This document shows positions 1-34,499 of a stretch of 34,499 nt of DNA, piece after piece (the first letter of the stretch is position 1; every line of letters starts with the position of its first letter). This DNA comes from Mangrovicoccus sp. HB161399. GTDB taxonomy: Bacteria; Pseudomonadota; Alphaproteobacteria; Rhodobacterales; Rhodobacteraceae. The notes under the pieces are model-generated. The model was given only the letters and a program-made list of their open reading frames with translations. It searched no databases and was not told the origin of the DNA. A program made the position numbers and the translations under genes. Location: NCBI RefSeq assembly GCF_013184745.1, contig NZ_JAATVU010000061.1, forward strand, positions 1 through 34,499. Reading direction: 5' to 3'.

Positions 1-211
1 CGAGGCGATTGCTCCGGTCGCACGCCGAAACCCCGCCAAGCTTCCGCAAGCTTGTCATGCCAAGGCGTCCAAGACAGGGAGTCGTGTAGTCTGGGGGCTG
101 CCCATGAAACGCAGCTACCATGCTGGATTCACGAGATGAATCCCCGCAGGGATTTGCGCAACAGAGCCCATTTGGGGCAACAAGGATCCAGCGAAGGTCG
201 AGCCTCATCAC

Positions 212-922
212 GTGTATGAGCTGCATCAGGCCAATGCTGCGCGGTGGCGCCAAGCCAATTACTTGGTTCAAGTCATGATCGTGTTGATGAACCATGCCCG
301 TTTGATCGGTTTTCTGCGGAAGGAGCACGGCAACCCGGCTAAGGGCATCCCGCTTTTCAAACAGCAAAGTGAGGGCTGGGAGCCTTGGCCCGATGATATC
401 CGTGCTGAATTCGAGGCAATTGCGACGCCGCGCGCTCGACTAGTATACGAACTATGCATTGGTACCGGTCAGCGCATCGGTGATGTGCTTAGCATTCGGT
501 GGAGCCACCTACAGAAAGGGGCCTATGACTTCACCCAGGGTAAAACCGACAAAGAGTTGTGGATTCCACTGACAGACCGCCTCAAGGCACACTTGGCCAC
601 CGTTGAGAAAAAAGGGCTAACAGTCGTGACCGACACATCTGGTCGGCCGGTAAGCTATCGGACCGTGGCCGAGGAGATGCGCAAGGTCAAAGGCAAAATG
701 GAGCACCCTGAGGCGTCGAAGTACGTTACGCATGGGCTGCGCAAGAACGCTACCATCGAGCTCTATCGTGCAGGCTGCGACGACGAGATGGTCAAAGCGG
801 TCACCGGGCACTCAGGTGTCGAGATGCTGAAAAAATACGGTGGGAAGGTACGTCAGCGTGAGTTGGCGACGCGGGCGCAAGAAGCCAGAAACAAGATGGA
901 ACAGAACAGGTCCGGAACGTGA
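212..922 (+). CDS. Tyrosine recombinase/integrase, N-terminally truncated
   Basis: The 236-residue product carries the catalytic domain of phage/island tyrosine recombinases. Arg I is in the 'GTGQRIGD' segment, the H-x-x-R box is 'HGLRK', and the later 'TGHSG' His is followed about ten residues on by the 'KKYGG' Tyr nucleophile. The N-terminal arm-binding domain and most of the core-binding domain are missing. The frame stays open upstream of the GTG at 212 only to a TGA at 137-139, and that extension still reads like core-binding domain, so the gene has lost its 5' part. Codons are clearly less G/C-rich at third positions than in the rest of the window, which indicates foreign origin. It reads toward the 3' end of the adjacent tRNA-Cys, the usual place for an island integrase. 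The family is certain. Activity is doubtful, and it may be better regarded as a pseudogene. Confidence 0.8.
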   Translation: MYELHQANAARWRQANYLVQVMIVLMNHARLIGFLRKEHGNPAKGIPLFKQQSEGWEPWPDDIRAEFEAIATPRARLVYELCIGTGQRIGDVLSIRWSHLQKGAYDFTQGKTDKELWIPLTDRLKAHLATVEKKGLTVVTDTSGRPVSYRTVAEEMRKVKGKMEHPEASKYVTHGLRKNATIELYRAGCDDEMVKAVTGHSGVEMLKKYGGKVRQRELATRAQEARNKMEQNRSGT

Positions 923-989
923 AAGTTTCAACGGCTGTTTCAATTTTCAAGAAGGAGACAAGCAGGGTGACGCAAGTGCTTGAAAATAT

Positions 990-1063
990 TGGAGGCGAGT
1001 ACCGGAATCGAACCGGTGTACACGGATTTGCAATCCGCTGCGTCACCACTCCGCCAACTCGCC
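990..1063 (-). tRNA. tRNA-Cys (GCA)
   Basis: Read on the minus strand, the 74-nt segment folds as a cloverleaf. The acceptor GGCGAGT pairs with ACTCGCC, the anticodon loop TTGCAAA gives anticodon GCA, and the T-arm contains GGTTCGATTCC. The discriminator is U and CCA is encoded. Its 3' end (position 990) faces the integrase fragment, so the tRNA is probably the attachment site of the element lying to the left. Confidence 0.95.
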
Positions 1064-1448
1064 TAGAGCCTTGAAAGGCCGTGGTGTCCGGCGCTTCTAC
1101 ACGTGGCACCGAAACAGCGCAAGAGCGATATTTCTCCCCGGAGCGCCTTTCAGAATGCCGTCCGGACGCCCCGCGGCGATGCCGCATCCGGCGCGTGTCC
1201 ACGGCTCGTTTCCGCATGCCGGCAATGGCCGCCGGAAGCGGAGAACCGGACATGCTGCTCCCGGCCGGCGGGACCCGGCACACCAGCTGGCGGCAACGGT
1301 TCCGGTTCCCCGGAGCTCCGATTCCGCGGATGCGTGGATGGCGACGAGAACGGCAGCCTGCGGCTGACAAACATGGCCCCAATCCCGCGCATGCGGGATC
1401 GGCGGTTCACGGCAAGCGCATGCAGGCCGGGCCGGGCAACGGTTCCCG
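1064..1448. other. Gene-free stretch, 385 bp
   Basis: GC-rich spacer between tRNA-Cys and the TerB/J-domain gene. Open frames exist on both strands, but none has a family signature or a plausible start. The only clear structure is a perfect 7-bp inverted repeat (ATCCCGC/GCGGGAT, 4-nt loop) at 1382-1399, downstream of the minus-strand gene. It could be its terminator, although no T-tract follows it. Confidence 0.5.
1382..1399 (-). terminator. Possible terminator hairpin of the J-domain gene
   Basis: ATCCCGC-GCAT-GCGGGAT is a perfect 7-bp stem 50 bp past the stop codon of the minus-strand TerB/J-domain gene. It lacks a clear T-run on the minus strand. Confidence 0.3.
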
Positions 1449-2129
1449 TCATGCGGCGCGGTGCGAGATTTCCTCCCAGGCGCGGTTGATCGCGATCAGC
1501 CGCTTCTCGGCCAGCTTCACGCCCTCTTCCGGCACGCCGCGGGCGATCATCCGGTCGGGGTGGTTCTCGCGCACGAGACGGCGCCAGGCCGCGCGGATCT
1601 CGGGGATCGGCGCCTCGGGATCGACATCGAGAACGTCATAGGGGTCGGGAGCGGCATCCTGGACGAAGCGCGCACGCATGGCGCGGAACTCGCGCGGACC
1701 CAGTCCGAAGATCTCGGCGACGCGCGCCAGGAATTCCGCCTCTTCGGGGTGGTAGCTGCCGTCGGCCACCGCGATGTAGAAGAGCCCCTCCATCAGGTCG
1801 CGCAGCACCGGGGCGCCCTCGCCGAACATGGCGCGGATGCGGCGGGCGTATTCCTCGAACCCGGCCACGTCCTGCCGCGCCAGGTTGAACACACGCGCCG
1901 CATTCTCCTCCTCGCCCTGCGGGATCAGGAAGACCTGCCGGAAGGCGCGGACCTCGTCGCGGGTGACCTGGCCGTCCGCCTTGGCCATCTTGGCGCCGAG
2001 CGCGATCACGGCGATGGTGAAGGCCACCGAGCGCTCAGGCGGGGTGCGCAGGCGGTCGAACAGCCGCGCCAGAGGCTCGCCGGAGGCGAGCGCGGACAGG
2101 GCTTGGGCGATGCGGGACCAGATCGACAT
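1449..2129 (-). CDS. TerB-like and J-domain protein (DjlA-type co-chaperone)
   Basis: 226 residues. Roughly residues 35-150 form an all-helical TerB-like module containing 'KADGQVTRDE' and 'VADGSYHPEE' acidic loops, which repeat the same helix-loop pattern. Residues about 158-226 form a J-domain that begins 'PYDVLDVDP' and contains the essential HPD motif ('ENHPDRM'). The J-domain stimulates DnaK-type Hsp70 ATPases. Proteins with this order are usually annotated DjlA-like, but E. coli DjlA has an N-terminal membrane helix and none is evident here, so a cytosolic co-chaperone is expected. It starts at the ATG at 2129, with no strong Shine-Dalgarno. It is a single-gene unit on the minus strand. 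Family assignment is firm; client and function are unknown. Confidence 0.85.
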   Translation of the reverse strand: MSIWSRIAQALSALASGEPLARLFDRLRTPPERSVAFTIAVIALGAKMAKADGQVTRDEVRAFRQVFLIPQGEEENAARVFNLARQDVAGFEEYARRIRAMFGEGAPVLRDLMEGLFYIAVADGSYHPEEAEFLARVAEIFGLGPREFRAMRARFVQDAAPDPYDVLDVDPEAPIPEIRAAWRRLVRENHPDRMIARGVPEEGVKLAEKRLIAINRAWEEISHRAA

Positions 2130-2242
2130 GGCGCCGGTTATCCCGGAACTGCAATGCGATGCAATGTGACCAAGCGTGATTGTCGCCGTCCTGACGCGGC
2201 TTTGTATTTCGTTTCAGATCGGGGAATGCCTATATCTGGAAC

Positions 2243-2680
2243 ATGAAGACCCGCATCCGCCCCCTGCTCGCCGCCCTCGCCCTCGCAATCTCCGCCACGG
2301 CCGCCGCTGCCGACGGACTGTTCCAGGAGGGGCCGGCCGAGCTTTCGGACTTCCTCTGGCTGAAGCGGCCGGTCGTGGTCTTCGCCGACACGCCGGAAGA
2401 TCCCCGCTTCGTGCTGCAGATGGACATGCTGCGCGCCCGCCCCGATCCGCTGGCAGAACGCGACGTGGTGGTGCTGACCGATACCGATCCCGGCACGACG
2501 AGCGCGCTGCGCAAAGCGCTGCGGCCGCGGGGGTTCTCGGTCGTGCTGATCGGCAAGGACGGGCGGGTCGAGCTGAGGAAGCCCGCACCCTGGGACGTGC
2601 GCGAGCTGACCCGGGTGATCGACAAGCTTCCGCTGCGCCAGCAGGAGATCCGCGACGCCAGGAAGGACGGCGCAGGCTAG
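2243..2680 (+). CDS. Exported DUF4174-family protein
   Basis: 145 residues. An N-terminal signal peptide (positively charged start, then an Ala/Leu-rich core ending near residue 23 at 'AAAADG') predicts export to the periplasm. The mature part has the look of the thioredoxin-like DUF4174 domain: 'LSDFLWLKRPVVVFADTPED' near residues 34-53, then a strand with 'VVVLTDTDPG' and a later 'FSVVLIGKDGRVELR' strand-turn. No CxxC is present, so a redox role is not supported. Members of this family are small and have no established function. The ATG at 2243 gives a complete signal peptide. Confidence 0.7.
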   Translation: MKTRIRPLLAALALAISATAAAADGLFQEGPAELSDFLWLKRPVVVFADTPEDPRFVLQMDMLRARPDPLAERDVVVLTDTDPGTTSALRKALRPRGFSVVLIGKDGRVELRKPAPWDVRELTRVIDKLPLRQQEIRDARKDGAG

Positions 2681-3374
2681 GCCGCGCCGGGCGGGCCCGG
2701 AACGCGGGACAGGTTCCCGGCAGGAAAGAGGCCGCAGCATGGGACGGCGATGGCCGCCGCCGGGTTCCGGTGCGGCTGATGCCGAGCGGAACCCGGCATG
2801 GCGGCGCTGCACGGCGGGCTGGCCCGGTCTGCTTCGGGGGACTGCCCGAGGACGGCCGGGAAGATCCCGTGGTTCGCCCGCAGGCGAGAAAAGCTGCCCC
2901 TCGCCCTTTCCGCGGCGACGGCCATCCCCCGGTCAGTCATGTGCCACACGGGCTTTGGCGCTTAGGCCGACATTTTCCTCAGGACGGGGGCGGCACGGCT
3001 GCGGAGGTGGCTGGGAGGCAGGCAACATCCCGGCGGACTGCCTGCGGCAGCGGCGACGGCCACGCGGCCGGAGGCGGCATCGGCCGCGATTTGCCCCGGC
3101 AGGCAGCAATGACTCCGATGCCCGCGCACCCACGCTTCGCCTGCGCCCCGACCGGAACGCATCAGGCCCGGCAGTCCGGGAAACCGGCTGCCGGATCAGG
3201 TCCGCACCTGCGCCCGCATTGGCCCCGGCATCGGGCGGTCCTTTCCGCTGCGCCGGAGACAGCTCCCCCGCAGCTCCAGCCAGCTGCGTCGCGATCATCC
3301 TCCGAACCGAAGGCGGCCCGACCGGACATGCCGGGCGGACGCGCTTCCGGACGGAAGCCGCCGCGCCGGGCGGG
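2681..3374. other. Long gene-free GC-rich stretch, 694 bp
   Basis: No convincing gene. Several frames stay open on both strands, but their translations are Arg/Ala/Gly/Pro-rich composition artefacts without recognisable domains, starts or ribosome-binding sites. The only defined structure is a hairpin at 3343-3358 next to the lipoprotein stop. A degraded former gene or an untranslated RNA cannot be excluded. Confidence 0.45.
3343..3358 (-). terminator. Possible terminator of the small lipoprotein gene
   Basis: GCTTCC-GGAC-GGAAGC is a 6-bp perfect stem lying 16-32 bp past the stop of the minus-strand lipoprotein gene. No T-tract is visible. Confidence 0.3.
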
Positions 3375-3575
3375 TCAGTAGCCCAGCACGTCGTCCGACA
3401 CGAGGCCAGCCAGCGCCCCGACCGACGCGCCGAGCAGCGGAGAGACGCCGACCGGCACCGCCAGGAGGAACCCTGCGCCGCCGCCGACGGCGGTGCGCTC
3501 CATGTCTGTCATCGACGCGCATCCGCCGAGGAAAAGGACCGCGCCGCAAAGGGCGGCGGGGAGAAGTCGTGCCAT
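3375..3575 (-). CDS. Small glycine-rich lipoprotein
   Basis: 66 residues starting at the ATG at 3575, preceded by GGAGG (3583-3587) at good spacing; an in-frame ATG 24 bp further upstream lacks a ribosome-binding site. The N-terminus is a lipoprotein signal: 'MARLLPAALCGAVLFLGGC', with lipobox LGGC and Cys19 as the acylated residue. The remainder is a glycine/alanine/valine-rich hydrophobic segment ('GGGAGFLLAVPVG' and 'LLGASVGALAG') resembling the glycine-zipper stretch of OsmB-type lipoproteins. It is probably anchored in the outer or inner membrane. It is divergent from the phosphoesterase gene. Specific function is unknown. Confidence 0.75.
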   Translation of the reverse strand: MARLLPAALCGAVLFLGGCASMTDMERTAVGGGAGFLLAVPVGVSPLLGASVGALAGLVSDDVLGY

Positions 3576-3768
3576 GCTGCTGCCTCCGGTTGTTATCATT
3601 CATGGCCGTTTTGCCGCCATGGCTGTTGCCGAGTGCCGGACCGGGTGCAAGCCCGAATGTTCCGGGACCGCGGATCCGGCGGTCCTCCGCGTCAATCGGC
3701 TGTGGCCCTGCCCGTTTTCCTTCCCAGCGCATTGGTTTAGGCTGCCCGCGCGCAAGAAGGGAAACCGC

Positions 3769-4560
3769 ATGATCCGACGCCTCGCCGGGCGGCTGCTGGG
3801 GCGCAGCGCCCCGCTTCTTCCGGACCCGGACAGTCCGCTGGTCGCGATCGGAGACGTGCATGGCTGCCATGGCCAGCTTTGCGAGTTGCTCGAGCGGACC
3901 GCCGGCTGGATGGAGGACCGGACGCAGCTGGTCTTCCTTGGCGACCTGGTGGACCGCGGCCCGCACAGCGCCGCCGTCCTCGACCTGGCCATGGAAATCA
4001 CCGCCCTGCGGCCCGGCCGATCCGAGGCGCTGATGGGCAACCACGAGCGGATGATGCTGGACTTCCTGGCGGGCAAGGAACGGTCGGACCGCTGGCTGGC
4101 CCATGGCGGCGCGGACACGCTGGCGAGCTTCGGGCTCGCGGTGCCGCCGGCGGAGGAGCTGGCCGAACCCGGCACTGTCGAGGCGCTGGCCGCTGCCGCG
4201 CGCGAGGCGGTGGGCGGCGCGCGGATCGAATGGCTGTCGTCGCGGCCGCTCTTCGTCCAGAACGGCGACGTGATCGCAGTCCATGCCGCATGGTCGGCGC
4301 GGCGGTCCGCAGAGCGGCAGGATCCGGAGCTGCTGATCTGGGGGCACCCGGACTTCTACCGCCACAAGCGCCGGGAACCGCCCTGGATCGTGCATGGCCA
4401 TGTCGTCACCCGCCCCGCCCGCGCCGAGGGTACGCGTATCGCCGTGGATAGCGGCGCCTATCTCGGCGGCGGCCTCACGGCGGTGCGGCTGGCCCCCGGC
4501 GCGCCGCCGGAATTCCGCTGCGCGGGCGGTCCGGACCAGGACCTGCCGGCACCCCGCTGA
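3769..4560 (+). CDS. PPP-type serine/threonine phosphatase (metallophosphoesterase)
   Basis: 263 residues, starting at the ATG at 3769 behind AGAAGG; the same frame is open further upstream, but that part has no coding character. The dinuclear-metal signature of the calcineurin-like phosphoesterases is complete: GDVHG (about residues 28-32), GDLVDRG (about 62-68), GNHE (about 95-98), and the C-terminal 'HAAW' and 'GHVV' histidines. This arrangement is typical of bacterial PPP phosphatases (PrpA/lambda-phosphatase type), which hydrolyse phosphoproteins or small phosphate esters. No signal peptide or membrane helix is present, so it is cytoplasmic. The family is firm; the substrate is not predictable. 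Confidence 0.9.
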   Translation: MIRRLAGRLLGRSAPLLPDPDSPLVAIGDVHGCHGQLCELLERTAGWMEDRTQLVFLGDLVDRGPHSAAVLDLAMEITALRPGRSEALMGNHERMMLDFLAGKERSDRWLAHGGADTLASFGLAVPPAEELAEPGTVEALAAAAREAVGGARIEWLSSRPLFVQNGDVIAVHAAWSARRSAERQDPELLIWGHPDFYRHKRREPPWIVHGHVVTRPARAEGTRIAVDSGAYLGGGLTAVRLAPGAPPEFRCAGGPDQDLPAPR

Positions 4561-4970
4561 TCCGCGGAAGCAGGTCCCGCGGCCGCTCCGCCCCCTGGGG
4601 AACGGTTCCGCCGCCCTGCCCCGGGTCGGGGCGGGCACCCGGCCCGCACGTCCCGCCCGAAGCTCCCATCCACCGGGCGCACGATCTGCGCAGCTTGCGG
4701 TCGCCAGCCTCGCTGCGTGCCCGGCGGCACTCCGCTTGAGCCGCTGCGCCCGCCCTGGCGGATGGCCCGCTCGCCCATTGCCCGGACACAAGCCGCACCG
4801 GCACTTGCAGGCGCGGCCATGCAACGCCCCTGCCGCAACGTCCCGCGCACCCCAGCGGCGCGGCGGGCGGCAGGGCCTGGCCGCTCCAAGCCTGCGCCCT
4901 TGTCGCCGCCAACGGAATTCCGCAGTGTCGCGCCAGTCCGAGTCCCGGCGACACTCCACGAGGTTCCAAG
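4561..4970. other. Gene-free stretch upstream of the ureohydrolase, 410 bp
   Basis: GC-rich, with no recognisable gene. It contains one notable structure, an 8-bp perfect hairpin at 4924-4955 just upstream of the ribosome-binding site of the downstream gene. Promoter elements are not obvious. Confidence 0.45.
4924..4955 (+). promoter_or_regulatory. 5'-UTR hairpin before the agmatinase-family gene
   Basis: AGTGTCGC (4924-4931) pairs perfectly with GCGACACT (4948-4955) around a 16-nt loop. It ends 15 bp before the ATG at 4971, so the GAGG ribosome-binding site lies immediately 3' of the stem. It could affect translation initiation; no known riboswitch class was recognised. Confidence 0.35.
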
Positions 4971-5924
4971 ATGCCCGCTTCCGATTTCACCCCCGTTTCG
5001 GCCTTCGAGCTGCCGCGCTTCGCCGGGGTTCCGGCCTTCATGCGCCTGCCGCATCTCGGCCTCGCGGATCCGCGTCTCGGAGAGGTCGATATCGGCATCG
5101 TCGGCGTGCCCTGGGACGGCGGCACCACCAACCGCGCGGGCGCCCGGCACGGGCCGCGGGCGCTGCGCGACGCCTCGACCATGATCCGCGCCCAGCACGG
5201 CGTCACCGGGCTGCGCCCGTTCGAGGCGGTGAACTGCGCCGATCTGGGCGACGTGCCGCCGAACCCGACGAACCTGCAGGACAGCATGGCGCGGATCACG
5301 ACCTTCTACGAAACCGTGCTGTCGCATGGCATCCGGCCGCTGACGGCGGGGGGCGACCACCTCAGCTCGCTGCCGATCCTGCGCGCCGTGGCCAAGGACG
5401 GCCCGCTGGGCTTCATCCAGTTCGACAGCCATACCGACCTGAACGACAGCTATTTCGGCGGCGAGAAATTCACCCATGGCACGCCCTTCCGCCGCGCGGT
5501 GGAAGAGAGCCTGATCGATCCCAAGCGCATGATCCAGATCGGCATCCGCGGCACGGCCGGGGATTTCGAGGACCGCGACTTCGCAAGGGCGGTGGGGATC
5601 CGGATCGTCACGGTGGAGGAACTCTTCGCCCGCGGCATACCGGACGTGATGGCCGAGGCGCGCGAGATCCTCGGACAGGAACCGGCCTATCTGAGCTATG
5701 ACATCGACTTCGTCGATCCCGCCTTCGCGCCGGGCACGGGCACGCCGGAAGTGGGCGGACCGACCAGCTTCCAGGCGCTGCAGGTGGTGCGGGAACTCGC
5801 GGGGGTGACGCTGGCGGCGGCCGACCTGGTCGAAGTCTCCCCGCCCTTCGACGCGGGCAATGCCACGGCCTGGCTCGGGGCCTCGCTGCTCTTCGAGATC
5901 CTCTGCGTGATGGCCGCGGGCTGA
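4971..5924 (+). CDS. speB: Agmatinase-family ureohydrolase
   Basis: 317 residues, full length for the arginase/agmatinase family. The manganese-binding motifs are all present: GGDH (about residues 126-129), 'FDSHTD' (about 149-154) and 'SYDIDFVDPAFAPGTGTPE' (about 241-259). The enzyme hydrolyses a guanidino compound to an amine plus urea; agmatine to putrescine is the commonest assignment. Guanidinobutyrase, guanidinopropionase and related ureohydrolases share these motifs, so the substrate is inferred. In the canonical DAHxD motif, Ala is replaced by Ser (DSHTD), a variation seen in agmatinases. It starts at the ATG at 4971 behind GAGG, stands alone, and is followed by a strong hairpin. Confidence 0.85.
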   Translation: MPASDFTPVSAFELPRFAGVPAFMRLPHLGLADPRLGEVDIGIVGVPWDGGTTNRAGARHGPRALRDASTMIRAQHGVTGLRPFEAVNCADLGDVPPNPTNLQDSMARITTFYETVLSHGIRPLTAGGDHLSSLPILRAVAKDGPLGFIQFDSHTDLNDSYFGGEKFTHGTPFRRAVEESLIDPKRMIQIGIRGTAGDFEDRDFARAVGIRIVTVEELFARGIPDVMAEAREILGQEPAYLSYDIDFVDPAFAPGTGTPEVGGPTSFQALQVVRELAGVTLAAADLVEVSPPFDAGNATAWLGASLLFEILCVMAAG

Positions 5925-5940
5925 GCCCGGCCTGCGCACG

Positions 5941-5961
5941 CGGCGCCCCGCAAGGGCGCCG
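5941..5961. terminator. Bidirectional terminator between convergent genes
   Basis: CGGCGCCC-CGCAA-GGGCGCCG is a perfect 8-bp GC stem centred between the convergent ureohydrolase (ends 5924) and sulfotransferase (ends 5973). No T-run follows on either strand. Confidence 0.55.
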
Positions 5962-5972
5962 CCCGGGTCAGG

Positions 5973-6614
5973 TCATTCCTGCGGTGCGGCGGGCGCGGCG
6001 GCCGGATCCAGCATGTAGTCGGACAGCTTCTTGTAGCTTTCGGCCGCCATGAAGCCGCGGAAATCGAAGCGCTCGTGGTCGGGCTCGATGCCCAGGACCT
6101 CGGAGAACTCGGTCAGGAACTCGGCCTTGTGGCGCTCGGCCTTCTCGTAGGAGATCAGGATCGAGGGGCAGTTGCGCAGCGAAATCAGGTTCAGGTTCTT
6201 CTGCTGGCGCAGCAGGCACTGCTGCACGGCCTGGATCTGGCCGATCGGATGCCAGCGGTTCCAGCCGCGGCCGTTCGAGACCGGATCGCGGAACACGCAG
6301 ACCAGATGCGGATTGCGGATGCGGTCCCAGACATGGTCGAGATAGTCGGCTGCATGCGGGAACTTCCAGCCCCAGACCTGGTGCTTCTGATTGTTGGCCT
6401 CGATCGAGTCGCGCATGTCCTGGACCGAGGGACCGTTGAACTGGAAGCTCTCCTGGTTGTCCTCGTTGATGTTCTCGCCCATGAAAATGCCGAGCGCGCG
6501 CATCACTCCGCCGATCATCGTGGTCCCGCCCCGCATGTCGCCGAAGACGATATAGGTCCGCGGACCCTCGGTGCGGGGAGTGCCTTTGACAATGATTGCC
6601 GAGGTTCTGCTCAT
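5973..6614 (-). CDS. Sulfotransferase-family protein
   Basis: 213 residues. The N-terminal 'GDMRGGTTMIGG' (residues 25-36) matches the 5'-phosphosulfate-binding loop of PAPS-dependent sulfotransferases, and 'VCVFRDPVSNGRG' (about residues 105-117) matches the 3'-phosphate-binding strand and helix (R-D-P..S). This suggests transfer of sulfate from PAPS to an acceptor, possibly a polysaccharide or small glycan. The protein is short for the family, so parts of the acceptor region are reduced. The start ATG (6614) overlaps the stop of the upstream glycosyltransferase by 4 bp (ATGA), so the two are translationally coupled. The residues after about 195 are Ala/Pro-rich and probably disordered. Acceptor unknown. 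Confidence 0.75.
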   Translation of the reverse strand: MSRTSAIIVKGTPRTEGPRTYIVFGDMRGGTTMIGGVMRALGIFMGENINEDNQESFQFNGPSVQDMRDSIEANNQKHQVWGWKFPHAADYLDHVWDRIRNPHLVCVFRDPVSNGRGWNRWHPIGQIQAVQQCLLRQQKNLNLISLRNCPSILISYEKAERHKAEFLTEFSEVLGIEPDHERFDFRGFMAAESYKKLSDYMLDPAAAPAAPQE

Positions 6615-8203
6615 GCTGCTTCATTCCTCTTGCCGCCCTGCATCGCAGCGAGGGCCATAGCGATATGTTGGTCCATGGTCGGCAGCTCGGGCGGGGACTG
6701 CCAGAACTCCTCGAGCAGGCGCGGGTTCGCCACGATCTTTCCGAGCCTTGCAACAAAATCCGCCTGACTTCCAGACCGGAAAACGAAATCGGGCTGGCCG
6801 CCCCAGAACATGCCCAGCCCCACCGTGGAGGACAGCAGCGAGGGCGTGCCGAGGCACAGCAGCTCGTAGGCGACCTGGTTGTAGGTCTCCCGCCAGATCG
6901 ACGGCACGATGTTCAGGTCGATGTCCGACGCGATCTTCGCCAGGTCCCTGCGCTCGTAGCCCTGCACCACGCGGACATCGGCGAAGCGCTCGGTCAGCGG
7001 CGCGAGCTTGAGCATGTCATGCTCGCCCAGCCGGGCGTAGATCACCAGCTCGGCCTTCTCCTTCAGCACCGGCAGGTCGGCCTTCATCAGCGCCTCGGTG
7101 ATGAAGGGCAGCCCCTTCGACGGGATGCCGTAGCCGATGAAGGACAGCCTCAGCCGGTCGTGCTTCGGCTTCGCCGCGGCGCGCTTGCGCATCTGGGCGG
7201 GCGTGGCGTGCAGATCCATCCCCAAGGGCGTGACATGCACCTTGTGCGGCAGCATCCCCAGCCCGGTGATCGTGTCCGCGACCAGCTGCGAGACGCACAT
7301 GTGGCTGTCGAAGCGCTTCAGCAGCGCCAGGTTCAGCTCGCGCCAGGCGCGGTACTCGCCGCCCTTGCGCGCCACCGCACCCAGCGAACGCCCTTCGGGC
7401 CCGGGCCCCGCCGCCGAGATGTCCACCGACTGGAAGCCGCGGCCGCGCACCGGCGCGCCCTCGTTCTTCGAGAAGGCGCCCCGCACCGAGCGGCGCAGAT
7501 CCTTCAGGAAATAGCCGCAGGCCTGCGCGACCTTGTAGGAACCGATCCCCGCGCCGAACAGGAAGTTGCCCAGCGGACGCCCCGAGAGCCGCGCGAATTC
7601 CAGCGAGGAGCCGAAGCGCTGCGGCACGATCAGCTGCTCGCGCGAGTGGAACCCGCCGATGCAGCCCTGGCATTTCAGCCCGCCCTCGTAATCGGTGCAG
7701 TCGAAACGGTTCTGGTAGAGCAGCTCGATCTGCGGGCAGAGCGGCATGTAGTTGTGCCACATGTAGTGGAACCGGGTCTGCGGGAACTGCTCCTTCAGCG
7801 CCAGCACTTCCGAGGAGATGCCCTCCATCGAGTGCAGCACCACGTCGTCGAACGGTCCCTGCGCGGTCAGCACCTCGGCGAAGGCCCTGGCGATCTCCGG
7901 GTCGGAGCGCCACAGGCCGATATCGTAGAACATGTCATGCGCCGGGGCCTTCACCGGCGAGTTGAGGATGCGGAAGCTCCTCACCCCGCGGTCTTCCAGG
8001 ATGTTCGGGGTCGGCTCGTAGCGCGTCGTGCGGTTCGTGTAGGTATAGTGGTGCCCCGCGCTCAGCACGGCGAATTCGTAGCGCGGATCGCCCGCCAGCT
8101 TGTCGAGCAGGTTGCGCAGGTAGACCGAAACGCCGCCGCCGCGGAATTCCGGATCGTCGAACTGCGCCCAGTTGTAATGCAGGATGCGGCGCGCTCTGCT
8201 CAT
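6611..8203 (-). CDS. GT4-like glycosyltransferase
   Basis: 530 residues. The C-terminal half has the GT-B nucleotide-sugar domain: 'LRLSFIGYGIPSKGLPFITEAL' near residue 350, followed by 'PSIWRETYNQVAYELLCLGTPSLLSS', which contains the E-x7-E motif of retaining GT4 enzymes. The N-terminal half begins 'HYNWAQFDDPEFRGGGVSVYLRNLL', a glycine-rich acceptor-domain loop, and carries a cysteine cluster ('MWHNYMPLCPQIELL', then C-x9-C-x2-C), a feature of several GT4 subgroups. It is cytoplasmic or membrane-peripheral. ATGA overlaps couple it on both sides, with the HAD-like gene upstream and the sulfotransferase downstream. The likely role is assembly of a surface or exported glycan; the sugar and acceptor are unknown. 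Confidence 0.85.
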   Translation of the reverse strand: MSRARRILHYNWAQFDDPEFRGGGVSVYLRNLLDKLAGDPRYEFAVLSAGHHYTYTNRTTRYEPTPNILEDRGVRSFRILNSPVKAPAHDMFYDIGLWRSDPEIARAFAEVLTAQGPFDDVVLHSMEGISSEVLALKEQFPQTRFHYMWHNYMPLCPQIELLYQNRFDCTDYEGGLKCQGCIGGFHSREQLIVPQRFGSSLEFARLSGRPLGNFLFGAGIGSYKVAQACGYFLKDLRRSVRGAFSKNEGAPVRGRGFQSVDISAAGPGPEGRSLGAVARKGGEYRAWRELNLALLKRFDSHMCVSQLVADTITGLGMLPHKVHVTPLGMDLHATPAQMRKRAAAKPKHDRLRLSFIGYGIPSKGLPFITEALMKADLPVLKEKAELVIYARLGEHDMLKLAPLTERFADVRVVQGYERRDLAKIASDIDLNIVPSIWRETYNQVAYELLCLGTPSLLSSTVGLGMFWGGQPDFVFRSGSQADFVARLGKIVANPRLLEEFWQSPPELPTMDQHIAMALAAMQGGKRNEAA

Positions 8204-10380
8204 GGCTTCCAGTCCTCGAACTCGGTCCGCGTGCGCGCGAAGTACCAGGCCAGCGCGTGGTTCAGCGGCCCCATGCGGCTGCGCGACAGGCTGCCCTGTA
8301 TCCAGTGGTCGTTCATCATCAGGTAATCAATCTTGGCCCGGAAATTGTTCGGCCAGAAATGCAGCGCGATCTCCTGCGCCTTGACGCTGGCCATGCCCCG
8401 CTCATGCGCGAGGCTGTTGATCGCGGCCACTTCCGAGCGCTTCGGATAGGCGATCAGATCGACCAGCCGGCCCTGCACCAGGCGGCGCAGCTCCTCCGCC
8501 GTGCCTTCCTTGCGCAGCAGGTCGGCGGCGAATTGCGCGCAGCGCCCGACCAGCGCATGGCGCAGCCCCTCGATCCGCGCCCGCTCGGCCACGGAGAAGG
8601 ACGGGTCGCGGAACTCGGCGCGCACGCGGCTGCCCTCTCGGACGAAGCCGTCGAGCTTGCCCAGCGAGGGATCGAGGAAGAACGGTTCCAGCCAGGCATA
8701 GTTCAGGCAGGTCAGCGCCAGGTCGGTGCGGCGGTGGTCGAGAATGCGGCCCGGCCCCATGGTGACCGACGGATGCATCCGCTGCACGTTGCCGACATAG
8801 AAGCGGTTGGTGGCGAAGAACTCGAAGCCGATCTCGTCGGGCACCGGCAGGCCGAGGCGCTCGCGCTTCTCCAGCGCGGGCGACAGCTGCTTTCCCCAGG
8901 TGCCCGAATAGCCGATATCGACCAGCACCGGGTTGCGCGCGGAAAACAGCCCCTCCTGCTCGAGATAGTCCAGCGTCATCGAGGTCTTGCGGTGGACCGC
9001 GGACTGCACCAGCCGCCGGAAATCGTCCCAGTCCCAGTAGAGGCTGCGGAAGGCGTCAATCGCCATGCCGTCGCCCAGCCAGTCGACATGGGACCGGGTG
9101 GAGTCGGCGAGCGCGTGGAACTCCCCGTCGGAAATGCCGAAGATCGCGCGGAACCGCGCGAAGCTGAAGCCGACCTCCGACAGGTACTCGGTGGTGACAT
9201 AGAGATAGTCGGCATCCTCGGGCGAGAATCCCAACAGCGCCCCGGTCGCCCGGCTGGTCGCCAGCGTGCGGAACTGCGCCTCCACCGGATAGAGCTCGGG
9301 CGCCGCTGCCACCATCGCCTCGGCAATCTCGCGGAAGATCGTGCCGTCGCGGGTCAGGAAGAAGATGTGCGAGGACCGCTTCTTCAGCGCGCGGGTCAGC
9401 ACGTCATGCACGAACAGCGCCGCCGCCGGGGCGATCACCTGGCCGACCACCGCATCGAGCGAGGCCAGCGGCCCGCGCGCGGCCAGTCCGAAATCGCGGC
9501 GCAGCTCGTCGGCGCGCACCGTGCCCGGCCGCGGCAGGGCGTGCAGGCCGGAGGCGCGGCGCACCTCGTTCTCCTGGTCGTGGTTGTAGTAGTGCACCGA
9601 GCGCAGGCCGCGCTCGCGCGGGCGGACGCAGTCGTTGTTCCAGTTGTCGCCGACATGCAGGATCCGCTTCCGCGGCACGCCGCAGCGCTTGGCCACGACC
9701 TCGAACAGCTCGCCCGAGTTCTTGGTGATGCCGAATTCCGAGGACACGATCAGGTCGTCGACGAAGTCGCCCAGCCCGTGCGCGTCCAGCACCTTCTGCA
9801 GCGAGACGGCGGGAAGGTACATGTCGGAGACGACGATCGTCTTGCGGCCGAGCAGCTTCAGGTTGCGCAGCACCGCCCGCGCCTCGTGGTTCGGCACCAG
9901 GTTGCGCAGCTCGATCCCGGTTTCCAGCTCGACCAGCCGCCGGGCGACGCGCGCGCGCTCCGCCGCATCGCTTTCGAACGGCCGCAGCGCCCGCGCGAAG
10001 ATATCCTCCAGCCGCGGCTCGTCGCCCTTGCCCTGCGCCTGCATCGTCCGCTTCAGCTGGAAGGAGCCGTAGCCGCGCGCCGCGAAGAGCGCCCGGAACA
10101 CCTCGTCCTGCGGCGCGTCCACCAGCTGGCTGCCCAGCTGGGCGGTCTTGGCGAAGACCTGCTCCATGCACAGGTGCTCGCGGAAGAACAGCGTGTCGAA
10201 GAAATCGAAGCTGACGACATCGACATCGGCGAAGCCTTCCAGCTCGTGCAGCGAGAAAATGTTGTTGTCGTCCCTGCCCAGCGACCCCGGCAGCCCGGAA
10301 ATGACGGCCTCGGCCCGCCGGTCGAACATGGCTTTCTCGACCCAGCGGATCAGTCGGGAATCGGTCATTATCGTCGTCAC
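8200..10380 (-). CDS. HAD-superfamily COG5610-type protein
   Basis: 726 residues. An N-terminal HAD core (about residues 52-275) has motif I 'SFDFFDTLF' (nucleophile Asp59, with Phe rather than Asp at +2), motif II 'IVVSDMYLP', and motif IV 'HVGDNWNNDCVRPRERG'. The second half has another HAD-like phrase, 'HIFFLTRDGTIFREI' (about residue 340), and a long helical C-terminal region with no domain recognised. This matches the large predicted hydrolases of COG5610, which commonly sit in polysaccharide clusters. The Phe at +2 suggests chemistry other than a classical phosphatase. The start is uncertain: GTG at 10380 or ATG at 10368, neither with a good ribosome-binding site. It is the first gene of a coupled trio with the GT4 and sulfotransferase genes (4-bp overlap at 8200-8203). 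Confidence 0.8.
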   Translation of the reverse strand: MTTIMTDSRLIRWVEKAMFDRRAEAVISGLPGSLGRDDNNIFSLHELEGFADVDVVSFDFFDTLFFREHLCMEQVFAKTAQLGSQLVDAPQDEVFRALFAARGYGSFQLKRTMQAQGKGDEPRLEDIFARALRPFESDAAERARVARRLVELETGIELRNLVPNHEARAVLRNLKLLGRKTIVVSDMYLPAVSLQKVLDAHGLGDFVDDLIVSSEFGITKNSGELFEVVAKRCGVPRKRILHVGDNWNNDCVRPRERGLRSVHYYNHDQENEVRRASGLHALPRPGTVRADELRRDFGLAARGPLASLDAVVGQVIAPAAALFVHDVLTRALKKRSSHIFFLTRDGTIFREIAEAMVAAAPELYPVEAQFRTLATSRATGALLGFSPEDADYLYVTTEYLSEVGFSFARFRAIFGISDGEFHALADSTRSHVDWLGDGMAIDAFRSLYWDWDDFRRLVQSAVHRKTSMTLDYLEQEGLFSARNPVLVDIGYSGTWGKQLSPALEKRERLGLPVPDEIGFEFFATNRFYVGNVQRMHPSVTMGPGRILDHRRTDLALTCLNYAWLEPFFLDPSLGKLDGFVREGSRVRAEFRDPSFSVAERARIEGLRHALVGRCAQFAADLLRKEGTAEELRRLVQGRLVDLIAYPKRSEVAAINSLAHERGMASVKAQEIALHFWPNNFRAKIDYLMMNDHWIQGSLSRSRMGPLNHALAWYFARTRTEFEDWKP

Positions 10381-10449
10381 GCAATCATGTATTCAGGTCG
10401 AAGCTTTGTTCGCGACGGCCATCAAACATCGAATGGACGGGGGTTTCAA

Positions 10450-10474
10450 CGCGCCCCGGAGCCACCGGGGCGCG
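10450..10474. promoter_or_regulatory. Strong GC hairpin
   Basis: CGCGCCCCGG-AGCCA-CCGGGGCGCG is a perfect 10-bp stem with a 5-nt loop. No T-run flanks it on either strand. It may cap or insulate one of the divergent transcripts. Confidence 0.4.
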
Positions 10475-10627
10475 ACATGGAGACCCGTTGCGGCACCCCG
10501 CTACCGCGCTGCGGCATGCCCCTGCGCCGCGCAATCCGCACCCAAGGGCACGCAGCGGCGCGGAAAAGCATCATCCGGCGCGCAGTTTTCCTTGAACGCT
10601 GCGGAATTCCGTAGGAAAAAGAACGCA

Positions 10628-10643
10628 GCGGCAACGGCGCCGC
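10628..10643 (+). promoter_or_regulatory. ANTAR-type hexaloop hairpin in the cysG leader
   Basis: GCGGC-AACGGC-GCCGC forms a 5-bp stem with a six-nucleotide loop that has A at loop position 1 and G at position 4, the signature of RNA hairpins bound by ANTAR antiterminators such as NasR/NasT. An alternative fold (CGCTGCG with CGCAGCG, 10598-10630) would occlude its 5' arm. It sits 30 nt upstream of an intrinsic terminator. A clear partner hairpin with the same loop rule was not found upstream. Confidence 0.45.
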
Positions 10644-10672
10644 GAATCCCCCCGATGTCCGGGCCCCATGGC

Positions 10673-10727
10673 AAAGCTGCCTGACATGCTGCGTTCTGCG
10701 CGGCAGTCGGCGGCTTTTTTCGTTTTT
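10673..10727 (+). terminator. Intrinsic terminator (attenuator) in the cysG leader
   Basis: AAAGCTGCC pairs with GGCGGCTTT (9 bp, one G-U), GAC with GTC, and TGCTGCG with CGCGGCA (7 bp, one G-U) around a TTCTG loop, giving a nearly continuous 19-bp stem with single-base bulges. It is followed by TTTTTT (to 10720) and TTTTT (10723-10727). It ends 12 bp before the cysG ATG, so it must be read through for cysG expression from any promoter upstream of it. Confidence 0.8.
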
Positions 10728-10739
10728 CAAGGATGCGAC

Positions 10740-12122
10740 ATGAAGAACTTCCCGATGTTCCTGCGCATGGACGGGCGCCGCGTGGTGATCTGCGGTTCCG
10801 GCGCCGAAGCGGCCCGCAAGGCACGGCTGATCCTCAAGACCGAGGCCGAGATCGTGATCCTCGGCCGAGATCTGGACCCGGAACTGGCGGGCCTGGCGGC
10901 AAGCGGCCGCGCTGTCCAGCACGAGGAGCTGCGCCCCGACACGTTCGAGGGCGCGGTGCTGGCCTTCGTCGCCACCGGCTGCGAGGCAACCGACGCGGCG
11001 CTGAAGGCCGGAGCCCGCAAGGCCGGCGCCGTGGTCAACGTCATCGACCGTCCCGAGATGTGCGACGCCTTCACGCCCTCCATCGTCGACCGCGATCCGG
11101 TGGTGGTGGCGATCGGCACCGAGGGCACCGCGCCGGTGCTGGGCCGGGCGATCCGCTCGGAGGTGGAGCAGATGCTGTCGCCGCGCGTGGGCGGCTTCGC
11201 GGCGCTGGCGGGACGACTGCGCGACGCCGTTGCCGAGCGGGTGCCGCATCACGGCCGCCGCGCCTTCTGGCAGTGGGCCTTCTGGGGCGCGCCGTTCCAG
11301 GCGCATGAGGCGGGCCGCGAAAGCGCGGCCGCGGACATGCTGAAGGCCGCGCTGGAGACCGGAGAACTCCCTGAGTCCGAAGGACATATCTCGCTGGTCG
11401 GCGCGGGTCCCGGCGCGCGCGACCTGCTGACCCTGCGCGCCGTGCGCCGCCTGCAGGAGGCCGATGTCATTTTCTACGACCGGCTGGTCGACCCGGAGGT
11501 CCTCGAACTGGCCCGCCGCGATGCAGACCGCATCTATGTCGGCAAGGAGGTCGGACAGCATGCCTGGCCGCAGCAGAAGATCGACCGGGTGATCGTCGCG
11601 GAGGCTCTGAAGGGCCGCCGCGTGGTGCGGCTGAAATCCGGCGATCCGTCGATCTTCGGCCGCGCCTCCGAGGAAATCGCCGCCGCGCGCGCCGCCGGAA
11701 TCGAGGTGGAGATCGTTCCGGGCATCACGGCCGCCTCCGCCGCCGCGGCCTCGATCATGGTGCCGCTGACCGAGCGCGGCGAGACCGACAGCTTCGCCGT
11801 GACCACCGGCGTCTGCCGCCCGGGCGACGCCAATCCCGACCGCAGCCTCCTGGCCCGGCCCGGCACGTCGCTGGCCATCTACATGGGGGTCGAGAAGGCC
11901 GCCGAGATCCAGGCGGACCTGATTGCCGCGGGCGCGCCCGCCGCCTGCCCGGTCGACATCGTGTCCAATGCCAGCACTGCGCGCGAACGCCATGCCGCCG
12001 CCACGCTCGGCACGCTGGCCGAGACCATCCGGCGCGAAAAGCTGCCGAGCCCCGCGATCCTGTTCCTGCGCCATCCGAAATCGCTGGCGGCGGCAGACGC
12101 ACAGGCAATCCGCGCCGCCTGA
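10740..12122 (+). CDS. cysG: Siroheme synthase CysG (dehydrogenase/ferrochelatase plus uroporphyrinogen methyltransferase)
   Basis: 460 residues, the usual length of trifunctional CysG. The N-terminal third starts 'FPMFLRMDGRRVVICGSG', a Rossmann NAD-binding fold for precorrin-2 dehydrogenase, followed by 'VIDRPEMCDAFTPSIVDRDPVVVAIGTEG' of the ferrochelatase module. The C-terminal part is the SAM-dependent uroporphyrinogen III methyltransferase: 'SLVGAGPGARDLLTLRA', 'VFYDRLV'-like segment, 'RLKSGDPSIFGR', 'VPGITAASAAAA' and 'PLTERG'. The product siroheme is the cofactor of NirB encoded downstream. The start at 10740 is set by AAGGA at 10729-10733; the frame is open earlier, but that part is leader RNA. 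Regulation by antitermination is suggested by the terminator and hexaloop hairpin upstream. Confidence 0.95.
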   Translation: MKNFPMFLRMDGRRVVICGSGAEAARKARLILKTEAEIVILGRDLDPELAGLAASGRAVQHEELRPDTFEGAVLAFVATGCEATDAALKAGARKAGAVVNVIDRPEMCDAFTPSIVDRDPVVVAIGTEGTAPVLGRAIRSEVEQMLSPRVGGFAALAGRLRDAVAERVPHHGRRAFWQWAFWGAPFQAHEAGRESAAADMLKAALETGELPESEGHISLVGAGPGARDLLTLRAVRRLQEADVIFYDRLVDPEVLELARRDADRIYVGKEVGQHAWPQQKIDRVIVAEALKGRRVVRLKSGDPSIFGRASEEIAAARAAGIEVEIVPGITAASAAAASIMVPLTERGETDSFAVTTGVCRPGDANPDRSLLARPGTSLAIYMGVEKAAEIQADLIAAGAPAACPVDIVSNASTARERHAAATLGTLAETIRREKLPSPAILFLRHPKSLAAADAQAIRAA

Positions 12123-12173
12123 GCGGCGCGGAACCGACCGGCGGCACAGCCGCGCAACAGGGAGACCGGCGGC

Positions 12174-12620
12174 ATGCGCCTGTCGAAATTCACAGATTAC
12201 GCGGTCCGCATCTGCCTCTACCTGGCGGCGCACCAGGACCGGATCGTGCCCATCGCCGAAATGGCGCGGGCGCACGACCTGTCGAAGAACAACCTGATGA
12301 AGGTCGCGCAGCAGCTGATCGAGGGCGGTTTCCTCGAGAGCCTGCGCGGCCGGGCGGGCGGTGTCCGGCTGGCGCGGCCCGCCTCCGGCATCCGGCTGGG
12401 ACAGGTCGTGCGCCACATGGAGGGCGACTGCACCATCGTCGATTGCGGCGGCTGCCTGCTGACCGGCTCCTGCGGCCTGCTGGAGCCCTTCGCCGAGGCG
12501 CAGCTGTCCTTCTACCGCTCTCTGGACAGGCTCAGCCTTGCCGACGCGCTGCTCATGCACCCGCGCACCCTGGGCGTGCTGCAGCGCGCCGCCGCGAACG
12601 ATTCGGCCACGACCGGATGA
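12174..12620 (+). CDS. Rrf2-family regulator, NsrR-like
   Basis: 148 residues. 'MRLSKFTDYAVRICLYLA' and 'DLSKNNLMKVAQQLIEGGFLESLRGRAGGVRLARP' are the winged helix-turn-helix of the Rrf2 family, closest in wording to NsrR. Cys86, Cys91, Cys94 and Cys100 fall in the loop that binds an Fe-S cluster in NsrR/IscR/RirA, so a nitric-oxide- or redox-sensitive cluster is expected. NsrR-type regulators repress genes for nitric oxide and nitrite stress; placement between cysG and nirB suggests it controls these nitrite-reduction genes. The start is the ATG at 12174 with GGGAG upstream. A strong terminator follows at 12642. A palindrome at 12686-12703 ahead of nirB is a candidate operator. Confidence 0.85.
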   Translation: MRLSKFTDYAVRICLYLAAHQDRIVPIAEMARAHDLSKNNLMKVAQQLIEGGFLESLRGRAGGVRLARPASGIRLGQVVRHMEGDCTIVDCGGCLLTGSCGLLEPFAEAQLSFYRSLDRLSLADALLMHPRTLGVLQRAAANDSATTG

Positions 12621-12641
12621 CGATTCGCAATTTTCGTGCCG

Positions 12642-12676
12642 AAAGCCCCGCCGCAGCCCTGCGCCGGGGCTTTTTT
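12642..12676 (+). terminator. Intrinsic terminator after the Rrf2 gene
   Basis: AAAGCCCCG (12642-12650) pairs perfectly with CGGGGCTTT (12665-12673), followed by an uninterrupted run of T to 12676. It closes the cysG-rrf2 transcription unit. Confidence 0.9.
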
Positions 12677-12685
12677 CTTGGCCGC

Positions 12686-12703
12686 ATTCACCAATTCGTG
12701 AAT
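12686..12703. promoter_or_regulatory. Candidate operator, inverted repeat upstream of nirB
   Basis: ATTCAC-N6-GTGAAT is a perfect 6-bp inverted repeat in the short AT-rich segment between the rrf2 terminator and nirB. Its position fits an operator overlapping the nirB promoter; binding by the upstream Rrf2 regulator is inference. Confidence 0.4.
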
Positions 12704-12779
12704 CCTTCATCATAAAACCGATGGAAAAAACGACAAACGGGGCCGTTTCTGCACAGCAGAATGTCAGCTCCTGAGATCG

Positions 12780-12822
12780 GGCGCAGCGCGGCGAAAACAT
12801 TCGCAGCCTGCGCCACTTTTTT
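12780..12822 (+). terminator. Terminator-like attenuator hairpin in the nirB leader
   Basis: GGCGCAG (12780-12786) pairs with CTGCGCC (12808-12814). An inner stem GCGAA-AACA-TTCGC (12791-12804) stacks inside it. The run TTTTTT follows at 12817-12822. It lies about 260 bp before the nirB start, so it would terminate transcripts begun in the AT-rich segment upstream. Confidence 0.6.
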
Positions 12823-12883
12823 CTGGAACGGGCCGCAGGGAATCGGTAATCAAGGGTTCAGCGGAGGTCACGGCCTCCGGTTC

Positions 12884-12951
12884 GGACCGCAAGGGCGCGG
12901 TCCTCTCCGAACAGTCGGCCCCTATGGGGCCCATGCAGCAACGGCGCTGCG
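12884..12951 (+). promoter_or_regulatory. Two hexaloop hairpins in the nirB leader
   Basis: Hairpin one is GGACCGC-AAGGGC-GCGGTCC (12884-12903, 7 bp). Hairpin two is TGCAGC-AACGGC-GCTGCG (12934-12951, 5 bp plus a U-G). Both loops have six bases with A first and G fourth, the ANTAR target rule, and the second loop is identical to that in the cysG leader. Between them lies GGCCCC-TAT-GGGGCC. No T-tract terminator follows downstream, so the mechanism is unclear. Confidence 0.35.
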
Positions 12952-13079
12952 TACTCAAGACTACCGATCATATCGGAAGGTTTCTGGGAACGCGTGCGGG
13001 CGCTGCCATCTCGCATTCCCTCTCGAGTCAACGCAGCGTCGCCTTGCGTCGCGCCAGCTGAACACGGAAGCGAGCGGAA

Positions 13080-15536
13080 ATGTCCAAGAAGAACCTCGTC
13101 ATCATCGGCAACGGCATGGCCCCCGGCCGGATGCTCGAAACCCTGTTCCGGATCGCCCCGGACGCCTACGACGTCACCATTTTCAACGCCGAGCCCAGGG
13201 TGAACTACGACCGCATCATGCTGTCGCCGGTGCTCTCGGGCGAGAAGTCCTACGAGGACATCATCATCCACGGCGACGACTGGTACGCGCAGAACGGCGT
13301 CACGCTGCACCGCGGCCAGAAGGTCGCGCAGATCGACCGCAATGCCAAGACCGTCACCTCCGAGGGCGGCGTGACCGCCTCCTATGACAAGCTCGTGGTC
13401 GCCACCGGCTCCACCCCGTTCATCATCCCCGTCCCCGGCCACCAGCTCCCGGGCGTGCTGGCCTACCGCGATCTCGACGATGTCGAGGGCATGCTGGCAG
13501 CCTCCGCCAAGGGCGGCCGCGCCATCGTCATCGGCGGCGGCCTGCTGGGCCTCGAAGCGGCAGCGGGCCTGAAGGCGCGCGGCATGGAAGTGACCGTCAT
13601 CCACCTGATGCCGACCCTGATGGAGCGCCAGCTCGATCCGGCAGCGGGCTACCTGCTTCAGAAGGAACTGGAATCGCGCGGCATCGAGGTCCGCTGCGGC
13701 GCCAACACCAAGGCGATCCTGGGCACCGACAAGGTCGAGGGGCTGGAGCTGGAAGACGGCACGGTGATCGACGCCTCGCTCGTCGTCATGGCCGTCGGCA
13801 TCCGCCCGAACACCGCGCTGGCCAAAGAGGCGGGCCTGGAAGTCGGCCGTGGCATCGTCTGCTCGGCGGACATGCGCACCTCGGACCCGGACATCTTCTC
13901 GGTCGGCGAATGCGTCGAGGTCGAGGGCCGCGTCTACGGCCTGGTCGCCCCGCTCTACACCATGGCGGGCGTCGCGGCAGAGCACCTGGCAGCCGCCAAT
14001 GACTGCGAGGCCGCCTTCGGCCATGCCGAGACCCCGACCAAGCTGAAGGTCACCGGCATCAACCTCTATTCCGTCGGCGACTTCTCCGAAGGCGCGGACC
14101 GCGAGGATGTCGTCCTGCGCAACGCCGCCAACGGCACCTACAAGCGCGTGATTCTCAAGGACAACCGCGTCATCGGCGCCGTGCTCTACGGCGATGTCGC
14201 CGACGGCATGTGGTACAACGAGCTGCTGAAATCCGGCGAGTGCGTGGAAGAGATCCGCGACACGCTGATCTTCGGCCAGGCCTACCAGGGCGGCGGCGCG
14301 GCGGCGGACCCGCTGGCAGCGGTTGCCAACCTGTCGGACGACGCGGAGATCTGCGGCTGCAACGGCATCTGCAAGGGCACGATCGTGAACGCGATCACCG
14401 AAAAGGGCCTGACCAGCCTCGGCGAGGTCCGCGCGCACACCAAGGCCTCCGCCTCCTGCGGCACCTGCTCGGGGCTGGTGGAGTCGGTCATCGCCCTGAC
14501 CCTCGGAGACAGCTTCGAGAAGAAGGCCGAGGGCATGTGCGGCTGCACCGAGCTGGGCCATGGCGAGGTCCGCCGCCTGATCAAGGCGAAGGAACTGAAG
14601 TCGATCCCCGCCGTCATGCAGGAGCTGGAGTGGAAGACGCCGGAAGGCTGCGCCAAGTGCCGCCCCGCGCTGAACTACTACCTCGTTGCCGACTGGCCGG
14701 GCGAATATGCCGATGACCAGCAGAGCCGCTTCATCAACGAGCGGGTGCACGCGAACATCCAGAAGGACGGCACCTATTCGGTGGTTCCGCGGATGTTCGG
14801 CGGCGTCACCACCTCGTCGGAGCTGCGCGCCATCGCCGATATCGTCGACCGCTACGAGATCCCTTCGGTGAAGGTCACCGGCGGCCAGCGCATCGACCTG
14901 CTGGGCGTGAAGAAAGAGGACCTGATCCCGGTCTGGAAGGACCTGAACGATGCCGGCATGATCTCGGGCGCCGCCTATGCCAAGGGCCTGCGCACGGTGA
15001 AGACCTGCGTAGGCAAGGAGTGGTGCCGCTTCGGCACGCAGGATTCCACCGGGCTCGGCATCAAGCTGGAGCAATACCTCTGGGGCGCATGGTCGCCGGC
15101 GAAGCTGAAGCTGGCCGTCACCGGCTGCCCGCGCAACTGCGCCGAGGCGACCTGCAAGGATATCGGCGTGATCTGCGTCGATAGCGGCTACCAGATCGTC
15201 TATGGCGGCGCGGCCGGCCTGCATATCCAGGGCACGACCGAACTGGGATCGGTGAAGACCGAGGAAGAGGTGATCGAGGTGGTGGGCGCGCTGACCCAGT
15301 ACTACCGCGAAACCGGCTACTACCTCGAGCGGATCTACAAATGGGCCGACCGCATCGGCTACGACCATATCCGCGAGACGGTCTTCGACGATATCGAGGC
15401 CCGCAAGGCCCATGCCGAGCGCTTCGCCTTCTCGCAGCAATTCGCGCAGATCGACCCCTGGGCCGAGCGCGTCGCAGGCGCCGAAGCCCATGAATTCACC
15501 CCGATGGCAGATCTCAAGCTGGAGGCAGCCGAATGA
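13080..15536 (+). CDS. nirB: NAD(P)H-dependent assimilatory nitrite reductase, large subunit NirB
   Basis: 818 residues, near full length for NirB. It starts with a flavoprotein pyridine-nucleotide-disulfide reductase module: 'LVIIGNGMAPGRMLE', the FAD GxGxxx fingerprint, and 'AIVIGGGLLGLEAA' for NAD(P)H at about residue 142. A BFD-like [2Fe-2S] segment follows ('CGCNGICKG...CGTCSG', about residues 425-465). The sulfite/nitrite reductase hemoprotein domain has four cysteines for the [4Fe-4S]-siroheme centre in 'TCVGKEWCRFG' (about 642-652) and 'TGCPRNCAEATCKD' (about 681-694). The enzyme reduces nitrite to ammonium in the cytoplasm with six electrons from NAD(P)H. nirD follows with a 4-bp overlap. 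Siroheme is supplied by CysG upstream. Confidence 0.97.
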   Translation: MSKKNLVIIGNGMAPGRMLETLFRIAPDAYDVTIFNAEPRVNYDRIMLSPVLSGEKSYEDIIIHGDDWYAQNGVTLHRGQKVAQIDRNAKTVTSEGGVTASYDKLVVATGSTPFIIPVPGHQLPGVLAYRDLDDVEGMLAASAKGGRAIVIGGGLLGLEAAAGLKARGMEVTVIHLMPTLMERQLDPAAGYLLQKELESRGIEVRCGANTKAILGTDKVEGLELEDGTVIDASLVVMAVGIRPNTALAKEAGLEVGRGIVCSADMRTSDPDIFSVGECVEVEGRVYGLVAPLYTMAGVAAEHLAAANDCEAAFGHAETPTKLKVTGINLYSVGDFSEGADREDVVLRNAANGTYKRVILKDNRVIGAVLYGDVADGMWYNELLKSGECVEEIRDTLIFGQAYQGGGAAADPLAAVANLSDDAEICGCNGICKGTIVNAITEKGLTSLGEVRAHTKASASCGTCSGLVESVIALTLGDSFEKKAEGMCGCTELGHGEVRRLIKAKELKSIPAVMQELEWKTPEGCAKCRPALNYYLVADWPGEYADDQQSRFINERVHANIQKDGTYSVVPRMFGGVTTSSELRAIADIVDRYEIPSVKVTGGQRIDLLGVKKEDLIPVWKDLNDAGMISGAAYAKGLRTVKTCVGKEWCRFGTQDSTGLGIKLEQYLWGAWSPAKLKLAVTGCPRNCAEATCKDIGVICVDSGYQIVYGGAAGLHIQGTTELGSVKTEEEVIEVVGALTQYYRETGYYLERIYKWADRIGYDHIRETVFDDIEARKAHAERFAFSQQFAQIDPWAERVAGAEAHEFTPMADLKLEAAE

Positions 15537-15871
15537 AGGACCTTGGAACCGCTTTCGACTGGCGCCTGATCGGCACCATCGACGAGATCCCGCGCCAGGG
15601 CGCGCGCTGCGTGAAGAACGGCGATATGACCATCGCCGTGTTCCGCACCGGGGATGACCGCATCTTCGCAATCGAAGACCGCTGCCCGCACAAGGCCGGG
15701 CCGCTTTCCCAGGGGATCGTGCATGGCGGCTGCGTCACCTGCCCGCTCCACAACTGGGTGATCTCGCTCGAAACCGGCGCCGCACAGGGCGCCGACGAGG
15801 GCGCGACGCAAACCTTCCCCATCCGTCTCGACGGTCGGGACATCTACCTCTCCACCACCACTGGCGCCTGA
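15533..15871 (+). CDS. nirD: Nitrite reductase small subunit NirD (Rieske-type)
   Basis: 112 residues, typical NirD length. The Rieske-like fold is shown by 'EDRCPHKAGPLSQG' and 'VTCPLHNWV', that is C-x-H then C-x2-H. Both Cys-His pairs are present, so a real [2Fe-2S] cluster is possible; some NirD proteins have lost these residues. It associates with NirB. The ATG overlaps the nirB stop (ATGA, 15533-15536), giving translational coupling. Confidence 0.95.
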   Translation: MKDLGTAFDWRLIGTIDEIPRQGARCVKNGDMTIAVFRTGDDRIFAIEDRCPHKAGPLSQGIVHGGCVTCPLHNWVISLETGAAQGADEGATQTFPIRLDGRDIYLSTTTGA

Positions 15872-15903
15872 TCTCAGGCCCCCATTCTAGAAGGACTGCA
15901 CGC

Positions 15904-16752
15904 ATGTCGTACGTGATGCCGAAGGAATTCGCGGCCAAGATGGTCGATGCCGGCGAATCCAAGATTTTCATGTCCACCAAGGACACCCTGATCCGCGCCT
16001 ACATGGCCGGTGCCATCCTGGCGCTCGCCGCCGCCTTCGCGGTGACCATCGCGGTCAATACCGGCAACTTCCTCGTTGCCTCGCTGCTCTTCCCGGTGGG
16101 CTTCTGCATGCTCTACCTGATGGGCTTCGACCTGCTGACCGGCGTCTTCACCCTGGCGCCGCTCGCCGTCATCGCCAAGCGCCCGGGCTGCACCTGGAAG
16201 GGCGTCCTGCGCAACTGGGGCCTCGTGTTCTGCGGCAACTTCGCCGGCGCCATGACCACCGCCATCCTGATGGCCATCGTCTTCACCATGGGCTTCTCGA
16301 CCGAGCCGAACGCGGTCGGCCAGAAGATCGGCCAGATCGGCGAAGCCCGGACCCTCGGCTATGCGGCTGCCGGCGGCGCAGGCCTGCTGACCGTCTTCGT
16401 CCGCGCCGTGCTGTGCAACTGGATGGTCTCCACCGGCGTCGTCGCCGCGATGATGTCGACCTCGACCTCGGGCAAGATCATGGCAATGTGGATGCCGATC
16501 CTGGTCTTCTTCTACCTGGGCTTCGAGCACTCCATCGTGAACATGTTCCTGTTCCCCTCGGGCATCATGCTGGGCGGCCAGTTCACCTGGGCGGACTACT
16601 TCATCTACAACGAGATCCCGGTCGTTCTGGGCAACCTCGTCGGCGGCCTGACCTTCGTGGGCGGCATGATCTACGCCACCCACTTCAAGGAATCCCCGAA
16701 GCGCAACGCAGCGGCACAGGCCAACGCAGACGTCCGCATCGCGGCAGAATAA
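15904..16752 (+). CDS. nirC: Formate/nitrite transporter family channel, NirC-like
   Basis: 282 residues with about six hydrophobic helices and the FNT hallmarks: an N-terminal amphipathic stretch, 'LLFPVGFCMLYLMGFDLLTGVF' in the second helix and the 'FCGNFAGA' / 'LCNWMVSTGVV' helical-break repeats. FNT pentamers move nitrite or formate across the inner membrane. Being 32 bp behind nirD and ahead of cynS, nitrite uptake for NirBD is the natural role. The start is the ATG at 15904 with AAGGA just upstream. A strong terminator follows at 16767, so genes downstream may be transcribed at a lower level. Confidence 0.93.
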   Translation: MSYVMPKEFAAKMVDAGESKIFMSTKDTLIRAYMAGAILALAAAFAVTIAVNTGNFLVASLLFPVGFCMLYLMGFDLLTGVFTLAPLAVIAKRPGCTWKGVLRNWGLVFCGNFAGAMTTAILMAIVFTMGFSTEPNAVGQKIGQIGEARTLGYAAAGGAGLLTVFVRAVLCNWMVSTGVVAAMMSTSTSGKIMAMWMPILVFFYLGFEHSIVNMFLFPSGIMLGGQFTWADYFIYNEIPVVLGNLVGGLTFVGGMIYATHFKESPKRNAAAQANADVRIAAE

Positions 16753-16766
16753 TCGAGCAGAAGACA

Positions 16767-16793
16767 GGGCCCCGCCTCGCGCGGGGCCCTTTT
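16767..16793 (+). terminator. Intrinsic terminator after nirC
   Basis: GGGCCCCGC-CTCGC-GCGGGGCCC is a 9-bp perfect stem followed by TTTT. It lies between nirC and the phosphatase-kinase gene, and probably reduces read-through rather than fully separating them. Confidence 0.8.
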
Positions 16794-16813
16794 CGACGTT
16801 TCCGGAGCCACCG

Positions 16814-18532
16814 ATGCCGAAAGACACCCAGATGCCGACCGCCCTGGCCGCAACCATCGGGCAGTTCTCCGCGGCGGGCGCGAAGCCGGAAAACCAGGAT
16901 TTCCACGGGGCCGCCGTTCCCGTCGGCTCCGCCCTGCTGCTGAAGGGCATCGCCGTCGCCATCGCCGACGGGATCTCCACCAGCGCCGTCAGCCGCGAAG
17001 CCGCCGAGACCGCCGTGGCCGCGCTGATGACCGACTATTACGCAACCCCCGATGCCTGGACGGCGGAGACTGCCGGCCGCCGGGTGATCGCCGCGACGAA
17101 TTCCTGGCTCTGCGGTCGGAACCGCGGGCTTGCGGACCTGAACGAAGGCCATGTCTGCACGCTCTCGGCGCTGATCCTGAAGGGCCGCGAGGCGCATCTC
17201 TTCCATGCCGGCGACACCCGCATCTCGCGCGTTGCCGGCCTGAGCCTGGAGCCGCTGACCGAGGACCACCGCGCGCGGCATGGCGGCGGCGACTATCTGG
17301 GCCGCGCGCTCGGCGTGGAGGAAGACCTGCCGATCGACTACCGCCGCGTGGCGCTCTCGCCCGGCGACATCTTCGTGCTGACCACCGACGGCGTGCACGA
17401 GCACCTGCCGCCCGGCACCATCGCCCGCATCGCCTCCGGCACGGAGCCCGGGGCCGCCGCCCGCGCCCTCGTCGAGGCGGCGCTGGAGCGCGGCTCGGCC
17501 GACAACCTGACCGCCCAGGTGGTGCGCATCGACAGCCTGCCCGAGGGCGGCGCGGATCTGGCGCGCGACATGGCGCAGCTCCCGGTCCCGCCGCTGCCCG
17601 CGCCCGGAGACATGCTCGACGGGTTCCGCATCATCCGCCAGCTCCATGCCAGCGCGCGCAGCCACGTCTTCCTGGCCGAAGCCCCGGACGGCACGAGGCG
17701 GGCGCTGAAAATCCCGGCGGGCGACACCGCCGCGGACGAGGGCTACATCCGCCGCTTCGTGCTGGAGGAATGGATCGCGCGCCGGGTTTCCTCGCCGCAT
17801 GTCGTCAGGGCCGCCGCGGCGCCGGAACGCCGGTCGGGCCTCTACGTGGTCACCGAGCTGGTCGAGGGCGTCACCCTGCGCCAGTGGATGACCGACAATC
17901 CGGACCCGGACCTGGAGACCGTGCGCAACATCGCCGCGCAGATCGGGCTGGGCCTGCGCGCGCTGCACCGCCGCGAGATGATCCACCAGGACCTGCGGCC
18001 GGAGAACGTGATGATCGACCGCGACGGCACCGCCAAGATCATCGACCTCGGCTCCGTCGCCGTGGCCGGCGTCGAAGAGGCCGTTCCCGGCGTGCTGGGC
18101 GAGATGCCGGGCACCTTCCAGTACACCGCTCCGGAGTACTTCTCCGGCGACGTGGTCAGCTGGCGGTCCGACCAGTACGCGCTCGGCGCGATCGCCTATG
18201 AAATGCTCACCGGCCGCCTGCCCTACGGCGCGCAGGTCGCGAAGATCCGCTCGCGCACCGACCAGCGGCGGCTGGCCTATGCGCCCGCCCGCGACGATGA
18301 CAGCATCGTGCCCGGCTGGGTCGATCTGGCCCTGAAGAAGGCCTGCCATCCCGACCCGCTGCGCCGCTACGATGCGCTGAGCGAATTCGCCGCCGACCTG
18401 CGCCGCCCCTGCCGCGAATGGCAGACCCGCCGCCACGTGCCGCTGATGGAGCGCAATCCCGCGCGCTTCTGGCAGGGCGTCTCGGGATTGCTGGCGCTGG
18501 CCCTGGCGGTGTCGCTGGCGACCCGCACCTGA
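16814..18532 (+). CDS. PP2C phosphatase - serine/threonine kinase fusion
   Basis: 572 residues. Residues about 12-240 form a PP2C phosphatase with all metal motifs: 'ENQD' (26-29), 'ADG' (51-53), 'GDTR' (133-136), 'TDG' (191-193) and 'DN' (230-231). Residues about 268-540 form a protein kinase: Lys299 in 'ALKI', a catalytic loop 'HQDLRPEN' with Asp393 and Asn398, 'DLG' (411-413) in place of DFG, and 'APE' (439-441). The glycine-rich loop is degenerate, and HRD is HQD, which suggests activity independent of activation-loop phosphorylation. A hydrophobic segment (about 553-568) could anchor the C-terminus in the inner membrane. It sits 21 bp after the nirC terminator and 35 bp before cynS. Related kinases lie beside nirBD/nasA in Pseudomonas (PA1782). 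The target is unknown; the NirC channel or other nitrogen proteins are plausible. Confidence 0.9.
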   Translation: MPKDTQMPTALAATIGQFSAAGAKPENQDFHGAAVPVGSALLLKGIAVAIADGISTSAVSREAAETAVAALMTDYYATPDAWTAETAGRRVIAATNSWLCGRNRGLADLNEGHVCTLSALILKGREAHLFHAGDTRISRVAGLSLEPLTEDHRARHGGGDYLGRALGVEEDLPIDYRRVALSPGDIFVLTTDGVHEHLPPGTIARIASGTEPGAAARALVEAALERGSADNLTAQVVRIDSLPEGGADLARDMAQLPVPPLPAPGDMLDGFRIIRQLHASARSHVFLAEAPDGTRRALKIPAGDTAADEGYIRRFVLEEWIARRVSSPHVVRAAAAPERRSGLYVVTELVEGVTLRQWMTDNPDPDLETVRNIAAQIGLGLRALHRREMIHQDLRPENVMIDRDGTAKIIDLGSVAVAGVEEAVPGVLGEMPGTFQYTAPEYFSGDVVSWRSDQYALGAIAYEMLTGRLPYGAQVAKIRSRTDQRRLAYAPARDDDSIVPGWVDLALKKACHPDPLRRYDALSEFAADLRRPCREWQTRRHVPLMERNPARFWQGVSGLLALALAVSLATRT

Positions 18533-18567
18533 ACCGGATTCCAAGACCATCAACAGGAGGACGATCC

Positions 18568-19035
18568 ATGAAAGACCTGGCCACCGACGAGCTCTTCACC
18601 AAGGAAGACGCCACCGCCGCCATCATCCTGGCCAAGAAGAAGGCCGGGCTGAAATGGGAGGAAATCGCGGAGAAGATCGGCATGAACCCGGTCTGGACCC
18701 ATTCCGCCTGCATGGGGATGAACGCCTTCCCGCAGGAGAAGGCCGAGGCCATCGTGGCGCTGCTGGGCCTGCCGGCCGACGCCGTCGACGCGCTGACCGA
18801 GAGCCCCACCAAGGTCTGGGAACAGACCGTCCCGACCGATCCCTGCATCTACCGCTTCTACGAGATCGTCGGCGTCTACGGGCCCACGCTGAAGGCGCTG
18901 ATCCACGAGGAATTCGGCGACGGCATCATGTCGGCGATCGACTTCGACATGTCGGTCACCCGCGTGCCGAACCCGAAGGGCGACCGCGTCAAGGTCGAGA
19001 TGTCGGGCAAGTACCTGTCCTACAACGCCTGGTAG
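18568..19035 (+). CDS. cynS: Cyanate hydratase (cyanase) CynS
   Basis: 155 residues, the canonical length (E. coli CynS 156). An N-terminal helical DNA-binding-like fold ('KWEEIAEKIGMNPVWTHSACMG') is followed by the catalytic C-terminus, with 'YRFYEIVGVYG' supplying the Arg and Glu and 'MSAIDFDMSV' the Ser of the Arg/Glu/Ser site. The decameric enzyme converts cyanate and bicarbonate to carbamate and CO2, and carbamate decomposes to ammonium. It starts at the ATG at 18568 behind AGGAGG. No carbonic anhydrase gene (cynT) accompanies it. The stop codon abuts that of the convergent MFS gene. Confidence 0.96.
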   Translation: MKDLATDELFTKEDATAAIILAKKKAGLKWEEIAEKIGMNPVWTHSACMGMNAFPQEKAEAIVALLGLPADAVDALTESPTKVWEQTVPTDPCIYRFYEIVGVYGPTLKALIHEEFGDGIMSAIDFDMSVTRVPNPKGDRVKVEMSGKYLSYNAW

Positions 19036-20274
19036 TCACCGCGCGCCATGCGCCAGCTTCGCCGCCTCCGGCAGGCGGCGCAGCGCCATCATCGCCCAGG
19101 CCCCGACCACGGGGCCGGGCACCAGGATCAGGAAGGCCCATTGCCAGCCGCCCATAACATCGGCCATCACCGGCACGATGCGTATGGCCAGAAGCGTCAG
19201 GCCGAAGCCGATCCCCATCTGCAGCGTCAGCGCCGTGCCGATCAGCCTGGGATCCGCCAGTTCGGTGACCGCCGCCGAGAATTGCGCGCTGTCGCCGATC
19301 ACGCTCATCCCCCAGATCACCGCGACAACCAGCAGGAGCCAGCCCGGCCCGTCGAAGGCGAAGCCGATCAGCAAGGCACAGGCACCCGACACGGCCATCA
19401 TGCCTGCCGTGGTCAGGCAGCGCCCGATCCGGTCCGACAGCCAGCCGCCCAGAAGGCAGCCGATCACGCCGGACCCGACCACGGTGAAGGCGAGCAGCGA
19501 CGGGGTGCCCGCCGGGAAGGGATCCAGCCCCGCCCCCGCCGCGGCGGTGCCGAAGGCGAGGATCCAGGCCCACATCGCGTAGAGCTCCCACATATGCCCG
19601 AAATAGCCAAGGTTCGCGAGGAAGACCGGCCGGTCGCGCAGCACGCGCAAGGCTTGATGCGGGTCGAAGGTGGCGCGGCCGAAGGGGAACGGACCCTCAT
19701 GGACCAGCAGAGCGAAGATCGCGGCGCTGCCCAGCGTCAGCGCGGAGGTAGCCGTCACGACGGCCTGCCAGGCCACGCCGTCGGTCAGGCTGCGGATCAG
19801 ATGCGGCATGGACGAGCCGAAGGTCAGCGCGCCGATCAGCGCGCCGAGCGCCAGTCCCCGCCCGGTGCGGAACCAGGTCGCCATCAGCTTGACCGCGGGC
19901 GGATAGACCCCGGCCAGAGCGATGCCGGTGACGGCGCGGGCGAGGATCGCCATGAGCGGCGTGGGCGCGGCCAGCAGCGACAGGTTGGCGGCGGCGGCCA
20001 GGAGCGCGGCCAGCGTCATCAGCCGCTGCATCCGCATGATGTCGGGCAGGTTCACCAGCGAGGAGCCGAGCGCGCCGATCACGAAGCCGCCCTGCACCGC
20101 ATTGGTCAGCCAGGCTGCCTGTCCGGGGCTCAGCTGCCAGTCGGCAATCAGCTCGGGCAGGATCGCGGTGGCCGAGAACCAGGTCGTCATCACCCCGACC
20201 ACCCCCGCGCAGATCAGCCCCAGCATCCGCCAGCGCCCTGATTCGACGGGCTCCTTCGCCGCTGCATCGCTCAT
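19036..20274 (-). CDS. MFS transporter
   Basis: 412 residues with about twelve hydrophobic helices. The start is the ATG at 20274, preceded by GGGAGGG; the frame is open further upstream but reads as noncoding. 'GGWLSDRIGR' is the loop motif A between half-molecules of the major facilitator superfamily. Substrate is not predictable; the head-to-tail contact with cynS and partial likeness to the cyanate/nitrate (CynX/NarK) type transporters makes an anion substrate thinkable, but the gene is on the opposite strand. The stop (19036-19038) directly follows the cynS stop with no spacer. A small-ORF/RNA unit with a terminator lies upstream of the start. Confidence 0.8.
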   Translation of the reverse strand: MSDAAAKEPVESGRWRMLGLICAGVVGVMTTWFSATAILPELIADWQLSPGQAAWLTNAVQGGFVIGALGSSLVNLPDIMRMQRLMTLAALLAAAANLSLLAAPTPLMAILARAVTGIALAGVYPPAVKLMATWFRTGRGLALGALIGALTFGSSMPHLIRSLTDGVAWQAVVTATSALTLGSAAIFALLVHEGPFPFGRATFDPHQALRVLRDRPVFLANLGYFGHMWELYAMWAWILAFGTAAAGAGLDPFPAGTPSLLAFTVVGSGVIGCLLGGWLSDRIGRCLTTAGMMAVSGACALLIGFAFDGPGWLLLVVAVIWGMSVIGDSAQFSAAVTELADPRLIGTALTLQMGIGFGLTLLAIRIVPVMADVMGGWQWAFLILVPGPVVGAWAMMALRRLPEAAKLAHGAR

Positions 20275-20400
20275 CGCCTGCCCTCCCAAGCTTTGCCTCG
20301 GGGGCATCGTCACGGCACGGAGCCACCGCCGCAAGCCCGACCATCCTCCCAGCCGGTCACGTCGGGAACAGCGGCCGAAACATTCCGGACCCGCCAGCAG

Positions 20401-20436
20401 GAAAAGCAGAAAGGGCCGCCCTTCTGGGCGACCCTT
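20401..20436 (-). terminator. Intrinsic terminator of the small minus-strand unit
   Basis: On the minus strand AAGGGTCGCCC pairs with GGGCGGCCCTT around AGAA (11 bp including one U-G), then TCTGCTTTT. On the plus strand the same stem has a C-A mismatch, so the minus strand is the functional RNA. Confidence 0.8.
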
Positions 20437-20507
20437 CCGAGAGTTTGGAGGCAGGCCGGTCAAGACCTGTCGGTCAACTGCGATCCGCAACCTTGCGGGG
20501 ATTGCCC

Positions 20508-20564
20508 CTAGGTGCGGCCCTCCGCAGCTGTTCCGGCCTCTTTCTCCAGGATCTCTCTCGACAC
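20508..20564 (-). CDS. Tiny ORF (18 codons) with an extreme Shine-Dalgarno
   Basis: A GTG at 20564 is preceded on the minus strand by AAAGGAGGTGATCC, a 14-nt perfect complement of the 16S rRNA 3' end (GGATCACCTCCTTT), at optimal spacing. The frame encodes MSREILEKEAGTAAEGRT and stops at TAG (20508-20510). Short hairpins (GGGG-CAAT-CCCC, GCAA-GG-TTGC, GGTC-TT-GACC) and a terminator follow. It may be a leader peptide controlling the MFS gene downstream, a small-protein gene, or the translated part of an sRNA. No similarity to a named peptide is recognised. Confidence 0.45.
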   Translation of the reverse strand: MSREILEKEAGTAAEGRT

Positions 20565-20654
20565 TGGATCACCTCCTTTCATCTGTTTCAACCTAGGTTC
20601 AGGCTGCCACGAAGGAGGTTAATCGCAAATTAAAATCCGACCTCGGAGGGTCAC

Positions 20655-21278
20655 TCAGGCGTGATGTGCGTAACGAGCAGTCAAAGCGCGGAACGGAATC
20701 AACGCGACGAGCGCCAGCGAAAGTTTCACCATCCAATCCGCTGCGGCAAGGGAAATCCACAGCGGCACCGCCGGACCGGCGCCGAGAAGGGGAATCGCCT
20801 CGTTTGCCCAGGACACGTCGTTGGCAGGCTCGAGGAAGGCGAATCCGCCGGCGAAGGCCACGGAGAAGAAAATCGCGGTATCGAGGCTCGATCCGATCAG
20901 CGTCGACGCCAGCGGCGCGCGCCACCAGGCGCCGTCGCGCATCCGGTCGAAGACCGCGACATCCATCAGCTGGGCGGCAAGGAAGGCAAGGCCCGATCCC
21001 AGCGCCACGCGGAAGGTGACCAGCGGACCGAACTCGCCCTGGATCTGGGAGCCGACCAGCGAGCAGAGGATGCCGACCGCGAAGCCCGCCCAGACGATGC
21101 GCCGCGCGTCGCGGGGCCCGTGGATGCGGTTCGTCAGGTCGGTGACGAGGAAGGCGAAGGGATAGGTGAAGGCACCCCAAGTCAGCCAGTTCCCGAAGAG
21201 ATGCTGGACCAGGATGTTCGAGGCGACGACGATCGCCGCCATGGCAAGGATGCCGGGCAGAAGGCGTGACATGGGCAT
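20655..21278 (-). CDS. YhhQ/VUT-family transporter, probable queuosine-precursor transporter
   Basis: 207 residues from the ATG at 21278; other in-frame starts are TTG at 21293 and ATG at 21272, none with a good ribosome-binding site. About six hydrophobic helices and the family phrases 'ASNILVQHLFGNWLTWGAFTYPFAFLVTDLTNRIHGPRDARRIVWAG' and 'SQIQGEFGPLVTFRVALGSGLAFLAAQLMDVAVFDRMR' identify the YhhQ (DUF165/VUT) group, whose E. coli member imports 7-cyano-7-deazaguanine (preQ0) or preQ1 for queuosine. The aspartates in the helices ('VTDLTN', 'LMDV', 'SSLDTAI') are the conserved polar residues. No preQ1 riboswitch was recognised upstream. Family confident; exact substrate inferred. Confidence 0.85.
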   Translation of the reverse strand: MPMSRLLPGILAMAAIVVASNILVQHLFGNWLTWGAFTYPFAFLVTDLTNRIHGPRDARRIVWAGFAVGILCSLVGSQIQGEFGPLVTFRVALGSGLAFLAAQLMDVAVFDRMRDGAWWRAPLASTLIGSSLDTAIFFSVAFAGGFAFLEPANDVSWANEAIPLLGAGPAVPLWISLAAADWMVKLSLALVALIPFRALTARYAHHA

Positions 21279-21383
21279 GATCCGTTTTGGCAAGGTCGCG
21301 GAGACTTGGTCCCGGACCGGGACGCGACCGGATAGTCCCTCCGGCCCTGCATTGCAAGGGCCGAAGTGCCAGAATGCCGCAGG

Positions 21384-22340
21384 TCAGGCCAGCAGCGCCT
21401 CGATGTCTGCCGGACCGACGGGACGGATACCCGACGGGTTCAGCGCCTTGATCGAATAGTAGCCGCGGGTGATGTGGTCCATATTGACCGTCTCGCGCAC
21501 GCCGGGAAGCTCCAGCACGCGGCGGGTATAGGCCTTGAGCCGCGGATAGTCGGAGATGCGGCGGCGGTTGGTCTTGAACAGCCCGTGATAGGCCGCGTCG
21601 AAGCGGATCAGCGTGACAAACAGCCGGATGTCGGCCTCGGTGAACCGCTCGCCGAACAGCCAGTCGCCCGTGAGCCGCTCCTCCAGCGTGTCGAGCATTT
21701 CGAAGACCCCCGCTACGGCCTCGTCATAGGCCTCCTGGCTGGAGGCGAAGCCCGCCTTGTAGACGCCGTTGTTCAGCGTGTCGTAGACCTGCGCGTTCAG
21801 CGCGTCGATCTCCAGGCCCAGATCCTCCGGGTAGAGCCGGACGCCCGACGGCACGAGGCCTTCGAAGGCAGTGTCGAACATCCGCACGATATCGGCGCTC
21901 TCGTTGCTGACCATCGTATCCGTCTTGGTGTCCCACAGCACCGGCACGGTGGCGCGGCCGGTGTAGTGCGGATCGGCGCGGGTGTAGAGCTGGTGCAGGT
22001 GGTGGTAGCCGAAGAGCGGGTCCTCGTCCGCGCCGTCATAGCCGCCGAAGGCCCAGCCCTCCCCGGTGAGCGTGGGGTTGACCACGGTCACCTCGATCAG
22101 GCTGTCCAGCCCCTTCAGCTTGCGGGCGATCAGCGTGCGCGACGCCCAGGGGCAGATCAGCGCGACATAGAGCCGGTAGCGGCCCGCTTCGGCCTTGAAG
22201 CCGCCCGTCCCGGTCGGGCCGGCCGACCCGTCCGGGGTGATCCAGTTGCGGAAGGACGAGACCTGGCGCACGAAGCGGCCCTTGCCGTCAGCCTTCTGCA
22301 CGGGGTGCCAGTCCTTGGTCCATTTTCCGTCGACGAGCAT
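21384..22340 (-). CDS. Glutathionyl-hydroquinone reductase (Xi-class GST)
   Basis: 318 residues. The thioredoxin-like N-domain has the catalytic 'CPWA' motif with Cys63 in the YqjG-like position, and the whole chain matches the ECM4/YqjG/PcpF family ('RNWITPDG', 'GRYRLYVALICPWASRTLIARKLKGL', 'VPVLWDTKTDTMVSNESADIVRM'). These enzymes use glutathione to reduce glutathionyl-hydroquinones to hydroquinones. It begins 3 bp after the stop of a ring-cleavage-type VOC gene and is co-transcribed with it, so both probably serve handling of hydroquinone or chlorinated quinone compounds. It starts at the ATG at 22340. Confidence 0.92.
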   Translation of the reverse strand: MLVDGKWTKDWHPVQKADGKGRFVRQVSSFRNWITPDGSAGPTGTGGFKAEAGRYRLYVALICPWASRTLIARKLKGLDSLIEVTVVNPTLTGEGWAFGGYDGADEDPLFGYHHLHQLYTRADPHYTGRATVPVLWDTKTDTMVSNESADIVRMFDTAFEGLVPSGVRLYPEDLGLEIDALNAQVYDTLNNGVYKAGFASSQEAYDEAVAGVFEMLDTLEERLTGDWLFGERFTEADIRLFVTLIRFDAAYHGLFKTNRRRISDYPRLKAYTRRVLELPGVRETVNMDHITRGYYSIKALNPSGIRPVGPADIEALLA

Positions 22341-22343
22341 GGC

Positions 22344-23129
22344 TCAGGCCTCCTTCGGCGTGATGTCGAATTCGGTGCCCCAGGGGTCGTGGAGCACGGT
22401 TGCGGCGCGGCCGGTACCGTCGAGGATCTCGACCGCGGCCAGGCCGGTGGCGGGGAACTGGCGGACCGGCGCGTTGCGGCTGTTCCAGATGTTCCCGGCC
22501 AGGTGGTGATGGTACCCGCCCGAGCCGAAGAACAGCGCGCCCGGATACTTGCTGGTGACGTCGAAGCCGAGCTCGCCGGAGATGAACTCCTGCGCCTGCG
22601 GCAGCGCGCCGGCCTGCAGATGGACATGGCCGACGACCGTGCCTTCGGGCGCGCCCTGCCAGGGGGAGGCGGCGGCGGCCAGGCTCTCCAGGTCGAGCGG
22701 GTCGGTGCTCATGTGGACCAGCCCGCCCTTCACGTCCCATTCGGACCGCGGCCGGTCGACATAGATCTCGATGCCGTTGCCCTCGGGATCGGCAAGATAG
22801 AGCGCCTCGCTGACCAGGTGGTCGGACACGCCGTGCAGCCCGATCCGGGTCTCGGCGGCGTAGCGCAGCCAGGCGCCGAGGTCGGCGCGTTCCGGCAGCA
22901 GGAAGGCGGTGTGGAACAGCCCGGCCTCGCGGCGGGTGGATTTGCGCGCGGCCCTGTCGAGGCGCAGCTCGACAAGGGGGCGGCCGCCCGCGCCGTAGCG
23001 CGCGCTTTCGCCGTCGCTGCCCAGGCGTTCGAGGCCGATGACGTGTTCGTAGAAAGCGCCGGTCTTGCCCAGGTCATGGACCGTCAGGGCGACGCGGCCG
23101 ATTTCGAGAGGTGCCGATGAAGTGGCCAT
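22344..23129 (-). CDS. Two-domain VOC (catechol-2,3-dioxygenase-like) protein
   Basis: 261 residues from the ATG at 23129, preceded by AAGGAG; the longer frame upstream is noncoding. Two tandem vicinal-oxygen-chelate modules are visible: about residues 8-130 ('GRVALTVHDLGKTGAFYEHVIGL' to 'DPEGNGIEIYVDRP') and about 158-260 ('VVGHVHLQAG', 'YHHHLAGNIW', 'LHDPWGTEFDIT'). The His, His, Glu iron ligands expected in the C-terminal module of extradiol dioxygenases (CatE-like, COG2514) are present, so ring cleavage of a dihydroxylated aromatic is possible. It is the first gene of an operon with the glutathionyl-hydroquinone reductase and is divergent from a LysR regulator at 23263. Confidence 0.85.
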   Translation of the reverse strand: MATSSAPLEIGRVALTVHDLGKTGAFYEHVIGLERLGSDGESARYGAGGRPLVELRLDRAARKSTRREAGLFHTAFLLPERADLGAWLRYAAETRIGLHGVSDHLVSEALYLADPEGNGIEIYVDRPRSEWDVKGGLVHMSTDPLDLESLAAAASPWQGAPEGTVVGHVHLQAGALPQAQEFISGELGFDVTSKYPGALFFGSGGYHHHLAGNIWNSRNAPVRQFPATGLAAVEILDGTGRAATVLHDPWGTEFDITPKEA

Positions 23130-23262
23130 GTCTTGTCTCCTTGCGGGGCGCCGTCCTGCGGCGCTGCGTTGTTCCGTTGAGGGGAAGATGCCCCTTGCCG
23201 CGCTCGAATGAAATCGCGAAGGTGTTGTATCTCTATCCACGCAGTGTTCCGAAAGGCATGCC

Positions 23263-24183
23263 ATGGATCTGATCGACGGGCTGAAGGCCTTCGTAGCCAC
23301 CGCGCAGAGCGGCTCCTTCACCGCCGCCGCGGACCGGCTGGGCATGTCGAACCGGCTCACTTCGAAATACGTGGCCGAGCTGGAGACCCGGCTGGGCGTG
23401 CGGCTGCTGCAGCGCACGACCCGCAAGGTCGGGATCACGCCTGCGGGCGAACGGCTGCTGGCGCGGGCGCCGGCGCTTCTCGACGAGCTCGACGCGCTGA
23501 TCGGCGAGGTGACCGAGGACACCCGCGGCTTCTCCGGGGTGATCCGGGTCTCGGCGCCGGTGACCTTCGGCGAGATCTTCGTGCGCGACCTGCTGGGCCG
23601 GTTCTGCACCGAGCATCCGGACCTGGTGGTCGATCTCAGGCTCGACGACGCCCATGTCGACCTGGCCTCGGACGGGATCGACCTGGCCTTCCGGATCGGC
23701 CAGCCGGACGTGGCCGCGCTGACCGCGAGACGGCTCGGCCAGATCGGCAGCAGGCTGGTGGCTGCGCCCGCCTACCTGGACAGCCACGGCATGCCGACCC
23801 ATCCGCGCGACCTGGCGGCGCATCGCTGCATCGTCGACACCAACCGCCGCGCGCCCGACCGCTGGGTGCTGCGCGGCGCCGATGGCGAACATGCCATCCA
23901 TGTCGCCGGGCATATCTTCGCCAACAGCGCGCGGGTGGTGCGCGACCTCGCCGTCTCCGGCCACGGCATCGCCTTTCTGCCGGATTTCGTCCTGCCCGGA
24001 ACGCTGGACGCCGGCGAGCTCGTGCCGCTGCTCGACGGCTACGAGGGCGAGGAAATCCCGGTCAGCGCAGTCTGGCTGGAGGGCCGCAGCCTGCCCCGCA
24101 AGGTCCGCGCGCTGGTCGAATTCGCCCGGCAGGACTTCGCGCAGCTCCTGCGCCGCCGGGAACCGGCCGCACCGCCGGCGTGA
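23263..24183 (+). CDS. LysR-family transcriptional regulator
   Basis: 306 residues. The N-terminal winged helix-turn-helix reads 'LKAFVATAQSGSFTAAADRLGMSNRLTSKYVAELETRLGVRLLQRTTRKVGITPAGE' (residues about 6-62); the effector domain spans about 92-295 with 'GVIRVSAPVTFGEIFVRDLLGRF'. It is divergent from the VOC-GHR operon, 133 bp between starts, which is the classic arrangement for a LysR activator or repressor of the neighbouring genes; a quinone or phenolic inducer is a reasonable guess. A hairpin at 24194 follows. Confidence 0.9.
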   Translation: MDLIDGLKAFVATAQSGSFTAAADRLGMSNRLTSKYVAELETRLGVRLLQRTTRKVGITPAGERLLARAPALLDELDALIGEVTEDTRGFSGVIRVSAPVTFGEIFVRDLLGRFCTEHPDLVVDLRLDDAHVDLASDGIDLAFRIGQPDVAALTARRLGQIGSRLVAAPAYLDSHGMPTHPRDLAAHRCIVDTNRRAPDRWVLRGADGEHAIHVAGHIFANSARVVRDLAVSGHGIAFLPDFVLPGTLDAGELVPLLDGYEGEEIPVSAVWLEGRSLPRKVRALVEFARQDFAQLLRRREPAAPPA

Positions 24184-24193
24184 CCGCGGCGGC

Positions 24194-24212
24194 GCCGGAC
24201 CATCGGTCCGGC
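24194..24212 (+). terminator. Possible terminator after the LysR gene
   Basis: GCCGGACC-ATC-GGTCCGGC is a perfect 8-bp stem beginning 11 bp after the LysR stop; no T-run follows. Confidence 0.5.
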
Positions 24213-24555
24213 CGATGGGGCGATGCCGCGCAGGGCATGGCGCGACCGGTTCCGCTGACGGCAAAGGCCCTTCGACGGCAGGCGCAGACGCCGTGTCGCT
24301 GCCCCTCCTTGGGCTCTGGGCTTCGGTAACGGGTCTCCGTCCATCAAGCGATTTCGCTCGAGAGATCCAATCCCGCTGGCGGGGTGCTTTGGTCAGTCAC
24401 TTCGATTGCCACGCCGCGGCTCGTGTTCAAGGTCCTTCGGGAACGTGCTTCGGTCCGTCGCCAGCCTGCGGGCCATCGACAAGATGCTGGTTCGATGCAG
24501 TTCCGGTGTGTCCATCTCATAGGCGTGCTCAGCGAGGCAGGCGGCACAGGTCGGG
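24213..24555. other. Gene-free stretch, IS110 flank
   Basis: About 340 bp between the LysR gene and the IS110 transposase relic. Some or all may be the noncoding 3' part of the IS110 element, which lacks terminal inverted repeats, so its border cannot be placed. No gene is seen. Confidence 0.4.
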
Positions 24556-25277
24556 TCAGGCGGTGGCTTCCATCCCGAAACTCGTGCCATCGGCCCGCAT
24601 ACGGTGCAGCACGACAGCCATGCGTCGGGCCAGAGCCACCATTGCGCGCTTCCGCCCGCGACGTTCGGCAACATGGGCGGCCCACGTCCGAAGCGTGTTG
24701 CCTCGACCTCTATTCAGCATGACCGTTGCGGCCTCGCAGAGGACCCGTCGGGGATTCACGTCTCCAGCCTTCGTCATGCTGTCCCGAGACATCACGCTCG
24801 CCGGACTGGCTGCGCGAGGGTGTCAGGCCGCCCCAGGGACCGACATTCTTCGATGAGTGGAAGCGCGTGGGGTCGTCGACGGCTGAGCTATAGGTGAGTG
24901 CCACGACCGCACCCACTCCGGGCATGGCCATCAGACGCAGGCAGACAGGGTCTTCGGAGGCCATCCGCCAGACGCTCTTCTCCAGTCTGGCGAGCTCCAG
25001 GCGCAGAGCCACGCGCACGCGCAGCATGGGTTCCGCAGCGGCGTCGAGCACCGTGTTGCCTGCCACCAATTCCCGGATCCGCGCTTCGAACCTGCCGCGC
25101 GAGATGGCACCAACCTTCAGGCCGAAGTTCCGCAGGAGGCCTCACACCGGCATCTCCAGGGCAATCATGTTGTTCTGAATGGATTTCCGAGCTGCAAGGA
25201 TTGCACGTACCTCCTGGGCCGAGACCGCCTTGCAGTGGACCGGTCGGAACCAGCCGAGATGCAACAGGCGCGCGATC
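24556..25277 (-). pseudogene. IS110-family transposase remnant
   Basis: The minus strand contains, across three frames, the C-terminal two-thirds of an IS110 transposase. It begins at 'LHLGWFRPVHCKAVSAQEVRAIL', continues through an in-frame stop near 25143, then 'LKVGAISRGRFEARIRELVAG', 'MAMPGVGAVVALTYSSAVDDPTRF' and 'GLTPSRSQSGE' (helix-hairpin-helix/Transposase_20). After a frameshift near 24790 it finishes 'RRGRKRAMVALARRMAVVLHRM' to a stop at 24556-24558. The catalytic N-terminal DEDD part is gone. It is joined at about 25277 directly to an IS5-type fragment. Confidence 0.85.
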
Positions 25278-25469
25278 CCAGCAGTTGCAGAGCGTCTTGT
25301 GGGGTCCGTACTCGGAAGGAGCGTCCCGCCACCTCAACCCATTGCGATTGGAGAAGACGATGCCGCTCGGAATGCGGCGGCCACCGACCCGGGGATTGCC
25401 GTGCGGCTTCGGAGAGCAGGGCTCGAGACGCGCCATCTGTGCATCGCTCAACCAAAAAAGATCTGACAT
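25278..25469 (-). pseudogene. IS5-family transposase N-terminal fragment
   Basis: Starting at the ATG at 25469, the first about 64 residues ('MSDLFWLSDAQMARLEP', 'GRRIPSGIVFSNRNGLRWRDAPSEYGPHKTL') are the DUF4096-type N-terminus of IS5-family transposases of the rhodobacterial type. The similarity stops at Trp in 'CNCW', where the reading changes abruptly into IS110 sequence in another frame. The DDE catalytic part is absent. Confidence 0.85.
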
Positions 25470-26073
25470 GCCTACCGCTCGTTTTCGAACACTGAATCAC
25501 GGAAGCCCAACCAAATCAATGGGTCCCGAGCCTAGTTGGAAGACCGGACGGGAGCACTTGCGGGCCCACATGCGGCGCCGGGGCGACCATCGCGAGCGAA
25601 GCCGGGGCGTGTTGTATGCTTGCGCAACGCCCTGTTGCCGCAAGGCCGAATTGCGCCAAGCCCCTTGGGAGGAGCAGGCTGGACAGCTCGCGCGCCGCCA
25701 TGACCGGCAGCTCCGGGCAAACTCCCATCTGTCGCGCAACGCACCCCAGGCGGTCCTCCGGCCAATCCCCGCGGAAGGCCGCCGGACGGGGCGCCATGCC
25801 TAACGGCCTGCGCCAGCCTAGCCTGGGGCCGGGTGGGGCTCGCCGCATGTGCGGCTGCACCTGACAGAGATCGGTCCGGATATCTGGGGTCCGGCCGGGC
25901 CCTTCGTCCGCAACCCGGGCGTCACGCCCGAAATGCATGCTTGATGCGCCGCATCCCCGGCTGCCCAGCAACCGGAGCATGGCATCCCGGCAGCGCAACT
26001 AGCCGCCTGCCTGCCCGCGTGCCCTGGCGAGGCAACAAGCCTTGCCACGCGGAATTCTGCGGTCCCGGACCGG
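25470..26073. other. Gene-free stretch next to the IS relics, about 600 bp
   Basis: Open frames on both strands have low-quality composition and no recognised domain. The first part presumably contains the end of the IS5-type element. A small hairpin, CGGTC-CCG-GACCG at 26060-26072, lies just past the chemoreceptor stop and may terminate it. Confidence 0.4.
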
Positions 26074-28125
26074 TCAGGACGCGCGGCGCAGGGCCGAGGG
26101 CAGCGGCGCGTAGCTGCCGCCGCGGCCGAGCTGGGTGAGATAGACCGTGCTCGTCCCGGCATTCTCGCCGGGACCGAAGCGAAGCCGGAACCCGCCGATG
26201 TCGATCTCGGTGCGCTGGCCGAAAACGGTTGCGAGGAAGCCCTCCCGCGACGGCTCCGGCCCCGCGCGCTCCAGCATCTCGCAGAGCACGCGGCCGGTCA
26301 GATAGCCTTCGAGCACCGCGAAATCCAGCTTGGTGCCGCGCGCGGTCCGCTCCAGCGCAGCCGTGCATTGCTGGACCAGCAGGCTCGACCGGTCCGACGG
26401 GCTGGGCACGACCTGGCTGACCACCACGCCCTCACCGGAATCGCCCGCCTGGCGGGCGAATTCCGCGGCCCCGACGAAGGAGATCGTCGCCAGATGCGGG
26501 GAAATTCCCGCCCCGCGCAGACCCTTGACGAATTTTGCCGTCGGCCCGGCGGTTCCGGCCATGAAGACCAGCTTCGGGGCCGCCTCCGCGATCAGGCCGA
26601 CCGCCTCCGAGACGTCGCCGCTGACGCGGTCATAGGGGGCGAGATGCCGGATCGCGCAGCCGCGCGCGGCCAGCGGCTTCTTCAGAGCCTCGCTGACGGC
26701 CAGCCCGTAGGCATCGGCCTGGAAGAACAGCGCGCAGTCGTCCAGCCCGCCGAGAGACTCGAAATGGCGCACCAGCGCCTCGGCCTCGTCACCATAGGAG
26801 GCGCGGATGTTGACGACATGGCCGCGTTCGCGCGTGCGCAGGAAACCCGTGCCGGTGACCGGCCCGACGAAGGGCACGCGGCCGCCGCGGGCGATCCGTT
26901 CGCTGAGCTTGGAGGTGGGCGTGCCGACCGCGCCGACCAGGCCAAAGATATTGCCGCTGCGCACCAGCGTGCGGACGTTTTCCAGCGCCTTGTCGGGATC
27001 GTAGCCGTCATCGACCGCCTCCAGCACCGGGTTGCGGCCATGGATGCCGCCCGCCGCCGCCGCCTCGGCAAATGCGGCCTCGATTCCGATGCGGGTGCCC
27101 GTCCCGAGAGAGGCCACCGCCCCGGAGAAGGGCGCGGACTGGCCGAAGATCACCGACTCGGCACTGACGCCAGGTTCGGCCGAGATGTAGCGGGCGAATT
27201 CCTCGGTCTGGCGGCTGAGCCGTCCGGCCTCGTCCTGGATGGCGCGGATCCGCGCTTCCGCCTGCGAGAGCTGGCGGCCCGAAGCCTCGGCGCGCTCGGT
27301 GATCTCCTTGGTCGCCTCGACCTGGCGGTTGATCGCCTCGATCGTGTCGGAGGTCGTGGCCGAAACGCTTTCGTTCGCGGTCTTGATGGCGCGCACCGCC
27401 TCGGTCATGTTGTTGGCCGCGCCCTGCATGCCCTCGGCCGTCTCCTTGATCCGCTGCGCCGCCTCCGAGGTGCGGGTCGACAGCGTCTTGACCTCCTGCG
27501 CCACCACCGAGAAGCCGCGGCCGAAATCGCCCGCGCGCGCCGCCTCGATGCTGGCGTTCAGCGCCAGCAGGTTGGTCTGGAAGGAAATCGAATCGATCAG
27601 CCCGACCACCTCGACGATCTCGCGCGCGGCGGCCTGCACCTCGGCAGTGATCTCGATCGCGGCGTCGGCGCGGGTGGCGGCGTATTTCACGCTCTCGCTG
27701 GAGGAGGCGGCCTGCTCGATCACGGTCTGGATCGCGTTGCGGATGCCCTCGGTCTTCCGGACCATCTCGTTGACCGAGGCCACCGCGGATTCGGTCGCCT
27801 GCGTGCCCTCGTGGCCGCGGGCGATCAGGTCGGTCACGACCTTGCCGACCGTGCCGCTGAAATTGCGGGAGATCTCGCGCATCTGGTTGCGCCGCTTGAT
27901 TTCGAACTCGCCCTCGCCGACGGTCTGGACCTCGTTCTGGCGCGACAGCTTCACATGGGCGGCGCGCAGCTGCTCCACCAGAAGCGCCAGGGGATGGAGC
28001 AGCGAGCTTTCCGGCGGCAGCGGCAGCGGCTGCGCCGACTCCTCGATCAGCAGCTTCCTCAACCCGTCCGCCAGCCCGGCCATCTCGTCGGCCAGACGCT
28101 GCGGGCACTGTCCCTGATCCAACAT
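26074..28125 (-). CDS. Soluble chemoreceptor (MCP) fused to a periplasmic-binding-protein-like sensor domain
   Basis: 683 residues from the ATG at 28125, with GGAGGAG upstream. Residues about 90-310 are an MCP signalling domain with the conserved tip '[43 protein letters not shown]' (about 177-219) flanked by long coiled-coil helices. Residues about 322-670 are a type-1 periplasmic binding protein (Peripla_BP_6, LivJ-like): '[39 protein letters not shown]', 'DDGYDPDKA', '[11 protein letters not shown]'. There is no signal peptide, transmembrane helix or HAMP domain, so both modules should be cytosolic, and the sensor is C-terminal to the signalling part, the reverse of ordinary receptors. It would bind a small ligand, perhaps an amino-acid- or amide-like compound, and signal to CheA/CheW. 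No che genes are nearby. Confidence 0.88.
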
Positions 28126-28253
28126 TCCCTGCCTCTCCTCCGCGCAGGACGAGTCCCGCCTGCCTGCCGGTTCTGGCACCGATCCGTTAACGATCGATTT
28201 TCAGGATGAGGTTGCGGCGGCTTCCGGCGGTCCCGCAGCTCGGGACGGCCGGC

Positions 28254-28337
28254 TGGTACGGGCGGCGGGACTCGAACCCGCACGGCTTGCGCCTGGAGAT
28301 TTTAAGTCTCCTGTGTCTACCATTCCACCACGCCCGC
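28254..28337 (-). tRNA. tRNA-Leu (UAA)
   Basis: Minus strand, 84 nt with encoded CCA. The acceptor GCGGGCG pairs with CGCCCGT, the anticodon loop CTTAAAA gives anticodon UAA, there is a long variable arm (AGGCGCAAGCCGT), and the T-arm is GCGGGTTCGAGTCCCGC. The long variable arm and the anticodon make leucine certain. Confidence 0.95.
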
Positions 28338-28410
28338 GGAGTGCCGGATGCTTACCGGCCCTGTCCGGAGAGGACAATCCGTCTTGGTTAACAGGCGGTA
28401 AAAAGCCGCC

Positions 28411-28887
28411 TCACGGCGTGAGATTGATGCAGGTGGTGGAGCCTGTGGCATAGAGCTTGCCGTCCTCGACTCCGCGGATCTCGGCGGTGGAGACGCCGGT
28501 GCGGCGGCCGACATGGGACACGGTGCCGATCGCCACGACCTGCATGCCCAGCGGGATGGCGCGGGTGATGTTGACCTTGAATTCCAGCGTCGGCGCCGAG
28601 AACCCCTCGCCCAGGCAGGACACGATGGCGAAGCCCAGCGCCGTATCCAGCACCACGCCGTACCAGCCGCCCTGCACCGCGCCGAACGGGTTCAGGTGGT
28701 CCTCGGTCGGACGGGCCAACACCTCGACGCGGCCCTTTTCGACGGCCGAGACCCGGCCGTTGATCAGCCCGCGGATCGGCGCTTCTGGCAGGCGGCCGTC
28801 GACGGTCGCCTGCAGGAACTCGAGGCCGGTCATCCCGGCCCGCTCTTCGGCACTGACGGTGCCGTATCGCATCGCTCTTTCGGTCAT
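28411..28887 (-). CDS. PaaI-family hotdog thioesterase
   Basis: 158 residues. The hotdog fold signature 'HLNPFGAVQGGWYGVVLDTALGFAI' (about residues 64-88) contains the Asn/His-x2-G-x3-GG and the downstream Asp used by PaaI-type acyl-CoA thioesterases; 'TLEFKVNITRAIPLGMQVVAIGTVSHVGRRTGVSTAEIR' is the following strand-rich half. It hydrolyses an acyl- or aryl-CoA thioester in the cytosol; the acyl group is not predictable. It starts at the ATG at 28887 and lies between tRNA-Leu and metF, not obviously linked to either. Confidence 0.87.
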   Translation of the reverse strand: MTERAMRYGTVSAEERAGMTGLEFLQATVDGRLPEAPIRGLINGRVSAVEKGRVEVLARPTEDHLNPFGAVQGGWYGVVLDTALGFAIVSCLGEGFSAPTLEFKVNITRAIPLGMQVVAIGTVSHVGRRTGVSTAEIRGVEDGKLYATGSTTCINLTP

Positions 28888-28953
28888 GAGATCTGACCTA
28901 GCAGGGAAAGCGGCACATGGCGACTGCCGCGCCGTCCCTGCGGCATCCCGGCC

Positions 28954-29823
28954 TCAGGCGACGTCTTCCAGCGTCGCCTTGGGATGCACGCCCAGCGCCG
29001 CGCAGATGTCGCGGCTGAGCGTCGGCTTGTTCAGGGTGTAGAAATGCAGGTCCTCGACGCCTTCGGCCATCAGCTCGCGGCAGAGCTTGATGCAGAGCTC
29101 CTTGGACAGCTCCTCCTCGCGGCCCTCTTCGCCGGCCTTCGTGAAGGCCTCGTCGAGCCACGCGGGCACCGGCGTGCCGCAGCGCTCCGCGAATTTCCGG
29201 ACGCCCTTCCAGTTCTCGATCGGCAGGATGCCGGGGATGACCGTTCCCTCGATCCCTTCGGCACGGCAGCGGTCGCGGAAGCGGAAGAAGGTGTCGGCCT
29301 CGAAGAAGAACTGGGTGATCGCCGAATCGGCCCCGGCGGCGAACTTCTTCGCCAGCCAGCGGACATCGGCCATCGTGTCGCCCTTGGCCTCGGGATGCGG
29401 GTCGGGATAGGCGCCGACGCGCAAGGTGAACTTGCCGGTGTCCTTCAGCGCCGAGATCAGCTCGCAGCTGTCGCGGAAGCCCTCGGGATGGGGGTCGAAC
29501 CGGTCGGCGCCCTTCGGGGGATCGCCGCGCAGCGCGACCAGCTCGGTCACGCCCGCCTCGGCATAGGACTCCGCGATTTCAAGCGTTTCGGCGCGGCTGG
29601 CATCGACGCAGGTCAGATGCGCGGCGACGTTCAGCCCGTAATTCTTGCCGATGGTCGTGACCGCCTCGTGGGTCAGCTTGCGGGTGGTCCCGCCGGCCCC
29701 GTAGGTCACGGAGACAAAGGACGGCTTCAGCGGCGCCAGGACGCGCACGGTGTCCCACAGCCGGAACGATGCCTCCAGCGAGCGGGGCGGGAAGAATTCG
29801 AACGACACGCGCGGCGCGGACAT
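28954..29823 (-). CDS. metF: 5,10-methylenetetrahydrofolate reductase MetF
   Basis: 289 residues. 'VSFEFFPPRS' at the N-terminus, 'FVSVTYGAGGTTR', 'HLTCVDASRAE', 'LVALRGDPP' and 'AITQFFFEADTFFRF' are the FAD- and folate-binding landmarks of the MetF TIM barrel. It reduces methylenetetrahydrofolate to methyltetrahydrofolate for methionine synthesis. Two ATGs, at 29829 and 29823, follow AGGAG; the second is better spaced, so the start is set at 29823. It is divergent from metR with a perfect MetR box between. Confidence 0.95.
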   Translation of the reverse strand: MSAPRVSFEFFPPRSLEASFRLWDTVRVLAPLKPSFVSVTYGAGGTTRKLTHEAVTTIGKNYGLNVAAHLTCVDASRAETLEIAESYAEAGVTELVALRGDPPKGADRFDPHPEGFRDSCELISALKDTGKFTLRVGAYPDPHPEAKGDTMADVRWLAKKFAAGADSAITQFFFEADTFFRFRDRCRAEGIEGTVIPGILPIENWKGVRKFAERCGTPVPAWLDEAFTKAGEEGREEELSKELCIKLCRELMAEGVEDLHFYTLNKPTLSRDICAALGVHPKATLEDVA

Positions 29824-29873
29824 GGACATCTCTCCTATTCGGGTTCCGCGGCATATAGCCCTCGACAGCACTG

Positions 29874-29886
29874 TGAAGCAAATTCA
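29874..29886. promoter_or_regulatory. MetR binding site
   Basis: TGAAGCAAATTCA matches the MetR consensus TGAA-N5-TTCA exactly and lies in the 107-bp space between the divergent metF and metR starts, where activation of metF and autoregulation of metR would be expected. Confidence 0.75.
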
Positions 29887-29930
29887 TAATGCTAAAGTTC
29901 AACATGAGCCGCGTTTGAATTGGCGACGAG

Positions 29931-30851
29931 ATGCACCTGGAATTCCGGCACCTGAAAACCATCAAGGCCATCCATGACGCAGGCGGGCTGGCGCGCGCGG
30001 CGGATGTGCTGAACATAACCCAGTCGGCCCTGTCGCACCAGATCAAGGGGCTGGAGGAGCAGGCGGGCGTGGAGCTCTTCGTGCGCCGCTCGCGGCCCTT
30101 GAAGCTTTCGGCGGCCGGCCATCGGCTGCTCAGGCTGGCGGAGAAGATCCTGCCCGAGGTCGCCGCGGCCGAGGAGGATTTCCGCTCTCTGCGCTCCGGG
30201 AAATCCGGGCGGCTGCATATCGCCATCGAATGCCATGCCTGCTTCGAATGGCTGTTCCCGGTGCTGGAGGAATTCCGCAAGGCGTGGCCCGATGTCGATG
30301 TCGACATCCGTCCGGGGCTGAGCTTCGGCGCCCTGCCCGCGCTGCAGAAGGAGGAGGTCGATCTGGTGGTCTCCTCCGATCCCGAAAGCCTCGCCGGGGT
30401 CAGCTTCGAGCCGCTCTTCGATTACAACCCGGTCTTCGTGGCGTCCTCGCACCACCCGCTGGCGGCGAAGCCCTATGTCGAGGCCGCGGATTTCCGCGAC
30501 GAGCTGCTGATCACCTATCCGGTGGAACGCTCGCGGCTAGACGTGTTCTCGCAGCTGCTGATCCCCGCCGGTGTCGAGCCGCGCGCGGTGCGGCAGGTGG
30601 AGCTGACCGCGGTCATCCTGCTGCTGGTCGCCTCAAACCGCGGGGTCGCGGTGCTGCCCGACTGGGTGGTGCGCGAGGTGCGCTACAATTCCGATTACGT
30701 GACCCGGCCGCTGACCCGGGACGGCATCACCCGGCATCTCTATGCCGCCATCCGCAGCGACGAGGCGGAGAAACCCTATATCGCCGACATTCTGCGGCTG
30801 GCCCGCACGGTGGCGCCGCGGCTGCGGGGCGAGGCAGGTCCCGTCGCCTGA
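29931..30851 (+). CDS. metR: LysR-family regulator MetR
   Basis: 306 residues. Winged helix-turn-helix 'LEFRHLKTIKAIHDAGGLARAADVLNITQSALSHQIKGLEEQAGVELFVRRSRPLKLSAAG' at the N-terminus closely follows MetR wording, and the effector domain contains 'IAIECHACFEWLFPVLEEFR' (about residues 98-117), the homocysteine-responsive region typical of MetR. It activates methionine-biosynthesis genes with homocysteine as co-inducer. Its position opposite metF, with a TGAA-N5-TTCA site between them, supports the name. Confidence 0.92.
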   Translation: MHLEFRHLKTIKAIHDAGGLARAADVLNITQSALSHQIKGLEEQAGVELFVRRSRPLKLSAAGHRLLRLAEKILPEVAAAEEDFRSLRSGKSGRLHIAIECHACFEWLFPVLEEFRKAWPDVDVDIRPGLSFGALPALQKEEVDLVVSSDPESLAGVSFEPLFDYNPVFVASSHHPLAAKPYVEAADFRDELLITYPVERSRLDVFSQLLIPAGVEPRAVRQVELTAVILLLVASNRGVAVLPDWVVREVRYNSDYVTRPLTRDGITRHLYAAIRSDEAEKPYIADILRLARTVAPRLRGEAGPVA

Positions 30852-30869
30852 GACCTGCCCCGCCGCTTG

Positions 30870-31436
30870 TCAGGCCGCGGCCACCGACTTGCGGTCCCAG
30901 GCGAATTTCGCGAAGGGCGCGTCGACCGGCGTCTGCGCGACATGGTTGACGTAGTTGCTCATCACCTTCTGCGCGATGCCGAGGATCACCTCCAGCACGT
31001 GCTTCCGGCTGTAGCCCGCCGCGAAGAAGGCCTGCATCTCGTCATCGCTGACGACGCCGCGGCCGCGCACCATGGCGAGGGTGAAGCCGCGCAGCGCCTC
31101 CAGCTTGGCATCGGGCAGCGGGGACTCGGTCCTGAGCGCCTCGATCACCTCCGGATCGACCCCCATGCGATGGGCGATGCCGGTATGGGCCGGGACACAG
31201 TAGTGGCAGGCATGCTCGACATTGATCGCCAGCCAGACGGTGTTCAGTTCGTCGGGGGTGAAGCTGGTCTCCTGGAAGCGGACATGCGCCAGCTGGTAGA
31301 CCTCCAGCAGCTGCGGGCTTTCCGCCATCGTGGCGGTCAGGTTCGGCAGCATGCCGAACATGGCAATGGCGTTCTCGACGAGCGGCTTCGATGCCTCGGG
31401 CGCGGTTTCCAGCGTGTGACGGATAAAATCGGCCAT
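30870..31436 (-). CDS. Carboxymuconolactone decarboxylase-family (AhpD-like) protein
   Basis: 188 residues from the ATG at 31436, preceded by AAAGGAGG; the earlier in-frame Met lies inside the regulatory region. The CMD domain has the AhpD-type redox centre 'VEHACHYCVPAHTGIA', that is C-x2-C with a following His (about residues 76-82), repeated helices and 'GYSRKHVLEVILGIAQKVMSNYVNH' typical of the family. It likely acts as an alkylhydroperoxidase-like antioxidant enzyme rather than a decarboxylase. It is divergent from a TetR regulator, with two palindromic operators between. Confidence 0.88.
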   Translation of the reverse strand: MADFIRHTLETAPEASKPLVENAIAMFGMLPNLTATMAESPQLLEVYQLAHVRFQETSFTPDELNTVWLAINVEHACHYCVPAHTGIAHRMGVDPEVIEALRTESPLPDAKLEALRGFTLAMVRGRGVVSDDEMQAFFAAGYSRKHVLEVILGIAQKVMSNYVNHVAQTPVDAPFAKFAWDRKSVAAA

Positions 31437-31497
31437 CGGGGCCTCCTTTGGGCAAAACGGCCGGAACAGCCCGGCCTCGCGGGCAAGCTGGACTCTT

Positions 31498-31513
31498 TTG
31501 AGCATTCGCTCAA
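31498..31513. promoter_or_regulatory. TetR operator 1
   Basis: TTGAGCATTCGCTCAA, inverted repeat TTGAGC-N4-GCTCAA, in the gap between the divergent CMD-family gene and the TetR gene. Confidence 0.75.
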
Positions 31514-31520
31514 ATTACGA

Positions 31521-31536
31521 TTGAGTGAATGCTCAA
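31521..31536. promoter_or_regulatory. TetR operator 2
   Basis: TTGAGTGAATGCTCAA, the same inverted-repeat pattern with one changed base (T for C in the left arm), 23 bp centre-to-centre from operator 1. Confidence 0.75.
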
Positions 31537-31574
31537 ACTTGCCGTCGTGCAGCGGGACGCCTAAATGACGGATC

Positions 31575-32207
31575 ATGACACGTGCCGCCCCATATGACCG
31601 CGACAAGACCCTCGACCGGGCCATGCAGCTCTTCTGGAGCAAGGGCTACCATGCGACCTCGCTGAAGGATCTCGAGGCTGCGCTCGACATGCGCCCGGGC
31701 AGCATCTACGCCGCCTTCAAGAGCAAGGACACGCTGTTCCGGCTGGCGCTGGAACGCTACCACGCGCGGATGGCGGAGGTGTTCGAGGAGAAGCTGGCGG
31801 AGACGGAGTCGCCCCTGCAGGCGCTGGCGGACTGGCTGCGGCTGCATGTCGAGCGGCGGCTCCGCGATCCGGCGCCGCCGGCCTGCATGCTGGCCAAGAC
31901 CTCGCTGGAGCTGGCCGACGTGCCGGGCGAGGCCGGGGCCGAGGCGCGCGCTTATCTGCGCCGGGTCGGAGAGCGCTTTGCCGAGGTCTTCGCCCTCGCC
32001 CGCGCCCGCGGCGAGCTGCCCGACAGCGCGGACCCCGAACGGCTGGCCCGTCTGCTGCAGGCCAAGATCATGGGGCTGACCGTCTTCCTGCAGCGCGAGA
32101 CCGATCCGGAGGTGCTGCTCATGCTGGCCGACGACATGGCGCGCGAGGTGCTGGCGCTCGGCCATGCCGGGACCGGCGCCCCGGCAGAGCACGCACGCCA
32201 AGGCTGA
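31575..32207 (+). CDS. TetR-family transcriptional regulator
   Basis: 210 residues. The N-terminal helix-turn-helix 'DKTLDRAMQLFWSKGYHATSLKDLEAALDMRPGSIYAAFKSKDTLFRLALERY' (about residues 9-60) is diagnostic; the C-terminal ligand domain is helical and contains 'PPACMLAKTSLEL', a cysteine near the region where some family members sense electrophiles. It is divergent from the AhpD-like gene and should repress it, and itself, through the two TTGAGC-type palindromes. The inducer could be a quinone or electrophile, which is inference. Confidence 0.9.
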   Translation: MTRAAPYDRDKTLDRAMQLFWSKGYHATSLKDLEAALDMRPGSIYAAFKSKDTLFRLALERYHARMAEVFEEKLAETESPLQALADWLRLHVERRLRDPAPPACMLAKTSLELADVPGEAGAEARAYLRRVGERFAEVFALARARGELPDSADPERLARLLQAKIMGLTVFLQRETDPEVLLMLADDMAREVLALGHAGTGAPAEHARQG

Positions 32208-32904
32208 GAACGCGGTCCCGGGCGCAAGGCGCGTCACAGAATTCCCCGGCGGCCGGACAGACCATCCACGAGGCCAGGCCGCTCATTCCGACGATCAGGG
32301 ACAAGACGCTCCTGGGTTCCCCTTGCCGGGGCGCATCTTCCTCCTGCTGGCTTGCCGCACGCGCATGGTCCGGCGGCGGCTGCTGTTCCGGGCCTCCGAC
32401 TACCTCGAATACCTCGTCACCTTCCTGATGCAACACGAAGCCGACACCGAAGCAGCCAACCCGCTGCTGGCGCATCGCCGGGTTCAAGACCGGGTCAAGG
32501 CCCTGGCGGACAGAATGGTCATCCTGCGCAACCTGCCCTTGGCGACGGCAATGGAGGTGAAGGCGGACGCGCCCGAGATCGCGCGGGCGGCCGGGAACGA
32601 CTTCTACCTGCTCAGCCGCGTTGCCCATGAACGCGAGCTCATGAAGATGCGCGGCGCTTCGCGGCAGGGCGGAAGCGAGGCAGACGACCCGGTCTGGCTC
32701 TCCGAGGACCTCGGGACGCCCTGGGACTTGTTTCTGCCTCCTGCAGCCCTGGACAGCATTTCCGGACCCGTCCCGGATGCGCTGCGCACGACCTCGGCCG
32801 GCCCGAAGCCGGAGCCCGGCGAAGCGGCGCATGCCGGACGCTCCCCTGACGACGCGACAAGGGCCTTTGCCGCCGCCGCGCTGCGCTATGTCTCCTGGCT
32901 ATGA
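32164..32904 (+). CDS. Hypothetical protein, 3' end cut by an IS3-family element
   Basis: The frame runs from an ATG at 32164 (inside the tetR gene) to a TGA at 32902-32904. Coding-type codon use is convincing only from about 32320 on, so the true start is probably later, for instance TTG at 32322 or ATG at 32365; none has a clear ribosome-binding site. Residues about 60-190 read as a helical charged protein ('RASDYLEYLVTFLMQHEADTEAANPLLAHRRVQDRVKALADRM'), with no family recognised. The stop codon is the first three bases of the IS terminal repeat (TGACCTGCTCCC at 32902), so the original gene was longer and was interrupted by insertion. Confidence 0.5.
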   Translation: MPGPAPRQSTHAKAENAVPGARRVTEFPGGRTDHPRGQAAHSDDQGQDAPGFPLPGRIFLLLACRTRMVRRRLLFRASDYLEYLVTFLMQHEADTEAANPLLAHRRVQDRVKALADRMVILRNLPLATAMEVKADAPEIARAAGNDFYLLSRVAHERELMKMRGASRQGGSEADDPVWLSEDLGTPWDLFLPPAALDSISGPVPDALRTTSAGPKPEPGEAAHAGRSPDDATRAFAAAALRYVSWL

Positions 32905-33366
32905 CCTGCTCCCTGGCGGTCCCTCCTTCATAACGAGAGTCTGCAGGTTGGATTTGGGTATTCGGGTTCTCCGTCTGGCGCAAGCGCGCCGGGCGCGGAG
33001 CCCTCAAATTGCCCAAGCGCTCGGCGCGCTTGCTGCGGTGTCCGATTGTCCAAGGACGAGTGCGGTCTGACCGTGTTGCAATCGTAGCGCCACAGGGCCA
33101 GCTTCCTGCGCGCGTCATCCAAGCTGTCGAAGATCTCCTCGTTCAAGAGTTCGTCTCGCAGGCTGCCGTTGAAGCTTTCGATGAACGCGTTCTGCTGCGG
33201 TTTTCCCGGATCGATGCAATGCCAGGGCACGCTATTCTCGTCGGCCCATTTCAGGATGGCCCGGCTGGTGAACTCGGTCCCGTTATCACTGACAACGCAT
33301 CCAGGTTTGCCATAGACCCGGATCAGGGCGCTGAGTTCCCGGGCGACCCGCGCACGGTCGTGTCTC
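32902..33366 (-). mobile_element. IS3-family (IS407-type) element fragment
   Basis: The terminal sequence TGACCTGCTCCC at 32902-32913 resembles the inverted repeat of the IS407 group, and it is followed by the C-terminal part of the orfB transposase. The other end, orfA and the 5' part of orfB are missing; the similarity ends at about 33366, where an IS256-type element begins. Confidence 0.75.
32928..33366 (-). pseudogene. IS3-family transposase OrfB, C-terminal fragment
   Basis: The minus-strand frame has the rve/DDE end of IS3-family OrfB: '[34 protein letters not shown]' holds the second Asp, and '[31 protein letters not shown]' holds the catalytic Glu. The ending '[14 protein letters not shown]' is typical. 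The first Asp and the N-terminal part are absent, replaced by unrelated sequence from the neighbouring IS. Not functional. Confidence 0.85.
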
Positions 33367-33455
33367 GGAAGTGGTGGAAATTGGATGGCGGCGTAATCTC
33401 CGGGTGAACTGAAACCCACCCATCCGGCGGCTGCAACCGCCAGGGAGATCACGCC

Positions 33456-34499
33456 ATGACCGAGAATAACGACGCTGCGAGCTTTGCGCTACCGGCAGAC
33501 GAGCCCGGGTTCGACCCGATCGAGGATCGTCTGAGGGCAACTGTCCGCGCCACCATCGAGGCGATGTTCGAAGAAGAACTCGAAGCCTTCATCGGACGCT
33601 GCCGCTATGGCCGCGGCGACGGTGCGCAGAAAGGATACCGCCACGGGCACCGCGAGCGGCAGCTCACGGGCACCTTTGGCACCGAGACGGTGCGCGTTCC
33701 TCGTGCCCGGATCGAAGACGAAACCGGCAAGGTCACCGAGTGGCGGTCCAAGGCGCTGCCGCGCTACAGGCGGCTCACGAAGAAGGCCGAGGCGCTGATC
33801 GCGGCGGTGTATCTGGCGGGGACCAATACGCGGCGGGTGAAGCGGGCGCTGTTCGGCCTGTTCGAAGGGGCCGCCAGCAAGGAATGAGCGCCTGCGCGCC
33901 ACCGGTCCGAGCGCAGGCGCGAATGGCAGCCGGGCCTGGCGGAAGGTGAAGGTCGATTGGGACGCCTGGTGTGCCCGCAGCCTGGCCGGGGAGGATATCG
34001 TCCGGGTTCGGCATCTCTCTCGGACGGATCGCGTTCGGTGCCTCACTTCTGGACGGCACCGTGGTCAAGACCAGGCTGGACCGCAAGGCCACGAACATCG
34101 CAGGCCGCTGGCCGAGATCGGGGTGCGCCGCGACGGGCAGAAGGTTCTGTTATCCATCAAGAACATGGGAGGCGAAAGCAACGCGGCCTGGAGCCAATTT
34201 CTCTTCGATCTCGATGCGCGCGGCCTGCGACGGCCCGAATTCGTGATCGTCGACGGCGCGCCCGGGCTCGAAGCCGCCCTGGTTGCGCTCTGGGGCGAGG
34301 ACCGGCCGATCCAGCGCTGCACGGTCCACAAGCACCGCAACCTTCTTGGCCACGCGCCCAAACGCATGCATGACGAACTCGCCGAGGACTACCGCGACAT
34401 GATCTATGCCGGCACGGCAGCGGGGATCGAGCTCAGGCGGAAGATGTTGCCTCGCGCAAATGGCGCCTCAAGCGCCGCGCGGCCGCCGGCAGCCTGGAA
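33456..34499 (+). pseudogene. IS256-family (mutator-type) transposase, frameshifted and cut by the window edge
   Basis: The intact first frame (33456-33887) is the N-terminus: 'RATVRATIEAMFEEELEAFIGRCRYGRGDGAQKGYRHGHRERQL' and 'RRLTKKAEALIAAVYLAGTNTRRVKRALFGLF'. After a stop at 33885-33887 the protein continues in other frames: 'WRKVKVDWDAW', then 'DGQKVLLSIKNMGGESNAAWSQFLFDLDARGL' and 'VIVDGAPGLEAALVALWGEDRPIQRCTVHKHRNLLGHAPKRMHDELAEDYRDMIYAGT'. Another shift near 34455 precedes 'RKWRLKRRAAAGSLE' at the window end. At least three shifts make it a pseudogene. Its left end lies around 33367-33455. Confidence 0.88.

What the first reader, a model, noticed from the sequence alone, without database searches (positions are those of the whole stretch)
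26074..28125. Cytosolic chemoreceptor with a C-terminal LivJ-like binding domain
The protein joins an MCP signalling domain (N-terminal) to a type-1 periplasmic-binding-protein domain (C-terminal), with no signal peptide, membrane helix or HAMP. PBP folds normally act outside the cytoplasm; here one appears to sense an intracellular ligand and feed the chemotaxis array from the far end of the coiled coil. The architecture is distinctive and, as far as I know, its ligand and mode of signalling are not described.
Basis: partly seen in the sequence, partly recalled or inferred. Interest (0 to 1): 0.78.

Follow-up and report, generated by a model that had tools for sequence, protein, structure and literature searches.

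The report
Internal chemoreceptor carrying a binding-protein sensor
A bacterium related to Poseidonocella has fused a nutrient-binding domain of a kind normally exported from the cytoplasm onto a chemotaxis receptor inside the cell, which would probably let it steer by what it senses internally; the fusion is real but rare.

Summary
Window 26074-28125 (minus strand) is one intact 683-aa gene: a short helical N-terminus, a full-length MCP hairpin and a complete two-lobed Peripla_BP_6 domain, with no hydrophobic signal or membrane segment. Poseidonocella sp. HB161398 has a syntenic ortholog (84% identity); two other genomes of the family carry diverged full-length versions (56%, 37%). Both halves group these four together, so one ancestral fusion is likely. 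No other fusion was recognised in four binding-domain searches (295, 385, 398 and 394 genomes, overlapping draws; not every match was read).

"LivJ-like" needs correcting. The exported relatives in this bacterial family usually sit directly upstream of an MCP gene (19 of 23 loci); the three annotated pairs include no transporter gene, and some relatives elsewhere adjoin histidine kinases, a cyclase or a phosphatase. The window's genome has such an MCP pair on another contig. The domain therefore probably descends from a signalling co-receptor, not a nutrient carrier.

Best explanation: a cytosolic chemoreceptor sensing an intracellular small molecule through a C-terminal binding protein and signalling to the genome's single apparent CheA. 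Cleft motifs are mostly kept, but a conserved tyrosine is lost in all four fusions and strict methylation motifs are missing in three. Ligand, localisation and signalling are untested.

The parts
26074..28125 (-). gene for the fused receptor, 683 aa plus stop
   Evidence: ortholog L014 84% over 683 aa
28132..28141 (-). purine-rich stretch GGAGGAGAGG, likely ribosome-binding site
   Evidence: read from sequence
27928..28101 (-). N-terminal helix pair, residues 9-66, possibly a degenerate HAMP
   Evidence: AF2 helices 9-26 and 44-66, pLDDT 74-79 over residues 11-60; no Pfam hit in the window protein, 26.4 bits against cut-off 27 in the G083 relative
27190..27906 (-). MCP helical hairpin, residues 74-312, about 17 heptads on each side of the tip
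   Evidence: tip glutamate at residue 194; AF2 helices, low pLDDT; heptad count is arithmetic, not a class assignment
27283..27714 (-). MCPsignal core, residues 138-281
   Evidence: Pfam E 1.5e-28; also found
27511..27588 (-). hairpin tip, residues 180-205 ([18 protein letters not shown] region), the CheA/CheW-binding end in known MCPs
   Evidence: aligned with Methyl-accepting chemotaxis protein I chains 8c5v and 6s1k
27157..27189 (-). short linker, residues 313-323, from the C-terminal helix into the binding protein
   Evidence: AF2 helix ends at 314, first strand begins at 324
26101..27156 (-). type I periplasmic-binding-protein domain (Peripla_BP_6), residues 324-675
   Evidence: Pfam E 3.3e-42; fold match 4kv7, 3lop, 4m88; conserved cleft motifs

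Best explanation
It is a cytosolic chemoreceptor. The C-terminal binding-protein domain closes on a small intracellular molecule and pulls on the end of the C-terminal helix of the MCP hairpin through a short linker. The change travels along the coiled coil to the tip and alters the activity of CheA bound there with CheW. The domain comes from a family of exported signalling co-receptors and was fused once, in an ancestor within this bacterial family, to a membrane-free MCP; by this it lost its signal peptide and its need for a separate membrane partner. Shown: the intact fused gene, both domains, no hydrophobic export signal, one clade of four fusions, receptor genes beside many exported relatives. 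Inferred: cytosolic location, ligand binding, ligand class (amino-acid-like or small carboxylate, from the fold neighbours only), direction of signalling and use of the CheA on contig C267.
For: Both domains complete and in one frame. No membrane or signal segment by hydropathy in any of the four fusions, whereas the exported paralog and the membrane MCP of the same genome show theirs. Tip residues match those of MCP I chains in the PDB. The genome has two flagellin-type places, two CheW-domain places, one in a 161-aa frame and one in an 843-aa frame taken as CheA by its length, and three CheR-type places, so a chemotaxis path exists; G239 and G083 have 8 and 5 CheW-domain places. The four fusions are one clade, 100/99 support and 100% of bootstrap trees, and their MCP halves are each other's best hits among the 50-51 hits of each. 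In 198 family genomes only the window and G083 passed 1e-28 with the MCP half. Motifs at or next to the cleft kept in 4 of 4 fusions: G401-T402-P403-T404, T424-G425, R441-A442, Y444, E447, Q469, D471, G474, S549-F550, Q571-V572-V573-P574. Exported relatives in this family and three plasmids of its order stand directly upstream of an MCP in 19 of 23 loci with enough sequence.
Against: No ligand, binding or localisation data. Cleft-loop positions conserved in exported relatives are kept in all four fusions in 27 of 40 cases against 35 of 71 elsewhere; the difference is not significant (Fisher p 0.075; 0.13 and 0.22 at stricter cut-offs). The cleft residue 526 (Y in 73 of 81 relatives) is A or P in all fusions. 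No strict methylation motif in the window protein, L014 or G239 (one in G083), though 10 of 11 other MCPs of this genome examined have at least one. The G239 tip departs from consensus. The hairpin is modelled with low confidence, and so in part are the cleft loops. No CheA, CheW or CheR gene lies in the window.
Confidence: 0.6

Rival explanations
1. The binding-protein domain no longer binds a ligand; it is a structural or interaction module, for instance holding the inner ends of receptors together in a cytoplasmic sandwich array or recruiting a partner.
For: Conserved residue Y526 lost in 4 of 4 fusions; A332, P410, F423, G477 and G480 are among others changed in all four. Cleft loops are not significantly better kept than the rest. 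Cytoplasmic arrays are double layers whose receptors meet at the presumed ligand-binding ends (PMC3964821, passages seen).
Against: Most other cleft motifs are shared by the window protein and three relatives 37-84% identical to it; both halves are under similar constraint between window and L014. A degenerate scaffold would be expected to lose more.
Confidence: 0.2
2. The protein senses an intracellular ligand but does not drive CheA-dependent steering; the MCP part works as a dimer that regulates something else or competes with other receptors in the array.
For: No strict methylation motif in three of four fusions; no CheW-domain or CheR place on the window's contig and no CheW-domain place within the fetched G239 and G083 loci; the G239 tip departs from consensus (KTNMLAINA).
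Against: The tip of the window protein is canonical. TlpT of Rhodobacter sphaeroides also lacks predicted canonical sites and is still methylated and needed for chemotaxis (PMC6829392, passages seen). Receptor genes away from che operons are common: the genome's 13 MCPsignal places lie on 13 contigs.
Confidence: 0.15
3. Artefact: two genes joined by a sequencing or start error, or a pseudogene.
For: None found; IS scars lie about 600 bases downstream.
Against: Full-length colinear homologs in three other genomes; third-position excess of differences.
Confidence: 0.02

Closest known systems
TlpD-type cytoplasmic chemoreceptors (Helicobacter pylori TlpD; C-terminal CZB sensor)
   Same: No membrane segment, central MCP hairpin, sensor domain behind it towards the C-terminus (PMC13001251, passages seen)
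   Different: TlpD's sensor is a small zinc-binding CZB domain; here it is a 350-residue two-lobed binding protein
TlpT of Rhodobacter sphaeroides (cytoplasmic cluster)
   Same: Same order of bacteria (recalled), soluble MCP, no predicted canonical methylation sites (PMC6829392, passages seen)
   Different: No binding-protein domain is described in the passages seen; TlpT is encoded in a che operon, the window gene is not beside one
TorT-TorS and other binding-protein co-receptor systems (SBP-activated receptors)
   Same: Many exported relatives sit next to receptors; of 11 non-MCP neighbours tested five match Pfam TorS_sensor_domain, all under its cut-off (21.1-26.6 bits against 27); PMC9602780 describes SBP activation of chemoreceptors, kinases and others (passages seen)
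   Different: There the binding protein is a separate periplasmic molecule docking on a membrane receptor; here it is covalently fused, inside the cell, with no partner gene. None of the five MCP partners tested gave a TorS hit
LivJ / HAAT-family amino-acid binding proteins
   Same: Same type I fold and Pfam family; 4kv7 and 3lop nearest solved structures
   Different: No signal peptide; no ABC permease or ATPase among the 10 window frames scanned, nor in the binding-protein/MCP pairs of the three annotated plasmid loci, although sugar ABC genes lie a few kilobases off in two of them; LivJ-type NCBIfam model far below cut-off
LacI-type repressors and AmiC (recalled)
   Same: Type I binding-protein fold used as an intracellular sensor
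   Different: Output is DNA binding or antitermination, not an MCP

Membership tests
Cytoplasmic chemoreceptor (MCP without membrane anchor) | MCP signalling domain | tested here: met
   MCPsignal E 1.5e-28, 100.2 bits against cut-off 34.6
Cytoplasmic chemoreceptor (MCP without membrane anchor) | conserved hairpin tip for CheA/CheW | tested here: met
   alignment to MCP I chains, tip motif found; contact itself not tested
Cytoplasmic chemoreceptor (MCP without membrane anchor) | no transmembrane helix or signal peptide | tested here: met
   hydropathy with positive controls; no dedicated predictor was on hand
Cytoplasmic chemoreceptor (MCP without membrane anchor) | cytosolic localisation in an array | not testable with these tools
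   needs microscopy
Methylation-adapted MCP | canonical methylation motif (consensus as printed in PMC6829392) | tested here: not met
   0 in window, L014, G239; 1 in G083; at least 1 in 10 of 11 other MCPs of the genome examined. Not required for a chemoreceptor: TlpT lacks predicted canonical sites
Peripla_BP_6 domain / type I binding-protein fold | profile match and two-lobed fold | tested here: met
   145.8 bits against 31.7; AF2 model matches 4kv7, TM 0.86 by target
Peripla_BP_6 domain / type I binding-protein fold | intact ligand cleft | tested here: inconclusive
   most motifs kept, Y526 and F423 changed in all four fusions
Exported ABC-transporter binding protein (LivJ/HAAT) | signal peptide | tested here: not met
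Exported ABC-transporter binding protein (LivJ/HAAT) | permease and ATPase genes nearby | tested here: not met
   among the 10 window frames scanned, none matches an ABC permease or ATPase family; not every frame of the window was scanned
TorT-TorS-like co-receptor pair | separate exported binding protein next to its membrane receptor | tested here: not met
   a gene pair of this kind is seen for many relatives and on the genome's own contig C223 (L055), not for the window protein, which is fused
Rhodobacter cytoplasmic-cluster receptor (TlpT type) | encoded with a second che operon | tested here: not met
   the genome's two CheW-domain places are both on contig C267; the window is contig C282

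The most novel reading that the evidence does not exclude
A two-piece outside sensor (exported binding protein plus membrane receptor) was turned by fusion into a one-piece inside sensor: a binding protein sitting at the inner end of a cytosolic chemoreceptor, sensing an intracellular metabolite with an altered pocket, and signalling without canonical methylation, so that cells compare the outside (C223 pair) and the inside (this protein) with related binding domains in one chemotaxis system.
Probability: 0.35. Interest if true: 0.75.

Novelty: new variant of a known kind. Interest (0 to 1): 0.56.

Why it matters
Cytosolic chemoreceptors are common but few of their signals are known (general knowledge). 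A receptor whose sensor is a self-contained, probably soluble binding protein with solved relatives makes the signal directly testable by ligand screening. It also shows how an external co-receptor could be moved inside the cell by fusion and lets one ask what such a move does to the pocket and to adaptation: the genome still holds an exported paralog as natural control.

Tried and rejected
Rejected: LivJ transporter origin. Rejected: independent fusions in the different genera, since both halves group the fusions; L054 is a long branch, so this is likely, not proven. Rejected: derivation from the genome's own MCP-paired binding protein on C223, which lies in a well-supported clade without the fusions; which exported group the fusions sprang from is unresolved there. 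Rejected as fusions: long frames L047, L080, L085, L090, L091, L118, L124, and L188, L189, L190 and L194, whose extra length is not MCP. Not read: the matches without a locus and 28 other than those; of these only G723 (580 aa) has an open frame over 550 aa. Led nowhere: phage collection (only MCP-half matches among the 5 of 50 records listed); plasmid collection (72 records, none covering 80% of the protein, 40 listed); Pfam on the N-terminus of the window protein. Literature for a cytosolic MCP with a binding protein: 0 papers; 1; 20 of 57 listed; 11; 20 of 23 listed; 0; 0; none of the titles and abstract starts listed describes one. Two reviews that I recalled as relevant were not held.

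Full report
What is there. The gene at 26074-28125 on the minus strand encodes 683 residues. Pfam gives MCPsignal at 138-281 and a nearly complete Peripla_BP_6 at 328-670, nothing else above cut-off. The frame could start upstream at a GTG (701 aa), but a GGAGGAGAGG stretch lies just before the ATG at 28125, and the ortholog in Poseidonocella sp. HB161398 has the same length and aligns from the first residue. The two genes differ at 62, 61 and 180 first, second and third codon positions, and the two halves are 87% (76-312) and 84% (313-683) identical in protein. The gene order around it is shared with that genome.

No export. No 19-residue stretch exceeds a mean hydropathy of 1.34; the same measure gives 2.6 for the genome's own membrane MCP and 2.0 for the signal-peptide region of its exported paralog. 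The other three fusions are alike (highest 1.58). This is hydropathy only; no dedicated predictor was on hand.

Structure. AlphaFold2 with ten aligned sequences gave mean pLDDT 70. The binding-protein part is mostly confident, with dips to 66-72 at 401-410 and 421-440, and matches 4kv7 (TM 0.86 by target length), 3lop and 4m88. The coiled coil is helical but of low confidence. The tip glutamate is residue 194, with about 120 helical residues on each side, so the hairpin is full-sized and symmetric, near 17 heptads a side. Both ends of the hairpin lie opposite the tip, so the binding protein sits where the membrane end would be in an ordinary receptor. Two short helices at 9-26 and 44-66 resemble a HAMP, but only the G083 relative comes near a HAMP profile.

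Relatives. With the binding-protein half, 29 of 295 family genomes, 36 of 385 class genomes and 57 of 398 phylum genomes gave a match at 1e-25. With the whole protein, 12 of 394 family genomes passed 1e-80 and three of these hold fusions: the window genome, G239 (56%) and G083 (37%) (this draw overlaps that). L014 is the fourth. G226, of the same genus as the window genome, has no match. No match read in the class and phylum searches was a fusion except the window's own; the unread ones have open frames too short for one, save perhaps G723 (580 aa).

One origin. On binding-protein trees of 85 rows (quick) and 64 rows (careful; 21 rows dropped for long branches, composition or redundancy) the four fusions form one clade, 98 in the quick tree, 100/99 in the careful one and in 100% of its bootstrap trees, though L054 is a long branch. 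The MCP halves of the four are each other's best hits among the 50-51 hits of each half, and in 198 family genomes only the window and G083 passed 1e-28 with that half (G239 seems not to have been in that draw). Window and G083 align over 604 residues at 38%.

What the binding protein descends from. The exported relatives are the surprise. Thioclava, Ruegeria sp. TM1040 and Phaeobacter inhibens carry one immediately upstream of an 885-923 aa MCP, with no transporter gene in that pair; sugar ABC genes lie a few kilobases off in Thioclava and Ruegeria. Of 81 non-fusion binding-protein frames examined, 32 are followed on the same strand by an MCP, by a profile built from the window genome's own MCPs; 9 of the 81 had under 1.6 kb of downstream sequence and could not be judged. 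Among 20 family loci and 3 plasmids with room it is 19 of 23. Pfam confirmed MCPsignal in all five of these partners that I gave it (L055, L148, L022, L074, L061). Among other loci I chose 11 whose downstream gene looked like a receptor: 9 are histidine-kinase type (two of these truncated, one of them, L045, under the HisKA cut-off), 1 a guanylate cyclase (L136), 1 a SpoIIE phosphatase (L151). Five of the 11 match Pfam's TorS sensor domain at 21.1-26.6 bits, all under its cut-off of 27; none of the five MCP partners did. Many remaining loci, such as those of Acidobacteriota (L017-L021), have no receptor downstream, so the pairing is common in this part of the family and not universal. The window genome itself holds an MCP pair on contig C223 (L055), and its binding protein is in a different clade from the fused one.

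Pocket. Against 81 exported relatives, all four fusions keep the motifs at or next to the ends of the strands that face the cleft: GTPT 401-404, TG 424-425, RA 441-442, Y444, E447, Q469, D471, G474, SF 549-550, QVVP 571-574. Among those changed in all four are A332 to P, P410 to R/K, F423 to V/A/L, G477 to V/I, G480 to A and Y526 to A/P. That these strand ends face the cleft is general knowledge of the fold; I had no coordinates to measure it, and took seven residues after each of ten strand ends. Cleft loops so defined are kept in 27 of 40 positions against 35 of 71 elsewhere, which is not significant (p 0.075). I read this as a working but altered pocket; a dead pocket is not excluded.

Signalling. 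The tip is canonical. The genome has two CheW-domain places on contig C267, in frames of 161 and 843 aa, which I take as CheW and CheA (CheA was not tested by its own family), three CheR-type places and two flagellin-type places, so if the protein signals to a kinase there is one candidate. The window protein, L014 and G239 have no strict methylation motif and G083 has one; 10 of 11 other MCPs of the genome examined have at least one (the partial match L013 was left out). TlpT of Rhodobacter sphaeroides likewise lacks predicted canonical sites yet is modified (PMC6829392, passages seen). Cytoplasmic receptors of R. sphaeroides and V. cholerae form two-layer arrays joined at the presumed ligand-binding ends (PMC3964821, passages seen); a 350-residue domain at that end would have to fit there.

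Verdict. A real, rare architecture: new variant of a known kind (cytosolic chemoreceptor with C-terminal sensor; closest described TlpD with a CZB domain, PMC13001251, passages seen). I found no description of a cytosolic MCP with a C-terminal binding protein in the searches, of which I saw listings only, apart from the papers named; the library is partial.

Noticed in passing
window 24713-25069 and 24891-25469, minus strand: Remnants of two transposases (IS110-type Transposase_20 and IS5-type DUF4096) overlap in the gap downstream of the receptor gene.
   Followed up: partly
L055 7018-9792 and 9904-11106, minus strand (G000 contig C223): The window's genome carries an exported paralog of the binding protein directly upstream of a HAMP-containing membrane MCP: a natural outside counterpart of the fused inside receptor.
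   Followed up: yes
L144, L136, L151 and others: The same binding-protein family sits next to receptors with very different outputs (MCP, histidine kinase, guanylate cyclase, SpoIIE phosphatase), some with a weak TorS-sensor match: a modular co-receptor family on which I did no separate literature search.
   Followed up: partly
L194 1313 onwards, plus strand (G307): In a 1.9-Mb genome of the same class a binding protein of this family is fused behind a domain that looks like a metallophosphoesterase (motif seen by eye, not tested).
   Followed up: no
L067 7857-9458 and L068 9719-11299: Two Rhodobacterales binding proteins without a downstream MCP have a phosphate-type substrate-binding-protein gene immediately upstream (by eye); they form a clade with L042.
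   Followed up: no
L012 (G000 contig C313): Another short MCP (472 aa frame) without a strict methylation motif in the same genome.
   Followed up: no
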